A DNA stretch of 64,000 nucleotides from Parvivirga hydrogeniphila. Lineage in GTDB: Bacteria > Actinomycetota > Coriobacteriia > Anaerosomatales > Anaerosomataceae. The stretch spans positions 616,662 to 680,661 of the forward strand of contig NZ_JAMCCO010000001.1 in the NCBI RefSeq assembly GCF_023371205.1, read 5' to 3'. The notes beneath the pieces are model-generated. The model saw nothing but the letters and a program-made list of their open reading frames with translations, made no database searches and was not told where the DNA came from. Positions 1 through 64,000 of the stretch are shown here, piece by piece. The position numbers were made by a program, and so were the translations under genes. How positions within the stretch are numbered: position 1 is the stretch's first letter; every line of letters starts with the position of its first letter.

Positions 1-1
1 G

Positions 2-370
2 CCCATGGACCTTCGGCACGCGGCCCTGGCGCTCGGCGCCAGCAAGATCCGGACGGTGCTCACGGTCGCGCTGCCTGCTGCAGCCCCCGGCATCGTCACC
101 GGCGTCGTGCTCGGGCTGGCTCGTGCTGCAGGCGAGACGGCGCCGATCCTGTTCACTGGGGCGGTCTTCCAGATGCGGAGGTTGCCGGACGGGCCGGGTT
201 CTCAGTTCATGGCTCTTCCGTACCACATATATACGCAGGTCACATCAGTTCCGAATTGGAACCGGGACCTGGTCTGGGGCACGGCGCTCGTGCTGGTGCT
301 GAGCGTGAGCGCCGTGAGCGCGCTGGCGGCCATCTGGCGTTCGGCGAGAAGGAGGAGGATCTCGTGGTGA
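2..370 (+). CDS. pstA: Phosphate ABC transporter permease PstA (C-terminal part)
   Basis: The reading frame is open from the window edge, so the 5' end is missing. The visible part carries the inner-membrane permease loop that docks on the ATPase (residues around [18 protein letters not shown]), the conserved [13 protein letters not shown] segment of PstA, and a final hydrophobic helix followed by a basic tail (RSARRRR). PstA and PstC form the channel for high-affinity phosphate uptake. The stop codon overlaps the start of pstB (GTGGTGA), which indicates translational coupling. Confidence 0.93.
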
Positions 371-1236
371 CCGACGTACGTTCTGCGGTGATGACGGCGG
401 TCACCGCCGCGGACAGTGCAGCGAGCGAGGCGCATGGCGTCTTGAGCGAGGCAGTCCCACGAGGCAAGGGGGCCTTCGATCTCGCCTCGGTCTCGGTCGC
501 GTACGGCTCGGAAATCGTCATCGAAGACGTCACGATGAGCATTCCCTCTCAGTCCGTCACAGCCCTCATCGGTCCTTCCGGCTGCGGCAAGTCGACCTTG
601 CTCCGGTGTTTGAACCGGATGAATGATGAACTTGGCAACGTTCGCGTAAGCGGCACTATCGCGCTTGATGGGCTGGATATCATGGCGCGCAGCGTCGACC
701 CAGTGGAGCTGCGCATGCGTGTCGGGCAGGTGTTCCAGCGACCGAACCCGTTCCCGATGAGCATCTACGACAACGTTGCGTACGGGCCGCGTACGCAGGG
801 GATCCGCAAGCGCGAGGACCTCGATGCGATCGTCGAGGACTCGCTCAGGCGCGCTGCGCTCTGGGAGGAGGTCAAAGGCTCGCTCAAGAAGCACGCCTTC
901 GATCTCTCAGGGGGTCAGCAGCAGCGGCTGTGCATCGCGCGTGCGCTCGCGACAAGGCCCGAGGTGCTTCTCATGGACGAGCCCGCGTCCGCGCTCGACC
1001 CGATCTCGACGCAGCAGATCGAGGACACGATCGACGAGCTCAAGCAGACAGTGACGATTGTGATCGTCACGCACAACATGCAGCAGGCAGCGAGGATCTC
1101 CGACCAGACGGCCTTCATGCTGCGTGAGCGACTCGATGAGCCGGCGCACCTCATCGAAGTCGGAGAGACACGCAAGATGTTCACGAATCCTGACGACCCG
1201 CGGACCGAGGCGTACATCACCGGTCGTTTCGGCTAG
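364..1236 (+). CDS. pstB: Phosphate ABC transporter ATP-binding protein PstB
   Basis: ATPase of the phosphate importer. Walker [10 protein letters not shown] lies at about residues 70-78, the ABC signature LSGGQQQRL at about 181-189 and Walker [14 protein letters not shown] at about 201-213. The H-loop histidine is in VTHNMQQA. Start: a strong AAGGAGGAGG at about 348-357 sits just ahead of two in-frame GTG codons at 364 and 367, and either is possible. The roughly 40 residues before the core domain are an N-terminal extension compared with typical 250-residue PstB. No phoU follows. An unrelated oxidoreductase comes next after a hairpin. Confidence 0.95.
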
Positions 1237-1278
1237 ATCGTGGGCTTCAGCCGTTCGGAAACCCTCCAGAAAAAGAGG

Positions 1279-1308
1279 ACGAGGCCCGTTGGGGGGGACG
1301 GGCCTCGT
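1279..1308. terminator. GC-rich hairpin downstream of pstB
   Basis: An 11-bp perfect stem (ACGAGGCCCGT with ACGGGCCTCGT) encloses a loop of mostly G. No T-run follows on the plus strand. On the minus strand the hairpin is followed by CTTTTTC, so the classic intrinsic-terminator shape reads leftwards. It most likely ends the pst transcript, as many GC-rich bacteria use hairpins without U-tracts. Confidence 0.55.
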
Positions 1309-1462
1309 TCAGGTGAGCGGCGTTCCCCGCGTCCGAGGGGGGAGGGAAGATGCGGGTCGCCCTGCTCGTCACGTACTATAGCAATATCCGTGCCACTATG
1401 CAAGCGATTGGGAAGAAGATTCATATCGGGTGTGTCCTGATGCCGGACTGCAAGGAGGGGGC

Positions 1463-2407
1463 GTGGAGAGGACGACGCTTCCGTGGAGCTCGCGCCGGGT
1501 TTGCCGCGTAGCGCTGGGCACCTGGTCGATGGGTGGCTGGATGTGGGGTGGCGCGGACGAGCGTGCTGCTCGTGCGACGATCGAGCGCGCGCTCGAGATG
1601 GGGATCGACGTCATCGATACGGCTCCGGTCTACGGGTTCGGGCTTTCGGAGCGCATGGTAGGCGAAGAGATCGAGGCCCTCGGCGTTCGCGATCGCGTCA
1701 CGATCGCGACGAAGTGCGGCCTTGTCTGGGACGAGCGACAGGAGCCGTGGCGGGACTCGTCGCCTGCAAGCATCCGCCGAGAGGTCGAATCGTCGCTTGA
1801 GCGACTGAAGACGGACCGGATCGATCTCTACCAGGTTCACTGGCCGGACGAGCGCACGCCGTTCGAGGAGACCGCCGCCGCGCTCCAGCAGCTTCTCGAC
1901 GAGGGGCTCGTGCGGGCGGTCGGCGTGTGCAACTACTCGGGCGAGCAGATGGAGCGCTTCGTGCAGGGCGGGCGGCTCGACGCCACGCAGTTCCGCTACA
2001 ACATCTTCGAGACCGCGAACCGGCCGGTGCTCGAGCACGCGCGCGACCGCGGGCTTCTCACGATGGCGTACAGCCCGCTTGCCCGGGGACTGCTGACGGG
2101 CTCGATGCGGCCCGAACGCGAGCCGACGGACGCCGCGCGTCGGGCGCCCATGTACCACGGGGAGCTCTACCAGCGCCACCTCGCCGCGGTCGAGCGGCTG
2201 GATCGTCTGGCGCAGGAGCGATACGGCCGCCGCGTCATCCACCTCGCCGTGCGCTGGCTCCTCGATCAGCCAGGCATGTCGCTCGTGCTCTGGGGCGCTC
2301 GCAGACCCGAGCAGCTCGATGCGGTTGACGGCGTGTGGGGGTTCTCTCTTCGCCCGGAGGACTTCAACGACATCGAGGCCATCGTGTCGGATGTCTCGGC
2401 CGGCTAG
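1463..2407 (+). CDS. Aldo/keto reductase family protein
   Basis: NAD(P)H-dependent oxidoreductase of about 314 residues with a (beta/alpha)8 barrel. The N-terminus (VALGTWSMGGWMWGG) is typical. The catalytic tetrad is visible: Asp in VIDTAP, Tyr in YGFGLSE, Lys in IATKCGL and His in YQVHWPD. The C-terminal VLWGARRPEQLD segment matches the cofactor-binding region. The substrate cannot be inferred. GTG at 1463 is preferred because AAGGAGG (1452-1458) sits 4-5 nt ahead; a GTG at 1430 has no ribosome site. Transcribed alone, convergent with the next gene. Confidence 0.9.
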   Translation: MERTTLPWSSRRVCRVALGTWSMGGWMWGGADERAARATIERALEMGIDVIDTAPVYGFGLSERMVGEEIEALGVRDRVTIATKCGLVWDERQEPWRDSSPASIRREVESSLERLKTDRIDLYQVHWPDERTPFEETAAALQQLLDEGLVRAVGVCNYSGEQMERFVQGGRLDATQFRYNIFETANRPVLEHARDRGLLTMAYSPLARGLLTGSMRPEREPTDAARRAPMYHGELYQRHLAAVERLDRLAQERYGRRVIHLAVRWLLDQPGMSLVLWGARRPEQLDAVDGVWGFSLRPEDFNDIEAIVSDVSAG

Positions 2408-3753
2408 CAGGGGTCGTCGCCCTCGCAGATAAGCGAGGGTCGGGCGAGCAAGAAACCGCCGTATGCAAGCGTCGCCGCGCCACCGATAGCGATCGCGACC
2501 TGCAACCCGATGCGTTGCGCGACCCAACCGAACAGCGCTGAGCCGAGCGGCATCATGCCCATGAACGCCATCACGAACAGCGCCATCACGCGGCCACGGA
2601 CCTGGGGGTCGGTGCTGAGCTGCAACGAGGTGTTGATGCTCGAGACGATGGCGAGGAACGCCGCCCCGAGAGCGAACAGCACGATTGCGGAGAGGTACGG
2701 GTTGCGGGACATCGCCAGAATGACGAGGGCGGCGCCCATCACCGCATACCCGACGCGGATGATGCGCTCGCGGCGGATCCTGCGCGACAGCGTCGCCACA
2801 ACCAGAGCGCTCGTCAGCGCGCCCGCCCCGTTTGCGGCCAGGAGCAGCGAATACCCGGTCTCTTTCAGGTGCAAGACGCTCTTCGCGAGCGCAGGCAGCA
2901 GCGCAGCGAACGGCATGCCGAAGGTGGTGAGGACTGCGGCGCTCAGCAGAAGCCACGCGATGCGCGGATGCTCGCGAGCGTATCGGATGCCTCCCAGAAG
3001 GACGTCGCGCGCCGTGTCAGAGTGCGCGCGGCGATGCTGCTGACCGCGGAGGCGTATCATCGCCAAAGCGGCGATGACGAACAGGAAGCTTGCGGCGTTG
3101 ACATAGAACACGGCAGCGACGCCGAGCAGGGCGAAGACGGCGCCGCCTGCGACCGGCCCCAAGAACCGCGCAGCGTTGAACTGCGCCGAGTTGAGGGCGA
3201 CCGCGTTCATCAGAGACCGCGGCGGCACCAGATCCGGCGTCATCGCTTGCCACGCAGGCGAGGTGAGCGCCTGGAAGACGCCGCCGACGAGCACAAGGGC
3301 GTAGATCCACGCCATCGAGATGCGTCCCGTCTGGTAGAGCACACCGAACGCGATTGCCTGCGCCATGAGAGCGGCCTGGGCGAAGATGAGCAGCTTCCGG
3401 CGGTCCAGCCTGTCGGCAAGCGCGCCAGCGACGACAGCCAAGAAGGTGACGGGAAGGCCGGAAAGCGCATTCACGAAGCCGAGCGCCTGCGAGGAGGCGG
3501 TGAGGTCGTACACGATCCAGCCGAGCGCGACGATCTGCATCCAGGAGCCGACGTTGGACAGCAGTGCACCGGAGAACGCGAGCGCGAAATCACGGTGCGC
3601 GAACGACTCGAATGTCCGGAAGCGCGACAGCAGCCCAGCAGGAGGGCCGCACGCGTCTGCCTCCGCAGTGAGGGTGTCGAGCGCCTGTTCGGTCGCCGTC
3701 GAGCCGCCGATTCCGGGTGCAGCCGCTTCGTCTTGCCCGCAGGTCTCGCGCAC
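2404..3753 (-). CDS. MFS transporter (MFS_3/EntS-like exporter)
   Basis: Polytopic inner-membrane protein of about 449 residues with 12 predicted hydrophobic segments and a roughly 40-residue soluble N-terminus. The DRLDRRKLLI motif between helices 2 and 3 is the MFS loop signature, and the ALVLVGGVFQALTSPAWQAM region resembles the enterobactin-exporter/MFS_3 group. Substrate unknown. GTG start with AAGGAGG about 5 nt upstream. Its 3' end overlaps the convergent aldo/keto reductase by 4 nt. Confidence 0.88.
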   Translation of the reverse strand: MRETCGQDEAAAPGIGGSTATEQALDTLTAEADACGPPAGLLSRFRTFESFAHRDFALAFSGALLSNVGSWMQIVALGWIVYDLTASSQALGFVNALSGLPVTFLAVVAGALADRLDRRKLLIFAQAALMAQAIAFGVLYQTGRISMAWIYALVLVGGVFQALTSPAWQAMTPDLVPPRSLMNAVALNSAQFNAARFLGPVAGGAVFALLGVAAVFYVNAASFLFVIAALAMIRLRGQQHRRAHSDTARDVLLGGIRYAREHPRIAWLLLSAAVLTTFGMPFAALLPALAKSVLHLKETGYSLLLAANGAGALTSALVVATLSRRIRRERIIRVGYAVMGAALVILAMSRNPYLSAIVLFALGAAFLAIVSSINTSLQLSTDPQVRGRVMALFVMAFMGMMPLGSALFGWVAQRIGLQVAIAIGGAATLAYGGFLLARPSLICEGDDPC

Positions 3754-3773
3754 GCATCCTCCTTGCCAAGGCG

Positions 3774-3802
3774 CGCCGCCCCTGCGCGGAGCAGGGGCGG
3801 CG
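3774..3802 (-). terminator. 12-bp GC hairpin between the glutamate-synthase-like gene and the MFS gene
   Basis: A perfect 12-bp stem (CGCCGCCCCTGC with GCAGGGGCGGCG) with a 5-nt loop lies 45 nt beyond the stop codon of the upstream minus-strand gene. There is no U-tract. It is a likely U-less terminator for the glutamate-synthase-like gene and may also sit in the leader of the MFS gene. Confidence 0.5.
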
Positions 3803-3846
3803 GGTTCGTCGCTATTGTACGGCGCGAAGCCGTGCCACGCGAGCGA

Positions 3847-5436
3847 TCAGGCGTCGATGATGTCGAAGGCCTCTTGGCGGTATGCGTCCATGACGTACGG
3901 GATACCTGAGATCTCGGCCGCTTCGCGCGTGAGCGCCATGAGGTCGGCCTGCGAGATAGTCGAGAGCCGCATGTTGCGCGATCCGCTCATGAGCTGCTGG
4001 AGGCCGACTTTGATCTTGTCGGCGAAGGTGTAGATGCCGATGGCGCCGAGCGGCAGATTCTCGACCTCGTTGCCGTACTTCGCCTTGAGGACCTCGTACG
4101 AGACGAAGATCTCCTCTTTCGTCGAGCCGAACTCGGAGACGGTTCGCGGCAGGTCCTTCTCTTCAAGCCACTTGCCGATGTTCTTCCCGACGAAGCCCGG
4201 GATCATGAGCGCGCGACCCATGCACACGGCCTTGGTGTGCGGAGCGCCGAGGGCCAGGACCTTGAAGACGTGGTCTTCGGTGGAAAAGCCGCCTGCGATC
4301 GCGATGTCGGGCACGTAGGCGCCCTTCGCGCGCAGCCGCTCGACGAGCTGGTTGGTCATGCACTGCAGGTAGAACGTCGGAACGCCCCACTCCTCCATCA
4401 TGCGCCACGGGCTCATGCCGGTACCACCGGGGGCGCCATCGATGGTGAGCAGGTCGATCTTGGCGTTGCTGGCCCACTTGATTGCCATGGCAAGCTCGCG
4501 CATCGGGTACGCGCCGGTCTTGAGCGTGACGCGTTTGGCTCCGAGCGCGCGCAGCCGCTCGACTTCCGCGTAGAACGACTCTTCATCGATGAACCCGAGG
4601 CGGCTGTGCCGCTCGAAGTGCTTGATGGCGGTGGCGCGGTACGCGGCCTGCACAGCCGGGTCGCTCGGGTCGGGCGTGACGAGGTAGCCGCGCCGCTGCA
4701 GCTCGAGCGCACGGTCCAGCGAGTCGACCTTGATCTCGCCGCCGATGCACTTCGCGCCCTGGCCCCACTTGAGCTCGATGGTCTCGACTCCCAGCTTCTC
4801 GATCACGTACTCGGCCACACCCAGGCGGGTGTCCTCGACGTTGAGCTGTACCAGGATGTCGCCGTAGCCCTCGTGGTAGCGCCTGTACAGCTCGACACGG
4901 CGCTCCATGTCGGGCGCCTTGACGACCTTGCCCTTGTCGTTGAGCTCGAGGGCCGGGTCGATGCCGCAGACATTCTCGCCGCAGACGATCGAGATGCCGG
5001 AGATGGCAGCGCCCACCGCGAAGTGCTCCCAGTTCTTGCGCGCGATCTCGGTGGAGCCGAGAGCTCCTGTGAAGATCGGGAGCTTCATGCGGACCTTGTT
5101 CTGGTACCCGAACTCGGTCTCCGTGTCGACCATCGTGAACAGCGTGTTGTCCGGGTTGCCTTCGACACCCTCAGGCAGGCCCTTGGCTCCCAGCGCGTAG
5201 CCCTGGACGTTCAGGTGCGAGTAGTCGACCGGGTAGTCCTTGTCGCCGCCCGCGGTGATCTCGCCGAACGGACCCGGATAGATGACTTCGCGGCCTCTGA
5301 ACGTCGCCTTGAAGACCTCGCAGTTGCCGCGGCACCCGTCCACGCACCGCGTGCAGATGCCTGAAGACGGCGAGACGTCGCGCGAGCGGTTGCTCGTCTG
5401 GGTCGCCTCGTTCGCATTCGGTCGCCTGAGATTCAT
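3847..5436 (-). CDS. FMN-dependent glutamate synthase family protein (GltB central/FMN domain)
   Basis: About 529 residues covering only the FMN/synthase domain of glutamate synthase. The barrel motifs GAPGGTGMSPW, AGGFSTEDHV and CMGRALMIPG line the FMN and 2-oxoglutarate site. There is no N-terminal glutaminase domain, so ammonia would have to be supplied by another subunit or directly. Near the N-terminus CTRCVDGCRGNC gives four closely spaced cysteines that could hold an Fe-S cluster. ATG at 5436 is chosen because the conserved protein begins there; the frame extends to 5526 without homology-like sequence. Divergent from glnA, fitting a role in ammonia assimilation. Confidence 0.85.
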   Translation of the reverse strand: MNLRRPNANEATQTSNRSRDVSPSSGICTRCVDGCRGNCEVFKATFRGREVIYPGPFGEITAGGDKDYPVDYSHLNVQGYALGAKGLPEGVEGNPDNTLFTMVDTETEFGYQNKVRMKLPIFTGALGSTEIARKNWEHFAVGAAISGISIVCGENVCGIDPALELNDKGKVVKAPDMERRVELYRRYHEGYGDILVQLNVEDTRLGVAEYVIEKLGVETIELKWGQGAKCIGGEIKVDSLDRALELQRRGYLVTPDPSDPAVQAAYRATAIKHFERHSRLGFIDEESFYAEVERLRALGAKRVTLKTGAYPMRELAMAIKWASNAKIDLLTIDGAPGGTGMSPWRMMEEWGVPTFYLQCMTNQLVERLRAKGAYVPDIAIAGGFSTEDHVFKVLALGAPHTKAVCMGRALMIPGFVGKNIGKWLEEKDLPRTVSEFGSTKEEIFVSYEVLKAKYGNEVENLPLGAIGIYTFADKIKVGLQQLMSGSRNMRLSTISQADLMALTREAAEISGIPYVMDAYRQEAFDIIDA

Positions 5437-5485
5437 TCTAGCCCCTGCTCCTCCCATGTCTCTTCTGCCGGCTGGTTGTACGCTA

Positions 5486-5513
5486 TTGTAATGCAGCGAA
5501 AGGGCGCTAGAAC
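5486..5513 (+). promoter_or_regulatory. Possible glnA promoter
   Basis: TTGTAA (5486-5491) and TAGAAC (5508-5513) are separated by 16 nt, about 45 nt upstream of glnA. On the opposite strand the same TTGTA region reads TACAAT, a good -10 for the divergent gene. Sequence-only assignment. Confidence 0.35.
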
Positions 5514-5558
5514 CCACGAATCGCATGAAGGAGTCGTTTCCTTGCGAGAAAGGGCGTG

Positions 5559-6890
5559 ATGATGCCGCACGAACTGCGCCATGAGGCGGTCAAGGCCATC
5601 AAGGATCAGAAGGTGGAATTCATCCATCTGTGGTTCACCGACGTTCTCGGATTCCTGAAGAGCTTCACCATCGATGTCGAGGAGCTCGAGACGGCGATGA
5701 CCGAGGGGATGGGTTTCGACGGCTCGTCCATCCAAGGCTTCGCCCGCATCCAAGAGTCCGACATGATCGCCATGCCGGATCCGTCAACGCTGCAGATCCT
5801 GCCGTGGCGGCAAAAAGGGGCGCTCGTGGCTACGATGTTCTGCGACATCGTGAAGCCGGACGGCTCTCCGTACGAGGCCGACCCACGGTACGTGCTCAAG
5901 CGCAATCTGGCACGTGCCGCAGAGATGGGCTACACGTTCTTCATCGGTCCTGAGCTCGAGTTCTACTACCTCAAGAGCGAACAGGAGCCCCTTCCGCTGG
6001 ATCGCGCGACGTACTTCGACCAGACGACGCGGGACCTGGCGGTCGATCTGCGCAAGGACACGGTGCGCGCGCTCAAGCGCTTCGGCATCCAGGTCGAGTA
6101 CAGCCACCACGAGGTGGGCCCAAGCCAGCACGAGATCGACTTGCGGTACCGGGAAGCGCTCACGATGGCCGACGCCGTGATGACCTACCGCGTCGTCGTC
6201 AAGGAGATCGCGCAGATGAACGGCGTGTACGCGACGTTCATGCCCAAACCGCTGTTCGGCGAGGCGGGCAGCGGCATGCACGTGCACCAGTCGCTCTTCA
6301 AGGACGGCAAGAACGCCTTCTACGATCCAGAAGACGAGTACCACCTCTCGGCCTCAGCGAAGGCGTACATCGCTGGCATCCTCGCGCATGCCCGGGAGAT
6401 CTGCGCCGTCACCAACCAGTGGGTCAACAGCTACAAGCGTCTCGTGTCAGGATATGAGGCGCCGGTGTACATCTGCTGGGCCCACAGGAACCGTTCGGCG
6501 CTCGTGCGCGTGCCGATGTACAAGCCTGGCAAGGAAGCGGCGACCCGCATCGAGCTTCGTTCGCCTGATCCAGCGTGCAACCCGTACCTCGCCTTCTCCG
6601 TGATGCTCGCAGCTGGACTCGATGGTATCGAACGCGGGCTCGAGCTTCCGCCGGACGTCACCGATGACGTGTATGAGATGTCGGAGCGTGAGCGGGCATC
6701 GAGGGGCATCGAGCAGCTACCCGAGGACCTGTACGAGGCGCTCAAGGAGATGGAAGCAAGCGATCTCGTGCGCCGGGCGCTCGGCGACCAGGTCTTCGAG
6801 TGGTTCCTCCGCAACAAGACGACCGAGTGGCACGAGTACCGCACACGGGTCACGCCCTGGGAGACGGAGAAGTACCTGCCGCTCTTGTAA
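5559..6890 (+). CDS. glnA: Glutamine synthetase, type I
   Basis: ATP-dependent ligation of ammonia to glutamate. At about 443 residues it has the size of GSI-alpha enzymes. Visible signatures are MGFDGSSIQGF near the N-terminus, GPELEFYYL (metal-binding glutamates), GSGMHVHQSLF, NSYKRLVSGYEAPVY and RIELRSPDPACNPYLAF. No adenylylation loop of the GSI-beta type is apparent, so feedback control rather than adenylylation is expected. Start ATG 5559 or 5562 behind AGAAAGGG; a GTG at 5556 is also in frame. Confidence 0.96.
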   Translation: MMPHELRHEAVKAIKDQKVEFIHLWFTDVLGFLKSFTIDVEELETAMTEGMGFDGSSIQGFARIQESDMIAMPDPSTLQILPWRQKGALVATMFCDIVKPDGSPYEADPRYVLKRNLARAAEMGYTFFIGPELEFYYLKSEQEPLPLDRATYFDQTTRDLAVDLRKDTVRALKRFGIQVEYSHHEVGPSQHEIDLRYREALTMADAVMTYRVVVKEIAQMNGVYATFMPKPLFGEAGSGMHVHQSLFKDGKNAFYDPEDEYHLSASAKAYIAGILAHAREICAVTNQWVNSYKRLVSGYEAPVYICWAHRNRSALVRVPMYKPGKEAATRIELRSPDPACNPYLAFSVMLAAGLDGIERGLELPPDVTDDVYEMSERERASRGIEQLPEDLYEALKEMEASDLVRRALGDQVFEWFLRNKTTEWHEYRTRVTPWETEKYLPLL

Positions 6891-6951
6891 GGTGTGGCGT
6901 GACGCATGACCCGCATCGCCGTTCGTCGCAGACGCCTTCAGACCAATGGCT

Positions 6952-6981
6952 GCCTTGCCGAGACAATCGGTAGAGCAAGGC
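6952..6981 (+). other. Hairpin between glnA and the small Cys-rich gene
   Basis: GCCTTGC (6952-6958) pairs with GCAAGGC (6975-6981), with a smaller CGA/TCG helix inside. It could be a glnA terminator without a U-tract or a leader structure of the next gene, which starts 24 nt later. Confidence 0.4.
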
Positions 6982-7005
6982 GACAAGCGGTCATGGAGGT
7001 GCCCG

Positions 7006-7230
7006 ATGGCGTCGGCAACGTGCGAGTTCAGCTCCCGATGCGCGGTGTTCCTGGGCCGTTCGGTGCGGGCCGACGTGGCCATGCGGTATCGCGACCACTA
7101 CTGCATGGGCGACTGCTCGGCATGCGCTCGGTGGGCGCTGGCCATCGCCATCGGCATCGATGAGGTCCCCGACGGGCTGCTCCCGTACCAGCACGAGCGG
7201 GCAGACGAGTACCTCATCCAGGCGGTGTGA
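7006..7230 (+). CDS. Small Cys-rich protein, function unknown
   Basis: 74 residues, supported by GGAGGT 5 nt ahead of ATG 7006. It has cysteines at CEF...RC near the start and a YCMGDCSACARW core, suggesting a bound metal or Fe-S cluster. The C-terminal half (EVPDGLLPYQHERADEYLI) is acidic. I recall no named family for it. It lies downstream of glnA and convergent to thrC, and could be cotranscribed with glnA if the intervening hairpin is leaky. Confidence 0.65.
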   Translation: MASATCEFSSRCAVFLGRSVRADVAMRYRDHYCMGDCSACARWALAIAIGIDEVPDGLLPYQHERADEYLIQAV

Positions 7231-7297
7231 GCGGACATCTGCGCGCCGTGGGCCGGAGGGCCTGTGTTGCGACACGGGTCGAGCGGTCTTGAGCGCG

Positions 7298-8839
7298 CTA
7301 CGCGCCCGTCAGCCACGCCCGGACGGCCGCCTCGACGCCTTCGCGACCGGCGTTTACCACGGTGCTGAACCGCTCGGGCAGTGCGTCGATCTCCGCAAGC
7401 GCCTGAGGCACTCGCGCGCGCGGGCCTGCCGTGGACGCCACCGCGTCGAGAAGCGCGCTCGGGGTGCGGCCGGCGTATTCCGGTGGCAGCTCATCGTCGT
7501 GCCGAAGCCCCAGAAGCGCGCGGAGCACGTCGGCGCCGAACTTGGCCCAGTGCGCGGTCGACACCACGAGCACGGGATTGTCGCCCCGCAGCCGCTCCGC
7601 CACTTCCCAAGCCACGGCGGTGTGCGGGTCGATGAGGTAGCCGGTCTCTTGGTGGAGCCGCTTGATGGTCGCGAGCGAGTCGTCGTTGCTGACCCAGTCG
7701 CCTACAAGGAACGCTCTCATCTGATGGAACGTGTCGCGGTCGATGCGGAACCGCTTCTGCTCGCTCAGATCGCGCATCCACTCACGCACGGACTCAGGGC
7801 CGGCGAGGTGGTACAACAGGCGCTCCAGGTTGCTGGATACCAGGATGTCCATGCTCGGGCTCGGCGTCGTCACGAACGTCCGGGCCGAGATGTCGTACGT
7901 TCCTGTTGCGATGAAGTCCGCGAGCACGTTGTTCTCGTTGCTTGCGCACAGCAGACGCTCGATCGGCACACCCATGCGGCGCGCGTAGTACGCGCCCAGG
8001 ATGTTGCCGAAGTTGCCGGTCGGGACGCACACGTCGATCGGGCGTCCAAGGACGACGCCGCCTTGGCGCACCATCTCGGCGTAGGCGCTCACGTAGTAGA
8101 CGATCTGCGGCAGCAGCCGGCCCCAGTTGATCGAGTTCGCAGACGAGAGCGCGAGGTGCGCATTCTCGTGGAGCCAGCGGTTGAACCCCGCGTCGTTGAA
8201 CGCGGCCTTCACTGCTGCCTGGCAGTCGTCGAAGTTGCCGCGCACCCCGAAGACGGCGACGTTCGACCCGCGTTGGGTGACCATCTGCTTGCGTTGCATC
8301 TCGGACACGCCGCCGTGCGGATAGAAGACGGCGATGCGGGTGTGCTCGCGGTCGGCGAAGCCTTCGAGAGCGGCCTTGCCGGTGTCGCCCGAGGTGGCGA
8401 CGAGGACGAGGAAGTCGTCCTCGAGCGTGCCGGTCTGCTGCTGCATGGCGATCGCCTCTGAGAAGTACAGCGGCATGCACTGCAGCGCCATGTCCTTGAA
8501 CGCCGAGGTGGGGCCGTGCCAGAGCTCGAGCACGTGCATCCCCGGGACGACCTCCTCGACCGGCGCGATGCGCTCGTCGTCCCACTGGTCGCCGTACGCA
8601 GCGCGTGCGAGCTCGAGCGAGCGTGCGGGCTGGACGTCCACCTCGAACCACGCGAAGACGCGCGCGACGCGCTCGGCGTACGGAAGGTCCGCAAGCGAAA
8701 GGACGTCCTCGAGCGTGACGGCTGGTATCCGCTCTGGTACGTACAGACCGCCGCCGTGAGCGATGCCCTTGACGACCGCCTCCGTGAACGTGGGGCGGGA
8801 GCTGTCGAGGTCTCGGGTGTCGAGGTATCGCATGGCCAT
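7298..8839 (-). CDS. thrC: Threonine synthase
   Basis: PLP enzyme converting O-phosphohomoserine to threonine. The 513-residue length fits the long (E. coli/yeast-like) class. The N-terminal MRYLDTR start, the PLP lysine K115 in TSAFKDMALQ, and VATSGDTGKAALEGF and VPTGNFGNILGAYYA (phosphate-binding loops) are visible. An in-frame ATG at 8833 gives the usual MRYL start and is an equally good initiator. No other threonine-pathway genes are adjacent. Confidence 0.95.
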   Translation of the reverse strand: MAMRYLDTRDLDSSRPTFTEAVVKGIAHGGGLYVPERIPAVTLEDVLSLADLPYAERVARVFAWFEVDVQPARSLELARAAYGDQWDDERIAPVEEVVPGMHVLELWHGPTSAFKDMALQCMPLYFSEAIAMQQQTGTLEDDFLVLVATSGDTGKAALEGFADREHTRIAVFYPHGGVSEMQRKQMVTQRGSNVAVFGVRGNFDDCQAAVKAAFNDAGFNRWLHENAHLALSSANSINWGRLLPQIVYYVSAYAEMVRQGGVVLGRPIDVCVPTGNFGNILGAYYARRMGVPIERLLCASNENNVLADFIATGTYDISARTFVTTPSPSMDILVSSNLERLLYHLAGPESVREWMRDLSEQKRFRIDRDTFHQMRAFLVGDWVSNDDSLATIKRLHQETGYLIDPHTAVAWEVAERLRGDNPVLVVSTAHWAKFGADVLRALLGLRHDDELPPEYAGRTPSALLDAVASTAGPRARVPQALAEIDALPERFSTVVNAGREGVEAAVRAWLTGA

Positions 8840-8928
8840 GCGCGCATGGTACCAGAAAACCCGCGGTACTCCTGCTGCAGCGCGCGTCCGGGCGTGGTAC
8901 CGTGTCGCAAACGGCGGGAGGAGGACGC

Positions 8929-10125
8929 GTGAAGCACGTCGTCGTGATCCTGGACGGCGCGGCCGGCTGGCCGCTCGAAGAGCTCGACGGAGCGACGGCC
9001 CTCGAGGCGGCCCGGACCCCCAACCTGGATGCGCTGGCGGCAGAAGGCATCGTCGGGCTCGCGCAGACCGTGCCGCCAGGCGCCGAGCCCTCGTCTTCAG
9101 CCGCGTGCACCTCGATCCTCGGGTACGACCCGGTGCGCGACTACGTCGGCCGCGGCGCCATCGAGGCGGCGAGCATGGGCATCTCGCTCGCAGACGACGA
9201 GGTCGCGCTGCGGATGAACCTCGTCCACGTGGCTGACGGCATCATGCGGTCGTACTCGTGCGGACACATCGCCACAGACGAGTCCCGCCGGATCGTGGAA
9301 GACCTCGCGCGCGAGCTCGCCGACGAGACCTTCGCCTTCTGTCCGGGCGTCGCGTACCGGCACATCCTCGTGGTGAAGGGACACCCGGAGCTTCTCGATG
9401 CCCGGTACACGCCGCCGCACGACATCTCCGACAAGCCGGTCGAGGGTCACGAGCCGCGCGGCTCGGGCGCGGATCTGCTGCTCGACCTGATGGAGCGAGC
9501 CCGCGAGGTCCTCGCAGCCTCGGCTACGAATCGTGCCCGCATGGCGCGTGGCGAGCTTCACGCGACGGAGATCTGGCCGTTCTGGCCGGGCGCTGCGCCG
9601 CAGGGGCTGCGACCTTTCACGGAAGCGCGGGGAATCCGAGCGGCGCTCACCTCCGGCGTCGATCTGCTCAACGGGCTCGCGGTGCTGTTCGGCATCGACC
9701 GCCTGGACATAGCTGGCGTTACGGACGGCCCGGACACCGACTACGCAGCGCAAGCTGACGGCGCGCTCGCGGCGCTCGCAGACCACGATCTCGTCGTCAT
9801 CCACGTCGAGTCGCCGGACGAGGAAGGGCATGCAGGCGACGTAGCGGGCAAGATCGCCGCCATCGAGGCGATCGACCGCGAGATCGTCGGCAGGATCCGC
9901 GCGTGCGGCAAGCCGCTTCGGGTGCTCTGCATGCCCGATCATCCCACGCCGATCGCGCTCAAGACGCACGTGGGCGAGCCGGTCCCGTTCGTCGTGCACG
10001 GCCCTGGCATCGAGGCACGCGGCGCACGCGCGTTCAACGAACGGACGGCTGCCGAGACCGGCCTCGTGGTCGACCCGGGGCGGCTCGTCATGGACATGCT
10101 GCTTGAGGCGGGGACGGTGGGATGA
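8929..10125 (+). CDS. apgM: Cofactor-independent phosphoglycerate mutase, archaeal type
   Basis: Alkaline-phosphatase-superfamily mutase interconverting 3- and 2-phosphoglycerate; about 398 residues. The metal-binding VVILDGAAGWP opens the protein, the catalytic serine is within PSSSAACTSILGYDP, and the C-terminal metal ligands are in HVESPDEEGHAGD and CMPDHPTPI. The domain order matches the ApgM/ThiC-associated family rather than GpmI. GTG 8929 is preceded by GGGAGGAGG. The stop overlaps the next ATG (ATGATG). Confidence 0.93.
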   Translation: MKHVVVILDGAAGWPLEELDGATALEAARTPNLDALAAEGIVGLAQTVPPGAEPSSSAACTSILGYDPVRDYVGRGAIEAASMGISLADDEVALRMNLVHVADGIMRSYSCGHIATDESRRIVEDLARELADETFAFCPGVAYRHILVVKGHPELLDARYTPPHDISDKPVEGHEPRGSGADLLLDLMERAREVLAASATNRARMARGELHATEIWPFWPGAAPQGLRPFTEARGIRAALTSGVDLLNGLAVLFGIDRLDIAGVTDGPDTDYAAQADGALAALADHDLVVIHVESPDEEGHAGDVAGKIAAIEAIDREIVGRIRACGKPLRVLCMPDHPTPIALKTHVGEPVPFVVHGPGIEARGARAFNERTAAETGLVVDPGRLVMDMLLEAGTVG

Positions 10126-10727
10126 TGGACCTTTCGGAGTACCAGGCGAAGCGCGACTTCACGCGTACGCACGAGCCGGCAGGCGAGGCAGCGTCGACGG
10201 ACGACCGCGGGGCGGTCCACGAAGGCGGTGCGCCGCTTCGGTTCGTGGTGCACAAGCACGCCGCCGCGCGCCTCCACTACGACCTTCGGCTCGAGTGGGG
10301 AGGCGTGCTCAAGTCGTGGGCGGTCCCGAAAGGGCCGTCGCTCGACCCGGCGCAGAAGCGGCTTGCGGTGCAGGTCGAAGACCACCCGCTCGAGTACGCC
10401 TCGTTCGAAGGCGTGATCCCTGAAGGCGAGTACGGAGCGGGCACCGTCATGGTCTGGGACGAGGGCGTCTGGAAGCCCGTGGGCGATGCGGACGAGGGTC
10501 TCAAGCGAGGGTCGCTCAAGTTCGTGCTGCACGGCTCTCGGCTCAAAGGGGCATTCGCGCTCGTGCGCATGCGCAGGAAGCCTGGCGATACGCGGGACAA
10601 CTGGCTGCTCATCAAGGAACGGGACGAGCACGCCTTGAGCGTGAGCGATGAGCATCTCGCATCGGCCGATGCGAGGTCTGTGGCGAGCGGCCGTACGATG
10701 GAGGAGATCGCCCGAGACGCGCGATGA
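10122..10727 (+). CDS. Stand-alone LigD-type 3'-phosphoesterase (PE) domain protein
   Basis: 201 residues that match only the DNA ligase D phosphoesterase module: FVVHKHAAARLHYDLRLEWGGVLKSWAVPKGPS, with the catalytic His/Asp in RLHYDLRLE, then VEDHPLEYASFEGVIPEGEYGAG. PE domains trim 3' ends during non-homologous end joining. No Ku, polymerase or ligase domain is fused or adjacent, so it may act with distant partners or independently. Translationally coupled to the upstream mutase gene. Confidence 0.9.
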   Translation: MMDLSEYQAKRDFTRTHEPAGEAASTDDRGAVHEGGAPLRFVVHKHAAARLHYDLRLEWGGVLKSWAVPKGPSLDPAQKRLAVQVEDHPLEYASFEGVIPEGEYGAGTVMVWDEGVWKPVGDADEGLKRGSLKFVLHGSRLKGAFALVRMRRKPGDTRDNWLLIKERDEHALSVSDEHLASADARSVASGRTMEEIARDAR

Positions 10728-10765
10728 CCCGGACGGAGCCGGGCCATCGCTCGAGGGAGGGTGTC

Positions 10766-10796
10766 GGCAGGGCCCGAGGGGGTGGCAGACCCTGCC
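10766..10796. terminator. Possible hairpin between convergent genes
   Basis: GGCAGGG and CCCTGCC form a 7-bp stem with a 17-nt loop in the gap between the PE-domain gene and the SHOCT gene. No T-run is present. Confidence 0.3.
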
Positions 10797-10811
10797 AGGT
10801 GCCGGGAAGGC

Positions 10812-11132
10812 CTAGGTCGTCAGCGCCTGGACGATGGAGCGGTACTGCTCGACGTCGATCTCGCCGCGTGCGAGGCGCTCGCGCGCGATGCGCAGCGCGT
10901 CGTCAGCAGGCGAGGGCGCGGGCGGGGCGCCAGCGGGCATCACCGCGTGAGCGGATCCAGCGCCGTGCCGGCTCGCGCGGACGATCAGCCACACGACAAG
11001 CGCGACGATGGCCGCAGTCACGAGAAACCCGACGAGCCAGCCTGCGAACGGGAAGAAAAGCCCGTCGTGCATGGGACCGTCTATCAGACCTCTGCCGAGC
11101 GGCGCTCCGCGGTATGGGAATGCGTGCATCAT
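10812..11132 (-). CDS. Small membrane protein with C-terminal SHOCT domain
   Basis: About 106 residues: a short Gly/Pro-rich N-terminus, one strong transmembrane helix (FAGWLVGFLVTAAIVALVVWLIV), a flexible Ala/Pro linker, and a C-terminal RIARERLARGEIDVEQYRSIVQAL that matches the short SHOCT oligomerisation helix-turn-helix. Start ATG 11132 has AAGGAGGAACC immediately ahead. Function unknown. Confidence 0.85.
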   Translation of the reverse strand: MMHAFPYRGAPLGRGLIDGPMHDGLFFPFAGWLVGFLVTAAIVALVVWLIVRASRHGAGSAHAVMPAGAPPAPSPADDALRIARERLARGEIDVEQYRSIVQALTT

Positions 11133-11226
11133 GGTTCCTCCTTTGTCGTGCCGGAACTGCCGGCACGAATCAGGATGCCCGCGCGGTATGCAGCGCTCGT
11201 GAGCACGATGTGAAGATGTTGTGGGG

Positions 11227-12171
11227 TCAGGACTCGGTGTCCGACGCTCGGCGAGGCGGCCGCGTCGGAGCGCTCGTCGCGAGCGCGACGCCGGCGATGA
11301 TGACGGCGGCTCCGGCAAGCGTCCACGCGTCGATCGGCTCTGGCGGCACGAGGCCCGCTCGTCCCGCAAGGTGGCCGAGGCCGACGGCGATCGCGGGATT
11401 GACGTACGCGTACGTCATCACTTTGGATGCGGGCGCGTTCCGAAGGAGCCACACGAACGCGGTGAAGGCCATGCACGATCCCACGATGGTAAGGTACGCG
11501 AGCGCTGCGACGCTGCGCGTGGTGAGCGAGAGGCGGCTCCACTCTCCCGCGACCGTACCGATTCCAAGGAGGACCGTCCCCGCGATGAGCATCTCGTACC
11601 CGGTGACCACGAGTGCATCTGCCTTCACCGGTCGGCGTTTGGAGTACACCGAGCCGGCCGTCCAAAGCCAGGTCCCGACGATTTGGATGGCGATACCGCC
11701 GAGTTCCTGCGCGGTCCCGTGGACGCCGGTCATGCGGGGCGCGACGAGCACGGCGAGGCCGACGAGCCCGAGCAGCAGGCCCACGACGCCTTGCGCGGAC
11801 GGCCGCTCCATGTCGGGCAGCGCCCACTCGACGAGCGCGATCCACAGGGGGAGCAGAGCGACGATGAGCGCGGCGAGGCCGGACGGGATCACGCGCTCGG
11901 AAAGGAATGTCGAGTACATCCCGCCGACAAGCAGGAAGATGCCGACGATCGCCGTGGTGCGCAGGTCGCCAGCGCGCATGCGGATCGGGCGGCCCCGAAG
12001 CGTGGCGAACGCGAGCAGCACCAGTCCCGCAGGCGTGAGCCGCAAGCCGGCGAACAGCGCAGGCGGCATCTCCGCGCTCAGCCCGATGCGGATCGCGAGG
12101 TACGTCGAGCCCCAGACCACGTACAGCGTGGCGAACGCGGCGATGAGCTTGATGCGGTGGCTCCCTGTCAC
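11227..12171 (-). CDS. EamA-family (DMT) transporter
   Basis: 314 residues with ten hydrophobic helices in two EamA repeats. It opens with LYVVWGSTYLAIRIGL, the hallmark of the YedA/RhaT-like drug/metabolite exporters, and the second repeat contains AYVNPAIAVGLGHLAG. Likely exports amino acids or metabolites; the substrate cannot be read from sequence. GTG start at 12171. Convergent with nothing and divergent from the Nudix gene. Confidence 0.9.
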   Translation of the reverse strand: MTGSHRIKLIAAFATLYVVWGSTYLAIRIGLSAEMPPALFAGLRLTPAGLVLLAFATLRGRPIRMRAGDLRTTAIVGIFLLVGGMYSTFLSERVIPSGLAALIVALLPLWIALVEWALPDMERPSAQGVVGLLLGLVGLAVLVAPRMTGVHGTAQELGGIAIQIVGTWLWTAGSVYSKRRPVKADALVVTGYEMLIAGTVLLGIGTVAGEWSRLSLTTRSVAALAYLTIVGSCMAFTAFVWLLRNAPASKVMTYAYVNPAIAVGLGHLAGRAGLVPPEPIDAWTLAGAAVIIAGVALATSAPTRPPRRASDTES

Positions 12172-12264
12172 GAGCGCAGCGCCTCTCTCACGGTGCGATG
12201 TCGCATTCGGGCATCATACTCCGTAAAGACGTGCATGGGTCGGTCGTGGCGGAAGGCAGAGGCC

Positions 12265-12711
12265 ATGGGCGCGTATCCTCGACCTGCGTTCACTGCCGAC
12301 GCAGCGCTGCTGCGGAGGGAGGCTTCAGGATGGGAGGTGCTGCTCGTCAAACGCGGTCGTGCGCCCTTCCAGGGGCGTTGGGCGCTGCCTGGCGGCTTCG
12401 TGGACGAGTACGAGCCTCCTGAGCAGGCCGCTCGCCGAGAGCTCCAGGAGGAGACGGGTATCCGCTACGAAGGTCCGCTCGCGCTGATCGGCGTGTACGG
12501 CGGGCCTGGGCGCGACCCGAGGGGCTGGACGGTCTCGGCGGTCTATGCTGGCGTGGTAGGCGAGGGCGTCGAGACGGCGGCAGTTGCAGGAGACGACGCC
12601 GCTGAGGCGGCGTGGTACCCGCTCGATACCGTGCCAGACCTCGCGTTCGACCACGCCGCGATCCTCGAGGACGTGCGGAAGTGGTTGGTTGCGGGGCATA
12701 CTGACGTATGA
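12265..12711 (+). CDS. Nudix hydrolase
   Basis: About 148 residues with an exact Nudix box: G-x5-E-x7-RE-L-Q-EE-T-G-I spanning GFVDEYEPP...RRELQEETGI. It hydrolyses nucleoside-diphosphate-linked substrates. The ADPR-like context (LVKRGRAPFQGRWALPGG) resembles the YjhB/ADP-ribose branch, but specificity is open. ATG 12265 gives a standard N-terminus. ATG 12235 is an in-frame alternative. Neither has a strong ribosome site. Confidence 0.9.
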   Translation: MGAYPRPAFTADAALLRREASGWEVLLVKRGRAPFQGRWALPGGFVDEYEPPEQAARRELQEETGIRYEGPLALIGVYGGPGRDPRGWTVSAVYAGVVGEGVETAAVAGDDAAEAAWYPLDTVPDLAFDHAAILEDVRKWLVAGHTDV

Positions 12712-12750
12712 TTGCGGTGGAGCGCGGGGGCGACATCGAGGGAGGACGCG

Positions 12751-14934
12751 ATGCGCACGAGCACACGCACACGGACCTTGATCGTTGCGGTGGCTGCTGC
12801 GGCGCTGGTTCTCACGGCGCTACCGCCTGTGCCGCCGGTACATGCCGCCGGCCTGAGGACCGCGCTTCGGCCGCTCGCCGCTGACGACGACGTCCCGGGC
12901 GTACCGCTCGACAGCTACCCGATAGTCTCGCGGACGGTCACGGGGACGCTTGACGCGCTGCCGATCTCGCTGCCTCCTGAAGACGCCGTCGACCTGTTCT
13001 CGGTCTACCTCGCTCCTGGCGAGCAGATGCACGCTCGTCTGACCGGGACGCCTGGGACTGACTTCGATCTCTACCTGTTCAGCCCTGACTCGGTCACGTT
13101 CATCGCCGCGCACGAGGTGGCGCGCTCTGCTGCTGCGGGAACGTCGGACGAGAGCATCTGCTACACGGCGAGCCGGCGCTTCGGTGCGGGTCGGTACTAC
13201 CTTGCGGTGGTGACCTGGAACTCCGAGGGTGCGTACCAGCTGGATTGGCACGTCGCGGGCCGCTCCGACGGGAACGTCCCTGGTCGCCCCCTGACAGCGA
13301 GCGTGGCGACGGGCGCGGTGGATCCTTACACCGATCGCGACGACGTCTATGCGCTTGCGCTCGCAGAGGGGCAGAGCCTGACGTGCACGCTCACTGCTGA
13401 GAGCCCCGCGGCGACCGTTGATCTCATCGTGTACCCGCCCGTGTGGAACAACGGCGGCATCCTCGAGCCGACGCTCGACGTCTACCACGCCGGTGATGCC
13501 GTCGCGCAGAGAGGTTCGACCATCACGATGACCGTGACAGTCCCGAGCGGGCGCGGCGGCATCTGGTACCTCGACGTGCGCGCGGTGACGCCGGGCACCG
13601 CGTACACGCTGGCATGGCAGGCGGCCGTCCCGGACGTCCCGGGCACGCCGCTTCAGAGCGGTGCCGCGACCGGCACGCTCGGTGCAAGCATGGTCTTCGC
13701 AGTCCCGGTGCGGTGGGGCCAGCGTCTCACCGGTTCGCTGTGGACGAGCCCGACTCCGGCAGCCGCCTCCGCGTGGCTGTTCGCGCCGGGCACGGCAAGC
13801 ACAGCGGACACGACGACGGCTGCGTGGGCGTCAGCGTGGCCTGCCTCGGACCAGCCGAAGCGCTTTTCGTGGATGTTTTCTTCGGAAGCAGACGAAGGCG
13901 TCGCATACCTGCGTATGGACTCGTCTCCGACGCCGCTGTTCGAGCAACGCGTCTGGAAGACGGTGACGAGCCGCCGGCTCTCAGGCGCCGATAGATACGC
14001 GACAGCAGTCCGAATCTCGCAGTCCGGCTTCCGCACAGGCTCGGACGTGGTGGTCGTGGCGAGCGGCGAGGGCTTCCCGGACGCGCTGTCGGCTGCCGGG
14101 CTCGCCGGTGCGTACGATGCGCCGCTCCTGCTCGTGCGCAAAACCGCGCTTCCTGACATGGTGCGGCAGGAGATCGACCGGCTGGGGCCATCACGGGTCT
14201 TCGTGATCGGCGGACCGGGCGCCGTCTCGGACGCGGTCGTCTCGGCGCTTGCGGCCCGGCCCAGCGTGAGAGTGGTGACGCGCGTGAGCGGCGCTGACCG
14301 CTACGCGACTTCCGCTGAGGTGGCCCGGCATGTGGTTTCGCGCCTTGGTCCGGACTTCGACGGCGTCGTGTACGTGGCGCGGGGCGACACGTTCCCCGAC
14401 GCGCTCGCCGTCTCGCCGCTTGCGTGGAACGGCCGCAGGCCAGTGCTGCTCACCAGATCTGACGCGCTTCCTAGCAGCGGGCGCGCAGTGCTAGGCGAGC
14501 TCTCCCCGTCGGAGGCGGTGGTGGTGGGCGGCTCGGGCGCCGTCTCCGGTGCGGTGTTCGGTGAGGTCGACGCGCTTGCGGAAACGACGCGCCGTGTGTG
14601 GGGCGTCGACCGGTACGCGACCGCCGCGGCGGTCGCCCAAGATGGCGTCAGAACGGGAACGGCGAGGCCCCGCTTCGTCGCCCTCGCAACGGGGGAGAAC
14701 TTCCCGGACGCGCTGGCAGGCGGACCGCTCGCCGGAGCCGAAGGCGGGGTGCTGCTGCTGTCGAAGCCGACCGCGCTGTCCACATCTGCGCAGGCATTCC
14801 TGGCAAGCGAGAAGGCGCGTGTCGAGGCGTGCCGTCTGCTCGGCGGCACCGGCGCTCTTTCGGACGCCGTGCGGAGCAGCGCCGACAGCGTGCTTTGGGT
14901 GACCTGGCCGGACGATCCTCCGACGTGGTGGTAG
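12751..14934 (+). CDS. Secreted protein with PPC-like domains and three cell-wall-binding repeats (CWB2)
   Basis: About 727 residues. A signal peptide (basic MRTSTRTRT, hydrophobic core, cleavage near VHAAG) starts at ATG 12751 behind GGGAGGA. Residues about 50-400 contain beta-rich segments of pre-peptidase C-terminal (PPC) character, e.g. DLFSVYLAPGEQMHARLTG and TDFDLYLFSP. From about residue 405 there are three CWB2 repeats of about 100 residues, each opening R(L/V)xGxDRYATA and containing GEGFPDAL- or GENFPDAL-like motifs and an IGGPGAVS-like loop. CWB2 triplets bind the anionic cell-wall polymer, so the protein is probably displayed on the surface. No enzymatic domain recognised. Confidence 0.92.
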   Translation: MRTSTRTRTLIVAVAAAALVLTALPPVPPVHAAGLRTALRPLAADDDVPGVPLDSYPIVSRTVTGTLDALPISLPPEDAVDLFSVYLAPGEQMHARLTGTPGTDFDLYLFSPDSVTFIAAHEVARSAAAGTSDESICYTASRRFGAGRYYLAVVTWNSEGAYQLDWHVAGRSDGNVPGRPLTASVATGAVDPYTDRDDVYALALAEGQSLTCTLTAESPAATVDLIVYPPVWNNGGILEPTLDVYHAGDAVAQRGSTITMTVTVPSGRGGIWYLDVRAVTPGTAYTLAWQAAVPDVPGTPLQSGAATGTLGASMVFAVPVRWGQRLTGSLWTSPTPAAASAWLFAPGTASTADTTTAAWASAWPASDQPKRFSWMFSSEADEGVAYLRMDSSPTPLFEQRVWKTVTSRRLSGADRYATAVRISQSGFRTGSDVVVVASGEGFPDALSAAGLAGAYDAPLLLVRKTALPDMVRQEIDRLGPSRVFVIGGPGAVSDAVVSALAARPSVRVVTRVSGADRYATSAEVARHVVSRLGPDFDGVVYVARGDTFPDALAVSPLAWNGRRPVLLTRSDALPSSGRAVLGELSPSEAVVVGGSGAVSGAVFGEVDALAETTRRVWGVDRYATAAAVAQDGVRTGTARPRFVALATGENFPDALAGGPLAGAEGGVLLLSKPTALSTSAQAFLASEKARVEACRLLGGTGALSDAVRSSADSVLWVTWPDDPPTWW

Positions 14935-14943
14935 CGGCTCGCG

Positions 14944-14972
14944 TTGACACCGCGCCGCCGCGCGCGTAGACT
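14944..14972 (+). promoter_or_regulatory. Promoter of the methionine operon
   Basis: Consensus -35 TTGACA (14944-14949), a 17-nt spacer and -10 TAGACT (14967-14972). Transcription would start near 14979, leaving an untranslated leader of about 358 nt that holds the T-box. Confidence 0.75.
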
Positions 14973-14994
14973 TCGGCACCAACCTCATACGTGC

Positions 14995-15317
14995 CGTTGA
15001 TGGGGATGAGTACGCGGGACCGGTAGGTCCGCCAGAGAGCCGGGGCAGCTGAGAACCGGCGTCCGAAAGCCCGCGGAACATGGCCCCAGAGGCATCCGGA
15101 GGAAACGCTCTTCAGCGGAGTAATGCCGGACGGACGCCCCCGTTATCGCAGGCTTCGTGAGCATCGGACCCCCTCGGTCGACTCCCGCCGGCCGAGCGGA
15201 CACGCCACCGGTCCCGTGCTCGAGATGAGGCCGCGCGACGCGCGGCGAAGTCGGGTGGTACCGCGAAGGCCCAGGCGCCTCTCGCCCTGACAAGGACTGT
15301 CGGGCGGGAGGCGTTTT
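14995..15317 (+). ncRNA. T-box riboswitch with methionine specifier
   Basis: Stem I is readable. GGGG and GCGGG on the 5' side flank GAGTA and pair with CCCGC and CCCC on the 3' side. They enclose a specifier loop GAAC-ATG-G with ATG at 15080-15082. The distal AGAGAGCCGG...GCTGAGAACCGG element is present. The T-box core GGGTGGTACCGCG is at 15253-15265; its TGGT bulge would pair with an ACCA tRNA end. An intrinsic terminator follows. Uncharged tRNA-Met should stabilise the antiterminator and switch on the downstream homocysteine/methionine operon. Confidence 0.93.
15274..15317 (+). terminator. T-box-controlled intrinsic terminator
   Basis: GCCTCTCGCCCTGAC pairs with GTCGGGCGGGAGGC (one G-U pair, one bulge) around a 7-nt loop and runs into GTTTT at 15313-15317. 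The 5' arm follows the T-box core closely enough to be alternatively used in an antiterminator. Confidence 0.85.
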
Positions 15318-15336
15318 GCATACCAGGAGGTGTGTG

Positions 15337-16509
15337 ATGGCGAAGACGTGGGACGAGATCAACGAGCGCATCGTCTCGGGCGCAGCGGTGGTGCTCACGG
15401 CCGAGGAGTTCGCCGAACTAGCGGCGGGCGTTGGCGTGAGCGAAGCGGCCGCGCGCGTGGACGTCGTGACGACCGGGACGTTCGGCCCGATGTGCTCTTC
15501 AGGTGTGATGCTCAACTTCGGGCACAGCGACCCGCCCATCCGCATGAGCCGCATCACTTTGAACGACGTGGAGGCGTACGGCGGCCTGGCGGCCGTCGAC
15601 ACCTACCTGGGCGTGACGCAGCAGAGCTCGACGCGTGGCATCGAGTATGGCGGCGCGCACGTGATCGAAGACCTGCTTGCTGGCAAGGCGGTGCGGCTCA
15701 GAGCGTGGAGCTCTGGCACGGACTGCTATCCGCGCACCGAGATCGACACGTGGGTGCGGCTTCAGGACCTCAACCAGGCGTACTTCTTCAACCCACGGAA
15801 CGCGTACCAGAACTACGCGGTGGCGGTGAACTCATCCGAACGCGTGCTGCACACCTACATGGGCACGCTCCTCCCGCACCTGGGGAACGCCACGTACTGC
15901 TCCGCAGGCGCGCTCTCACCGCTGTTGAACGACCCGACCTACCGGACGATCGGCGTGGGCAGCCGCATCTTCGTCGCGGGCGCCCCGGGATTCGTCGCCT
16001 GGGAAGGGACGCAGCACAACCCGAACCAGCAACGGGACGAGCATGGCGTGCCGTTGGCGCCGGCGGGCACGCTCGCGGTCATTGCCGACATGAAACGTGC
16101 ATCGACGCGGTTCTTCGCCGCCGCATCGATGACGGGGTACGGTGTGAGCGCGTTCGTCGGCATCGGCGTCCCGATCCCCGTGCTCGACGAAGAGATCGCC
16201 GCGACGCTTGCGCTCACCGACGCCGACATCTCGGCGACGGTGTTCGACTACGGGGTGCAGCGTCGCAGCCGCCCCGCGCTCGGCCAGGTGACCTACGCTG
16301 AGCTCCGATCCGGCACGATCGAGGTGCAGGGCAAGAAGGTCCCTACCGGCCCCATCAGCTCGCGTGCGAAGGCGCGGGAGATCGCAGCGGAACTGAAGCG
16401 GTGGATCGCCGAGGAGCGCTTCACGCTCGCCGAGCCGCTCAAGCCGTTGCCGCAGCCTGGCGAGCAAGGCGTCAAACCGCTGGAGATCCGAAGCGAGGAG
16501 GCGATATAG
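15337..16509 (+). CDS. Homocysteine biosynthesis protein, DUF39 (COG1900)
   Basis: 390 residues, no signal or membrane segment. DUF39 proteins are required in methanogens for making homocysteine from aspartate semialdehyde and sulfide. C53 (PMCSSGVMLNFGH) and C130 (SSGTDCYPRTE) are the conserved-looking cysteines expected to carry persulfide chemistry. Unlike some archaeal versions there is no C-terminal CBS pair. ATG 15337 follows CCAGGAGGTG. First gene of the T-box operon; the next gene begins directly after the stop. Confidence 0.9.
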   Translation: MAKTWDEINERIVSGAAVVLTAEEFAELAAGVGVSEAAARVDVVTTGTFGPMCSSGVMLNFGHSDPPIRMSRITLNDVEAYGGLAAVDTYLGVTQQSSTRGIEYGGAHVIEDLLAGKAVRLRAWSSGTDCYPRTEIDTWVRLQDLNQAYFFNPRNAYQNYAVAVNSSERVLHTYMGTLLPHLGNATYCSAGALSPLLNDPTYRTIGVGSRIFVAGAPGFVAWEGTQHNPNQQRDEHGVPLAPAGTLAVIADMKRASTRFFAAASMTGYGVSAFVGIGVPIPVLDEEIAATLALTDADISATVFDYGVQRRSRPALGQVTYAELRSGTIEVQGKKVPTGPISSRAKAREIAAELKRWIAEERFTLAEPLKPLPQPGEQGVKPLEIRSEEAI

Positions 16510-16917
16510 ATGCCGCGCAAGAGGCTCGACCTCACGTTCCCGCCCCGGCAGGCCACGAAGCCGGTCACGTACCACCTGGTGAAGGACTTCGACTTGGTGC
16601 CGAACATCCTGCGAGCACAGATCCATCCGGGCCAGGAGGGCCGCATGGTTCTCGAGGTGACCGGTCGGAAGGAGGACTTCGAGGCCGGCGTCGCGTTCTT
16701 GGAGTCCGAAGGCATCGTGGTCAAGCCTGCGGCGACGGACATCTGCCTAGACGAAGAGAAGTGCGTGCTCTGCGGTCTGTGCACAGCCGTGTGCCGCCCC
16801 GGCGCTCTCACCTTGAACGGCAGGGGCGATGAGCTCGTCTTCGACAAAGACAAGTGCGTGTACTGCGAGGCGTGCGTGGTAGCCTGTCCACGACGGGCCA
16901 TCACGCTCAGCTTCTAG
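16510..16917 (+). CDS. NIL domain-ferredoxin fusion protein
   Basis: 135 residues. The N-terminal half (about 15-75) is a NIL domain, as found at the C-terminus of MetN. The C-terminal half holds two 4Fe-4S clusters: C85/C88/C91 with C95, and C116/C119/C122 with C126. In methanogens the NIL-ferredoxin gene neighbours DUF39 and is needed for homocysteine synthesis, probably delivering electrons for sulfur reduction. It abuts the DUF39 stop with no gap. C79 just before the clusters is an extra cysteine. Confidence 0.92.
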   Translation: MPRKRLDLTFPPRQATKPVTYHLVKDFDLVPNILRAQIHPGQEGRMVLEVTGRKEDFEAGVAFLESEGIVVKPAATDICLDEEKCVLCGLCTAVCRPGALTLNGRGDELVFDKDKCVYCEACVVACPRRAITLSF

Positions 16918-16936
16918 CCAGGAGGAGGTGACGCTC

Positions 16937-17278
16937 GTGCCGCAGCTCGGATTCCTGCAGGCGTTCGTCGTGCTCGTGGTCGTGTCGCTCGCGTTGGCCG
17001 TGGCGGCGCTCCCGGCCGGCGCCCGGGCAGGCGCCCGCGCCGGCCGCCGCGTGCTGCAGGCGAGCAGCGCGACGCTGCTGGCCGGCCTCGCGGGATGCGT
17101 GGCGTGGGGGGCCTCGTCAGGAGAGCTGCGCGTGTTCTGGAGCGAGATGGGGCTGGATGCGGTGGTGCAGATCGGCGCGTTCGTGCTCATCGTGTACTTC
17201 ACCGCGCACAACTTCGCATCGAGATACCTCGACGACAGGGCGGCAGAGGAGCGGAAGGAGGGCGCGCAGGATGCCTGA
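16937..17278 (+). CDS. Small membrane protein in the methionine operon, unknown function
   Basis: About 113 residues with three hydrophobic segments (FLQAFVVLVVVSLALAVAAL, SSATLLAGLAGCVAWG, AVVQIGAFVLIVYFTAHNF), a basic loop (ARAGARAGRRV) and an acidic C-terminus. GTG 16937 lies 9 nt after GGAGG; GTG 16928 is too close to it. It overlaps metH by 8 nt. I recognise no family. Its fixed position between the sulfur genes and metH suggests a membrane partner of the pathway, for example sulfide handling, but this is inference. Confidence 0.75.
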   Translation: MPQLGFLQAFVVLVVVSLALAVAALPAGARAGARAGRRVLQASSATLLAGLAGCVAWGASSGELRVFWSEMGLDAVVQIGAFVLIVYFTAHNFASRYLDDRAAEERKEGAQDA

Positions 17279-19661
17279 TGTCGCGGCCCGGCTTGGCCGT
17301 GAGGTGCTCGTCGTCGACGGGGCGATGGGCACGATGCTGCAACGCGCCGGCATACCGACCGAGCAGCCGGGCATCCAACTCAATCTCATCGCCCCGGACG
17401 TCATCGCTGAGATACATCGCAGCTACGTGCTCGTCGGGGCGGACTGCGTCACCACGAACACCTTCGGCGGCACGCGCCCGAAGCTTGCGCAGCACGGTTT
17501 GGAAGACATGTTGGATGACCTCAACCGCGCAGGCGTCCGCCTCGCGCGCGAGTCCGGTGCGCAGCACGTGCTCGCAGACGTCGGTCCGACCGGCCTCGTG
17601 ATGGAGCCGCTGGGCGCTGCGACGTTCGACGAGGTGTACGCGCACTTCTTCGAGCAGGTGCAGGCGCTTGCGGTCGAGTCGCCGGACGCGATCCTCATCG
17701 AGACGATGACCGACATCGCCGAGGCGCGCTGCGCGGTGCTCGCCGCGCGGGACGCGTGCGACCTCCCGGTGTTCGTGACCGTCACGTTCGGCCGCAGCGG
17801 GGTCATGGACCTCTCGGGCACCCCGCCCGAGACGGCGGCTGTCATCCTCGAGGCGGCGGGCGCGGCAGCGGTCGGCATCAACTGCGGGCTCGGCCCAGCC
17901 GAGATGCTGCCGCTCGTGGAGCGCATGGCGCGCGCGACAGCGCTTCCCATCATCATCCAGCCGAACGCGGGCATCCCGCGCATCGTCGACGGCGCGACGG
18001 TCTTCCCGGGCACCGCCGATGAGATGGGCTCGTACGCCGCGAAGTTCGTGGAGGCAGGGGCGTCGGTCGTGGGCTCGTGCTGCGGCTCGACCCCGGCGTT
18101 CACCGGCGCGATCGTCGATGCCGCCAAGCACCTTCCCGTGCGCGCACGGTCCGGACGAGGCCCGGGCGTGACGCTTGCGAGCCCGCGCCGCACGGTGACG
18201 ATCGGCGGCGGACGCCGCATCGTTGCGATCGGCGAGCGGATCAACCCCACCGGCAAGAAGGCGCTCGCCGAGTCGCTCAAAGAAGGGTCGATGGCGATCG
18301 TACGTCAGTTCGCCGCGGAGCAGGCCGCAGCAGGGGCAGACGCGCTGGACGTGAACGTCGGCGCCGCCGGCGTGGATGCGAAGCAGGCGCTTCCCGCAGC
18401 GGTGCTCGCGCTTTCGGGCTCGTGCGACCTGCCGCTCGTGCTCGACACGACGGACGCGGATGCGCTCGAGGAGGCGCTCAAGCTGTATCCCGGGCGCGCG
18501 CTCATCAACAGCGTGAACGGCGGTGAGGCGTCGATGAGCGCGGTGCTGCCGCTTGCGAGGCGCTACGGAGCGGCGGTGCTCGTGCTCGCGCTCGATGACG
18601 ACGGCATCCCGGCGACGGCCGAGGGCCGCGTCGCGGTGGTGGAGCGTGTGCGTGGGTGCGCCCACGACGCAGGACTTGCCGACGACGACCTGCTCGTCGA
18701 CTGCCTCGTGCTCACAGCCGCGTCCGACCCCGGCTCAGCGGCGGTCACACTGGAGGCGCTGCGTCAGGTGAAGTCACGGTGGGGCCTTGCGGCCGTGCTC
18801 GGGGTGAGCAACGTGAGCCACGGACTGCCCGGGCGCTCGACTCTGAACGCCGCGTTCTTGGCGATGGCGGCCGGTGCAGGCCTGGACGCTGCCATCGTGA
18901 ATCCGGCAGACGCTGAGGTGATGCGAACGGTAGCGGCCGTCGATGCGCTCCTCGGTCGTGACGAGCGCGCCCAGCGGTGGGTCGCGCTTGCCGCGGAGCG
19001 CGCGCCCGAGGCGGCGCCGGAATCGGCACGCGACGAGGACCTGCTCGCGCTCGCGATCGAGCGGGGCGACGCGGATGGCGCTCCTGGGCTGGTGAAGCGG
19101 CTGATCGCTCGCGGCGTGCGGCCGCAGGACGTGATCGCGTCGGTGCTCACCCCCGCGATCCAGCGCCTCGGTGACGCGTACGGGCGGGGCGACGTCTTCT
19201 TGCCGCAGCTCATCGCGGCCGCGGACGCGATGAAGGCGGCCGTCGAGGTCGCCAAGCGTCACCTGCCACCAGGCGAGGGCGTTTCGCTGGGGCGCGTGGC
19301 CTTCGGCACCGTGAAAGGTGACATCCACAGCATCGGGAAGGACATCTGCATCTCGATGCTCGAGAGCTACGGGTTTTCTGTGGACGACCTCGGCGTGGAC
19401 GTGAGCGCGGAGCGGTTCGCCGAGGCGGCCCTTGACGCGGACGTCGTGTGCGCGTCCGCGTTGATGACGACGACGCTTTCGGCGATGGAGGAGGCCGTGC
19501 GTGCTGTCGCATCGACGGGGACACCGGTGCTCGTGGGCGGCGCCGTGGTGACAGCCGACTACGCGCGCTCGATCGGGGCAGGCTACGCCGAGGACGCTCC
19601 GGGGTGCGTGGAGGCGGTGCGCGCTGCGCTCGCGAAGCGCCGAGGCGAGGAGGGCATCTGA
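17271..19661 (+). CDS. metH: Methionine synthase, B12-dependent, lacking the activation domain
   Basis: 796 residues. Homocysteine methyltransferase barrel (about 1-300) with DGAMGTMLQ and zinc ligands C205, C270 and C271. Pterin-binding domain (about 330-590; GERINPTGKKALAE and DVNVGAAGVD). Cobalamin cap and binding domain (about 600-796) with KGDIHSIGKD, where H686 is the lower axial Co ligand. The C-terminal AdoMet reactivation domain of E. coli MetH is absent, as in acetogens and many anaerobes, so reactivation needs a separate protein not seen here. ATG 17271 overlaps the preceding gene. Confidence 0.95.
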   Translation: MPDVAARLGREVLVVDGAMGTMLQRAGIPTEQPGIQLNLIAPDVIAEIHRSYVLVGADCVTTNTFGGTRPKLAQHGLEDMLDDLNRAGVRLARESGAQHVLADVGPTGLVMEPLGAATFDEVYAHFFEQVQALAVESPDAILIETMTDIAEARCAVLAARDACDLPVFVTVTFGRSGVMDLSGTPPETAAVILEAAGAAAVGINCGLGPAEMLPLVERMARATALPIIIQPNAGIPRIVDGATVFPGTADEMGSYAAKFVEAGASVVGSCCGSTPAFTGAIVDAAKHLPVRARSGRGPGVTLASPRRTVTIGGGRRIVAIGERINPTGKKALAESLKEGSMAIVRQFAAEQAAAGADALDVNVGAAGVDAKQALPAAVLALSGSCDLPLVLDTTDADALEEALKLYPGRALINSVNGGEASMSAVLPLARRYGAAVLVLALDDDGIPATAEGRVAVVERVRGCAHDAGLADDDLLVDCLVLTAASDPGSAAVTLEALRQVKSRWGLAAVLGVSNVSHGLPGRSTLNAAFLAMAAGAGLDAAIVNPADAEVMRTVAAVDALLGRDERAQRWVALAAERAPEAAPESARDEDLLALAIERGDADGAPGLVKRLIARGVRPQDVIASVLTPAIQRLGDAYGRGDVFLPQLIAAADAMKAAVEVAKRHLPPGEGVSLGRVAFGTVKGDIHSIGKDICISMLESYGFSVDDLGVDVSAERFAEAALDADVVCASALMTTTLSAMEEAVRAVASTGTPVLVGGAVVTADYARSIGAGYAEDAPGCVEAVRAALAKRRGEEGI

Positions 19662-19662
19662 C

Positions 19663-20334
19663 GTGATCATCACGAGACAGCGCGAATGGCAGCGGGTGCT
19701 CGACGACCTGGCGTCGGTGGGCGCGCGAAGCGTGTTCGTTGTGGGATGCGGGGAGTGTGCCACAGCTGCGCACACCGGCGGCGAACCGGAAGTGGCGGAG
19801 GCCCGCGAGCGTCTGTCCGCGGCCGGCTTTGCGGTGACGGGTTCGACCGTCCCCGAGGTCACGTGCCACGCGGGCGGCGTGAAGCTCGAGGCGCGCAAGC
19901 ACGCGGCCACCATCGATGCCGCCGATGCGATCGTCGTGCTCGCCTGCGGCGCCGGGACGCAAACGGTGGCCGACGCCGTGGCAAAACCGGTGTTCCCTGG
20001 GCTGGAGTCGGCGTTCCTCGGCACGGTCGTACGCCATGGGGTGTTCGAGGAACGCTGCCAGATGTGCGGCGAGTGCGTGCTCGACGCCACCGGAGGCATC
20101 TGCCCCGTCACCACCTGTCCGAAAGGCCTGCTGAATGGCCCGTGCGGCGGCATGTGGGACGGCATGTGCGACGTCGTGCGCGACCGCCCGTGCGTGCACG
20201 TGCAGATCCGCGAGCGGCTCGCCCAGCAGGGCAGAGACGTCGCGCGCACGCTGCCGCCGAAAGACCACTCCAAGAAGCTCAAGCCCGCGAAGCTGAGCGT
20301 GCGGGCGAGCGGACCGAGCGGGAGCGCGCGATGA
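19663..20334 (+). CDS. metV: MetV-like methylenetetrahydrofolate reductase C-terminal domain protein
   Basis: 223 residues. The C-terminal half carries the cysteine-rich MTHFR_C signature CQMCGECVLDATGGICP...CPKGLLNGPCGG, which binds a metal or Fe-S cluster. The N-terminal half is a Rossmann-like domain (VVGCGECATAAH...AIVVLACGAG). In acetogens MetV partners MetF to form a reductase without classical NADH use. GTG 19663 starts one base after the metH stop; its own stop overlaps metF (ATGA). Confidence 0.9.
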   Translation: MIITRQREWQRVLDDLASVGARSVFVVGCGECATAAHTGGEPEVAEARERLSAAGFAVTGSTVPEVTCHAGGVKLEARKHAATIDAADAIVVLACGAGTQTVADAVAKPVFPGLESAFLGTVVRHGVFEERCQMCGECVLDATGGICPVTTCPKGLLNGPCGGMWDGMCDVVRDRPCVHVQIRERLAQQGRDVARTLPPKDHSKKLKPAKLSVRASGPSGSAR

Positions 20335-21212
20335 GCCGCCTGCGTGACGCGCTCGAGCGCGGCGAGTTCGTCATCACCGGCGAGATCGCTCCGCCGCGCG
20401 GCGCGGACGTCTCGGCGATGCGCAAGACGATGGGTCTCGTGGGTCCTTTGTGTCACGCGCTCAATATCACCGACAACCAGGGCGCCTCGCTGCACATGTC
20501 GAGCCTCGGCGCGTGTCTGGTGGCGCTCGAGATGGGATTCGAGCCGATCTTCCAGCAGACGTGCCGCGATCGGAACCGGCTTGCGCTGCAATCGGACCTG
20601 ATGGCTGCGTGGGCCCTCGGTATCGAGAACCTGCTTGTGGTGACGGGGGACGACGCGCGAAGCGGCGACCATCCGCAAGCCAAAGGAGTGTTCGACATCG
20701 ACTCGACGCACCTGTTGCAGATCGCGTCCGGCATGAACGAGGGCCAGGACATGCAGGGCCGTCCGCTCGCAGGTAAGACGGGATTCTACCTCGGCGCGGC
20801 GATGTTCCCCGAGGCGGAACCGTGGGACGCGCAGCTCGCCCGGACGGTCGGGAAGATCGAGGCCGGCGCGCGGTTCTTCCAGACGCAGGCCGTCTTCGAC
20901 TTGGACAAGCTCGCTCGCGCTGTGGACGCGGTGCACGCGCACGGCGCGAAGGTCATCGCGGGCGTGCTGTTCTTGCGCAGCCCGCGTGTGATCGACTTCG
21001 TGAACGCCCACCTGGCGGGGCTCATGGTGCCTGAGCATGTCGCGCGGCGGATCAGACAGGCCGCAGACCCGCTGGAGGCGGCGATCGACCTTGCGGTCGA
21101 GCAGGTGGCGGCCATCCGCGAGGTCGCGGACGGTGTCCACGTCATGCCACTCGGCCTCGACGCGCGGGTGCCGGAAGTGCTCGAGCGCGCAGGCGTCGTG
21201 CCGCAACGCTAG
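20331..21212 (+). CDS. metF: Methylenetetrahydrofolate reductase
   Basis: 293 residues, MTHFR barrel. The N-terminal catalytic glutamate lies in ITGEIAPPRG, FAD-site residues in LLVVTGDDAR, and the folate-side GARFFQTQAVFD motif is present. Produces 5-methyl-THF for MetH, closing the route from one-carbon units to methionine in the operon. Start ATG 20331 is coupled to metV. The two likely form one complex. No clear terminator follows within 190 nt. Confidence 0.95.
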   Translation: MSRLRDALERGEFVITGEIAPPRGADVSAMRKTMGLVGPLCHALNITDNQGASLHMSSLGACLVALEMGFEPIFQQTCRDRNRLALQSDLMAAWALGIENLLVVTGDDARSGDHPQAKGVFDIDSTHLLQIASGMNEGQDMQGRPLAGKTGFYLGAAMFPEAEPWDAQLARTVGKIEAGARFFQTQAVFDLDKLARAVDAVHAHGAKVIAGVLFLRSPRVIDFVNAHLAGLMVPEHVARRIRQAADPLEAAIDLAVEQVAAIREVADGVHVMPLGLDARVPEVLERAGVVPQR

Positions 21213-21405
21213 CTACGCACCGCGTGCCGCACTGCGGGAGCCCCCGTGCATTGCGCACACCGCGGTGCCTCTTCCGCCGTAACCTTCTGAAGCCGTCGCG
21301 CGTTAATCAGGTGAAAAGTCCTGAAAGCATCGATGAACAACAGGGGGCGGCGTGCTACGATTGCGGACGCACACCGATCATCCGATCAGCAAGCGCGGTG
21401 AGACG

Positions 21406-22086
21406 ATGGGGCTTTTCGGCGAACAGCTCTGCCGGTGCGACCTCGAGGCTCGGATCAAGACCTACGGTGCGCTTGCCGATGTATTCGGAGGCACCGCCGA
21501 GGAAGCGGCCGCAGGTGTCGTCTCGCTGGGGGGCGCGGGTTCGTGGTGCTCGCTTGCGTTCTACGATGAGAACGCCATCCAAGCGGCGTGCGCAGAGGCG
21601 GAGCGTGCGGCGCGCGATCCTGGTGAAGCGGCTCGCTTCTGTGACGAGCGTCAGGCGATCATCGGGGCTGAACGGTTCGACCCCTTCGTCCACCGGGTCT
21701 CGCCGTGCGAGGCGATGTACGTCACCGACAGGCCCGAGGACCTCGTGAGGCGCCTCAGTGCTCTGTACGAGAAGAGCGGCTACGTCGTGCGTCACCTGGT
21801 GTCGTGCGAGTCGCACATCGCGGTCGAGCTCGATTACATGCGGTTCCTTTTGGAGCGGGTACGCACTGGAGACAGCGGAGCGTCTGATCAAGCGGCCGAC
21901 TTCTTCCTCACGCACCTCTCAGGCTGGTCGATCTTGTTCGCTGTCGCATTCGGTGATGCGGCCAGCCATCCCATCTCGCGGTGTGCGGCGATCACGCTCG
22001 ACCGCTTCTTGTCGTGTGAAGAGCACGTCATACGCAGCAGCGTTCCTGCTAACTGCATCCAGTGCCGTCTGGCCGGCTCGAGCTGA
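21406..22086 (+). CDS. TorD/DmsD-like redox-enzyme maturation chaperone
   Basis: About 226 residues, all-helical. The segment SCESHIAVELDYMRFLLERV followed by ADFFLTHLSGW is the core of TorD-family chaperones, which hold molybdoenzyme precursors before cofactor insertion and Tat export. Several extra cysteines (CRC near the start, CIQC at the end) are present. ATG 21406 gives the family-like N-terminus; an upstream GTG at 21352 is less likely. No client oxidoreductase is encoded nearby. Confidence 0.75.
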   Translation: MGLFGEQLCRCDLEARIKTYGALADVFGGTAEEAAAGVVSLGGAGSWCSLAFYDENAIQAACAEAERAARDPGEAARFCDERQAIIGAERFDPFVHRVSPCEAMYVTDRPEDLVRRLSALYEKSGYVVRHLVSCESHIAVELDYMRFLLERVRTGDSGASDQAADFFLTHLSGWSILFAVAFGDAASHPISRCAAITLDRFLSCEEHVIRSSVPANCIQCRLAGSS

Positions 22087-22137
22087 GCGACGCTATACTG
22101 GCAGCGATCCGTCCGCCCGCGTCCGGAGGAGCTGGGT

Positions 22138-22515
22138 ATGGCACCCGCAGGGCGTCGCCCGTCCGTCGACGAGTGGCTCGAAGAGGCCAAGCGCTCGTGC
22201 GACCTGTCTGCGACCGGCATGTTCCTGGTGCACAACGGTGTCGTGCGCGGCACCTCGCGCTCAGGTGAGCTCGTCGCGGGCATGGAGCTCTCTGTCGACC
22301 GGGACCGGCTCGAGGAGATCGTCGCCAGCGCACGGCTGATGGAAGGCGTCACCTACGTGCGCGCGTGGGTGAACGAAGGCAGGCTCGCGGTAGGGGACGA
22401 CATCATGTACGTGGTCGTCGCCGGCGACATCAGGGAGCACGTCTTCGAGGCGCTCCAGGCGCTCGTGCGGATGATCAAGACGCAGGTCGTCACGGAGAAA
22501 GAGACGCGCGCCTGA
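22138..22515 (+). CDS. MoaE-like molybdopterin-synthase-related protein
   Basis: 125 residues. FLVHNGVVRGTSRSGELVAGMEL and VRAWVNEGRLAVGDDIMYVVVAGDIREHVFEALQALV match the MoaE fold (catalytic subunit for dithiolene formation), although the sequence is a divergent, shorter form common in anaerobic actinobacteria. The usual catalytic Lys-Lys region is hard to place. GGAGGAG precedes ATG 22138. It follows the TorD-like gene by 50 nt, suggesting a molybdoenzyme-maturation pair. Confidence 0.7.
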   Translation: MAPAGRRPSVDEWLEEAKRSCDLSATGMFLVHNGVVRGTSRSGELVAGMELSVDRDRLEEIVASARLMEGVTYVRAWVNEGRLAVGDDIMYVVVAGDIREHVFEALQALVRMIKTQVVTEKETRA

Positions 22516-22519
22516 GCCG

Positions 22520-24187
22520 CTATGCTCGCGATGCGTCCTTGCCAGGCATCACGAGGCTCGGATCTGCGAACGCGAACGGCACGTCTTCGTTCTTCGATGC
22601 GTACATCGCCATGTCAGCGGCGTGCATGAGGTCGCTGAAGCTGCGGCCGTCGGTGGGGTAGAACGCGATCCCTATGGACACGTCGATAGGGACGGCTCCT
22701 TCCTCGATGAGCATCGGCTCTTCCAGCGCTTTGACGATCTTGCGAGCGATCAGTCCTGCGGCCTTTCGCGACGTCACCTGGGGAAGCAGCACGGTGAATT
22801 CGTCGCCGCCGAGGCGTGCGACCGTATCGCTCCGGCGCACGACCTTGCTCAGCCTGCGACCGATCTCGGCGAGCAGAGCGTCGCCGACCGCGTGGCCGAG
22901 CGAGTCGTTGATGAGCTTGAAGTCGTTGATGTCCATGAACATCACAGCGAAGCACGAGTCCTCCCGCTCGGCGCGAGCGATCGCCACCGCGAGGCGATCG
23001 TCGAACAGCGCGCGGTTCGGAAGCCCGGTGAGCAGGTCGTAGTACGCCATCTTGCGGATGGTCTCTTCGGCGCGTTTGCGCTCCGTGATGTCGTGCGCCA
23101 CCGCCTGCACGGCGGGCCTGCCGTGGTACATGAGCGGTGTCGAAGACACCTGCACGTCGACGGTGGTGCCGTCCTTGCGGAGGAATCGGAATTCTGTCGG
23201 CAGCAGGGGCCTGCGCTCAACCACCGTCGTCCTCAGGGCCTCGGCCGCGCGGTCCCGGAACGCCGGGTCGACGAACTCCAGCACGTGCGTCCCCAGCACG
23301 TCACGGGGGTCGTCATAGCCGAGCATGCGCGCGCCGTTCGGGTTGATGAACGACACGACGCCTTCGATGTGGACGAGGATCAGGTCCGGGGCCATCTCCA
23401 CGAGGCTCCGGAAGCGCTCCTCGCTTTCACGGAGCGCGCGCTCGGCGCGGCGTCGCACGGCGACCTCCTCCGTGAGGAGCTCGTTCGCGCGCTCGATGTC
23501 AGCGGTACGCTCGTGGACTTCCCGCTCCAACCGCTCGCTGTACTCCTGAAGGGCGACTTCCGCCCGCCTGATGTCGGTGATGTCACGCGCCGTCTCGACG
23601 ACCGATTCGATCGAGCCGTCCTGTGATAGCACCGGATAGAACGTCGATTCGATCCAGATCTCTCCTCGGGTGGAGTCGACGCTGTGCTTCACGCCGGTCT
23701 GCGGCGCGTGCGTGCGCACGACCTCGTCGAGCCTGCATCCCTCGCACGGTCCGTCAAGACCCAGGACGGCTTCGAAGCATCGACGGCCGACGAGGTCTTC
23801 GGGGTCGAGCCGGGTGAGCCGTTGCGTCGCTGGATTCGCGTAGCGAACCGTGTAGTCCGGATCCAGGATGATCACCGCGTCCGGGCTGTGGTCGTACACC
23901 ATCTGCAGCTTCGACCGCTCGTGCTCGAGCGTCCGCACCGTGGCCGCGTACCGGTCGAACATGGTCTGCGTGTACCACGCACCGAGGCCGATAAGCGCTG
24001 CTATCATGATTCGCAGTGCGAGCGTCGGCGGCTCGGGATGGAGCAGGTCGTTCAGGAATCCGCGGCCTTCGGGCGAGAGGACGCCGTGGACGTAGCTCAC
24101 GGCGAGCCAAAAGAGGATGATGACCCCTAGCGCGGCCGCCAAGAGCCGTGGCTCGTTCCGCGGCGTCGCACCGCGCGGCTTCCTCAT
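22520..24187 (-). CDS. Membrane PAS-PAS-GGDEF diguanylate cyclase
   Basis: About 555 residues. Two transmembrane helices (about 15-40 and 55-80), PAS domain 1 (about 100-215, with a CFEAVLGLDGPCEGC cysteine motif), a coiled coil (about 215-265), PAS domain 2 (about 265-385) and a GGDEF domain (about 385-550). The active site RLGGDEF is intact and an I-site RRSD lies five residues before it, so the enzyme should make c-di-GMP with product inhibition. No EAL domain. ATG 24187 follows GAGGGGACGATC. Confidence 0.93.
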   Translation of the reverse strand: MRKPRGATPRNEPRLLAAALGVIILFWLAVSYVHGVLSPEGRGFLNDLLHPEPPTLALRIMIAALIGLGAWYTQTMFDRYAATVRTLEHERSKLQMVYDHSPDAVIILDPDYTVRYANPATQRLTRLDPEDLVGRRCFEAVLGLDGPCEGCRLDEVVRTHAPQTGVKHSVDSTRGEIWIESTFYPVLSQDGSIESVVETARDITDIRRAEVALQEYSERLEREVHERTADIERANELLTEEVAVRRRAERALRESEERFRSLVEMAPDLILVHIEGVVSFINPNGARMLGYDDPRDVLGTHVLEFVDPAFRDRAAEALRTTVVERRPLLPTEFRFLRKDGTTVDVQVSSTPLMYHGRPAVQAVAHDITERKRAEETIRKMAYYDLLTGLPNRALFDDRLAVAIARAEREDSCFAVMFMDINDFKLINDSLGHAVGDALLAEIGRRLSKVVRRSDTVARLGGDEFTVLLPQVTSRKAAGLIARKIVKALEEPMLIEEGAVPIDVSIGIAFYPTDGRSFSDLMHAADMAMYASKNEDVPFAFADPSLVMPGKDASRA

Positions 24188-24384
24188 GATCGTCCCCTCA
24201 AGACCGTTGTGCCGATTGCGACCGTTTCCCCTCATATCGGCACTGCACAGCAACATTGTTAGCATACGACCGACCATTGACAACCAAATCGCTCCGTCTC
24301 CCGACGAACGGCCGGACGAACGGCAAGGAAGCGGCTCGCAGCGCGGTGCTAGAATCGTGCGATATGCGACGTTGGGAGGTCGGT

Positions 24385-25791
24385 ATGCGTATCGTGGTCA
24401 TCGGTGGGGGGCCGGGCGGATACGCGGCAGCGTTCGAGGCCGCTCGGCTTGGCGCTGACGTCGTGCTGGTGGAGCGCGACCGGCTCGGTGGGACCTGTCT
24501 CAACTGGGGCTGCGTCCCGACCAAGGCGATCCTGAGGTCTGCGCACGCGGCGCTCGACGCACGCAACGCCGCTTCGCTGGGGCTTTCCGGTTCGCCGCTT
24601 TCTGTCGATCTGCCGGCGCTCGAGGCGCGCACGCGCGGTGTCATGGACGAGCTTCGAGGCCAGCTCGAGGCGACCGCCCGTCGGCTGAAAGTGGCGGTGA
24701 TCCGGGGGTCGGGGCGGTTGAGCGCGGCCCGGATCGTCGAGATCGAGATGGCAGACGGTGGCTCGCAGACCATCGAGGCCGACGCGGTGATCGTGGCGAC
24801 CGGCTCGGAGCCGTTCCGGCTGCCCAACATCGACCATTCGCTTCCGGGGGTGTGGACGAGCGACGATGCCGTCTCGCTCAAGGAGATCCCGGCACGCATC
24901 CTCGTGATCGGCGGCGGCGTCATCGGTCTCGAGTTCGCGTGCGCGTACGCTGCGTTCGGCAGCCAGGTCACGGTCGTCGAGCTCACCGAACAGGTGCTGC
25001 CAGGCATGGACAAGCGCGTCGCACGCACCGTCCAGCAAGCATTGGAGGCGCTCGGAGCGACCTTCGTGCTGGGCGATGCGGTGGAAGCGGTCGAGGAGCG
25101 CGGCGGAGGCATGTTCTCGTCGCTGCGAAGCGGCCGGGCGGTGGAGTCCGACGTCGTGCTCTCAGCGGTCGGCCGCGTTCCGACGGCGTCCGGCATCGGC
25201 CTTGAGTGCGCAGGCGTGGCATTCGAGCGGCGAGCGGTGAAGGTCGACGCCCACATGGCCACGAGCGTGCCGGGCGTCTTCGCAGTGGGCGACGCCATCG
25301 GCGGAATGATGCTGGCGCACGCCGCGGAGGCTGAAGGCCGGGCGGCCGCCCGCAACGCGGTCGCGTGGGTCGAGGCGGCGGTTGCAGGTGTCGAGCCCGA
25401 CTACGAGAGCGTGCGGTACGACTGCATCCCTGCGTGCGTGTACACCTTCCCGAACGTCGCGACCGTGGGTCTCACGCGTGATGCGGCGGCGGCGCAGGGT
25501 ATCGATGCGGTGCAGGCGATCGCCAAGTTCACCGGCAACGCACGGGCGCTTGCGGAGGGCGAGCCCGAGGGATTCGTGCAGGTCGTGGCGGAACGCGGCA
25601 GCGGCCGGATGCTCGGATGCCAGATCGTGGGCCCGTTCGCGGTCGAGATCGTCCACGAAGCTTCGATCGCCATCCGGAAGGGAATCAGCGTCGCCGAGAT
25701 CGGCGAGGCGGTGCACGCGCACCCGACCGCCTCCGAGACGCTCATGCTGGCGTGCGAGGAAGCCGCCGCGAAGTCGAAGGCCGGTCGCTGA
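24385..25791 (+). CDS. lpdA: Dihydrolipoyl dehydrogenase
   Basis: 468 residues, FAD-NAD disulfide oxidoreductase. FAD motif GGGPGG at 7-12, redox disulfide C38/C43 in GGTCLNWGCVPTK, NAD motif ILVIGGGVIGLEF at about 172-185, and the C-terminal dimer-partner HAHPTASE with the catalytic His-Glu. E3 subunit of 2-oxoacid dehydrogenases or glycine cleavage; no E1/E2 genes are near. ATG 24385 behind GGGAGGT. Overlaps lipA by one base (TGATG). Confidence 0.95.
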   Translation: MRIVVIGGGPGGYAAAFEAARLGADVVLVERDRLGGTCLNWGCVPTKAILRSAHAALDARNAASLGLSGSPLSVDLPALEARTRGVMDELRGQLEATARRLKVAVIRGSGRLSAARIVEIEMADGGSQTIEADAVIVATGSEPFRLPNIDHSLPGVWTSDDAVSLKEIPARILVIGGGVIGLEFACAYAAFGSQVTVVELTEQVLPGMDKRVARTVQQALEALGATFVLGDAVEAVEERGGGMFSSLRSGRAVESDVVLSAVGRVPTASGIGLECAGVAFERRAVKVDAHMATSVPGVFAVGDAIGGMMLAHAAEAEGRAAARNAVAWVEAAVAGVEPDYESVRYDCIPACVYTFPNVATVGLTRDAAAAQGIDAVQAIAKFTGNARALAEGEPEGFVQVVAERGSGRMLGCQIVGPFAVEIVHEASIAIRKGISVAEIGEAVHAHPTASETLMLACEEAAAKSKAGR

Positions 25792-26669
25792 TGGCCTACG
25801 AGCACGGCGAGCGCGCGGCGCGGATGCCTGAGTGGATGCGGCGGCCGATCGCGCGCGAGGGCTCGTACGCGACCGTCAAGGACCTCCTTGCACGTCACAG
25901 GCTCCACACCGTGTGCCAGTCTGCCAAGTGCCCCAACCAGGGCGAGTGCTTCGCGTCCGGGACGGCCACCTTCCTCGTGGCCGGAGCGGTGTGCACGCGA
26001 GGATGCCGCTTCTGCGCGGTCGAGCCCGGCTCCCCTGAGCCGCTGGATCCCACTGAGCCCGAGCGGGTCGCCCAGGCCGCGGCCGAGCTCGGTCTCGAGC
26101 ACGTCGTCGTGACGATGGTGACGCGCGACGACCTTCCGGACGGCGCCGCCGGCCACGTCGCGGCGGTGATCCGTGCGATCCGTTCAGCGGTTCCGGGCGC
26201 GGCCGTCGAGGTCCTGACGAGCGACTTCGGCGGCTCGGCCGAGGCGCTCGACGTCGTGCTCGCCCAGCGCCCTGACGTCTTCAACCACAACGTCGAGACC
26301 GTGCCACGGCTCTACGCTGCCGTGCGGCCGCAAGCGGATTACGAGCGCAGCCTCTGGGTCTTGCGGCGTGCTGCCGACGCAGGCGGTTTTCCGGTGAAGT
26401 CCGGCCTCATGCTCGGGCTGGGCGAATCGTTCGACGAGGTCGTGGCGGTGCTTTCAGACCTGCGGCGTGCGGGCTGTTCGATCGTGACCGTCGGGCAGTA
26501 CCTGCGTCCGAGCCGCGGGCACCTGCCGGTCGTCGAGTTCGTGCGACCGGAGGTCTTCGCGGCGGTGGAGGCCGAGGCCCGTGCGATGGGGTTCGCGGCG
26601 GTCGCCTCGGGTCCGTTCGTCCGGTCGAGCTACCACGCGCGGGAGGCGGCTACCGCAGCTCGAGCGTGA
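25791..26669 (+). CDS. lipA: Lipoyl synthase
   Basis: 292 residues, radical SAM enzyme inserting two sulfurs into octanoyl groups. Auxiliary 4Fe-4S cluster ligands C42, C47 and C53 (CQSAKCPNQGEC), SAM cluster C68/C72/C75 (CTRGCRFC), and the essential C-terminal RSSY serine are all present. Coupled to lpdA, so cofactor assembly and its user enzyme are coexpressed. The 3' end overlaps the convergent cyclase gene by 20 nt. Confidence 0.96.
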   Translation: MAYEHGERAARMPEWMRRPIAREGSYATVKDLLARHRLHTVCQSAKCPNQGECFASGTATFLVAGAVCTRGCRFCAVEPGSPEPLDPTEPERVAQAAAELGLEHVVVTMVTRDDLPDGAAGHVAAVIRAIRSAVPGAAVEVLTSDFGGSAEALDVVLAQRPDVFNHNVETVPRLYAAVRPQADYERSLWVLRRAADAGGFPVKSGLMLGLGESFDEVVAVLSDLRRAGCSIVTVGQYLRPSRGHLPVVEFVRPEVFAAVEAEARAMGFAAVASGPFVRSSYHAREAATAARA

Positions 26670-27693
26670 CGGCGGCGCCTGCACGGTCGCGCCCGGCGTC
26701 TTTCGCCTCGTACAGCGAGGTATCGGCGGCCACGATAAGCTCATCGACCGAGCGCGGCCGAGAGCCTGCCGGGTCGAGGGCGATAGCGCCGCCGACGCTG
26801 ACGCGCACGGGGATCGCCACGCCGTCTGCAACAGTCACCGACCGGGAGCGGACGGCATCGAGGAGCCTGCGTGCGAGGGCCTCGTACTCCTCGACCCCGG
26901 ATTCGGGTGCTACGATCGCGAATTCGTCGCCTCCGTAGCGCAGCGCGAGGTCCGAGGCCCGGATCGACGACCGGATGGACTCGGCGACGGCCTTCAGCGC
27001 GCGGTCGCCCGCCCGGTGGCCGTGGCCGTCGTTGATGCCCTTGAGCCCGTCGAGATCGACGAGCACGAGCGCGATCGGCCGGCCGTACCGGGCGGCCCAG
27101 GCGAGCCACTGCGGCAGGTGTGTGTCGAGCGCGCGGCGGTTCCGCAGACCCGTGAGCGGGTCTTGGGTCGCGAACCGCGTGAGCTCTCGGTTGTCCGACC
27201 ACGTGCGCTCGAGCACCTTCGCGAGCGTGGCCGCGGTCGAGCCTGGCTGCGCGTGACGCGCGATCGCGGCCACGAGGCGCTGCACGTGGTGGCTGTACGC
27301 ATCGTGGCGTGATGTCGCGTGCGCCGGCTCCATGAGGTCGATGAGCTGGCTGAACACGGGATCGAGCATGAAGAACTCCACCCGCGCCGCGAGCCCAAGC
27401 GCGGTCTCGGGATCGACCTGCTCAGGCGACGTCCTGTGCGCGACGCTCATCTCCTCACGGATGTGGCGCAGGCGCGTGAGCAGCGATCCAGGGTCATCGA
27501 CGATGTCGGGAAGCAGTCCGCGGTCCCACGCGTCCAGAAGCTCGCTCCACCACCCGACGTGCGTGCGCTCCTCGTCCGCGAGCGCGCGGAAGAGCGCGCG
27601 CAGGTCTTCGGAGCCGAGGCGCTCCGCGAGCGCGCGGTAGAAGTGTTCAGCGCGTTCGTCGAGCTCGATGCACAGTGCAAGGATCTCGTGCAC
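26650..27693 (-). CDS. Ferritin-like (rubrerythrin-type) domain fused to GGDEF diguanylate cyclase
   Basis: About 347 residues. N-terminal residues 1-165 predict a four-helix bundle with rubrerythrin-like carboxylates: E13/E16 before HFYRALAE, and E42-x-x-H45 in ADEERTHVGWW. Helix 3 adds RVEFFMLD and helix 4 HHVQRL. The C-terminal GGDEF domain has an intact RYGGDEF and an I-site RASD five residues upstream. A di-iron or other metal centre may tune c-di-GMP synthesis to oxygen, peroxide or iron; this is inference. GTG 27693 is preferred (AAAGGAC ahead, family-like start). ATG 27726 is the alternative. Confidence 0.85.
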   Translation of the reverse strand: MHEILALCIELDERAEHFYRALAERLGSEDLRALFRALADEERTHVGWWSELLDAWDRGLLPDIVDDPGSLLTRLRHIREEMSVAHRTSPEQVDPETALGLAARVEFFMLDPVFSQLIDLMEPAHATSRHDAYSHHVQRLVAAIARHAQPGSTAATLAKVLERTWSDNRELTRFATQDPLTGLRNRRALDTHLPQWLAWAARYGRPIALVLVDLDGLKGINDGHGHRAGDRALKAVAESIRSSIRASDLALRYGGDEFAIVAPESGVEEYEALARRLLDAVRSRSVTVADGVAIPVRVSVGGAIALDPAGSRPRSVDELIVAADTSLYEAKDAGRDRAGAAVTLELR

Positions 27694-27745
27694 GGCCGTC
27701 CTTTCTCCTGTCCTCCAGTATGGCACGGTAGGGTAGGATTAGCAC

Positions 27746-28474
27746 ATGCCCTACGAGCCGCGCATATACCGCGATCACGTCGACCCGGCGGGGCTTGCGC
27801 GCTTCGAGGTCGTGTTCGCAGAGACCGACCTGTTCGTGGCCGCGGACCGCGATCTTACGGAAGAAGCGCTGCGCACTGTCAAAGAGCTGCGACGCGGACT
27901 CGACGCGTACGTCGCGGCCCACCCGCGCTTCGCTGAGAGCTTGGCGCCCGTCGAGGTCGAGCCGAGCGCGCCGGCGATCGTGCGCGAGATGGCCGAGGCG
28001 GGCAGGCTCGCCGGCGTCGGGCCGTTGGCGGCCGTGGCAGGCGCGGTCGCAGAAGCGGTGGCCCGTGCGCTCGCGCCGCTGTCGCGCGAGGTGATCGTCG
28101 AGAACGGCGGCGACGTGTACCTTATCACGCGCCACGAGCGTGCGGTGCGCATTGACGCAGGCGGCTCGCCTCTGTCCGGCCGCGTGACGGTGCGGCTGGG
28201 ATCGGCTCCCCACGGCGTGGCCGTGTGCACATCGTCTGCAACGGTCGGCCCGAGCCTGAGCCTCGGTTCGGCGCACGCGGCGACAGTGGTCGCGCGAAGC
28301 GGGGCACTCGCGGACGCGGCTGCGAGCATGCTCGGGAACCTCGTGCATCGCCCGTCCGACGTGCAGACGGCTGTCGAGCGCGTCGTGGCGGTGCCTGGCG
28401 TCCTGGGCGCGGTAGCGATAGCAGGCGAGACGATGGCGGCCGCGGGCGAGATATCGCTCGCTCCCGTGGCTTGA
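27746..28474 (+). CDS. UPF0280 family protein (COG2122, ApbE-like)
   Basis: 242 residues. The core REVIVENGGDVYLI and the APHGVAVCTSSATVGPSLSLG motif identify UPF0280, related in fold to ApbE. In Methanosarcina a COG2122 protein works with DUF39 and NIL-ferredoxin in homocysteine/persulfide sulfur assimilation. Both partners occur in the T-box operon about 11 kb upstream. C in AVCTSS is the only cysteine and a candidate nucleophile. Divergent from the ferritin-GGDEF gene. Confidence 0.88.
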   Translation: MPYEPRIYRDHVDPAGLARFEVVFAETDLFVAADRDLTEEALRTVKELRRGLDAYVAAHPRFAESLAPVEVEPSAPAIVREMAEAGRLAGVGPLAAVAGAVAEAVARALAPLSREVIVENGGDVYLITRHERAVRIDAGGSPLSGRVTVRLGSAPHGVAVCTSSATVGPSLSLGSAHAATVVARSGALADAAASMLGNLVHRPSDVQTAVERVVAVPGVLGAVAIAGETMAAAGEISLAPVA

Positions 28475-28517
28475 GTGGAATGGGCCTGGGTGAAGGCGGT
28501 TTCCGAGGAGGACGAGC

Positions 28518-28814
28518 ATGGACAGCATCGATGAGCTGGACCTGAAAGAGGCCGAGTACCGCATCAAGCTCTACGACGAGTACCGCGATGCGGCGCGGGT
28601 GTTCAACTACTACGTCGAGACCGAGCTCAGGGCCTACCTCGCGAACGAGGTGGAGGTCGAGCCGGTGCACGCTCCTGGCGGCGTCTACTTCAAGGTGCGC
28701 ATGACCGACGTGTGGATCTACGAGGCCGAGCGCATCAACCGGTTCGTGCCGGAGGCGACCATCTACTCGGTGAACGACGTCCACGTGCAGCGGCTGAAGT
28801 CCGACGAGGAGTAG
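28518..28814 (+). CDS. DUF2469 family protein
   Basis: 98 residues. The pattern LYDEYRDAARVFNYYVETELRAYLANEV followed by VYFKVRMTDVWIYE...RFVPEATIYSVNDVHV aligns with the actinobacterial DUF2469 family (for example the mycobacterial Rv2901c type). Function unknown; no membrane or metal motif. ATG behind GAGGAGG. Three nt separate it from ligA, so they are probably cotranscribed. Confidence 0.85.
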   Translation: MDSIDELDLKEAEYRIKLYDEYRDAARVFNYYVETELRAYLANEVEVEPVHAPGGVYFKVRMTDVWIYEAERINRFVPEATIYSVNDVHVQRLKSDEE

Positions 28815-30871
<2,057 letters not shown>

Positions 30872-30872
<1 letters not shown>

Positions 30873-31870
30873 TGGCGTCAAGGACCCGCGTGCGCATCGA
30901 TCCTCGCCGCTGCGACAGGTGCGGCCGCTGTCTTTCGGCCTGCTCGCGGAACGCCATCCGCATCGGCAGGACGTTCATCGCCATCGACCCGCTCGTGTGC
31001 GACGGCTGCATGGCGTGCGTGAAGGTGTGCGGCGCAGGCGCGCTCTCGGCGCCCGCGTCGCCGGCCGTGCGCAGTTCGCGGGCGCCGGCGCGCCCGGTGG
31101 CGGCACCGCGCGGGCGCTCAGCGCCCCCGGCAGCGGCCACGCCGCGCGCGAGGTCGAGCGCGCAGCGCGTGCGCGCGGCAGACGATGGGTGGTCGCTGCT
31201 TGAAGCGCTCGCGATGCTGGCCGTGACGCTGGCGGCGTTCGTCGGCAAGGAGGCGCTTCTCGCGTCCCGGCCGGTCCGGGCGCTTCCGATGGACGCGCTC
31301 GTGCTCGTGCGAGCGGTCGCGCTGAGCGCGTACTACCTGGTGCAGCTCGGGGCGGTCCGATGGCTCGCCGCTCGGCGCGGCAGGACGCTCCGCGACCTGT
31401 TCGGCGGGCGTGACCGCACGCTGCGCGAGCGCGCTGCGACCGCTGGGCTCGCCGTGCTCGTTCTCGTCGGGGCCAGGCTTGCCGCGATCGCGTACGGTCT
31501 TGCGGTGCGAAGCGCAGGTCTCGCTCCGGACTCCTCGACGCTGCTGCAGACGTTCGGTGCGGGTGCGACCGGGCTTGTGCTCGCCGCGGCGCTTGTGGTG
31601 TTCGTAGGGCCGGTGGTCGAGGAGCTCGTGTTTCGGGAAGTGCTGCTCAAAGGCATGCTCTCGCGGTTCGGGGTCCCTGCCGCTATCGCCGTCCAGGCGC
31701 TCATCTTCGCGGCGTTGCATCGGTCGCTCTGGCTGTTCGTGCCGATGGCCGTGCTGGGGGCTGCTCTCGGGTGGCTCGCGCACGACCGCGGCGGACTCAA
31801 GCCAGCGATCGCCGTGCACGCCGCGTACAATGCCATCACGGTGGTGGCGGCATTCACTCTGCGCGGGTGA
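30872..31870 (+). CDS. Ferredoxin-CPBP intramembrane protease fusion
   Basis: 332 residues. N-terminus: two 4Fe-4S motifs, C14/C17/C20 with C24 and C43/C46/C49 with C53. An Ala/Pro/Arg linker spans about 55-105. The rest is a polytopic CPBP (Abi/Rce1-like) domain with the three metal motifs: VVEELVFREVLL at about 248, FAALH, and HAAYN. CPBP proteins are glutamate intramembrane proteases. Joining one to a redox-active ferredoxin is uncommon. The initiator ATG overlaps the ligA stop and the frame is continuous through the linker, so it is not an assembly join visible at this level. Confidence 0.88.
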
Positions 31871-31906
31871 CGCGGCCGGGCGATGATCGACGGAGGAGGA
31901 GAGGCA

Positions 31907-32794
31907 GTGGCCCACGCATCTGACCGCTGGGGACAGGACCCGGTGCGGGACGTCGACGCCGTCGCCGAGTCCGCGCTGTCGGTGCTGTACGAGCGCAGTG
32001 CCGAAGCGAGGCGTTTCCTCGAAAGCGCTCCGGAGGTGTGCCTCGAGGACATGCGCCACCATGCGCGAGCCGTTGCAGTGGCGCTGGACGTGGGCGACGC
32101 TCGGTTGCTCGAAGAGTACCTGGTGTGGGCGAAGTCGCTGCTCGCTCACCGCGACCTGCCGGACACCTGCCTCACCGACGCCGTGGCGGCCCTTGTGGAA
32201 GCGCTCCATGCCGACAGTCGGCCAGGCGCGAGCGAAGCGGCCGAGATGCTGCGCAGCGCGTTGGCGGCCCTCGCTGAGGCGAAGCCTGACCTGCCGTCGG
32301 CCATCGACCCCGCGGATCCGCTGGCCTCGCTGGCGACCGCCTATCTCGAGATGCTGCTCGAGGGGGACGCGCACGGAGCGATGCAGCTTCTCGCGGACGC
32401 AGCGACCGAGGGCGTGCGGTTGAGCGACCTGTACGACCGCGTGCTGCGGGCGGTCCAGCACGAAGTCGGCAGGCTGTGGCAGAGCGGCCGTCTGAGCGTT
32501 GCGATGGAGCACTACATCACCGGCGTCAACCAGGTGCTCATGGCGCGGCTGTATCCGATCGTTGCGTCGACGCGTTCGGACGCCGGGCCGGTGTTCGTCG
32601 GAGCGTGCGTGGCAGGCGAGCGTCACGAACTCGGTCTGCGCATGGTGTGCGACCTGCTCGAGCTCGAGGGCTGGAACGCGGTGTTCCTCGGCGCCGATAC
32701 GCCGCTCGATGCGGTGGTGGCAGCGATCGGCGCGGACGCCTACGCACCCAGCGCCTCGGAGGCCGTGCGCGTCGCACGCTCGCTCGTTGCGTGA
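31907..32794 (+). CDS. B12-binding domain protein with shortened Rossmann fold
   Basis: About 295 residues. Residues about 1-135 are helical and unassigned. Next is a MetH-like cobalamin cap helix bundle containing LWQSGRLSVAMEHYITG, the W-x9-E/H pattern of CarH-type sensors, then ACVAGERHELGLRMV, whose ExHxxG supplies the cobalt-ligand histidine. After FLGADTPLDAVVA the domain jumps to AIGADAYAPSASEAVRVA, skipping the central strands expected in a B12 Rossmann fold (about 40 residues). GTG 31907 follows GGAGGAGGAG. Regulator or corrinoid carrier, possibly defective. Confidence 0.75.
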   Translation: MAHASDRWGQDPVRDVDAVAESALSVLYERSAEARRFLESAPEVCLEDMRHHARAVAVALDVGDARLLEEYLVWAKSLLAHRDLPDTCLTDAVAALVEALHADSRPGASEAAEMLRSALAALAEAKPDLPSAIDPADPLASLATAYLEMLLEGDAHGAMQLLADAATEGVRLSDLYDRVLRAVQHEVGRLWQSGRLSVAMEHYITGVNQVLMARLYPIVASTRSDAGPVFVGACVAGERHELGLRMVCDLLELEGWNAVFLGADTPLDAVVAAIGADAYAPSASEAVRVARSLVA

Positions 32795-32848
32795 GGCCTG
32801 GTCGCGTAGAATACGTCCGTACGCCCCGTCCTGGAAAGGCCAGCGAAC

Positions 32849-33151
32849 ATGGCGATCTCTGAAAGCGAAGTCCGGCACGTGGCGCTCCTCGCGCGCCTCG
32901 CGCTCACCGACGAGCAGGTGCGCCACCTGGCGCAGGAACTCAGCTCGATACTCGACCACATCAGCGAGATCCAGCAGCTCGACCTTGCCGGTGTCGAGCC
33001 CACCGCGCACCCGTTCCCGATCCGCAATGTGACGCGCCCTGACGAGGTGCGACCAGGTCTGCAGCGCGAGCTGGCGCTGCTCAACGCCCCCGCAGCGAGC
33101 GACGGCGCGTTCGTCATCCCGCGCATCGTCGGTGTCGAGGAGGAGGCGTGA
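32849..33151 (+). CDS. gatC: Asp-tRNA(Asn)/Glu-tRNA(Gln) amidotransferase subunit C
   Basis: 100 residues. VRHVALLARLALTDEQ...LSSILDHISEIQQLDLAGVEPTAHP is typical GatC, which clamps GatA to GatB. First gene of gatC-gatA-gatB; its stop overlaps the gatA start region. Together they amidate mischarged tRNAs, replacing glutaminyl- and/or asparaginyl-tRNA synthetases. Confidence 0.96.
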   Translation: MAISESEVRHVALLARLALTDEQVRHLAQELSSILDHISEIQQLDLAGVEPTAHPFPIRNVTRPDEVRPGLQRELALLNAPAASDGAFVIPRIVGVEEEA

Positions 33152-34638
33152 TGGCAAGCCGTCGCATCGTCGATATGACCGCCGCCGAGATCCGGGAGGC
33201 GGTCGCGCGCAAGGAGCTGTCGGCGCGCGAGGCCGCGCAGGCGGCGCTTGCGCAGATCGAGGCGCTTGAGCCGCAGGTGCACGCGTTCAACCAGGTCACG
33301 CCCGAGCTTGCGCTCGCAGCGGCCGACCGCATCGACGCGATGGTGGCGGCCGGCGATCCGCTGCCGCCGCTTGCCGGCGTGCCGGTCGCGATCAAAGACA
33401 ACATGAACCTCATCGGAACGCGGACCACATGCAGCGCCCGCATCCTGGAGAACTACGAGTCCGTGTACACCTGCACGACGGTGCAGCGGCTGCTCGACGC
33501 CGGGGCCGTGCCGGTCGGCAAGTGCAACATGGACGAGTTCGCGTTCGGCTCGTCGACCGAGAACTCCGCGTTCGGGCCCACGCGCAACCCGTGGGACCTT
33601 GAGCGCGTGCCTGGCGGCTCGAGCGGGGGGAGCGCCGCGGCGGTCGCTGCGCGCATGGCCGCGGTCTCCCTCGGGAGCGACACGGGCGGGAGCATCCGGC
33701 AGCCGGGGGCGCTCACCGGCACGGTGGCCGTCAAACCGACGTACGGCCGGGTGAGCCGGTACGGGCTCGTGGCCTTCGCGTCGTCGCTGGACCAGATCGG
33801 GCCGTTCGCGCGCACGGTGAAAGACGCCGCGCTGGTGCTGCAGGCGATCGCAGGCAAGGACGTGATGGACGCTACCAGTGTCGACGAGCCGGTGGCGGAC
33901 TACGCCGGCGCTCTTGGTGAGGGCGTCGAGGGCCTGCGCGTCGGCCTCGTGACCGACATGCTCGCCATGGAGGGCTGTGCGGGCGAGGTGCGCGCAGCGG
34001 TCGAGCGTGCCGCGAGCGTGCTCGCACAGGCCGGTGCGGAGGTCGGCGAGGTCGAGCTCCCGATGAGCAGGCATGGCCTGAGCGCGTACTACATCATCGG
34101 GCCTGCGGAGGCGTCCTCGAACCTCGCGCGCTTCGATGGAATCCGGTACGGGTACCGCGTGAAAGACGCCGAGGACGTGCTCGATCTGTACATGCGGTCG
34201 CGAGCAGAAGGCTTCGGCCCGGAGACGGTCCGGCGGGTCATGCTCGGCACCTACGCGCTGTCGTCCGGGTACTACGACGCGTACTACGCGCAGGCCCAGA
34301 AGACGCGCACGCTCATCATCCGGGAGTTCGCAGACGCGTTCGAGCGCTTCGATGTGCTGCTCACGCCGACGACGCCGACGGTCGCGTTCAAGATCGGCGA
34401 GAAGGCGTCCGACCCGCTCGCCATGTACCTGTCCGACGTCTACACGATCCCGCTGAACCTGGCCGGCCTGCCCGGCATCAGCGTGCCGGTGGCGCTGTGC
34501 TCGGAGACCGGGCTGCCCATCGGGGCGCAAATCGCCGCGCGCCACTTCGACGAGGCGACCATGTTCCGCGTCGCTTCGGCGCTGGAGCAGGCGCTCGGTT
34601 TGGACATGACGCCGCCGCTCGTGCGCGAGCAGCGGTGA
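33151..34638 (+). CDS. gatA: Aspartyl/glutamyl-tRNA amidotransferase subunit A
   Basis: 495 residues, amidase-signature glutaminase. The Lys-Ser-Ser triad is visible in VAIKDNMNL, SLGSDTGGSIRQPG and PGGSSGGSAAAV. Releases ammonia that is channelled to GatB. GAGGAGGAGG precedes; ATG 33151 is preferred over GTG 33148. Coupled to gatB through TGATG. Confidence 0.97.
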   Translation: MASRRIVDMTAAEIREAVARKELSAREAAQAALAQIEALEPQVHAFNQVTPELALAAADRIDAMVAAGDPLPPLAGVPVAIKDNMNLIGTRTTCSARILENYESVYTCTTVQRLLDAGAVPVGKCNMDEFAFGSSTENSAFGPTRNPWDLERVPGGSSGGSAAAVAARMAAVSLGSDTGGSIRQPGALTGTVAVKPTYGRVSRYGLVAFASSLDQIGPFARTVKDAALVLQAIAGKDVMDATSVDEPVADYAGALGEGVEGLRVGLVTDMLAMEGCAGEVRAAVERAASVLAQAGAEVGEVELPMSRHGLSAYYIIGPAEASSNLARFDGIRYGYRVKDAEDVLDLYMRSRAEGFGPETVRRVMLGTYALSSGYYDAYYAQAQKTRTLIIREFADAFERFDVLLTPTTPTVAFKIGEKASDPLAMYLSDVYTIPLNLAGLPGISVPVALCSETGLPIGAQIAARHFDEATMFRVASALEQALGLDMTPPLVREQR

Positions 34639-34670
34639 TGCGAGCAGACGACACGAAGGAGCTTGCCACC

Positions 34671-36173
34671 GTGGCCAAGGACCGTTTGAACGAGGTGCTC
34701 GAGCGCTACGAGGCCGTGATCGGCCTGGAGATACACACCGAGCTCACGAGTCTGAAGTCGAAGATGTTCTGCTCGTGCCCCGTCGAGTTCGGCGGCGAGC
34801 CGAACACCCGCGTGTGCCCGGTGTGCCTCGGCATGCCAGGCGCGCTTCCCGTGCCGAACCAAGCGGCCGTGGAGGCGACGATCCTCGCGGGTCTTGCCTT
34901 GGGGTGCGAGATCGCGCGGTTCAGCCAGTTCCACCGCAAGAACTACTTCTATCCGGACATGCCGAAGAACTACCAGATCTCGCAGTACGACCTGCCCTTC
35001 TGCATGAACGGGCACCTCGACGTGGAGGTCGGGGAAGGGGACGCGGCGTACGTGACGCGCATCGGCATCACGCGCATCCACCTCGAGGAGGACACCGGCA
35101 AGATGATCCACGTCGGCGGCGCCGAGGGGCGCATCGCGGGGGCGGACCACTCGCTCGTCGATTTCAATCGGGCCGGCACGCCGCTCATCGAGCTCGTCAC
35201 CGAGCCCGACATCCGCACGCCGGAAGAGGCCCGGCGGTTCGCGCAGTCGCTCCGCACGATCTTTCTCGCGCTCGGCATATCCGACTGCAGCATGGAGGAA
35301 GGTTCGATGCGCGTGGACGCCAACGTGAGCGTCCGGCCGCGTGGAGCGACCGGGCTCGGCACCAAGGCCGAGGTCAAGAACATGAACTCGTTCAAGGCGC
35401 TGCACGACGCGCTCGCGTACGAGATCGTGCGGCAGGCGGACCTCGTGGACGCTGGCGGCCGCGTCGTCCAGGAGACGCGCCACTGGGACGCCGCAGCGAA
35501 GCGCACGAGCTCGCTGCGGTCGAAGGAAGAGGCGCACGACTACCGGTACTTCCCGGAGCCCGACATGGTGCCGTTCGAGTTCACCGACGAGCAGATAGCG
35601 GCGATCCGCGAGCGGCTGCCCGAGCTGCCTGCCGCGCGACGGGACCGGTACGTGCAGACCTTCGGTCTGCCGAGGCAAGACGCCCGGCTGATCGCCGAGA
35701 ACGGCGCGCTTGCGCGCTTCTTCGAAGCGGCGGTCGCGGCGGCGGGCGCTGAGCGTGCAAAGCCGGTCGCGAACTGGGTGCTCGGGGAGCTCTCTGCGCA
35801 CCTGAACGCGACCGGGGCTACCGTCGAGGGCTGCGGGGTGACGCCGGAGATGCTCGCCGAGCTGGTGGTCCTCATCGACGAGGGGACGATATCCGGCAAG
35901 CAGGCCAAGGAAGTCTTCGCCGAGATGACGTCCACGGGCGAGATGCCCGGAGCGATCGTCGAGCGGAAGGGCATGCGGCAGGTCTCGGACGCCGATGCGA
36001 TCGAAGCGGTGGTCGCGAAGCTGGTTGCAGAGCACCCCGAGGAGGTCGCGAGCTACCGGTCAGGCAAGACCGGGCTCATCGGGTGGTTCGTCGGCCAGGT
36101 GATGCGCGAGATGCGCGGGCAGGCGAACCCGGCCGTCGTCAACGAGGTCCTCAGGCGGCATCTCGACGCATAG
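34671..36173 (+). CDS. gatB: Aspartyl/glutamyl-tRNA amidotransferase subunit B
   Basis: About 500 residues, the tRNA-binding kinase-like subunit. YEAVIGLEIHTEL, the zinc-site cysteines in MFCSCP...VCPVCLGMPGALP, HRKNYFYPDMPKNYQISQYD and the C-terminal YqeY domain are present. GTG 34671 has AAGGAG 9 nt upstream; ATG 34638, overlapping the gatA stop, would add 11 residues and is a valid alternative. Confidence 0.95.
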   Translation: MAKDRLNEVLERYEAVIGLEIHTELTSLKSKMFCSCPVEFGGEPNTRVCPVCLGMPGALPVPNQAAVEATILAGLALGCEIARFSQFHRKNYFYPDMPKNYQISQYDLPFCMNGHLDVEVGEGDAAYVTRIGITRIHLEEDTGKMIHVGGAEGRIAGADHSLVDFNRAGTPLIELVTEPDIRTPEEARRFAQSLRTIFLALGISDCSMEEGSMRVDANVSVRPRGATGLGTKAEVKNMNSFKALHDALAYEIVRQADLVDAGGRVVQETRHWDAAAKRTSSLRSKEEAHDYRYFPEPDMVPFEFTDEQIAAIRERLPELPAARRDRYVQTFGLPRQDARLIAENGALARFFEAAVAAAGAERAKPVANWVLGELSAHLNATGATVEGCGVTPEMLAELVVLIDEGTISGKQAKEVFAEMTSTGEMPGAIVERKGMRQVSDADAIEAVVAKLVAEHPEEVASYRSGKTGLIGWFVGQVMREMRGQANPAVVNEVLRRHLDA

Positions 36174-36255
36174 AGCCGTGCAGCGGCTTCAGGCTACCGT
36201 TTGGCGCGCGTAAATTGCCGTTCGTCAGGAATCCGCGGATTTTTGCGAAAACCGC

Positions 36256-36284
36256 TTGCGCCCGCGCGGCGTGGCGGGTATAGT
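36256..36284 (+). promoter_or_regulatory. Promoter of the candidate structured RNA
   Basis: TTGCGC (36256-36261), 17-nt spacer, TATAGT (36279-36284). The predicted start near 36291 coincides with the first base of a 10-bp closing stem. Confidence 0.6.
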
Positions 36285-36290
36285 CCGTCT

Positions 36291-36464
36291 TGTCCCGAGA
36301 GGTCGATCCGGGCGATCCGCGAAAGGCAGCGTACCAGCAGCTGCCGGCGGGGCAGGAGCTGAAGGGTCAGCGCAAGCAGGCCGGACGCTCAGGTCCCAAA
36401 GGTAAGAAACGGGAAGCTGTCGAGTACCGGAACCGCAGGAGAGGTTTCTCGGGACACTCCTTTT
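36291..36464 (+). ncRNA. Candidate structured small RNA, family unknown
   Basis: TGTCCCGAGA (36291-36300) is perfectly complementary to TCTCGGGACA (36447-36456), closing an approximately 165-nt domain. Inside are hairpins GGCAGC/GCTGCC (36325-36330 with 36340-36345) and GCTGA/TCAGC (36358-36362 with 36367-36371). TTTT follows at 36461-36464. A promoter lies immediately upstream and no plus-strand gene follows, so this looks like a free-standing RNA rather than a riboswitch. The closed-stem layout recalls 6S RNA, but the interior does not form an obvious long 6S-like rod. I find no SRP, tmRNA or RNase P signatures. Confidence 0.55.
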
Positions 36465-36473
36465 CTCTCCCGC

Positions 36474-37001
36474 TCACCGCTCGATGTCGCGCTTGAGCAG
36501 CGCCGCGGCCGCGGAACGCACTGCCGGATCCGGATGCCGTTCGCGGACGTCGCGGAGCGCCCGGAGGGACACGTCAGCGAACCTGCGCAGCGCGTTGCAC
36601 GCAGCAAGCGCCTGGTCGCGGCTTCCCCATTCGGCGGCCCGGACGAGGTCGAAGACCGCTCGCTCAGCGGCATCCGTGGGAGCCGGACGCCGTGCGGGCG
36701 CGACATCCCGGCCTGACGAGGCCCGGGAGGTCTGCACCAGCAGGACGGCGGCCCACGACGCCGTCTCAGAGCCGTACCGCGCGCACATCCGCTCAGCGAT
36801 CGCTTCCCCGACGAGCTCGTCGGGCGGGAGGCCGTAGTGCTTCGCGAGCGCGAGGATCGCGGCGGGGGAGGCGGCGCGCTCGCCGCGTTCGATGCGGGAG
36901 ATCATGGCGACGCTCAGTCCGGTGGCACGCGAGACGTCGAGAAGCGTCTCGTTGCGCGAGACGCGAAGGCTGCGAAGCGTGTGTCCGACTGTGGTGGCCA
37001 C
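36474..37001 (-). CDS. XRE-family transcriptional regulator
   Basis: 175 residues. An N-terminal Cro/C1 helix-turn-helix (about 5-62; LRVSRNETLLDVSRATGLSVAMISRIERGERAASPAAILALAKHYG) is followed by an Arg/Ala-rich C-terminal region of helical repeat character (RDQALAACNALRRFADVSLRALRDVRERHPDPAVRSAAAALL) resembling HEAT/ARM-like pairs. GTG 37001 sits exactly at the start predicted from TTGTCA-18-TAGAAT, so the mRNA is probably leaderless. The palindrome in its promoter is a likely autoregulatory operator. Confidence 0.88.
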   Translation of the reverse strand: MATTVGHTLRSLRVSRNETLLDVSRATGLSVAMISRIERGERAASPAAILALAKHYGLPPDELVGEAIAERMCARYGSETASWAAVLLVQTSRASSGRDVAPARRPAPTDAAERAVFDLVRAAEWGSRDQALAACNALRRFADVSLRALRDVRERHPDPAVRSAAAALLKRDIER

Positions 37002-37007
37002 GAGGGC

Positions 37008-37059
37008 ATTCTACAGCGCTGTCAAACCATTTGACAACTCAGGCAAACACCGGTACGGT
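37008..37059. promoter_or_regulatory. Divergent promoters sharing a perfect palindrome
   Basis: TGTCAAA-CCA-TTTGACA (37020-37036) is a 7-bp perfect inverted repeat. Leftward promoter: TTGTCA (37037-37032) and TAGAAT (37013-37008), 18-nt spacer. Rightward promoter: TTGACA (37031-37036) and TACGGT (37054-37059), 17-nt spacer. The repeat covers the rightward -35 and overlaps the leftward one, so a bound dimer would block both. Confidence 0.7.
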
Positions 37060-37083
37060 ATGTACCGACAGAAGGACGATCCG

Positions 37084-37329
37084 ATGGCTACTGCACACGA
37101 CACCTCATCGAGCGAGCCCGCCAGGCGCATCCTCGCTGTCCGCCACGCCTGCGGGCACGAGCACGTGCACGCGGTTCCAGGCGCTTTCGTTGCGGACGGC
37201 GCTCCGGCGCTTGCTCTCGTTGACATGCTGGCGAGCCACGACTGCCCGGCCTGCGTGGCGGGCCTGCCGCGTTGGGTGGCGGATCCGGCAGGCATCAGCT
37301 CGGCCGACGCCACCGTGCACGCCTGCTGA
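37084..37329 (+). CDS. Small zinc-ribbon-like protein, function unknown
   Basis: 81 residues. HACGHEHVH near the start and SHDCPACVAGLPRW later provide Cys/His pairs suited to one zinc site. GAAGGA precedes ATG 37084; ATG 37060 would overlap the promoter -10. It is divergently paired with the XRE regulator behind a shared operator, so it may be the regulator's target. No family recognised. Confidence 0.7.
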   Translation: MATAHDTSSSEPARRILAVRHACGHEHVHAVPGAFVADGAPALALVDMLASHDCPACVAGLPRWVADPAGISSADATVHAC

Positions 37330-37384
37330 GGCCCGCGCATGAAATATGCATCAGCGGGGTTCAGGCTTGCTCATATTATACAGC

Positions 37385-37402
37385 AAGTGATTGATTTCAC
37401 TT
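37385..37402 (+). promoter_or_regulatory. Inverted repeat upstream of the antiporter operon
   Basis: AAGTGA-TTGATT-TCACTT is a perfect 6-bp inverted repeat with a 6-nt centre. A second one, TTGCT (37367-37371) and AGCAA (37382-37386), flanks TCATATTATAC. TACACT at 37412-37417 could be a -10 element, with the repeat covering the -35 region (TTGATT, 15-nt spacer, short). Confidence 0.45.
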
Positions 37403-37515
37403 CGTCCGTGGTACACTCCTCTATGAAATCGTGAACTGCTGCGAGCACTTCCTTGAAGTCGGCGCCAGCAGGGGTCGTGTTGCTGTGCGCAGGTCGCGCG
37501 GGGTCTGGGGCTGCC

Positions 37516-38361
37516 ATGCTGAGCGAGAGCGAGGGCGAGCGTGCGCGAGGTCCTCGGGTGCAGCTCGGGTCGCTGCTGATCATCGCAGCGACATGGGGTT
37601 TCGTAACGCTCTTGTTGTCCACCGGTTCCATCGCGGCGCTGGTCTGGCCGCTCATGAGCGTTCCGATCGTGCTGGCAGGACTCCTGCTCGGGCCCGGCGG
37701 CGGGGTGGTGACAGGAGCGCTTAGCGCCCTTGCGGCGTTCCTGTTGCTCCGTGAGCATACATCGTCGGTGTGGGCAGGGATCGGCTCGTTCACCGCCATC
37801 GCCGTGATCGCTGGCATCAAGACCACGCGCGACGAGGCGCGTATCGTGGAGCTGCAGGCTCTCAGCGCGCTCGATCAAGAGACCGGCGTGATCTCGGAAC
37901 GGCACTTCTGTTCTCGCGTCGAGGAAGAGGCCCGCAGGTCCGTCCGCTACCGCCATTCCTTCGGTGTCGTCCGCGCATCGGTCTCCGGCTACCAGAGCTT
38001 CGTCAGGAAGTTCGGTTCGTTCAAGGGGAAGGCGATGCTCGCCCGCTTCGCAGAAGCGGTGCGGGCCGCCGTCCGCGACAGCGACATCGTCGGACGTCTC
38101 GGGGAACACGACATCGGAATCCTGCTGCCGCAGTCGGGGACAGCAGAATGCCAGGCGGTTGCAACACGGGTCTCAGACATCGTCGCCCAAACCCGTTTCG
38201 AGGGCGACGCGGTCGAGCCGTTCGTGACTGCGGAGGCGAGAACGGCGTGGGCGGTGTTTCCTGACGACGCCGAGAACGTCGAGACGCTTCTGGGTTTGCT
38301 GCGAGAGCGGATCGCGCTTGCGGACGATTCGCTCTTTTCTGAAACGGGTGTCCAGGTATGA
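37516..38361 (+). CDS. Membrane protein with degenerate GGDEF domain retaining the I-site
   Basis: About 281 residues. Two to four hydrophobic helices (about 15-105) precede a cytoplasmic GGDEF-fold domain. The active-site loop reads GEHDI (196-200) in place of GGDEF and the usual substrate/metal motif is replaced by SGYQSFVRKFGS, so catalysis is unlikely. The I-site R187-x-x-D190 is kept five residues upstream, as required for c-di-GMP binding. ATG 37516 has a weak ribosome site; a TTG at 37453 is in frame. The stop overlaps mrpE (ATGA), placing it first in the antiporter operon. Confidence 0.82.
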   Translation: MLSESEGERARGPRVQLGSLLIIAATWGFVTLLLSTGSIAALVWPLMSVPIVLAGLLLGPGGGVVTGALSALAAFLLLREHTSSVWAGIGSFTAIAVIAGIKTTRDEARIVELQALSALDQETGVISERHFCSRVEEEARRSVRYRHSFGVVRASVSGYQSFVRKFGSFKGKAMLARFAEAVRAAVRDSDIVGRLGEHDIGILLPQSGTAECQAVATRVSDIVAQTRFEGDAVEPFVTAEARTAWAVFPDDAENVETLLGLLRERIALADDSLFSETGVQV

Positions 38362-38837
38362 AGACCGGCCAGTGTGCAGCGCTCCTCGCGGTCTTCTGGT
38401 TCATTCTCGTTGGGCGCCAGAACGTGGTCTCTGACATCGTGGGGCTTCTTGCCGCCGTCCTGATCGCCTCGTGGGCCTCTTCTCGGCTCTGGGCGCAGGA
38501 CGAACCTCCTGTCCTCGGTCCGGTCCAGTGGCTTCGCTTCGTCGGCTACGTCCTTCGCCTGGTCCGAGACATCGTCGCCGCCGCTGTCGTCGTGGCGGAG
38601 AAGGTGCTCGACCCGCGCATGCCGATCGAGCCGGTCCTCATCGCCCATCGCGCGAAGTTCGACCGACAGGTGAGCCGGGTCGCCCTAGCGAACTCGATCA
38701 CGCTGACGCCCGGCACCCTGACAGTGGACGTCGACGGTGACCAGTTCCTCGTGCATTGCCTCGCTGAGGAGTTCGCGGAGGACATCGTCAACGGGACGTT
38801 CGAGCGCCGCATCCGGCGCGTGTTCGAGGAGCGCTGA
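38358..38837 (+). CDS. mrpE: Na+/H+ antiporter subunit E (MrpE/MnhE)
   Basis: 159 residues with two N-terminal membrane helices, then the conserved VLDPRMPIEPVLIAHRAKF...LANSITLTPGTLTVDVDGDQFLVHCL segment of MnhE. Small accessory subunit of the multi-subunit cation/proton antiporter. Coupled to the upstream GGDEF-like gene. Confidence 0.93.
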   Translation: MKTGQCAALLAVFWFILVGRQNVVSDIVGLLAAVLIASWASSRLWAQDEPPVLGPVQWLRFVGYVLRLVRDIVAAAVVVAEKVLDPRMPIEPVLIAHRAKFDRQVSRVALANSITLTPGTLTVDVDGDQFLVHCLAEEFAEDIVNGTFERRIRRVFEER

Positions 38838-38838
38838 C

Positions 38839-39114
38839 ATGGACACCTTCCTGTGGGGCGCAGCGGTGTTCCTGTTGGCTGTGGCTTCGGTGTGCCTCTA
38901 TCGAGCGTATACAGGGCCGACTGTGCTGGACCGCGTGCTGGCGGTGAACGTCATAGGCACCAAGACGATGGTTCTCCTGGTGATGCTCTCCTTCGTCTTC
39001 GGCAGGCCGCTGTACATCGACGTCGCACTCGTGTATGCGCTCTTGAACTTCGTGACCACTGTCGTCGCCACGCGGTACTTCGAGACGGGCGCGTTGAAGG
39101 GTGAGTGGCAGTGA
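38839..39114 (+). CDS. mrpF: Antiporter subunit F (MrpF)
   Basis: 91 residues, three membrane helices. YRAYTGPTVLDRVLAVNVIGTKTMVLLVML is the MrpF signature. ATG 38839 follows the mrpE stop directly; its own stop overlaps the mrpG GTG (GTGA). Confidence 0.92.
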   Translation: MDTFLWGAAVFLLAVASVCLYRAYTGPTVLDRVLAVNVIGTKTMVLLVMLSFVFGRPLYIDVALVYALLNFVTTVVATRYFETGALKGEWQ

Positions 39115-39446
39115 GCATCGTCGACGCTGTGCGCTACGCCGTCTCGGTCGTGCTGATCTCGATTGGGGCGTTCTTCTTCTTCGTCGGCACGCTTGGTCTG
39201 CTGCGCTTCCCGGACTTCTACTCCAGGACGCACGGGGCGACCAAGTGCGACACGGTCGGGGCCGGCTCGATCCTCATCGGCCTGGCGTTGCTGCGTGGCC
39301 TTGCACCGGACGCCCTGAAGATCCTGGCCATCGCGGCGCTCGTCCTTCTCACCAGTCCGACTGCCGGGCATGCCCTCGCGCGGGCCGCGTACCGTACGGG
39401 CCTCAGGCCGTGGACGCGCCGCATCGATGGGGGTGAGCGTACGTGA
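39111..39446 (+). CDS. mrpG: Antiporter subunit G (MrpG)
   Basis: 111 residues, three membrane helices. FFFFVGTLGLLRFPDFYSRTHGATKCDTVGAGSILIGLAL is diagnostic of MnhG/PhaG. GTG 39111 overlaps mrpF; GTG 39105 is an alternative. The C-terminus is basic (TGLRPWTRRIDGG). Confidence 0.92.
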   Translation: MSIVDAVRYAVSVVLISIGAFFFFVGTLGLLRFPDFYSRTHGATKCDTVGAGSILIGLALLRGLAPDALKILAIAALVLLTSPTAGHALARAAYRTGLRPWTRRIDGGERT

Positions 39447-39697
39447 GCGTGGAGATGAGCCGGCTGTTCGACCTCGGGCTGATGGTGCTGCTCGTGCTGT
39501 GCGCGCTCGCTGTCGTGCGGACGAAAGACCTGCTCGCCGCGGCGATCATCTTCTCGGCATACAGCCTCGTGATGTGTCTGGTCTGGGACCATCGCGGCGC
39601 GCCCGACGTGGCGATGACGGAGGCCGCGGTCGGCGCTGGCGTCACCACCGTCTTGTTCCTCTCGGCCGTCAGCAAGACGGTACGGAGAGAGAAGTGA
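39443..39697 (+). CDS. DUF4040 / MbhD-like antiporter subunit
   Basis: 84 residues, hydrophobic. LAVVRTKDLLAAAIIFSAYSLVMCLVWDHRGAPDVAMTEAAVGAGVTTVLFL matches DUF4040, equivalent to MbhD and to the segment fused into canonical MrpA. It is a separate gene here, as in membrane-bound hydrogenases. The stop overlaps the next gene (GTGA). Confidence 0.9.
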   Translation: MSVEMSRLFDLGLMVLLVLCALAVVRTKDLLAAAIIFSAYSLVMCLVWDHRGAPDVAMTEAAVGAGVTTVLFLSAVSKTVRREK

Positions 39698-40401
39698 AAA
39701 AGGCGCTGATCATAGCGTTGCTCGTGGTGGCGGCCATGCCCCTCCTTGCGGCGATGGCCCAGATGCCGCAGTTCGGTAGCGCACGGCAGCCCGCGTACAC
39801 GCATGTCGCACGCCGATACCTGGAGCGGGGCGCCGAGGAAGCAGGCGCTGACAACATCGTCACGGGGGTGATCCTCAACTATCGCGGCTTCGACACGAAC
39901 GGCGAGGTGACGGTGATCTTCACGGCGTGTGCGGCGGTGTGCGCGGTGCTCGCGTCGCAGCGGTCGAGCAAAGAGAAGGGAGCGAGCGGCGCTACGGTCC
40001 CGCTCAGTCCAGTCGTCGCGTACGTCGTACGGCTTCTGGCGCCGTTCATCGCACTGTTCGCTTTCTACGTGGTGCTGTTCGGAGAGAGCTCGCCTGGCGG
40101 CGGCTTCCAAGGAGGGACGATCTTTGCAGCGCTCGTCATCATCCTGTCCGTGGTGACGGGCCGCGAGGTTGCGGAGCGCATGCTTCCTGGCAGCGTGCGT
40201 CCGTGGCTCCAGATCGCAGGCCCCCTTTCGTTCATCGTCGTCGGCACGCTCGGTGCGATCCTGACAGGCGGGTACCTCGGCTTTCCGCAGACCTCCAAGA
40301 GCCTCACCACGGCCATGCTGATGGTCATCGAGTTCGGCATCGGTGTCGGTGGCGCGACCGTGTTCGCGACCATCTTCTGGCGGCTGGGTGATGAGCTGTG
40401 A
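39694..40401 (+). CDS. Fused MbhE-like and MrpB antiporter subunit
   Basis: 235 residues. The first about 90 residues match MbhE (a helix, then HVARRYLERGAEEAGADNIVTGVILNYRGFDTNGEVTVIF). The C-terminal about 140 residues are MnhB (YVVRLLAPFIALFAFYVVLFGESSPGGGFQGGTIFAALVI...SKSLTTAMLMVIEFGIGVGG). GTG 39694. In canonical Mrp these halves lie in MrpA and MrpB, so this is an Mbh/Mrp-like arrangement. Confidence 0.9.
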   Translation: MKKALIIALLVVAAMPLLAAMAQMPQFGSARQPAYTHVARRYLERGAEEAGADNIVTGVILNYRGFDTNGEVTVIFTACAAVCAVLASQRSSKEKGASGATVPLSPVVAYVVRLLAPFIALFAFYVVLFGESSPGGGFQGGTIFAALVIILSVVTGREVAERMLPGSVRPWLQIAGPLSFIVVGTLGAILTGGYLGFPQTSKSLTTAMLMVIEFGIGVGGATVFATIFWRLGDEL

Positions 40402-40751
40402 TCGCAACGCTGTGGGCGAACTTCGATTACGCCGTTTCGGTGCTGCTGTTCTTGATCGGGCTGTACTGCGTGATCGCCAAGAACAACCTGATCAAGAAGT
40501 TCATGGGCCTCAACATCATGGAGACCTCGGTATTCGCGTTCATCGTGGCGCTCGGCGTCGTCCGAGGCGGCAGCGCGCCCATCATGGGACCCGACGCGCG
40601 CCCGCCGTTCGTCAACCCGATCCCACAGGCGCTCATCCTCACAGGCATCGTGGTCGCTGTCAGCACGACCGCGCTTGCACTCGGCCTGATCGTGCGGGTC
40701 TGGCGGCAGTGCGGGACGATCGAGGCGAACGAACTGAGGGAGCTGGAGTAG
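40398..40751 (+). CDS. mrpC: Antiporter subunit C (MrpC/NuoK-like)
   Basis: 117 residues, three membrane helices. YCVIAKNNLIKKFMGLNIMETSVFAFIVALG is the NuoK/MrpC core with the buried glutamate of the coupling channel. DPIPQALILTGIVV-like sequence (NPIPQALILTGIVVAV) is present. GTG 40398 overlaps the preceding stop. Confidence 0.93.
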   Translation: MIATLWANFDYAVSVLLFLIGLYCVIAKNNLIKKFMGLNIMETSVFAFIVALGVVRGGSAPIMGPDARPPFVNPIPQALILTGIVVAVSTTALALGLIVRVWRQCGTIEANELRELE

Positions 40752-42245
40752 ATGTGGTGGCAGTGGCCGCACTGGCTCCCGCTCGCGGTCCTCGCACCGC
40801 TTGGGTTCGGCGTGACGACGCCTGCTGTCTCCAATGGTGATGTCCGGAAAGCGTGGAGATGGGCCGTCGCCGCGTCCGTGCTCACGACGTGTGTGACGCT
40901 CGCGCTCGTCGTGCGTGTTGCGCACGAAGGACCGTTCTCGTACGCGTTCAGTGGCTGGCAGCCGCCGTATGGCATCGAATTCCGGTTCGACGAAGTGGGC
41001 GCGTTCGCATTCGTCGTCGCGTTCCTCGGGATGCTCGCGGTCGTCTTCTCAGGACGCTATGCGGAGCATGCGCTGGATCCGTGCCGCGTTCCGTACTACT
41101 ACGCCCTGTTGCTGCTGGACATCGCTGGCCTCATCGGATTCTCGGTGACCGGCGACATGTTCAACATGTACGTGTTCATGGAGATCATTTCGCTTTCTTC
41201 GTATGCGCTCGTGGCGGTGAGCGGTGAACGCATCGCTGAGATGGCGGCGTTCAAGTACCTCGTGCTCGGGGCGGTGTCGTCCCTGCTCGTTCTCTTCGGC
41301 ATCGGGATGATCTACGGGATCACGGGCACACTCAACCTCGCCGACGCGGCTCGACTGCTTGGCTCCGTCGTGGCGCTGACGCCGGTCGCCGTGGCGATCG
41401 CTCTTATCGTCGCTGGGTTCATGGTGAAATCAGCGCTGTTCCCTCTCCATGTGTGGCTGCCCGACGCCCATGCGATTGCGCCGAGCCCGGTGAGCGCGAT
41501 CCTGTCGGGTCTGGTCGTGAAGGTTGGGCTGCTCGGCACCTTCCGGTTCTACCAGGTCGTCTACCGGTCCGGCGCTGTCGACCTCGGGTCTTTGAACCAG
41601 CTGCTCGTGTGGCTCGGGGCCATCTCCATCGTCATGGGCGCGTTCTTCGCGATATTCCAAGACGACATCAAGATGATGCTCGCGTACTCGACCATCTCGA
41701 ACGTCGGGTACATCGTCATGGGGATAGGGCTCGCGTCCCAGTACGCCGTGATCGGTGCGGCAGTCCACATCTTCAATCACGCCATCATCAAGTCTGCGCT
41801 GTTCTTGGCGGCCGGGGCGATCATCCACCAGACGGGGTACCGGCGTCTGAGCGATTTGCGGGGCGTCGGTCGCGGCATGCCGCTGACGGCGGCCGCGCTC
41901 TCGGTGGGCGCTGTCTCCATCGTCGGCATCCCGCCGACCGCGGGGTTCCTCTGCAAGTGGTACATCGCGCTCGGGGCGTTCGAGGCGGGCCGTCCGGCGT
42001 TCGGGTTCGCGCTCATCTTTGGCGCGCTTTTCATCTTCGTCTACTACATCCGGATGCTGAACGCGTTCTACTTCCAAGAGCCGGTGCACGCCGACGTCGT
42101 GCATGCAGGCGATCCGCCGTTTTCCATGCTGGTGCCGACCTGGATCCTCGCGGGGCTCTGTCTCGCGATGGGTCTTGCAGGCAAGGTGCCGCTCACGTTC
42201 ATCGCACCGGCAGTCGGCCGACTGCTCGGTTCGGCGGGAGGGTGA
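40752..42245 (+). CDS. mrpD: Antiporter subunit D (NuoN/MrpD-like)
   Basis: 497 residues with about 14 membrane helices. FNMYVFMEIISLSSYALVA carries the TM5 glutamate, MVKSALFPLHVWLPDAHAIAPSPVSAILSG the TM7 lysine and discontinuous helix, and DDIKMMLAYSTISNVGYIV the TM8 lysine region. A proton/cation-translocating module. First of four consecutive antiporter-like subunits. Confidence 0.93.
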   Translation: MWWQWPHWLPLAVLAPLGFGVTTPAVSNGDVRKAWRWAVAASVLTTCVTLALVVRVAHEGPFSYAFSGWQPPYGIEFRFDEVGAFAFVVAFLGMLAVVFSGRYAEHALDPCRVPYYYALLLLDIAGLIGFSVTGDMFNMYVFMEIISLSSYALVAVSGERIAEMAAFKYLVLGAVSSLLVLFGIGMIYGITGTLNLADAARLLGSVVALTPVAVAIALIVAGFMVKSALFPLHVWLPDAHAIAPSPVSAILSGLVVKVGLLGTFRFYQVVYRSGAVDLGSLNQLLVWLGAISIVMGAFFAIFQDDIKMMLAYSTISNVGYIVMGIGLASQYAVIGAAVHIFNHAIIKSALFLAAGAIIHQTGYRRLSDLRGVGRGMPLTAAALSVGAVSIVGIPPTAGFLCKWYIALGAFEAGRPAFGFALIFGALFIFVYYIRMLNAFYFQEPVHADVVHAGDPPFSMLVPTWILAGLCLAMGLAGKVPLTFIAPAVGRLLGSAGG

Positions 42246-42246
42246 C

Positions 42247-43722
42247 ATGGAGACCGTCGACGTCAGGGTCGTGCTGGCCCCGGCCATCTCATTCACGTGC
42301 GCGGGTCTAGTGTTCCTGATGGGTCGCAGCGTGTTCTGGCGGCGGTTCTGGAGCCTAGGCGCAGCGACGCTCAAGCTCGCGGTGGTCATGTCGATGCTGC
42401 CTGGGGCCCTTGCGGGCAAGACCTTCGTGTGGGATCTCATCGAGTTCACGCCAGGCATCGGCATAGCGTTCAGGGCAGACGCGCTCGGCATGTTCTTCGC
42501 GACGGTCTCTTCAGCGCTGTGGCTCGTCACCACCGTGTACGCCATCGGGTACATGGAGCCGGAGCAGGCCAAGGTGCGGTTCTTCGGCTTTTTCGCCTTG
42601 TGCGTGTCGACCACGGTCGGTGTGGCGTTCGCGGAGAACCTGCTCACGCTGTTCGTCTTCTACGAAACGCTCACCATCTGCACATATCCGCTCGTCATCC
42701 ACGAGGAGACGCCGGAGGCGTTGCGTGCCGGCAGGAAATACCTTGCGTACACCTTGAGCGGTGGAGCCTGCATCCTTCTCGGCTCTGCCCTGACGTACCA
42801 GGTGGCGGGCACGCTCACGCTCTCTCGATCCGGCATACTGCCGGCCTCTGCAGACCCGCGCACTCTTGCCGTCCTGTTCGCGACGCTCATCGTTGGCTTC
42901 GGCGTGAAAGCGGCGATCATGCCGCTGCACGGTTGGCTGCCGACCGCCATGGTGGCTCCGACGCCGGTGAGCGCGCTCTTGCACGCAGTCGCGGTGGTCA
43001 AGGTGGGCGCGTTCGGTATCCTGCGCGTTGTCTACAACGTCTTCGGGATCGAGCTTCTGCGCTCGCTCGGGTTCACGGTGCCGCTCGCGTATCTGGCGGC
43101 GTTCACCATCGTCGTCGCCTCCGTTGTCGCGCTGTTCCAGGACAACCTCAAGCGCCGGTTGGCGTACTCGACGGTGAGCCAGCTCTCCTACATCGTCTTG
43201 GGGGCCTCGCTGCTGGCTCCGTCGGCGGCGTGCGCAGCGGTGGCGCACATCGCCAACCAGGCGTTCGCAAAGATCACGATGTTCTTCGTGGCCGGCGCGA
43301 TCCAGCGCACCACGGGCAAGACGCAGGTCCACGAGCTCGCCGGGATCGGGCACGAGATGCCGCTGACGATGGCCGCCTTCACGGCCGCATCGCTGTCGTT
43401 CATCGGCGTGCCGCTGTTCGCGGGCTTCATCACGAAGTGGTACCTCTCGCTTGGGGCGCTCGAGTCAGGTATGTGGTGGTTCGCGATCGTGATGCTGGCG
43501 AGCTCGCTTCTCAACGCTGCGTACTGGCTGCCCATCGTCTACCTGGCTTTCTTCAAAGGATCGCCCGAGCGCAGGCCTGAGGTCCGTGAGGCGAGGCCGC
43601 TGCTTCTTGTGCCGACGCTCGTGTGCGCGGTGTGGGTGATCGTCCTCGGTACGACGAGCGACGTTCCCGGCATGCCGTTCGCGCTCGCACGGGCGGCCGT
43701 TGAGTTCGTGTTCAAGATGTAA
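42247..43722 (+). CDS. Second antiporter-like subunit (NuoM/MrpD family)
   Basis: 491 residues, about 14 helices. LLTLFVFYETLTICTYPLVIHEETPEALRAGRKYL holds the TM5 glutamate, GFGVKAAIMPLHGWLPTAMVAPTPVSALLHAVAVVK the TM7 lysine, and QDNLKRRLAYSTVSQLSYIVLG the TM8 motif. The HEETPEALRAG(R/T)KY stretch is shared with the following paralogue and resembles Mrp/Mbx-linked subunits. ATG 42247 after GGGAGGG. Confidence 0.9.
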   Translation: METVDVRVVLAPAISFTCAGLVFLMGRSVFWRRFWSLGAATLKLAVVMSMLPGALAGKTFVWDLIEFTPGIGIAFRADALGMFFATVSSALWLVTTVYAIGYMEPEQAKVRFFGFFALCVSTTVGVAFAENLLTLFVFYETLTICTYPLVIHEETPEALRAGRKYLAYTLSGGACILLGSALTYQVAGTLTLSRSGILPASADPRTLAVLFATLIVGFGVKAAIMPLHGWLPTAMVAPTPVSALLHAVAVVKVGAFGILRVVYNVFGIELLRSLGFTVPLAYLAAFTIVVASVVALFQDNLKRRLAYSTVSQLSYIVLGASLLAPSAACAAVAHIANQAFAKITMFFVAGAIQRTTGKTQVHELAGIGHEMPLTMAAFTAASLSFIGVPLFAGFITKWYLSLGALESGMWWFAIVMLASSLLNAAYWLPIVYLAFFKGSPERRPEVREARPLLLVPTLVCAVWVIVLGTTSDVPGMPFALARAAVEFVFKM

Positions 43723-43734
43723 TCGGAGGACGAG

Positions 43735-45237
43735 ATGGATGCGGGAGCTCATACGAGCTGGGTGGTGCCTGCGGCGGTCTTCGTTCCGTTGCTCGGTGGC
43801 TGCGCCGCGGGTGTTTCGGGAGCGTGGCCGAAGAGGCTGCGGTGCGGCGTGCTCTCAGCGGTGGCCGTGCTCTCGGTCGCTCTGACATCGTGGGTGCTCG
43901 TCCGCGTCTCGTCGGGCGTGACGTTGGAGGCCCACCTCGTCAAGATGACCCCGCAGATCTGGATCCATCTCAAGGTGGACGCTTTGGGGTCACTGTACGG
44001 AGTGCTGGCCGCCGTTCTGTGGCTGCTGGCGCTCGCGTACTCGTTCGGATACATGGCCGATGAGCACCGCCTGCCCCGGTACTACGCGTTCTTCCTGTTG
44101 AGCCTTGGCTGGACCGTCGGTGTGGCGTATTCGGGGAACCTGCTGACGTTCCTCGTCTTCTACGAGCTGTTCAGCATCCTCACCTACCCGCTTGTCGTGC
44201 ACGAACAGACGCCGGAGGCGCTTGCTGCAGGCACCAAGTACATCGTGTACATACTCGTCGGCGGGAGCCTCGTGCTGCTCGCGATCGTATACACGTACTT
44301 CCTGGCGGGCGGCCAGGACATCGGTCGGCCGCTGCTCGACGCGGGGATGCCGCGGGCGCAGCTCCTCGCGGTCTTCTGGTGCTTCATTGCTGGCTTCGGC
44401 GTGAAGGCCGCGCTCGTTCCCTTGCACGGGTGGGTGCCCGACGCTCATCCGGCTGCACCTGCGCCGTTCTCCGCGGTCCTGTCAGGGATCATGGTCGCCA
44501 CGGGAACGTTCGGCATCATGCGCGTTTTCTTCAACGTCTTCGGCGTCGAGCTCGTGCGCTCCCTTGGCGTCGGACGATGGGTGGCGTACGTGGCTGCGTT
44601 CACGGTCGTGTTCGCCGCTTTGCTCGCGATGAACCAAGACGACATCAAGCGGCGGCTCGCATACTCGACGATCTCGCAGATGGGTTACGTGGCGCTCGGC
44701 GTCGCGCTGTTGGATCCGCAGGCCACGACAGGCGCGATTGTGCACGTCGCGAACCACGCCTTCATGAAAGGCGCGCTGTTCTTCTGCGCGGGACTGTTCA
44801 TCAAGCGTCTCGGCGTGCGGTCGGTGCGCGAGCTTGACGGTGCTGCCAAGCGGATGCCGGTGACCGCCGCCGTCCTGACGATCGCGTCGCTCGCGATGAT
44901 CGGCACGCCGCCGCTCGCGGGATTCGTGAGCAAGTGGTACCTCGGTCTTGGGATCCTGCACTCAGGGCAGGTGGGGTACCTCGTCGTGCTGATTGGCGGC
45001 GCTCTTCTGGCTGGCGTATACCTGCTGCCCATCGCGTACCGCATGTACTTCAAAGAGCCGGGTCCGGCTCTGCCAGAGACGCTGCACGCAAAAGGGGGTT
45101 CCGGCGAAGCGCCGCTCACGATGCTTGCTCCGCTCGTCGCTGCTGCGCTCATCGTGATCCTGCTCGGCGTGTGCGCCGCATCGCCCTTCTTGCCAGCGGA
45201 GGTGGCCAAAGGCGCAGTCGAGGCGTTCTTCCGGTGA
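43735..45237 (+). CDS. Third antiporter-like subunit (NuoL/M family)
   Basis: 500 residues, close paralogue of the preceding gene. YELFSILTYPLVVHEQTPEALAAGTKYIVY, GFGVKAALVPLHGWVPDAHPAAPAPFSAVLSGIM and QDDIKRRLAYSTISQMGYVALG retain the channel charges. Likely arose by tandem duplication. GGAGGA precedes ATG 43735. Confidence 0.9.
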   Translation: MDAGAHTSWVVPAAVFVPLLGGCAAGVSGAWPKRLRCGVLSAVAVLSVALTSWVLVRVSSGVTLEAHLVKMTPQIWIHLKVDALGSLYGVLAAVLWLLALAYSFGYMADEHRLPRYYAFFLLSLGWTVGVAYSGNLLTFLVFYELFSILTYPLVVHEQTPEALAAGTKYIVYILVGGSLVLLAIVYTYFLAGGQDIGRPLLDAGMPRAQLLAVFWCFIAGFGVKAALVPLHGWVPDAHPAAPAPFSAVLSGIMVATGTFGIMRVFFNVFGVELVRSLGVGRWVAYVAAFTVVFAALLAMNQDDIKRRLAYSTISQMGYVALGVALLDPQATTGAIVHVANHAFMKGALFFCAGLFIKRLGVRSVRELDGAAKRMPVTAAVLTIASLAMIGTPPLAGFVSKWYLGLGILHSGQVGYLVVLIGGALLAGVYLLPIAYRMYFKEPGPALPETLHAKGGSGEAPLTMLAPLVAAALIVILLGVCAASPFLPAEVAKGAVEAFFR

Positions 45238-45249
45238 AAGCGGGCTGAT

Positions 45250-47901
45250 GTGCACGAAGAGGCCGAGGCATACGTGAGCGTGCTTCCCGTTGCGGCCGTC
45301 GCACTGCCGCTTGTCGCGGCCGTGCTGGTTCCGCTGCTCGGGCGCGTGCGCGCCGCGTTGCGCAACGCCTTCGTCGTGGCAGCGGTCGGTGCCGACCTTC
45401 TCCTCGTTGCGGCGCTCGTGCCGCAGGTCGCCGAGCATCATCGTGTCACGGCCGCAGTCCTCCCGGCCTTCATGGGCGGCCTATGCTTCACGGTCGATTC
45501 GTTCTCGCTGCTGTTCGCTCTGTTCTCAGCGCTCGTATGGTTCGCATCGACCCTGTACGCGCTCGACTACCTCGCACACGAGCAGCATCACGATCGCTAC
45601 CACATCACGAATCTCGTTGCCCTCGCTTCCATGCTCGGCGTCGTGATGGCAGGAGACCTCGTCACGCTCTACCTGTTCTTCGAGTCGCTCGGTCTGGTCG
45701 CGTTCTTGTTTGTGATCCATGCAGAGACCGACGAGGCGAAGCGTGCGGGCGTGAAGTACTTCTGGATGACCGTCGTCGGCGGGTTCGCGCTGTTCGGCGG
45801 CATCGTGGCGACGTTCGGTCTCGGGGGGAGCGGGACACTTGCGCCGCTTCCGGCGGGCGGCCCTGTCGCGCTCAAGTGGCTTGCCGCCGGGCTGCTCGTG
45901 CTCGGCTTCGGCGTCAAGGCCGGCATGCAGCCCGTGCACGTGTGGCTCCCGGACGCCCATCCTGTCGCGCCCTCACCAGCGAGCGCTCTGCTCTCAGGCG
46001 TCATGATCAAGGCCGGCGCGTACGGGATCTTCCGCACGGTGACGGCGCTGTTCAGACCGGAGGTCTCGGAGCACCTCGCGGAGCACGCCTGGGCCTTCAG
46101 CTCGGAGCTCGGGATGGTCGTCCTGTGGATCGGAATCTTCACGATGTTCACAGGGGTGTGCATGGCACTGCTGCAAAGCAACGCGAAGCGCATGCTCGCG
46201 TACCACTCGGTGTCGCAGATGGGATTCATCCTGGCAGGCATCGGCGCTGCCGGATACCTCGGCGCGCACGGCGCGATGGGTATCGCTGGCGGCCTGTTCC
46301 ACGTATTGAACCACGCGCTGTTCAAGGCATGCCTGTTCTTGGGTGTCGGCGCCGTGTACTTCCGAACGCGCTCGCTGGACATGTACCGCCTCGGTGGGCT
46401 TGCGAAGCGGATGCCCTTCACGTTCGCATTCATGGCCGTGGCTGCTGCGGGAATCACGGGAGTTCCGCTGTTCAACGGGTTCGTGAGCAAGTGCATGATC
46501 CATCATGCCCTTGTCGAAGCGCACGACCTGCATCACCTCGCATCGCTCGGCTTCGCCGAGAAGGTGTACATCGTGACGTGCGGAGGCACGGCCTGCTCGT
46601 TCATCAAGCTTATCGGGCTCACGTTCCTCGGCCGGCCGAAGGTCGAGTACGGACCGGAGGTGCGAGAGGCTCCGCCGCGCATGCTGGTGGCGATGGGGGT
46701 CCTTGCCGCGGCGATCATCATGCTGGGCGTCCGGCCGCAGCTCGTCATCCGCGGCATCTTCGAGCCCGGACTGCACCTGTGGGGGCTGCACTTCGGCGTG
46801 TTGGAAGAGTATCTGGCCGAGTACTTCTTGCGGTGGGGCGACATCTCGTCGGTGCTGGTGGCGTTCGCCATCGGTGCGAGCGTGTTCACGGTCGGGATGA
46901 AGACGGGCTTGTTCCATGCACACCTTCCGCGTTGGCTGTCCATCGACTGGTGGTACCTGCAAACGGTGTCAGCGCTGGGCCGCGGCATCGAGCGGATCGG
47001 CCGGACGTACGATGCCTGGCTGCGCGGCGTGTCTGACGCGTTGTGCCAGGTCCGGGACGTGTACGATTGCTCGCGGTCGCGTGTGGAGCGGTGGTATCGC
47101 AGGGCGGTAGCGGTCATGACCACCGGTGTGACCGAGAGGCTTGCGCAGCGCGCGATTGCCCGCGCTGAAGTCGCCCTGGAAGTCGAGCGGCACGAAGAGG
47201 TCCGCCAGGCCGTGGACAGGGCCGTGAGGCTCTTGAGCTCGGCCGGTGTGACGGACGAGGGCGAGTGGCGGGACGCGATCGAAGCCGTTCGCGAATCAGC
47301 AAGCTACATCGCGCAGCGACTGTTCGCTATCAGGCTTGCGGTAGTCCAAGACGCTGTGCGTCAGGGCCACGCGCGTGAGGTCTTGGAGCACATCGATGGT
47401 CTCGTCGCCGATACGGCTGCGACGCGAGAGCACGTCGCGGCAGCGGCCTTCGCAGCTGCCGCCGACAGGCGTGGAGGCCGGGACGTCGTGCGGCGTCTGG
47501 CCGCCGCAGCGAACGCCGCGGCAAGCGAGGAGCGGTTCGATCTCAAGGTGAAGGCCGCGATTCGAGGCCGTCCGGTCGCTGCGGAGCACCTCGCAGCGAG
47601 GGCAGAGGAAGCGCCAGCAGCGGCGGCGCGGAGCGCGCGGGAGGCATTCGAGGGCGGCAGCTCGTGGTCGCGGCGCACGTCCGTCTCGTGGAGCAGGTGG
47701 CTGCTCGACATGCTCAGGCTGGGCGTGGATGCGATGACGCGGGAACGGGCGGGCAGGGTGTTCGACACGTCGAGCAGCGAGGAGAGCGTGCTGTTCACGA
47801 GGCGTGCGATCACGCGCTATGCTCGCGACATGAGCTTCAATGTCGCCGTGATCGTCGGAGTCCTGCTGCTGTTCGTTGCGGCCGTCATGCAGCGACGCTG
47901 A
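45250..47901 (+). CDS. Fourth antiporter-like subunit (NuoL/MrpA-like) with large C-terminal insertion
   Basis: 883 residues. Residues about 1-550 are a NuoL/MrpA-type core (VTLYLFFESLGLVAFLFVIHAETDEAKRAGVKYF; GFGVKAGMQPVHVWLPDAHPVAPSPASALLSG; QSNAKRMLAYHSVSQMGFI). From about 560 to 855 comes a charged, Ala/Arg/Glu-rich, mostly helical stretch without membrane segments. A last helix (about 860-880, FNVAVIVGVLLLFVAAVM) ends the protein. In NuoL the lateral helix precedes a final helix, so the insertion may be an expanded lateral element. GTG 45250; GTG 45274 is possible. Ends 4 nt from a convergent gene. Confidence 0.9.
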   Translation: MHEEAEAYVSVLPVAAVALPLVAAVLVPLLGRVRAALRNAFVVAAVGADLLLVAALVPQVAEHHRVTAAVLPAFMGGLCFTVDSFSLLFALFSALVWFASTLYALDYLAHEQHHDRYHITNLVALASMLGVVMAGDLVTLYLFFESLGLVAFLFVIHAETDEAKRAGVKYFWMTVVGGFALFGGIVATFGLGGSGTLAPLPAGGPVALKWLAAGLLVLGFGVKAGMQPVHVWLPDAHPVAPSPASALLSGVMIKAGAYGIFRTVTALFRPEVSEHLAEHAWAFSSELGMVVLWIGIFTMFTGVCMALLQSNAKRMLAYHSVSQMGFILAGIGAAGYLGAHGAMGIAGGLFHVLNHALFKACLFLGVGAVYFRTRSLDMYRLGGLAKRMPFTFAFMAVAAAGITGVPLFNGFVSKCMIHHALVEAHDLHHLASLGFAEKVYIVTCGGTACSFIKLIGLTFLGRPKVEYGPEVREAPPRMLVAMGVLAAAIIMLGVRPQLVIRGIFEPGLHLWGLHFGVLEEYLAEYFLRWGDISSVLVAFAIGASVFTVGMKTGLFHAHLPRWLSIDWWYLQTVSALGRGIERIGRTYDAWLRGVSDALCQVRDVYDCSRSRVERWYRRAVAVMTTGVTERLAQRAIARAEVALEVERHEEVRQAVDRAVRLLSSAGVTDEGEWRDAIEAVRESASYIAQRLFAIRLAVVQDAVRQGHAREVLEHIDGLVADTAATREHVAAAAFAAAADRRGGRDVVRRLAAAANAAASEERFDLKVKAAIRGRPVAAEHLAARAEEAPAAAARSAREAFEGGSSWSRRTSVSWSRWLLDMLRLGVDAMTRERAGRVFDTSSSEESVLFTRRAITRYARDMSFNVAVIVGVLLLFVAAVMQRR

Positions 47902-47905
47902 GCGC

Positions 47906-49153
47906 CTATCGCACCGGCGATATCGGCTCGTCTGATGCGAGCAGCGGCTGTATCTCTACGGGCACAGCCGCTGCGGCGCGGTCGATCGCGCGGGCCTCGA
48001 ACATGCCGAGCAGCGCCGCGACGGCGGTGAACATGCCGCCTGCGATGAGGGTCTGCTGCACGCCGATCGCGGCGGCCACGGCAGGCGCGAACGCGAGCGG
48101 CACGAGCTCGCCGGCCTGGCGGTGCACCTGGGCGGTTCCCGTCACGCGCCCGACGAGACCGTGCGGGGTGTCCCGGTGCAGGAGCGTCCGAAGCAACGGC
48201 TCCAGCAGGCCGACGATCGTCCCCCACGCGAACGACCCGAGCGCGATCACGCGCAGGTCGGCGGTGCCGACGTACATGACGCTGCCGGCGCCGGTGAGCG
48301 CGACGGCGGCAGCGAGGCCGCGCGCCGAGATGATCGAGCGGGGGAGGCTCCTGAGCAGCGTTGCGCCAGCGAGGATCCCGATTCCGAAGATTGCGTTCAT
48401 GTACCCGATGGTCTCCACGCCGGTCTTCACGACATCGCGGTAGAACAGCGGCTCGAGCGCGCCGAATGCTCCGAAGCCGAGCCACGTCACAGTGCCTGCG
48501 AGCACGTAGAACCGGATCGACCGCATGCCGTACGCGAGGCGCACGCCCTCTTTGATCTCACGCAGCGCGCCGCGGCTTTCCCGCTGCTGTCTCGGCCCGT
48601 CGATCCGGGTGCGGGAGAACAGCGCGACGGCGACCAGCGAGGTGAGCGCGTCGAACACGAACACGCTGTCGACGCCAAGCCCGCGTGAGACGAACGCGCC
48701 GATCACCGGTCCGGTGATGAACGCCGCAGAGCCGGCTGTCTCCAGAAGCGAGTTCATACGCGGCAGCTCCGCTCGATTCCCGACGAGGTACGGCGCAAGC
48801 GAGGCGCCAGCCGTTTGGATGGGCGAGCCCGCGAGTCCCCACAACGCGACGAGCGGCACGAGCATCGCGATGGAGTCGGCGGCCGCCACAGCCAAGGCGA
48901 CGGGCACGAACAGCGCTTCGGCGCCCATGATGACGCGCTTTGGGCCGTAGCGGTCCACGAGCACGCCGCCGATGACGCTGCCTGCGATCGACGCGGCGCT
49001 CAAGCAGAACATGACGAGCGCGAGCTGCCGCGGCGTTGCGTGGAGCGAGAACGCCGCCTTGCCCCACACGCCGATGAAGAACGCGGCCTCGCTGCCGGCG
49101 CGCGATATGAAGCGCGCTGCGAGCGCGCGTCTGATGTCGGTTCTGGATGCCAT
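47906..49153 (-). CDS. MFS transporter
   Basis: About 415 residues, 12 hydrophobic helices. The GGVLVDRYGPKRVIMGAEAL loop between helices 2 and 3 is the MFS motif. The overall pattern (AAFFIGVWGKAAFSLHATPRQLALVMF) resembles the MFS_3 exporter group. Substrate unknown. ATG 49153 starts the conserved protein; the frame continues upstream to 49333 with low-quality sequence. Divergent from the ABC transporter genes. Confidence 0.87.
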   Translation of the reverse strand: MASRTDIRRALAARFISRAGSEAAFFIGVWGKAAFSLHATPRQLALVMFCLSAASIAGSVIGGVLVDRYGPKRVIMGAEALFVPVALAVAAADSIAMLVPLVALWGLAGSPIQTAGASLAPYLVGNRAELPRMNSLLETAGSAAFITGPVIGAFVSRGLGVDSVFVFDALTSLVAVALFSRTRIDGPRQQRESRGALREIKEGVRLAYGMRSIRFYVLAGTVTWLGFGAFGALEPLFYRDVVKTGVETIGYMNAIFGIGILAGATLLRSLPRSIISARGLAAAVALTGAGSVMYVGTADLRVIALGSFAWGTIVGLLEPLLRTLLHRDTPHGLVGRVTGTAQVHRQAGELVPLAFAPAVAAAIGVQQTLIAGGMFTAVAALLGMFEARAIDRAAAAVPVEIQPLLASDEPISPVR

Positions 49154-49353
49154 CGGTCGCCCGTCTTCGATATGCAGACAAGCGCCCATGGTATACGAAA
49201 GCGCTAGGTCTGTCCGGCGGTGGGTCACGGCGCGACGTTCGCGCGGCGGCGGGACCTGGCGCCCCATACCTGCCTGCGGCGCCTGGCTCCACACCCCTCG
49301 CACCTGGAAGCGGTTGGGTGTACGCTCGTTCAAGTCACGAGGGAGGCGATCGC

Positions 49354-50295
49354 ATGGCAGGCGTCATCGAGTGCGTGGGACTCACGAAGTACTACGGCAC
49401 GACGCGCGGCGTCGAAGACCTGACGCTGGAGGTTCCGCAGGGCTCCGTGTACGGGTTCCTCGGTCCGAACGGCGCCGGCAAGACCACGACCATCCGGTGC
49501 CTGCTCGGCATCTTGCGGCCGACCGCAGGCGAAGCGCGTCTGCTCGGTCAGCGCGTGGTGCTCGACGGAGCGCGGCTGCGCGCGCGGGTGGGGTACGTGC
49601 CCGGCGAGCTCCACCTGTTCGAGAAGGAGACCGGCCGCTGGCACATCGACTACGTCTCCGGTCTGAGGAAGGCCCCGCCGACGGCTGCCGCGGAGCTCGT
49701 CGAGCGGCTCGGTTTCGACCCGTCGCGCAAGGTCAAGGAGCTCTCGAAGGGCAACAAGCAGAAGCTCGCGCTCGTGCTCGGCCTGATGCACTCGCCGGAG
49801 GTGCTCATCTTGGACGAGCCCACCTCGGGGCTCGACCCGCTCAACCAAGAGACGGTGTTCGAGATCATCGAGGAGCGCGTGAAAGACGGCGCGACGGTGT
49901 TCCTGTCGAGCCACGTGCTGTCTGAGGTCGAGCGGGTGTGCGACCGCGTCGGCATCATCCGCGACGGGAGGCTCGCTGCCGAGGAGGGCGTCCGGGACCT
50001 GCTCGAGAAGCGCCTGCGGGAGCTCACGGTGACATTCGCGGAGCCCGTGGATCCGGGGTTCTTCGACGGCGTCGAGGGGCTGATGCGGCTCGAGCAGCGC
50101 GGTCCGGCCATCTTCAATGCGCGCGTGAAGGGCGACCACTTGGACGAGGTCGTCAAGCGGCTTGCGACCGCGCGCCTCGCCGACTTGAGCATCCAGCACG
50201 CCAGCCTCGAAGAGGTCTTCATGGAGTTCTACCGCGGCGATGAGGGCGTCCGCAGTTCGGACGCAAGCGGAGCCGAAGGGGGTGCGGACGCATGA
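49354..50295 (+). CDS. ABC transporter ATP-binding protein (ABC-2 exporter)
   Basis: 313 residues. Walker A GPNGAGKTTT, signature KELSKGNKQKLAL (LSKGN variant typical of ABC-2 exporters), Walker B VLILDEPTSGLDP and H-loop FLSSHVLSEVERV. The C-terminal about 90 residues form the regulatory tail common in this group. ATG 49354 has GAGGGAGG upstream. The stop overlaps the permease gene (ATGA). Confidence 0.94.
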   Translation: MAGVIECVGLTKYYGTTRGVEDLTLEVPQGSVYGFLGPNGAGKTTTIRCLLGILRPTAGEARLLGQRVVLDGARLRARVGYVPGELHLFEKETGRWHIDYVSGLRKAPPTAAAELVERLGFDPSRKVKELSKGNKQKLALVLGLMHSPEVLILDEPTSGLDPLNQETVFEIIEERVKDGATVFLSSHVLSEVERVCDRVGIIRDGRLAAEEGVRDLLEKRLRELTVTFAEPVDPGFFDGVEGLMRLEQRGPAIFNARVKGDHLDEVVKRLATARLADLSIQHASLEEVFMEFYRGDEGVRSSDASGAEGGADA

Positions 50296-51089
50296 GCCTC
50301 ACCGTGATCCGTGCGTCGTTGTGGCAGCGTCGTACGGCGCTTCTGTGGTACGTCGCCGGGCTTGCCTTCTACTCGTGGCTGATGGTCTGGTACTGGCCGA
50401 ACCTCGGCGGCGAGCAGTACCAGCAGCTCGTCGAGAGCCTGCCTCCGGAGATGCTGAAGATGTTCGGCGGCACGGTGGCGTCGTTCGGGACGATCGGCGG
50501 GTTCTTCCAGGTGGAGTACCTCGGCCTGATGTGGATGCTCATCGTGCTCTCCGCAGCGTTCGTGTACGCGTCGCGCGCGTTCGCCGGCGAGATCGCCGAC
50601 GGCACGATGGAGCTCACGCTCGCTCAGCCGGTCTCCCGCGTGACGCTCGCCGTGAGCCGGATCGTCGGCCTGGTCGTCATCTCGCTCGTGCTCTCGCTGG
50701 CGACGTTCGGGTCGATCCAGCTCTTCGGGCCTGCGTACGGCGTGAAGCTGGCCGCCGAGTCGCTGTGGCAGCTTGTCGCGATCGGCGCGCTGTTCGTGCT
50801 TGCCGGGGGCGGGGTGTGCATGCTCATCAGCGCGTGCGTCCGCGGCGGCGGCAAGGCCGGCGGCATCGCCGCAGGGCTGTTCGCGCTGATGTGGGCGAGC
50901 GACATCGTGTCGAACGTCTCGCATCTCGCAGACTTCTTCGGCCCAGTGAACCTCGTGAGCGCTTGGCAGCCAGGCGTCGTCATGGACGGAGGGACCGTCG
51001 AGCCGTCGACCTGGTGGCTGTACGGGGCGGTGGCGGCAGCGTCGCTCGCGGCGAGCGTCGTGGTGTTCTCGCGCAGGGACGCCGCCTAG
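50292..51089 (+). CDS. ABC-2 type permease
   Basis: 265 residues, six hydrophobic helices. FAGEIADGTMELTLAQPVSRVTLAVSRIVG is the characteristic cytoplasmic loop of ABC-2 permeases. Pairs with the preceding ATPase as an export system (drugs, peptides or lipid-linked compounds); specificity unknown. Confidence 0.92.
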   Translation: MSLTVIRASLWQRRTALLWYVAGLAFYSWLMVWYWPNLGGEQYQQLVESLPPEMLKMFGGTVASFGTIGGFFQVEYLGLMWMLIVLSAAFVYASRAFAGEIADGTMELTLAQPVSRVTLAVSRIVGLVVISLVLSLATFGSIQLFGPAYGVKLAAESLWQLVAIGALFVLAGGGVCMLISACVRGGGKAGGIAAGLFALMWASDIVSNVSHLADFFGPVNLVSAWQPGVVMDGGTVEPSTWWLYGAVAAASLAASVVVFSRRDAA

Positions 51090-51186
51090 CCCGCCAGCCG
51101 CGTCAAGAGGTCAGGCCGCTGCGACGAAGGGTGGCGCCAGCAGCGCCGGTTCGGGTACCGTTCTTCGTACCTGCGAGGAGGTGACG

Positions 51187-52641
51187 ATGGAGACGGCCCG
51201 GCCGGTCCACCCGCTGCTCACGGACCTGTACCAGGTCACGATGGCGTACGCGTACTGGCGCAGCGGCGCCGCGCGGCTGGACGCATGCTTCCACATGGTC
51301 TTCCGCTCCCAGCCGTTCGGGGGCGGGTACGCCATCGCGTGCGGGCTCGCGCAGGCGGTCGAGTACCTCGAAGGCCTGCGCTTCGAGAACGACGACATCG
51401 CGTACCTCGCGACGCTTTCCGGAGCGGACGGCACGCCGCTGTTCCCCGGCGACTTCCTCGAATGGCTCTCGCAGATGCGTTTCGAGTGCGACGTCGACGC
51501 GGTGCCGGAAGGCACGGCGGTCTTCCCGAACGAGCCGATCCTGCGCGTCACGGGACCCATCGCGCAAGCGCAGCTCGTCGAGACGACGCTGCTCACCATC
51601 GTCGGATTCCAGACGCTCGTCGCCACCAAAGCGGCACGGGTGTGCTACGCCGCGAAGGGAGCGCCCGTCATCGAGTTCGGGCTGCGCCGGGCGCAGGGTC
51701 CCGACGGCGGCCTTTCGGCGAGCAGGGCGGCGTACGTCGGCGGATGCGTCGCCACCTCGAACGTGCTTGCCGGCATGCGGTACGGCATCCCGGTGGGCGG
51801 CACGCACGCGCACAGCTGGGTGATGGCCTTCGATCGGGAGCAAGACGCGTTCGACGCGTACGCGGACGCGATGCCCAACAACTGCGTCCTTCTCGTCGAC
51901 ACCTACGACACGCTCGAAGGCGTGCGGCACGCCATCGAGACCGGCAAGCGGCTTGCGGAGCGCGGCCACGCGCTCATCGGCATCCGCATCGACTCGGGCG
52001 ACCTGGCGTGGTTCGCGGCACGCGCTCGCGAGATGCTGGACGCGGCCGGCATGCGGCACGTGAAGATCTACGCGTCGAACGAGCTCGACGAGCAGACGAT
52101 CGAGGCGCTCAAAGACCAAGGAGCGCCGATCGATGTCTGGGGCGTGGGCACGAAGCTCGCCACCGCGGACGGCCAGCCTGCGCTCGGTGCGGTCTACAAG
52201 CTCTCCGCCGTCCGGGAGCCGGGCGGTCAGTGGGAGCCGCGCATCAAGGTCTCGGAGCAGAGCGTCAAGACGACCATCCCAGGCGTGCTGCAGGTCAGGC
52301 GGTTCGTGAAAGACGGCATGTTCGACGGCGACATGGTCTTCGACGAGACGCGGCCGCTTGGCGAGCGTTGCGAGATTGTGGATCCCGGCGACCCGATCCG
52401 GCGCAAGCGGTTCTGCGCGCAAGCGCACGAAGACCTGCTCGTGCCGGTCTTCCGCCGCGGCGAGCGCGTCTACGACGTGCCTGACGCGAGCGCGGCGCGC
52501 GCACGGACGGCCGAGCAGATGGCGCGGCTCGACCCGAGCGTGAAGCGCCTGGTGGCGCCGTACATCTACCCCGTCGGCATCGAGAGGGAGCTGCACGAGC
52601 TGCGCACCGCGCTCATCGCGCGCGCACGGCGGCTCGGCTGA
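51187..52641 (+). CDS. pncB: Nicotinate phosphoribosyltransferase
   Basis: 484 residues. LLTDLYQVTMAYAYW at the start, EFGLRRAQGPDGGLSASRAAYVGG and GTHAHSWVMAF (phosphoribosyl site) and IRIDSGDLAWFA, VWGVGTKLATADGQPALGAVYKL identify PncB. Converts nicotinate and PRPP to NaMN. ATG 51187 has GAGGAGG 5-6 nt upstream. Followed by pncA, giving nicotinamide to NaMN in two steps. Confidence 0.96.
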   Translation: METARPVHPLLTDLYQVTMAYAYWRSGAARLDACFHMVFRSQPFGGGYAIACGLAQAVEYLEGLRFENDDIAYLATLSGADGTPLFPGDFLEWLSQMRFECDVDAVPEGTAVFPNEPILRVTGPIAQAQLVETTLLTIVGFQTLVATKAARVCYAAKGAPVIEFGLRRAQGPDGGLSASRAAYVGGCVATSNVLAGMRYGIPVGGTHAHSWVMAFDREQDAFDAYADAMPNNCVLLVDTYDTLEGVRHAIETGKRLAERGHALIGIRIDSGDLAWFAARAREMLDAAGMRHVKIYASNELDEQTIEALKDQGAPIDVWGVGTKLATADGQPALGAVYKLSAVREPGGQWEPRIKVSEQSVKTTIPGVLQVRRFVKDGMFDGDMVFDETRPLGERCEIVDPGDPIRRKRFCAQAHEDLLVPVFRRGERVYDVPDASAARARTAEQMARLDPSVKRLVAPYIYPVGIERELHELRTALIARARRLG

Positions 52642-52654
52642 GGGAGGGATCGAC

Positions 52655-53275
52655 GTGAGAGCGCTCATCATGGTGGACCTGCAGAACGACTTCATGCCAG
52701 GCGGAGCGTTGCCCGTGCCGGACGGCGATGCGGTGGTGCCGGTCGCGAACCGCCTCTCGCCGCTGTTCTCGCTCGTGGTCGCCACGCAGGACTGGCACCC
52801 GCCCGGGCACGCGTCGTTCGCCTCTTCGCACCCTGGGACGTCGGTCGGCGACGTCATCGCGCTCGGGGGGACGCAGCAGGTGCTGTGGCCCGACCACTGC
52901 GTGCAGCAGACGCCGGGCGCGTCGTTCCACTCCGGGCTGGACGTCGTGCCGATCGGGCACGTGGTGCGCAAAGGCACCGACCCGAACGTCGACAGTTACA
53001 GCGCGTTCTTCGACAACGATCGCGTGAGCAGCACCGGTCTGGACGCCTTCTTGCGTTCGCACGGCGTGAGCGAGCTGGTGGTGCTCGGGCTCGCCACGGA
53101 CTACTGCGTGAAGGCGACTGTGCTCGACGCCCTCAGCCTTGGCTTCGGCGTGAGCGTCGTCCGCGACGGATGCCGCGCCGTGGACGCGGCTCCCGGCGAC
53201 GGCGAGCGCGCTTTCCAGGCGATGGCGGACGCGGGTGCGAGGATCATCGACAGCGCTGCGGCCGCGGCGCTCTAG
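52655..53275 (+). CDS. pncA: Nicotinamidase
   Basis: 206 residues, isochorismatase fold. Catalytic Asp in MVDLQNDFMPGG, metal ligands in QDWHPPGHASF, Lys in VRKGTDPNVDSYSAF, and nucleophilic Cys in GLATDYCVKATVLDA. Deamidates nicotinamide to nicotinate for PncB. GTG start behind GGGAGGGA; 13 nt after pncB. Confidence 0.95.
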   Translation: MRALIMVDLQNDFMPGGALPVPDGDAVVPVANRLSPLFSLVVATQDWHPPGHASFASSHPGTSVGDVIALGGTQQVLWPDHCVQQTPGASFHSGLDVVPIGHVVRKGTDPNVDSYSAFFDNDRVSSTGLDAFLRSHGVSELVVLGLATDYCVKATVLDALSLGFGVSVVRDGCRAVDAAPGDGERAFQAMADAGARIIDSAAAAAL

Positions 53276-53294
53276 GAAGGCAGGAGGACATCGC

Positions 53295-53879
53295 ATGAGA
53301 GTCGTCGCGTTCAACTGCAGCGCGCGGAAAGACGGCAACACGGCACGCTTGATCGAGCGCGTGCTCGTCGAGCTGCGCCACGAAGGCATCGAGACCGAGA
53401 CCTTCACGCTGGCCGGGAAGCGCGTGCACGGCTGCACGGCGTGCATGAAGTGCCGGGAGACGCTCGACCGGCGCTGCTCGGGCATCAACGATTACGTGAG
53501 CGAGTGCATCGAGGCCATCGACGGGGCGGACGGCGTCATCATCGGCTCGCCGGTGTACTTCGCGGACATCACGCCGGAGGCCAAGGCGCTCATCGACCGC
53601 GTGGGGTACGTGGCCCGCGCCAACCCCGAGCTTCTGAGGCGGAAGGTCGGCGCGGCCGTGATCGCCGTCAGGCGTGGTGGCGCGATCCACGCGTTCGACA
53701 GCATCAACCACCTCTTCCTCATCAGCGAGATGATCGTGCCGGGCTCGTCGTACTGGAACATCGGCATCGGCGGTCCGGCGGGCGCGGTCGAAAGCGACGA
53801 GGAGGGCCTGCAGACGATGGCCCGGCTCGGCCAGAACATGGCGTGGCTGCTCAAGCGGGTGCGCGAAGACGGCTGCTAG
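53295..53879 (+). CDS. Flavodoxin-family NADPH-dependent FMN reductase / iron-sulfur flavoprotein-like
   Basis: 194 residues. FNCSARKDGNTARLIERV is the FMN phosphate loop and IIGSPVYFADITPEAKALIDRV the isoalloxazine loop. HGCTACMKCRETLDRRC provides the compact cysteines seen in iron-sulfur flavoproteins. Electron-transfer partner unknown. CAGGAGG precedes ATG 53295; 19 nt after pncA, so probably in the same operon. Overlaps the convergent gene at its 3' end. Confidence 0.9.
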   Translation: MRVVAFNCSARKDGNTARLIERVLVELRHEGIETETFTLAGKRVHGCTACMKCRETLDRRCSGINDYVSECIEAIDGADGVIIGSPVYFADITPEAKALIDRVGYVARANPELLRRKVGAAVIAVRRGGAIHAFDSINHLFLISEMIVPGSSYWNIGIGGPAGAVESDEEGLQTMARLGQNMAWLLKRVREDGC

Positions 53880-54454
53880 AAGAACAGCGCCTGGAAGTCC
53901 TCGAGCGCGTCGTGGGCGTGGTCGAACCCCCAGTCTTCGAGCGACAGGTAGAAGCGCGGGTTGAAGACGAGCCCCATGTCTTGGACAAGACCGATCACGT
54001 CGCCAAGGATCGCAGGATGGCGCACGATGAGCCGGAGCGCCTCGGGATTGATGATGTCTTGGGATTCCGAGTGCGGCATCCACATGTGGGTCTTGCCGCG
54101 GTAGATGACGAACAGATCGAAACAGAAGTTGCCAGCCGTCGTCACGGCCGTCCATGCGCCCTTGACACCCGGCACCCTGCGCTTGAGGAGCGAGGCGTCC
54201 TTCACGAGTCCCGCGACTTTGGTGAGCGTCTGGTCGTCGACGGCCATGCTGCACGGGAACGTCGGGAGCGCCTGCAAGACCTCGCGCAGGTTGATGGCCT
54301 TCACGAGCGTCCGCTCGGGGACCGTCTCGCGCAGCACGTCCAGCGCCAGGCCGGCTTCGGCATGCGAGCGGGAGTTCACGAGGACGGAGAAGACCTCGGG
54401 CGAGGCCGACATGACCGGCTCGAGGTCGGAGATGCGGGCAAGCACGTCGACCAT
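53876..54454 (-). CDS. Hypothetical protein
   Basis: About 192 residues, soluble and without a signal peptide. It has DTMVDVLARISDLEPVMSASPEVFSVLVNSRSHAEAG-like N-terminal content, a TAGNFCFDLFVIYRGKTHMWMPHSES centre and a C-terminal WGFDHAHDALEDFQALFF. I recognise no family. ATG 54454 is chosen (AAGGA 7 nt ahead). The stop overlaps the convergent flavoprotein gene by 4 nt. Confidence 0.7.
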   Translation of the reverse strand: MVDVLARISDLEPVMSASPEVFSVLVNSRSHAEAGLALDVLRETVPERTLVKAINLREVLQALPTFPCSMAVDDQTLTKVAGLVKDASLLKRRVPGVKGAWTAVTTAGNFCFDLFVIYRGKTHMWMPHSESQDIINPEALRLIVRHPAILGDVIGLVQDMGLVFNPRFYLSLEDWGFDHAHDALEDFQALFF

Positions 54455-54629
54455 GTCGGTTCCTTGGGCGAGCAGGCACACTACGTACGGCGTATCGGCT
54501 CGCGCTGCGCGGTGTCTTAGTGGCGGCCGTCACCGCGAGCGGAAGTTCCTGACGAACGGCGCCGCGTGTCGTTCTCCGGGGAGTGGGGAACAACCCGAAT
54601 GAGGGCGGATCCACGGGGAGCGCGTCGCT

Positions 54630-56162
54630 GTGAACGTGGTGTTGATCGAACCCGGCTCACCGGGGCTGAACATCTACTCCCACGTCGCCATGGGTCGCGG
54701 GGTACCGTTGCTTGCGACCGTGCTGCGAGACGCCGGCCACGAGGTGAGGGCGTTCGTCGAGGACGTCGGAGGACGGGGGCGCATCGACTGGGAATGTGTG
54801 CGCAGAGCGGACGTGGTGGGCCTCTCGGCGATTTCGTGCACGTTGACGAGGGCCGCGGAGCTGGCTCAACAGACGCGCCGTGCCAATCCCGAGGCGGCCA
54901 TCGTTTTCGGAGGTCCGGAACCGACGTGCGCACCGGCCCGGTCCTTCGAGGCTGGCGCCGACTTCGTCATCCGCGGAGAGGCGGAACAATCGCTGCTCAT
55001 GTTCTTGGATGCGGTCCGCGGGTGGCAACCCGGAGAGCCGCCGAGCGAAGCGTTACGGCAGGTGCCGGGCATCGTGTGGCGTCAAGATGGCGACCTGCGC
55101 TTCGGGCCGCCGCCGCGGCAGCTCGCACGCACGGAGCTCGACGCACTTCCATTCGTCGACATGTCGCTCGTTGACGGTGCCGAACGGCAGACGACGGGGC
55201 TCGTGTGGCGTTCGCGCGGGTGTCCCGAGCGCTGCACGTTCTGCGAGGTGCACGAGATCTGGCCGCGATACGTGCTGCGCGACGAGCGCATCAGCGTACA
55301 AGAGCTGCTCCGGTGTCAAGAGGCGGGCTTCAGCAGCGTGTTCCTCATCGATGACAACGCAGCAGCCAACAAGCCTTCGTTCAAACGGTTCTTACAGGGA
55401 GCCATCGACCGCAGCTACGCACGGCCTCTCACGGTGCAACTGCGCGCGGATGCCGTGTTCGACGAGGGCGGCAGACTCGACCGAGAGCTCCTGAGGCTCT
55501 TGCGGGAGGCGGCGCCGGTGACGACGGTATGCATCGGTGTCGAGTCCGCAGCGGACGAAGACCTCGCAGGTGTGCAAAAGCGCACCGACGTCGACCGCGT
55601 CGCTGCGGCGCTCACGGCGCTCCGGCGATACGGCGTCCTCGTGCACGGCATGTTCATCGCCTTCGCGCACGACACGCTCGAGACGCTCAAGCGGAACGGC
55701 GGATTCGCTCGCCGGTACGTGACGTCGCTCCAGTACCTGTTCGAGACGCCGCTTCCAGGCACACGGGCCACGGCCGAGCACGAGGCCACCGGTCGCGTCA
55801 TCTTCGACAGGGTCGAAGACCTCCGCTTCCTGGACGGGATGCACGTGGCGATCCGGCCGTACCGGACGACAGCACGCCAGATGCAAGAAGCGGTGATAGC
55901 CGAATACAAGCAGTTCTACTCGCGGATCCGCATCGCCAAGGCGTTCGTGGAAGGACTCGTGGTCCGACACCGTCGGCTCGGCGCTGGAATGAGGAGATAC
56001 CTGCGGGGGTTGAAGCCGTCGCGGCGTATCGTCGAGTGGGCGCGGATGCACCTTCAGTACAAGTTCGCGCCCTGCGCGGTGCTCTGCGTCGGACGGCGGC
56101 GAGTCAGGGCCTTCTTGCGCGACCCCGAATACACCGCGTACCTGAGAGCGCTTCAGGACTGA
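54630..56162 (+). CDS. B12-binding-like radical SAM protein
   Basis: 510 residues. N-terminal cobalamin-binding-like Rossmann domain (about 1-130; VVLIEPGSPGLNIY, SAISCTLTRAAELA, FGGPEPTCAP). The radical SAM barrel (about 175-400) has the cluster motif CPERCTFC in SRGCPERCTFCEVHEIWPRY, and a basic C-terminal tail follows. No DxHxxG is visible, so cobalamin would bind base-off without His. Substrates in this group range from lipids to tetrapyrroles; none can be assigned. GTG 54630 behind GGGGAG. Confidence 0.88.
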   Translation: MNVVLIEPGSPGLNIYSHVAMGRGVPLLATVLRDAGHEVRAFVEDVGGRGRIDWECVRRADVVGLSAISCTLTRAAELAQQTRRANPEAAIVFGGPEPTCAPARSFEAGADFVIRGEAEQSLLMFLDAVRGWQPGEPPSEALRQVPGIVWRQDGDLRFGPPPRQLARTELDALPFVDMSLVDGAERQTTGLVWRSRGCPERCTFCEVHEIWPRYVLRDERISVQELLRCQEAGFSSVFLIDDNAAANKPSFKRFLQGAIDRSYARPLTVQLRADAVFDEGGRLDRELLRLLREAAPVTTVCIGVESAADEDLAGVQKRTDVDRVAAALTALRRYGVLVHGMFIAFAHDTLETLKRNGGFARRYVTSLQYLFETPLPGTRATAEHEATGRVIFDRVEDLRFLDGMHVAIRPYRTTARQMQEAVIAEYKQFYSRIRIAKAFVEGLVVRHRRLGAGMRRYLRGLKPSRRIVEWARMHLQYKFAPCAVLCVGRRRVRAFLRDPEYTAYLRALQD

Positions 56163-57856
56163 GCTTCCGCACGGTGCGCGTTCGGATGCCAGCGTCCGAT
56201 CGCGTAGGTCACCGCAGGGCCGAGGATTGCGGTGACCCCCAAAGCGGTCGTCTGCAGCAGGTCGACGTCGTACTTGAAGCCCCAGAACAGGTCAGGCAGT
56301 CGCCAGATGCACGACGCTCCCCATCGCCACAGGAACCACGCCACCTGGAGTCCCAACACCGCTTGTATCGCCAGGACGGTCGCGACACCGAGCGCGAGCC
56401 ACCCCGCCGTGCGACCCTCGCGCGGCCCCTTCGGCCGCTTCCGGAGCGCCGCGTACACGATCGCCGCGACTGCGCACGCCACGAGTCCTGCGAGCACCGC
56501 CTCGGCCATGCGCGCGTTGAAGAACGCTTGGACCTGCGATTCTTCGTTGAAGGTGGACAGCGACCACCGGAACCGGTGCACGAGGAAGTACAGCGACAGG
56601 AACACCGCGTTGTACGTCGCCACACCGGCAAGCGATGCGAGCAGCGCGCGCCACGAGGCGAGCCCGATGACGGCGAGGGCCCCGAGCGCGGCGATGGCGA
56701 GCGCCAGGGCCTGCGGGACGCGCTCGTGGCGGTCGGAGGCGAGGCGCTGCTCGTCTGCGCGCGCCATCACGCGCTCGATGTCGGCCCGTGAGCCGAGCGT
56801 GTCGACGCCGGCGATCGCCTGCGGACCGCCGACCTCGCGCGCGTACGCGAGCGCGAAGCCCGCGGCCCGCACGAAGTCGGCGTCCTTCGCGCGTCCGTTG
56901 CCGTCTGCGAGCACATCCTCGATGGCCATGCCGCGCGCCAGGCGAGGGGACTGCATGCCGGCGAGCACCGAGATCGTGGGCGCGACGTCTTCGAGACGAG
57001 CGCTGGCCTGCGTGTGGCGCACGCCGGGCCCGGCGAACACCGCGAAGGTGTGGATGACCGGATCTTCCCACCCGCCGTGCCCGCCTTCAGGGGTGTGCCC
57101 GTGGTCGGGGAAGATCGCGAAGACGGTCGCGCCATTGTCGAGCGCGTCGATGAGCCGCGAGAGGTCCGCGTCCACCTTCGCGACCGTGCTCGCGTAGCGC
57201 GCAGACGCGCTGCCTGCCGCGTGCCCTGCGTCGTCGACGTCGGGGAGGAGCGCCACGAGGAAGTCGGAGCGCCCGTCGCGCGCGAGCGAGATGGCGGAAT
57301 CCACGATACGCCCGGAGCGGTACTCGCCTTCGCCCCAGGGCACGAGCGCAGTGGCGGAGGTGAGGCTGCTCACGCCGTAGAGCGCATCGAGGTCGTCAGG
57401 CCCTGCCACTGCAAGCCGCCGGCCCGATCCGCGAGCGACGTCGAAGAGCGTCTCGACCTTCACGCGGCCGTCGTACCAGTTGGTGGTGACGCCGCTGATC
57501 TGCGGGGTGGCGCCAGAGAACGCCGTCGTCCAGCACGGGTACGACAGGCTCGGCTGCGGCGCCGTCAGGCGCACGTCGGCGCCGCGCTCACGCAGCTCCT
57601 GAAGCGAACGCATCGAGCGCGAGGCCGCGTCGGTGAGGCCGTCGATGAGGACGACGACGGTCCTGCGCTGCGTCGCGTCTGGCACGGGCGAGGAGAGCGG
57701 GGGACGCGCTCCGGTGAAGCGCTCGATGTCAAGGTCGACGAACGGGCTTCGGTAATCGACGACCTGGTTCCACGAGTACGTTGCGAGCTGCATGGCGCCG
57801 TACGCGCTTGCGAGCGAGCACGCGATGCCGAGGACGAGCAGTGCCCACCGTTTCAC
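56153..57856 (-). CDS. Membrane-anchored type I phosphodiesterase / alkaline-phosphatase-superfamily protein
   Basis: 567 residues. One N-terminal helix (about 4-25) then an extracytoplasmic alkaline-phosphatase-like domain (about 55-340). VVVLIDGLTDAA is the first metal site and SLSYPCWTTAFSGATPQISGVTTNWYDG contains the nucleophile region. LLPDVDDAGHAAGS and FPDHGHTPEGGHGGWEDPVIHTFAVFAGPG are the remaining metal ligands. The C-terminal about 170 residues carry several membrane helices. GTG 57856 with AAAGGAG ahead. Possible phospholipid head-group or polymer hydrolase; overlaps the radical SAM gene tail-to-tail by 10 nt. Confidence 0.88.
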   Translation of the reverse strand: MKRWALLVLGIACSLASAYGAMQLATYSWNQVVDYRSPFVDLDIERFTGARPPLSSPVPDATQRRTVVVLIDGLTDAASRSMRSLQELRERGADVRLTAPQPSLSYPCWTTAFSGATPQISGVTTNWYDGRVKVETLFDVARGSGRRLAVAGPDDLDALYGVSSLTSATALVPWGEGEYRSGRIVDSAISLARDGRSDFLVALLPDVDDAGHAAGSASARYASTVAKVDADLSRLIDALDNGATVFAIFPDHGHTPEGGHGGWEDPVIHTFAVFAGPGVRHTQASARLEDVAPTISVLAGMQSPRLARGMAIEDVLADGNGRAKDADFVRAAGFALAYAREVGGPQAIAGVDTLGSRADIERVMARADEQRLASDRHERVPQALALAIAALGALAVIGLASWRALLASLAGVATYNAVFLSLYFLVHRFRWSLSTFNEESQVQAFFNARMAEAVLAGLVACAVAAIVYAALRKRPKGPREGRTAGWLALGVATVLAIQAVLGLQVAWFLWRWGASCIWRLPDLFWGFKYDVDLLQTTALGVTAILGPAVTYAIGRWHPNAHRAEAQS

Positions 57857-57988
57857 GACCGTCTCCTTTCTTGGGACGCTGCGAGTGTGGCCGACGAGCC
57901 CGAAGCGCGCAAGCCGCCGCACTGGACGGACGGGTGCAGGAGGCGCATCATTGCGCGGGTCCCCGATGCTGATGGAAGGAGAGCGCTC

Positions 57989-58858
57989 ATGGCCGTGCGC
58001 GTCGTGACGGACACCACGTCGTACCTTCCGCAAAGCGATGTCGAGCGGTACGGCATCCGCCTGGTGCCGCTGTCTGTCACGCTCGACGGCGTGACGTACG
58101 TGGAGCGCGTCGCAGACGAGGCCTTCTACGACGCGCTGCTGAAGAGCAAGGGCTTCCCCACCACGTCGCAGCCTTCCGCGGCGACGATCGCCGAGGCGTT
58201 CAGGGCCGCCGTCGAGGCGGGCGACGAGGTCGTGGCGGTGTTCCTCTCATCAGAGATGAGCGGGACGTACTCCACGGCGCTGCTCGCACGCGACATGGTG
58301 CGCGAAGAGCGCCCGGACGCTCGCATCGAGGTCGTCGACTCGCGCTCGAACTGCATGGAGCTCGGGTTCGCGGTGCTCGCGGCCGCCCGGGCGGCAGAGC
58401 AGGGCGCGAGCGCTGAGGAGGCTGCAGCTGCTGCCCGGGAGATGACGCTGCACACCCGCTTCATCTTCGTGCCCGACACGCTCGAGTACCTGCGTCGCGG
58501 TGGCCGCATCGGCAACGCGTCCGCTCTGATAGGCACGCTTCTGCAGATCCGCCCGATCCTCACGGTGGTCGACGGCAAGACCGACGTGTTCGCGAAGGTG
58601 CGCACCAAGCGAAAGGCGATGACCGAGATCGTCGCCGCTCTCTCGCGCGACGCGGAAGCCAAGGGGCTCATCGACGTCGTTGCCCACCACATCGCGGACG
58701 AAGCGGAGGGACGCGAGCTCGCGGCGATGGCCTCGGAGGCGGTCGGGCGCGAGGTGCCGGTGATCCCTGTGGGGCCTACGATCGGGACGCACGTCGGTCC
58801 CGGTTCCGTAGGCCTCGTGTACGTCACAGACAAGCCGATGGAGAAGAGCGCTGGTTAG
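57989..58858 (+). CDS. DegV family protein (fatty-acid binding)
   Basis: 289 residues. VVTDTTSYLPQ start, TTSQPSAATIAEAF, FLSSEMSGTYSTALLA and DTLEYLRRGGRIGNASALIGTLLQIRPIL are DegV hallmarks. DegV/FakB proteins hold a fatty acid for phosphorylation by FakA; no fakA lies here. GGAAGGAGAG precedes ATG 57989. Followed by a second DegV gene. Confidence 0.94.
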   Translation: MAVRVVTDTTSYLPQSDVERYGIRLVPLSVTLDGVTYVERVADEAFYDALLKSKGFPTTSQPSAATIAEAFRAAVEAGDEVVAVFLSSEMSGTYSTALLARDMVREERPDARIEVVDSRSNCMELGFAVLAAARAAEQGASAEEAAAAAREMTLHTRFIFVPDTLEYLRRGGRIGNASALIGTLLQIRPILTVVDGKTDVFAKVRTKRKAMTEIVAALSRDAEAKGLIDVVAHHIADEAEGRELAAMASEAVGREVPVIPVGPTIGTHVGPGSVGLVYVTDKPMEKSAG

Positions 58859-58892
58859 GGCTCGCACGATACGCAGCACGACAGGAGAGACG

Positions 58893-59780
58893 ATGACTGC
58901 ACCAGACGAACGACCGATGCTCGCGATCGACTCGTGTTCCGATCTCACGCCCGAGATCGTGGAGCGCTTCGACGTCGAGGAGCTGCACTTCCCGTTCACG
59001 CTGAACGGCGAGGAGCGGCTGGACGACTTCGGAAGGAGCTTCCCGCACCGCGACTTCTACCAAGCGATGCGAGGGGGCGCCGTTCCGACCACCGCGCAGA
59101 TTCCGCGCGTGGAGTACGAAGCGCTGTTCCGGAAGGCGGCCGAGAGCGGCAGGACGCTCGTCTACCTCGCGTTCTCGTCCGGGCTTTCTGGCACGTTCGA
59201 CACGGCGCACCTGGTGCGGCAGTCGGTCCTCGCCGAGTTCCCCGAGGCCGACATCCGGCTCGTGGACACGCTGAACGCCTCGGCGGCCGAGGGCTTCCTC
59301 GTCTATCACGCGATGCAGATGCACGCGAACGGTGCGAGCGCAGACGAGATCGTGGACTTCGTCGAGCGGCGGAAACTCCTCGTGAACGGCTACTTCACGC
59401 TCGAGAACCTGGAGACGCTGCGCAGGGGCGGCCGCATCTCGGACGCGGCGGCCGCGGCAGGGACCGTTCTCGACATCAAGCCGATCCTCACCATCGACCG
59501 CGCCGGCAAGCTCGTGCTGAAGCGGAGCGTGCGCGGCCGGAAGAAGTCGATGAGCGCGCTGCTCGACATCATGGCTGAGCGGCGCGATCCGTCGCTCGGA
59601 GACACGGTTGCCATCGCGCACGCGGACGCGCCGGACGAGGCGGCGGTGCTGAAGGCGATGGTTGCGGAGCGGTTCGGACCGAGCGAGATCATCGAGCTCG
59701 CGGTCGGCCCTGTCATCGGCTCGCACGTCGGACCGGGCATGCTCGCAGTGGTGTTCTGGGGCGCGGAGCGCGAGCGGTAA
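58893..59780 (+). CDS. DegV family protein, second copy
   Basis: 295 residues. AIDSCSDLTPEIVERF, PTTAQIPRVEYEALF, FSSGLSGTFDTAHLV and ENLETLRRGGRISDAAAAAGTVLDIKPIL show the same fold, but only moderate identity to the adjacent copy, so the pair may have different lipid preferences. CAGGAGAGACG precedes the ATG. Ends 4 nt from the convergent carbamate kinase gene. Confidence 0.93.
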   Translation: MTAPDERPMLAIDSCSDLTPEIVERFDVEELHFPFTLNGEERLDDFGRSFPHRDFYQAMRGGAVPTTAQIPRVEYEALFRKAAESGRTLVYLAFSSGLSGTFDTAHLVRQSVLAEFPEADIRLVDTLNASAAEGFLVYHAMQMHANGASADEIVDFVERRKLLVNGYFTLENLETLRRGGRISDAAAAAGTVLDIKPILTIDRAGKLVLKRSVRGRKKSMSALLDIMAERRDPSLGDTVAIAHADAPDEAAVLKAMVAERFGPSEIIELAVGPVIGSHVGPGMLAVVFWGAERER

Positions 59781-59784
59781 GCTC

Positions 59785-60738
59785 TCACCTGGCCGTGATG
59801 CGCGTGCCCGCGCGCCCGGCGAGCGCCTCGGCAAGCTGATCGACGGCGCAGATGACGGCGTCCTTTCCAGTCGCGCGCGCGAAGTGCGCGCACGCGGCGA
59901 CCTTCGGGCCCACGCTGCCGGTGTCGAGCTCGGGCAGCAGCCGCTCGGCCTGCTCGACCGTGAGCCGCTCGAGCGGGCGGGCCGCCGGCGTCCCGTAGCG
60001 CTCGTAGACGCGGTCGGCCTCCATCAGCACGACGAGGTGGTCCGCGCTGATGGCCTCCGCGAGGATTGCAGACGCCCAGTCCTTGTCTATCACCGCATCC
60101 ACGCCCGCGAGCGTCCCGTCTGGCCGCCTGAGCACGGGAACGCCGCCGCCGCCCGCTGCGATGACGACGTCGCCTGCCGCAGCGAGCTTCGCGATCGTCG
60201 GGGCCTCGACGATCTCGGTCGGCCTCGGCGAGGGCACGACGCGGCGCGTTCCCGCGCCGGGGACCTCCGTGAACTCCCAGCCCTCCTCCTTCGCCAGGCG
60301 GGCGGCCTCCTCGGGCGTGTAGTACGGCCCGATCGGTTTCGTCGGGCGCGAGAACGCCGGGTCGTGCGGGTCGACGACGCACCGGGTGACCACGGTGACC
60401 GCGCGGCGGTCTATCCCGGCGGTAGCCAGGGCGTTGGTCAGGCTCGTCTCCAGCATGAAGCCGATCCCGCCCTCGCTGTCGGCGTCTGCGATATAGAGCG
60501 GCATCGGCGGGACGCGGTCGCGCGCCGCTTCGTTGCGGATGACGATGTTGCCGACGATCGGGCCGTTGCCGTGCGTGAGCACGACGCGCGTGCCGGCCGC
60601 GATGAGCGGCACGATCTGCCGCATCGACTCGTCGGCACGACGGAACTGCGTCTCGATCGTGCCGTCATCGCTCCGACGGAGGATCGCGTTCCCGCCGAGG
60701 GCGATGACGAGGAGCTGCACCTCAGAGGCGGCGCTCAC
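59785..60738 (-). CDS. arcC: Carbamate kinase
   Basis: 317 residues. ALGGNAILRR, THGNGPIVGNIVIRNEAA, GIGFMLETSLTNAL, IAAGGGGVPVLRR and DKDWASAILAEAI are carbamate-kinase motifs. Normally makes ATP from carbamoyl phosphate. GTG 60738 overlaps the stop of the upstream gene (GTGA). There is no arginine deiminase or ornithine carbamoyltransferase nearby, so the carbamoyl donor is unclear. Confidence 0.94.
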   Translation of the reverse strand: MSAASEVQLLVIALGGNAILRRSDDGTIETQFRRADESMRQIVPLIAAGTRVVLTHGNGPIVGNIVIRNEAARDRVPPMPLYIADADSEGGIGFMLETSLTNALATAGIDRRAVTVVTRCVVDPHDPAFSRPTKPIGPYYTPEEAARLAKEEGWEFTEVPGAGTRRVVPSPRPTEIVEAPTIAKLAAAGDVVIAAGGGGVPVLRRPDGTLAGVDAVIDKDWASAILAEAISADHLVVLMEADRVYERYGTPAARPLERLTVEQAERLLPELDTGSVGPKVAACAHFARATGKDAVICAVDQLAEALAGRAGTRITAR

Positions 60739-62078
60739 GCCTGCTCGCCTCGGACACCGTGCTGCTGGACGAACGCCCCGATCACGTCGTCGAGCGTGGG
60801 GGACGAGGCGTCCACGACTTCGTAGGTGGCGCGCACGGTCGGGTGCGGGATGTCGATGAGCCGCGCGAGGTCGATCGGCGTGGCCACCACGACGACGTCG
60901 CACTCGGTCGCGCGGATGGTCGCTTCGAGCTCAGCGAGCTGCTGCTTGGAGTACCCCATCGCAGGCAGGACCTCGGTGAGGTGCGGGTACGCGGCGAAGG
61001 TCTGCGCGATCGAGCCGACGGCGTACGGGCGCGGGTCCACGAGCGCGGCGGCCCCCGCGGCGCGCGCAGCAAGCGCGCCGGCGCCGTACGCCATGCCGCC
61101 GTGGGTCACCGTCGGGCCGTCCTCGATCACGAGCGCGCGCTTGCCGTTGACGGCCTGCGGGTCTGCGAGGGTGATCTCAGAGGAGGTCTCGATCACGACG
61201 GCGCTGTGGTTGAGCTTGGCGGCGGTCGCCTTCAGGTCGTCCACGACGGCGCGGTCCGCGGTGTTCACCTTGTTGATGACGAGCACGTCGGCCCTGAGCA
61301 GATTCGCTTCGCCGGGGTGGTACAGCCGCTCGTGGCCGGGGCGGTGCGGGTCGAGCGCGACGATCTCGAGGTCGGGCGCGAAGAACGGCATGTCGTTGTT
61401 GCCGCCGTCCCAGATCACCACGTCGGCCTCGCGCTCCGCCTCCCGCAGGATGGCCTCGTAGTCGACGCCTGCGTACACCACGATCCCGTCGCGGACGAGG
61501 TGCTCGTACTCCTCGCGCTCCTCGATCGTCACGCCGAAGCGGTCGAGGTCCTCCACCGAGGCGTAGCGCTCCACGCGCATCGCGAGCAGGTCGCGGTAGG
61601 GCATCGGGTGCCGCACGTCGACGGCGCGGATGCCGCGCGAGCGGAGCGCGCGGATGACGTACTTGGAGATGCCGCTCTTGCCGACGCCGGTCCTCACTGC
61701 GCAGATCGAGATGACGGGCTTGCTCGACTTCAGCATGGTCGGCGTCGACCCCATCAGCACGAAGTCGGCGCCTTCCGCGATCACGAGCGAGGCCTTGTGC
61801 ATGAGGTCGACGTGCGCGATGTCGCTGTACGCGAACACGACGCGCTCCACGCCCTCTTCGCGGATGAGGCGGCCAAGCTCGGACTCGGGCAGGATCGGGA
61901 TGCCGTCCGGATACAGCGGGCCCGCGAGGTCGGGCGGGAAGGTCCTGCCGTCGATGCCAGGGATCTGCGTCGCGGTGAACGCCACGACCTCGGTGGACTC
62001 GTCGTCCCGGAACCGAGCGAGGAAGTCGTGGAAGTCGCGGCCTGCGGCGCCCATGATGACCGTGCGCGTGCGCTTCAT
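60735..62078 (-). CDS. Cyclic 2,3-diphosphoglycerate synthetase-like P-loop protein
   Basis: 447 residues. VIMGAAGRDFHDF at the start, an altered P-loop in CAVRTGVGKSGISKYV (A in place of the first G), VVIWDGGNNDMPFF, VINKVNTAD and SEITLADP are typical of the cyclic-2,3-diphosphoglycerate synthetase family first known from thermophilic methanogens. Bacterial homologues often sit beside carbamate kinase, as here. ATG 62078 has GGAGGTG upstream; GTG 62087 overlaps that site and is rejected. Confidence 0.85.
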   Translation of the reverse strand: MKRTRTVIMGAAGRDFHDFLARFRDDESTEVVAFTATQIPGIDGRTFPPDLAGPLYPDGIPILPESELGRLIREEGVERVVFAYSDIAHVDLMHKASLVIAEGADFVLMGSTPTMLKSSKPVISICAVRTGVGKSGISKYVIRALRSRGIRAVDVRHPMPYRDLLAMRVERYASVEDLDRFGVTIEEREEYEHLVRDGIVVYAGVDYEAILREAEREADVVIWDGGNNDMPFFAPDLEIVALDPHRPGHERLYHPGEANLLRADVLVINKVNTADRAVVDDLKATAAKLNHSAVVIETSSEITLADPQAVNGKRALVIEDGPTVTHGGMAYGAGALAARAAGAAALVDPRPYAVGSIAQTFAAYPHLTEVLPAMGYSKQQLAELEATIRATECDVVVVATPIDLARLIDIPHPTVRATYEVVDASSPTLDDVIGAFVQQHGVRGEQA

Positions 62079-62100
62079 GCAACGCACCTCCGTTTGTATG

Positions 62101-62119
62101 CAGTCGCACCGTGCGACTG
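62101..62119. promoter_or_regulatory. Palindrome upstream of the P-loop protein-arcC operon
   Basis: CAGTCGCA-CCG-TGCGACTG is an 8-bp perfect inverted repeat lying 23 nt upstream of the start codon at 62078. Its place in the leader or promoter suggests a repressor operator, though a short RNA hairpin is also possible. Confidence 0.45.
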
Positions 62120-62183
62120 TGCGGTGTCCTACAGTGAGAGCATACCCCGATATGCGATTCAGGTGTATCCCAATCGCGTGCGT

Positions 62184-62768
62184 TCAGCCGAGCGGCCGTA
62201 GGGCCACCACGATGTCGTGGTAGCGCAGCACCGGCACGGCGCGCACGTCGGCGAACCCTGCGCGCTCGAGGTCGCGGGCGATCGTCTCGGCTCCAGCACG
62301 GTGCTCCACCGGCGGGCCTTTCGGCGTCGGCTCGCGCTTCCAGTCGACGACGCCGATCGTGCCGCCCGGCCGGAGGACCCGCATCGCCTCCGAAAGGGCG
62401 GCGTCCACGTCGTCCAGCTCGTGGTGGAGGTTGATCATGTAGAGGAGGTCCGCCACGCTCTTTCCGAACGGGAGCTCCTCTGCGCGCGCGTCCACGACCT
62501 CGATGCGAGCGCCGCCGGTCTCGATGAGGTGCTCGCGCATCCACGCCGTCATCGCCGGCTCCGCGTCGACGGCGTACACGACGCTCTCGGGCGCCATCCG
62601 CGCCGCGAACTCGCGCGCGAACATGCCGGTGCCCGCGCCGACCTCGATCGCCACGCGGGCATCGGGGACACCGAAGGCGTCCCAGATCGCGTCCGGGACG
62701 AGGTCCTCGAGGCGAGCCACGTCATTCAGGGACGGAAGCTTCTTCGGGTCGAACCTGTGCGCAGCCAT
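62184..62768 (-). CDS. Class I SAM-dependent methyltransferase
   Basis: 194 residues. AIEVGAGTGMFAREFA is motif I, YAVDAEPAMTAWM the acidic ribose site, INLHHELDDVDAALSEAMRVLRPGGTIGVVDWKREPTPKGPP the post-I region. Resembles UbiE/Methyltransf_11 members including those near arsenic or corrinoid genes; substrate unknown. Same strand as the downstream P-loop gene, but a 105-nt gap with a palindrome separates them. Confidence 0.92.
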   Translation of the reverse strand: MAAHRFDPKKLPSLNDVARLEDLVPDAIWDAFGVPDARVAIEVGAGTGMFAREFAARMAPESVVYAVDAEPAMTAWMREHLIETGGARIEVVDARAEELPFGKSVADLLYMINLHHELDDVDAALSEAMRVLRPGGTIGVVDWKREPTPKGPPVEHRAGAETIARDLERAGFADVRAVPVLRYHDIVVALRPLG

Positions 62769-62785
62769 CGTCGCTCCTATCCGGC

Positions 62786-62839
62786 TTCACGGCATGGGCG
62801 CGCCGTGTTCACGCCGTCTTCACGAGCAGCGGACACAAT
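62786..62839 (+). promoter_or_regulatory. Direct repeats and -10 element ahead of the secreted-protein gene
   Basis: TTCACG recurs at 62786, 62808 and 62819, spacings of 22 and 11 nt. CACAAT (62834-62839) lies 10 nt after the last repeat core. Eleven-base phasing ending just upstream of the -10 is the layout of OmpR/PhoB-family activator sites, including actinobacterial PHO boxes with GTTCAC units. Confidence 0.45.
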
Positions 62840-62891
62840 CGGAAGTGCGAGGCGAGAAGACCTCGCAGATCCGACACAGGAGGTGTCAGCA

Positions 62892-63446
62892 ATGAAGCAT
62901 AGCAAGTCCATCGCGCTCATCGCCGCCGGCCTGGTGGCCGGCATCGTGCTCGGGAGCGTCGGCCTGGCGGCGGCAGCCCCGGCAACGACGGCCACGGGCA
63001 CCCCGGCGCCGCAGGCGTCCGGCGTCCTCGGCGCGTGCATCGGCCTCGGCCAGGCGATCCGTGGCGCCGGCGGACGTCTGATCGACGTGCTCGCCGACCT
63101 CACCGGCCTGAGCGCCGCCGACATCCAGGCGAAGCGGGCCGCAGGCGAGTCCATCGCGGACATCGCGAAGGCCGAAGGCGTGGATCCTGATGACGTCGTC
63201 GCCAAGGCGCTCGAAGCGCGCAAGGCGCTGCTCGACCAGAAGGTCGCTGACGGCACGATCACGCAGGAGCAGGCAGACGCCGCGTACGCGCAGATGAAAG
63301 AGCGCCTGACCGAGCGCGTCACCACCACCGCGACCGGCCGCCCCTCGTGGGCCGGTCAGGGCCAGGGCGCTGGTCGCGGCGCTGGCCGCGGCGGCAACGG
63401 CGCCGGGTTCTGCGGGGCGTGCACGGGCACGACCGCGACGCAGTAG
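62892..63446 (+). CDS. Small secreted protein, unknown function
   Basis: 184 residues. Signal peptide MKHSKSIALIAAGLVAGIVLGSVGLAAAAP with cleavage after AAA. The mature part has a helical module: LSAADIQAKRAAGESIADIAKAEGVDPDDVV, then ALLDQKVADGTITQEQADAAYAQMKERL, similar to repeats in small secreted proteins of Gram-positives (DUF2680-like). The Gly-rich tail ends in GFCGACTG, two cysteines suited to a metal or disulfide. ACAGGAGGTG precedes ATG 62892. No anchoring motif. Confidence 0.85.
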   Translation: MKHSKSIALIAAGLVAGIVLGSVGLAAAAPATTATGTPAPQASGVLGACIGLGQAIRGAGGRLIDVLADLTGLSAADIQAKRAAGESIADIAKAEGVDPDDVVAKALEARKALLDQKVADGTITQEQADAAYAQMKERLTERVTTTATGRPSWAGQGQGAGRGAGRGGNGAGFCGACTGTTATQ

Positions 63447-63478
63447 CAGCCATACCTCATCTCCCCTCCCTCGCATCG

Positions 63479-63504
63479 CGGGCGGTCGCACCAGCGGCCG
63501 CCCG
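63479..63504 (+). terminator. Possible hairpin after the secreted-protein gene
   Basis: CGGGCGG (63479-63485) pairs with CCGCCCG (63498-63504) around a 12-nt loop. No T-run follows. Confidence 0.35.
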
Positions 63505-63582
63505 TGGTGTCATGTGCGCCGAGTACCCAGCCTCGGCCGCGTGTGGCATGATGTGCAGGGGGCCACGGGAAGGAAGGCCGAC

Positions 63583-64000
63583 ATGTCAGAAGAAGCGCAC
63601 TCGCTTGCGGTGCTCATCGACTTCGAGAACCTCGCGCTCGGATTCGAGCGCAGCGGGCAAGGAGGTCGCGGGAAGGGCGCGCCGGGCACGTTCGACATCA
63701 AGGCCGTGCTCGAGCGGCTCGTCGAGAAGGGCAAGCTCATCGTCAAGCGCGCGTACGCGGACTGGGGGCGGTTCGCGCAGTACCGCGAGGTCATGCACGA
63801 CGCCGGGATCCAGATGATGGAGATCCCGGAGCGGGGCATGACCGGCAAGAACTACGCCGACATCCAGCTCGCCGTCGACGCGCTCGACTTGTGCTACTCG
63901 AAGGAGCACATCGACACCTTCGTGATCGTCTCGGGCGACAGCGACTTCACGCCGCTCGTGAGCAAACTCAAGGAGAACGGCAAGGCCGTCATCGGTCTGG
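63583..64000 (+). CDS. NYN-domain (LabA/DUF88-like) protein, N-terminal part
   Basis: Truncated by the window edge; 139 residues are visible. AVLIDFENLAL carries the first catalytic aspartate, ADWGRFAQYREVM is typical, and VIVSGDSDFTPLV the later aspartates of the PIN-like NYN nuclease fold. Likely an RNA-processing or nucleic-acid-binding protein, often with C-terminal OST-HTH/LOTUS domains that would lie beyond the window. AAGGAAGG precedes ATG 63583. Confidence 0.92.
   Translation, partial: MSEEAHSLAVLIDFENLALGFERSGQGGRGKGAPGTFDIKAVLERLVEKGKLIVKRAYADWGRFAQYREVMHDAGIQMMEIPERGMTGKNYADIQLAVDALDLCYSKEHIDTFVIVSGDSDFTPLVSKLKENGKAVIGL

Follow-up and report, generated by a model that had tools for sequence, protein, structure and literature searches.

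A methionine-specific T-box leader precedes a DUF39-type homocysteine and methionine operon in Parvivirga hydrogeniphila and its order

Our findings place an operon for homocysteine synthesis and methylation in Parvivirga hydrogeniphila very probably under the control of a transcriptional T-box specific for tRNA-Met, a reading that draws on the anatomy of the leader with its specifier and terminator, on gene content and on conservation, as observed here. The methionine-specific T-box occupies positions 14987-15317 of the window (the whole 64,000-nucleotide stretch of DNA that was analysed); a conserved promoter precedes it, and an operon (15337-21212) encoding HcyBio (DUF39), a NIL-ferredoxin, a small membrane protein, MetH, MetV and MetF follows. 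Judged from the sequences compared, this predicted pairing of T-box and DUF39 operon is real and is common to the whole order Anaerosomatales.

Results

The leader is a full-length T-box

Downstream of the CWB2-repeat gene, which ends at 14934, the stretch leading to the operon holds a full-length T-box; its alignment to the family model shows the characteristic features, among them a Stem I that has the specifier loop, the GA motif and the distal loop. The elements outside the inserted hairpin described below are as follows.

14944-14972, plus strand: promoter, sigma-70-type TTGACA-N17-TAGACT (sequence; same-place box in relatives)
14987-15092, plus strand: T-box Stem I, with GA motif at 15005, AGAGA bulge at 15033 and distal loop at 15044-15057 (RF00230 alignment)
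15076-15083, plus strand: specifier loop GAAC-AUG-G, codon 15080-15082 = methionine (RF00230 alignment; AUG in relatives)
15094-15154, plus strand: Stem II (S-turn GAAA/AGUAA) and Stem IIA/B pseudoknot region (RF00230 alignment)
15228-15252, plus strand: Stem III and purine flank GAAGUC (RF00230 alignment)
15251-15290, plus strand: predicted antiterminator, UGGU 15256-15259 in the 7-nt bulge UGGUACC (minimum-energy fold; UGGU invariance)
15275-15317, plus strand: intrinsic terminator, which overlaps the antiterminator and excludes it (folding energy against shuffles)

The consensus promoter, the T-box with an ATG specifier in a GAAC-ATG-G loop, the TGGT bulge and the intrinsic terminator named by the first-pass annotation were thus all located. 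A TTGAC-N17/18-TANNNT box is kept at the matching position in nearly all homologous leaders, and the IIB complementarity, read by eye, co-varies (e.g., AGGC/GCCT in L038 and GGCC/GGCC in L041). The upstream neighbour (12712-14934, plus strand) ends 10 bases before the promoter and codes for a protein that looks secreted and carries three CWB2 cell-wall-binding repeats.

A scan with the T-box covariance model, the check proposed at first pass, aligned Rfam family RF00230 over model positions 1-219, the whole model, to positions 14987-15292 with a score of 63.6 bits (E 1.4e-13 for a 521-nt search; E 1.2e-13 at genome scale), although this falls short of the gathering score of 93 bits, which is a curation threshold and not an anatomical feature. 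The default Rfam scan of the 64-kb window was therefore empty, and a scan by E-value recovered the match. Three of the four other T-boxes of the genome, which precede ilvD-ilvB-ilvN, trpE, ileS and pheS-pheT (gene names read from translations), likewise score below this threshold, and it is exceeded in only 19 of 61 relatives, though nearly all have T-box matches. A chance match to the T-box model was considered and is excluded by conservation.

The terminator has a folding energy of -33.4 kcal/mol (z -6.26), with none of 200 shuffles equally stable, and a terminator is predicted in every homologous leader folded. By folding, antiterminator and terminator are mutually exclusive. The antiterminator stretch alone is no stabler than its shuffles (z 0.16), and support for the predicted structure comes not from energy but from the sequence of the T-box and from how well it is conserved.

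Conservation across the order and the identity of the tRNA

Upstream regions of DUF39 were read in 42 Anaerosomatales genomes, one of them cut off by a contig end, and 39 of the 42 have a T-box before DUF39. The specifier is AUG in all 38 readable leaders and UGGU is present in 39 of 39 T-boxes, which bears out the methionine specificity originally claimed. Two genomes (G042 and G056; loci L156 and L157) have DUF39 without a T-box, and this counts against the T-box explanation. In both loci a NUDIX-hydrolase-like open reading frame lies directly upstream of DUF39, and both genomes encode a full-length PF01053 enzyme. The Stem I signature of the methionine T-box occurs in 40 of 69 genomes of the order and in none of the 17 genomes found to lack DUF39 among the 61 scanned for it; a reversed control pattern gave no match. 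No second methionine T-box was found by this signature, there being one match per genome except in G017, where one of two matches lies 26 bases from a contig end.

Outside the order, DUF39 is preceded by a methionine T-box in three loci of Aquicultor type (L084, L088 and L090), in L119 (Actinomycetota) and in L134. In the Aquicultor locus L090, the DUF39/NIL-ferredoxin pair is followed by a gene (9686-10744, plus strand) for a 352-aa protein that looks UROD/MetE-type by eye and matched no Pfam or NCBIfam family. Among seven Clostridial and related loci scanned, beside which an eighth source (L144) is titled actinobacterium, a SAM riboswitch precedes the DUF39 pair in four.

If the leader responds to charging as known T-boxes do, RNA polymerase would start at about 14979, and uncharged tRNA-Met would base-pair through its CAU to the AUG specifier and through its ACCA end to UGGU, thus allowing the antiterminator to form and the operon to be transcribed. 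With charged tRNA-Met, the terminator at 15275-15317 would form and transcription would stop. Two CAU tRNAs of the genome were examined, one with an elongator-type and one with an initiator-type anticodon stem; the UGGU bulge fits both because both end in ACCA, and the UGGN bulge matches the discriminator base of both genes. Tentatively, the leader may sense initiator tRNA-fMet rather than elongator tRNA-Met, which would couple methionine synthesis to translation initiation. The sequence is compatible with this, as the two tRNAs share CAU and the ACCA end, and the met leader of Staphylococcus aureus is a precedent for initiator specificity (PMC3771891), although no sequence feature here favours the initiator over the elongator and the S. 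aureus specifier mutant result leaves the discriminating feature undefined. That leader resembles ours in placing an AUG-specifier T-box before a methionine operon and in having a long variable region before the antiterminator. It differs in serving the metICFE route, where DUF39 is found here, and in the CodY control of the S. aureus operon.

A lineage-specific hairpin inserted in the leader

The leader agrees with the full-length Stem I transcriptional type of RF00230 in its Stems I, II, IIA/B and III, antiterminator and terminator, but carries an additional hairpin of about 63 nt, which the first-pass annotation did not name, with the following parts.

15159-15221, plus strand: lineage-specific inserted hairpin, ~63 nt, between Stem IIA/B and Stem III (folding, covariation, model search)
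within 15159-15221, plus strand: P1 helix GAGCAU.CGGACC/GGUCC.GUGCUC, then apical stem
15182-15189, plus strand: loop CUCCCGCC
15205-15209, plus strand: internal-loop segment CCACC

The insert folds better than its shuffles (z -2.5), and across 25 leaders five pairs of the outer helix, P1, show changes on both sides; covariation of the apical stem is not countable, as automatic alignments misplace it. A covariance model (R1) built on 22 inserts, with L145, L151, L153 and L155 left out, scores 81.7 bits here and recovers the four left-out leaders at E 7.8e-7 to 5.6e-4. Searched against 396 genomes of the phylum, it matched its own genus and gave one marginal match, beyond which the 393 other Actinomycetota genomes yielded nothing. 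The insert was not found in sampled T-boxes of other operons of the order, and it is missing from four leaders (L146, L147, L080 and L154), in the first two of which the T-box is otherwise intact. By model search, the insert is confined to Anaerosomatales. As far as can be told, it is not the same as the variable region of the S. aureus leader. In T-boxes with a TGG specifier (tryptophan-type; L002 and related, e.g., L008 and L015), the position between Stems IIA/B and III is occupied by another hairpin, GGGTAT...GTACTGCAGG.

Two complementarities suggest a role for the insert that we regard as possible and, on balance, unlikely: that it is an internal mimic of the tRNA end combined with a latch. 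In the OFF state, (A)CCACC, resembling the tRNA acceptor end, would base-pair to the T-box at GGUGG(U) and shut the antiterminator; in the ON state, the loop CUCCCGCC would pair with the freed 3' strand of the terminator, GGCGGGAG, and lock readthrough. The loop has the consensus CC(C/U)(G/A)C(C/U), and all leaders that have it show complementarity between loop and terminator 3' strand. Own loop/terminator pairs fit better than swapped ones (permutation p 0.0046 for 26 distinct pairs, with relatedness ignored), loop and terminator of L151 have both changed in a matching way, to CCCCACC and GGUGGGG respectively, and in L061 the terminator 3' strand is kept although its 5' strand has changed. 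This complementarity may be partly a by-product, since the terminator 3' strand is tied to the antiterminator via its 5' partner. For the complementarity of CCACC to the T-box, a covariation test is impossible because the T-box does not vary, and the segment is not essential, since it is missing in L145, L148 and L153. The complementarities are reasons to test this weakly supported hypothesis, not evidence that the latch works, and we did not find a tRNA-end mimic and latch of this kind described for T-boxes in the literature.

We consider it improbable that the insert is instead a second sensor (e.g., of a sulfur metabolite or SAM) that would make the leader a two-input switch. Conserved unpaired residues inside its conserved helix do count in favour of a sensor, but the conservation of the loop is equally explained by complementarity to the expression platform, the insert has no Rfam match, and the two leaders lacking it with a T-box otherwise intact also argue against this reading. 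In addition, a SAM riboswitch is already present elsewhere in the genome: a single SAM-I riboswitch lies directly before metK (L195 2055-2185, contig C3; 38.6 bits, under the Rfam cut-off). Genomes of the order usually have one SAM riboswitch, with one copy in 60 of 69.

Operon genes and the predicted homocysteine route

The sulfide route to homocysteine was first known from methanogens. The genes predicted to serve it and the subsequent methylation here are the following.

15337-16509, plus strand: hcyS-like DUF39/COG1900 protein (HcyBio), 390 aa (PF01837, 492.8 bits, positions 1-349)
16510-16917, plus strand: NIL domain and two-[4Fe-4S] ferredoxin, 135 aa (PF09383, Fer4)
16928-17278, plus strand: small membrane protein, 116 aa (no match in Pfam or NCBIfam)
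17271-19661, plus strand: metH, 796 aa (Pfam: homocysteine methyltransferase, pterin-binding, two B12 domains)
19663-20334, plus strand: metV (DUF5981; PF12225)
20331-21212, plus strand: metF, methylenetetrahydrofolate reductase (PF02219)
27746-28474, plus strand: COG2122/UPF0280 protein, third component of the DUF39 route (E 1.1e-42 to Clostridial COG2122 from a DUF39 operon)

Pfam agrees with the six-gene list given at first pass, the membrane protein being without a family in Pfam or NCBIfam, and the gene order is conserved in relatives. If the enzymes have the activities of their known families, the DUF39 protein and NIL-ferredoxin, helped by COG2122, would convert aspartate semialdehyde and sulfide to homocysteine, which MetH would methylate with methyl-THF provided by MetV and MetF. 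Homologues of the 116-aa protein occur in 22 of 69 genomes of the order, the gene lying between those for NIL-ferredoxin and MetH on the contigs examined; the protein is fast-evolving and belongs to the methionine operon of roughly one genome in three, and one genome (G030) has a homologue where DUF39 was not found. After metF, a gene at 21352-22086 (plus strand) encodes a nitrate-reductase-delta-like (TorD-type) chaperone.

The description of the operon as complete is slightly overstated: the genes for synthesis and methylation are there, but that for COG2122, missed at first pass, lies outside, about 6.5 kb downstream of metF, and MetH is without a reactivation domain. In many relatives the COG2122 gene is on the same contig as DUF39, about 10-20 kb away. 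The activation domain PF02965 was absent from the whole genome, MetH included, so reactivation of MetH must come from elsewhere; one RACo-type corrinoid activator is present and may serve it. Both predicted partners of DUF39, NIL-ferredoxin and COG2122, are encoded in the genome, and COG2122 was shown genetically to be needed for the route in Desulfovibrio (PMC5764234). In a set of 61 related genomes, the presence of COG2122 goes with that of DUF39 (40/4/4/13, Fisher p 6e-7, with relatedness ignored), and DUF39 is inversely associated with full-length PF01053 enzymes (17/27/15/2, p 5e-4, with relatedness ignored), the two being found together in 17 of the 61. A full-length PF01053 (MetB/C/Y-type) enzyme was not found in the P. 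hydrogeniphila genome, where the family model gave only cross-matches of about 35 bits, and for this reason the DUF39 operon is probably its sole homocysteine route.

It is highly improbable that the product of the DUF39 protein is coenzyme M or another thiol, as for an MMP16-like enzyme, and not homocysteine. A match to TIGR03287 (Methanogenesis marker 16) does exist, but at 124.9 bits it is weak and far under the cut-off of 363.95. The HcyBio domain is present over its full length. C53 and C130 are invariant in an alignment of 10 homologues from the order and may correspond, by position only, to Cys54 and Cys131, the two conserved cysteines of the Methanosarcina acetivorans COG1900a enzyme (PMC12068725). 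The setting, in an operon with metH and a methionine T-box in a genome where another homocysteine route was not found, also speaks for homocysteine.

Discussion

Control of homocysteine synthesis and methylation by a tRNA-Met-specific T-box remains our strongly preferred reading, against which we count the sub-threshold Rfam score and a MetH lacking its own activation domain, beside the two DUF39 loci mentioned above. That the same Rfam score might betray a decayed or constitutive T-box is most improbable, given that specifier and T-box are invariant in the readable leaders and the terminator is kept throughout.

The genome shares with the DUF39/NIL-ferredoxin/COG2122 route of MA1821-22 and Desulfovibrio (PMC5764234) the same three proteins, and has no full-length MetB/C/Y-type enzyme, but here the route is combined with metH-metV-metF behind a T-box. 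Clostridial DUF39 operons with a SAM riboswitch likewise place DUF39 and NIL-ferredoxin behind an RNA switch that reports methionine status, although the switch senses SAM there and would sense tRNA charging here. The initial view that T-box control of a methanogen-like route is unusual therefore needs dividing: the DUF39 route itself is not unusual in anaerobic bacteria, while its control by a T-box rather than a SAM riboswitch was not found reported. Our search for a T-box on DUF39/COG1900 or in Anaerosomatales/OPB41 found no report in the open-licence literature, and an earlier description elsewhere, e.g., in regulon databases, is possible.

T-box insertions are listed in every domain of these RNAs, with their structure and function unexplained (PMC7583486), and the hairpin described here offers a concrete and testable example. 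In summary, the DUF39 homocysteine route would gain control by amino-acid charging across a whole bacterial order. With the T-box on the DUF39 operon and the SAM riboswitch on metK, two methionine signals would therefore be split between the synthesis of methionine and its use.

Follow-up and report, generated by a model that had tools for sequence, protein, structure and literature searches.

A Degenerate GGDEF Membrane Protein with a Retained I-Site Heads an Mrp/Mbh-Type Antiporter Operon in Anaerosomatales and Is a Candidate c-di-GMP Receptor

Gene Content and Organization of the Locus

The window analyzed here, a stretch of 64,000 nucleotides from Parvivirga hydrogeniphila, contains an operon that starts with a gene encoding a degenerate GGDEF membrane protein and continues with genes encoding the subunits of a putative antiporter (Table 1). 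Genes for MnhE, MnhF, MnhG, MnhB, and MnhC, as well as for antiporter-like subunits (four with a PF00361 domain, i.e., Proton_antipo_M), are found in order, which is the gene content of an Mrp/Mbh-type module; the operon is thus predicted to encode a cation/proton antiporter of this type. The antiporter half of Mbh is encoded in the order MnhE-F-G-MbhD-MbhE/MnhB-MnhC-MnhD-like. The window operon matches this order, but differs in that no hydrogenase genes follow, in that it contains four antiporter-like subunits, and in that a GGDEF protein is encoded first. No consensus promoter could be identified by a scan upstream of position 37516; an AT-rich stretch (37340–37420) within GC-rich surroundings is located just upstream of the operon.

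Table 1. Features of the GGDEF gene and the downstream antiporter operon (window coordinates).
Feature	Position	Strand	Domain or basis
Membrane protein with a degenerate GGDEF domain, heading the operon	37516..38361	+	281 aa ORF
Membrane part, residues 17–116	37564..37863	+	Four predicted helices (AlphaFold model)
GGDEF fold, residues 118–260	37867..38295	+	Pfam GGDEF, E = 2e-15; structural match, Z about 22
Helix arginines R141 and R144 (partner-side I-site)	37936..37947	+	R141 in 29/30, R144 in 30/30 orthologues; alignment mapping
I-site RxxD (RDSD), residues 187–190	38074..38085	+	R and D in 30/30 orthologues
GEHDI replacing GG(D/E)EF, residues 196–200	38101..38115	+	Motif position in alignment
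R218, third I-site arginine (PleD R390)	38167..38169	+	29/30 orthologues
FEGD motif, residues 228–231	38197..38208	+	Invariant in 27 aligned orthologues
ATGA, overlap of GGDEF gene stop and mrpE start	38358..38361	+	
mrpE/mnhE	38358..38837	+	PF01899
mrpF	38839..39114	+	PF04066
mrpG	39105..39446	+	PF03334
mbhD	39443..39697	+	PF13244
mbhE-mnhB fusion	39694..40401	+	PF20501 + PF04039
mnhC	40398..40751	+	PF00420
Three antiporter-like subunits	40752..45237 (40752–42245, 42247–43722, 43735–45237)	+	PF00361
Fourth antiporter-like subunit (883 aa), at the end of the operon	45250..47901	+	PF00361

An AlphaFold model of the GGDEF protein (input of 27 orthologues; mean pLDDT 88.9) presented four predicted membrane helices (residues 17–36, 40–58, 60–77, and the first part of 83–116), in agreement with the original prediction, made from the sequence of this locus, that the protein is membrane-bound; the last of these helices extends on toward the cytoplasmic part and leads straight into the GGDEF domain. 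The model aligned well with solved GGDEF structures, including PleD (1w25; Z 21.5, rmsd 2.0 over 160 residues with VIA-align). A Pfam scan of 27 orthologues detected no GAF domain and identified a match to DUF4118, the KdpD-type four-helix membrane domain, in 19 of them (best E of 7.7e-8); the window protein itself was not matched by this profile. A fold search with the membrane part alone (pLDDT 76) returned no clear, informative match in the PDB.

Loss of the Active Site and Retention of the I-Site

In PleD, D327, N335, and D344 are essential for catalysis, and the I-site is formed by R359 and D362 (the RxxD motif), R390, and R313 of the partner subunit (PMC7288161). The window protein presents S155, V163, K172, and H198 at the positions equivalent to PleD D327, N335, D344, and E370, and the E371 equivalent is likewise replaced; in each of 30 orthologues (see below), the D327 and N335 equivalents are replaced. 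These substitutions bear out the earlier claim that GEHDI takes the place of GGDEF and that the substrate-binding motif is lost. With its metal ligands gone, along with the guanine-binding residues and the GGDEF motif itself, the fold is predicted to no longer make c-di-GMP.

The I-site, on the other hand, is complete. Five residues separate RDSD from GEHDI, the same gap as in PleD and WspR; the original prediction had pointed out that RDSD has the exact I-site spacing. Alignment with WspR, along with this spacing, maps R187 and D190 to PleD R359 and D362 and R141 to PleD R313, and R218 is located 31 residues past the RxxD arginine, exactly as R390 is in PleD. R144 maps by alignment to WspR R198. 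The window protein thus lacks the features of an active diguanylate cyclase (i.e., GG(D/E)EF, the metal ligand, and the guanine-binding residues) and presents those of a degenerate I-site receptor (i.e., a GGDEF fold with a lost catalytic motif, RxxD, a downstream Arg, and a partner Arg). The FEGD motif that follows the I-site helix is not conserved in the other GGDEF paralogues; it was rejected as a hallmark of the degenerate clade, as it is also common in the canonical relatives linked to Mrp operons, described below.

A retention test was carried out on 51 GGDEF columns with ≥90% conservation in 33 canonical relatives, with a column considered kept if it was ≥90% conserved in 28 degenerate proteins. 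The degenerate clade kept five of the five I-site columns, none of the nine active-site columns, and nine of the 37 other columns; Fisher exact tests comparing the I-site with the other columns (p = 0.0024) and with the active site (p = 0.0005) yielded values that are optimistic and only indicative, since the sequences share ancestry. This pattern indicates that the I-site has been kept selectively while the active site decayed, as a c-di-GMP receptor predicts. As RxxD was found in all 46 canonical GGDEF paralogues of these genomes (a sample picked by similarity), the motif dates back to the ancestor, and it is informative only in that it has persisted. The P. hydrogeniphila genome encodes five further non-canonical GGDEF-like domains, three of which do not contain RxxD; the fold therefore does not require this motif, which can disappear once catalysis is lost. 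Another degenerate GGDEF domain of this genome (L012, C3:131516–131848), with GDGRF at the motif position, keeps RxxD (RLVD) and represents a possible second receptor.

Conservation Across Anaerosomatales

A full-length orthologue, well set apart from other GGDEF proteins, was identified in 27 of 61 related genomes, and in each of these 27 genomes the next genes downstream, with the same orientation, are mrpE-F-G-mbhD. A class-wide search (396 genomes) brought the total to 30 orthologues, every one of them from a single order; all scored >300 bits, the next best match reached 149 bits and covered the GGDEF part only, and the three additional orthologues are also syntenic, such that all 30 directly precede mrpE of the same operon type (type 1). 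The nearest named relative was found in Coriobacteriaceae bacterium EMTCatB1 (58% identity), and the named relatives carrying the family motif are all Coriobacteriia/Anaerosomatales genomes. The ATGA overlap with mrpE noticed in the window is real, and an overlap of 4 nt between the GGDEF gene stop and the mrpE start is kept in 28 of the orthologues, with 1 nt in the other two. These data rule out an association that arose by chance or is restricted to one genome, the latter being the outcome that the original prediction had named as evidence against itself.

Despite a mean pairwise identity of 44% in the GGDEF part (n = 30), the I-site residues are invariant or nearly so (Table 1). A canonical GG(D/E)EF motif was not found in any of the 30 orthologues, which present 28 different five-letter motifs at this position. 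The presence of RxxD in 30/30 along with GG(D/E)EF in 0/30 orthologues is a pattern far beyond chance.

Judged by mnhC, the type-1 operon is present in 33 genomes of the order. Where the contig permits judgement, only two genomes of one genus (G057 and G141) have a type-1 operon without the GGDEF gene; G021, G058, and G600, in which the locus runs into a contig edge, were left out of this count. A second, paralogous Mrp operon (type 2) is frequent in the same genomes, with an mrpE only 26–36% identical (L103–L119), and no homologue of the GGDEF gene was found at the type-2 operons examined. Similarly, no GGDEF gene was found near 16 more distant Mrp operons from other lineages of the phylum (mnhC 46–62% identical), all of them with 2 kb or more of sequence available on the upstream side. 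A link of the GGDEF gene to every Mrp operon can therefore be ruled out.

Canonical Relatives and Direction of Change

Beyond the class, a phylum-wide search (396 genomes) identified relatives, nearly all of them full length, in some 19 genomes. At 10 loci in other Actinomycetota (L190–L198 and L200), a canonical GGEEF protein is encoded directly upstream of the orthologous mrpE operon; these proteins keep the equivalents of D327, D329, and N335 as well as the full I-site. They are likely to be active, although Asn at the position of PleD D344 leaves some doubt. At L189, also linked to an Mrp operon, the encoded protein is degenerate (GGGQF). A survey of Mrp/Mbh operons for adjacent degenerate GGDEF genes had been proposed along with the original prediction; in this Actinomycetota sample, degenerate genes are found across the order and at L189, 10 loci carry a canonical gene, and the distant operons carry none.

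Five canonical paralogues (L199, L204, L205, L207, and L213) are located just downstream of another Mrp-like module. The remaining canonical paralogues are found elsewhere, several of them (e.g., L202, L203, L208, and L215) upstream of genes for a ROK kinase and for a ferredoxin-like DUF362 protein, and some of these paralogues follow genes encoding a TgpA-like transglutaminase and a DUF58 protein. Because canonical paralogues also adjoin a ROK kinase gene, the membrane part is not dedicated to Mrp throughout the family.

In a phylogenetic tree whose root was not fixed, a branch with 100/100 support separates the 28 degenerate proteins from the others. Loss of an ancient GGDEF motif nevertheless represents the simpler direction of change. 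The family probably started from an active cyclase, and a receptor role would therefore be a derived state.

A Probable c-di-GMP Receptor That May Control an Antiporter

Taken together, we consider it probable (roughly 0.6) that this protein is a membrane-anchored c-di-GMP receptor, derived from a diguanylate cyclase and similar to PelD, that adjusts an Mrp/Mbh-type antiporter. The two parts of this reading differ in strength: conservation strongly suggests that c-di-GMP is bound at the I-site, and genomic context suggests that the protein may control the antiporter. As far as sequence can go, the original prediction of a c-di-GMP receptor that controls a cation/proton antiporter is supported. 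The cytoplasmic GGDEF fold, having lost its catalytic residues, would make no c-di-GMP; instead, intercalated c-di-GMP would be bound in a dimer, where one subunit would provide R187, D190, and R218 and its partner R141/R144, as suggested by conservation and by homology to PleD, WspR, and PelD. Judging from the model, binding would change the packing of the long helical extension of the fourth membrane helix, and the four-helix membrane part may relay this shift to the co-translated antiporter, changing its activity or assembly; this last step is suggested by the translational overlap and the order-wide synteny.

The c-di-GMP signal would be supplied by the canonical cyclases of the cell. The P. 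hydrogeniphila genome encodes several of these, as well as two EAL proteins and one c-di-GMP-I riboswitch (L225, C1:391590–391679; 68.5 bits), so that c-di-GMP is very probably made and sensed in this organism; no PilZ protein was found in this genome. Two canonical cyclases noted earlier as active-looking are indeed present in the window, at 22586–23047 and 26683–27171 (both on the minus strand), and both contain GGDEF and RxxD.

The protein could alternatively be a sensor or assembly subunit, with a membrane part that senses ions or the state of the antiporter or aids assembly, and with the GGDEF domain as a leftover dimerisation module that would require no nucleotide. The strong operon linkage and the DUF4118 matches of the membrane part would fit such a role, as would the active-looking enzymes in other lineages, in which information may once have flowed from the antiporter to c-di-GMP. 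A plain dimerisation module, however, would not be expected to keep five I-site positions while losing nine active-site positions, and we consider this explanation unlikely.

There is a small chance that the old I-site binds another nucleotide, such as c-di-AMP. This nucleotide is reported to act on ion transport in Gram-positive bacteria (PMC7288161; a KdpD study, PMC4686210) and the target here is a cation transporter, but c-di-GMP is the ligand of the kept residues in both PleD (PMC7288161) and PelD (PMC7112168). In addition, the Mrp-linked relatives bear the full c-di-GMP synthase motif.

Active GGDEF domains function as dimers, and several canonical GGDEF proteins are encoded in the genome, so the protein might form heterodimers with one of these and alter its activity as a partner or decoy. 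However, a search of the order recovered no canonical member of this four-helix family, as matches beyond the 30 orthologues cover essentially the GGDEF part only, and this explanation, which is improbable, would leave the linkage to Mrp unaccounted for. Residual low-rate c-di-GMP synthesis, for which activity of the degenerate AGDEF protein VCA0965 provides a precedent (PMC3974145), is highly improbable given the replacement of the D327, N335, E370, and E371 equivalents. Neutral decay of an unneeded cyclase, i.e., a pseudogene in the making, would account for the lost catalytic site but hardly for an ORF, overlap, fold, and I-site kept in 30 genomes at the sequence divergence described above.

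Comparison with Known Systems

The receptor reading has its closest parallel in PelD of Pseudomonas aeruginosa and Bacillus cereus, a membrane protein with a degenerate cytoplasmic GGDEF domain in which RxxD and a downstream Arg bind c-di-GMP, and whose gene shares an operon with the membrane machine under its control (PMC7112168, PMC7288161). PelD binds c-di-GMP with a KD of 103 nM, and R363, D366, and R395 are each needed (PMC7112168). However, PelD contains a GAF domain and controls an exopolysaccharide synthase; the window protein is thus PelD-like but not a PelD, since it has no GAF domain and is linked to an Mrp rather than a pel operon (30/30 orthologues). PleD and WspR share the GGDEF fold and I-site residues with the window protein, but are active enzymes subject to product inhibition. 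A physical tie between a GGDEF domain and a transporter is found in an ammonium transporter (PDB 8qj3 and 8qpf), where, unlike here, both are on a single chain; the window protein forms a subunit of its own, its GGDEF domain is degenerate, and the transporter belongs to a different class. DgcY from Halomonas hydrothermalis Y2 also combines a GGDEF domain with a membrane location and has a link to the salt response (PMC12421958), but it is an active cyclase without a canonical I-site, and the main text of that study does not mention Mrp.

No description of a link between c-di-GMP or diguanylate cyclases and Mrp or antiporters was found in the open-licence literature (5.39 million papers), consistent with the earlier remark that such a link seemed undescribed, and the paper describing the order (PMC9686372) does not mention Mrp or antiporters. 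Degenerate GGDEF receptors are known as a kind; what appears to be new is the antiporter target, together with a traceable change from cyclase to receptor at the head of one operon. We give an even chance to the specific history in which a cyclase heading an Mrp-type operon in part of the Actinomycetota turned, in place, into a pure c-di-GMP receptor in Anaerosomatales, such that c-di-GMP would act directly on a transport complex.

Implications

c-di-GMP is best known for the control of life on surfaces, motility, and exopolysaccharide production. If the receptor reading is true, a bioenergetic ion-transport complex would represent a new class of c-di-GMP target, and c-di-GMP would be tied to membrane energetics and to Na+ and pH balance in widespread, poorly cultured subsurface anaerobes. 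The family would also allow the conversion of a cyclase into a receptor to be traced; as it contains both an apparently active cyclase and a catalytically dead putative receptor in front of the same operon, the switch from enzyme to receptor is directly testable.
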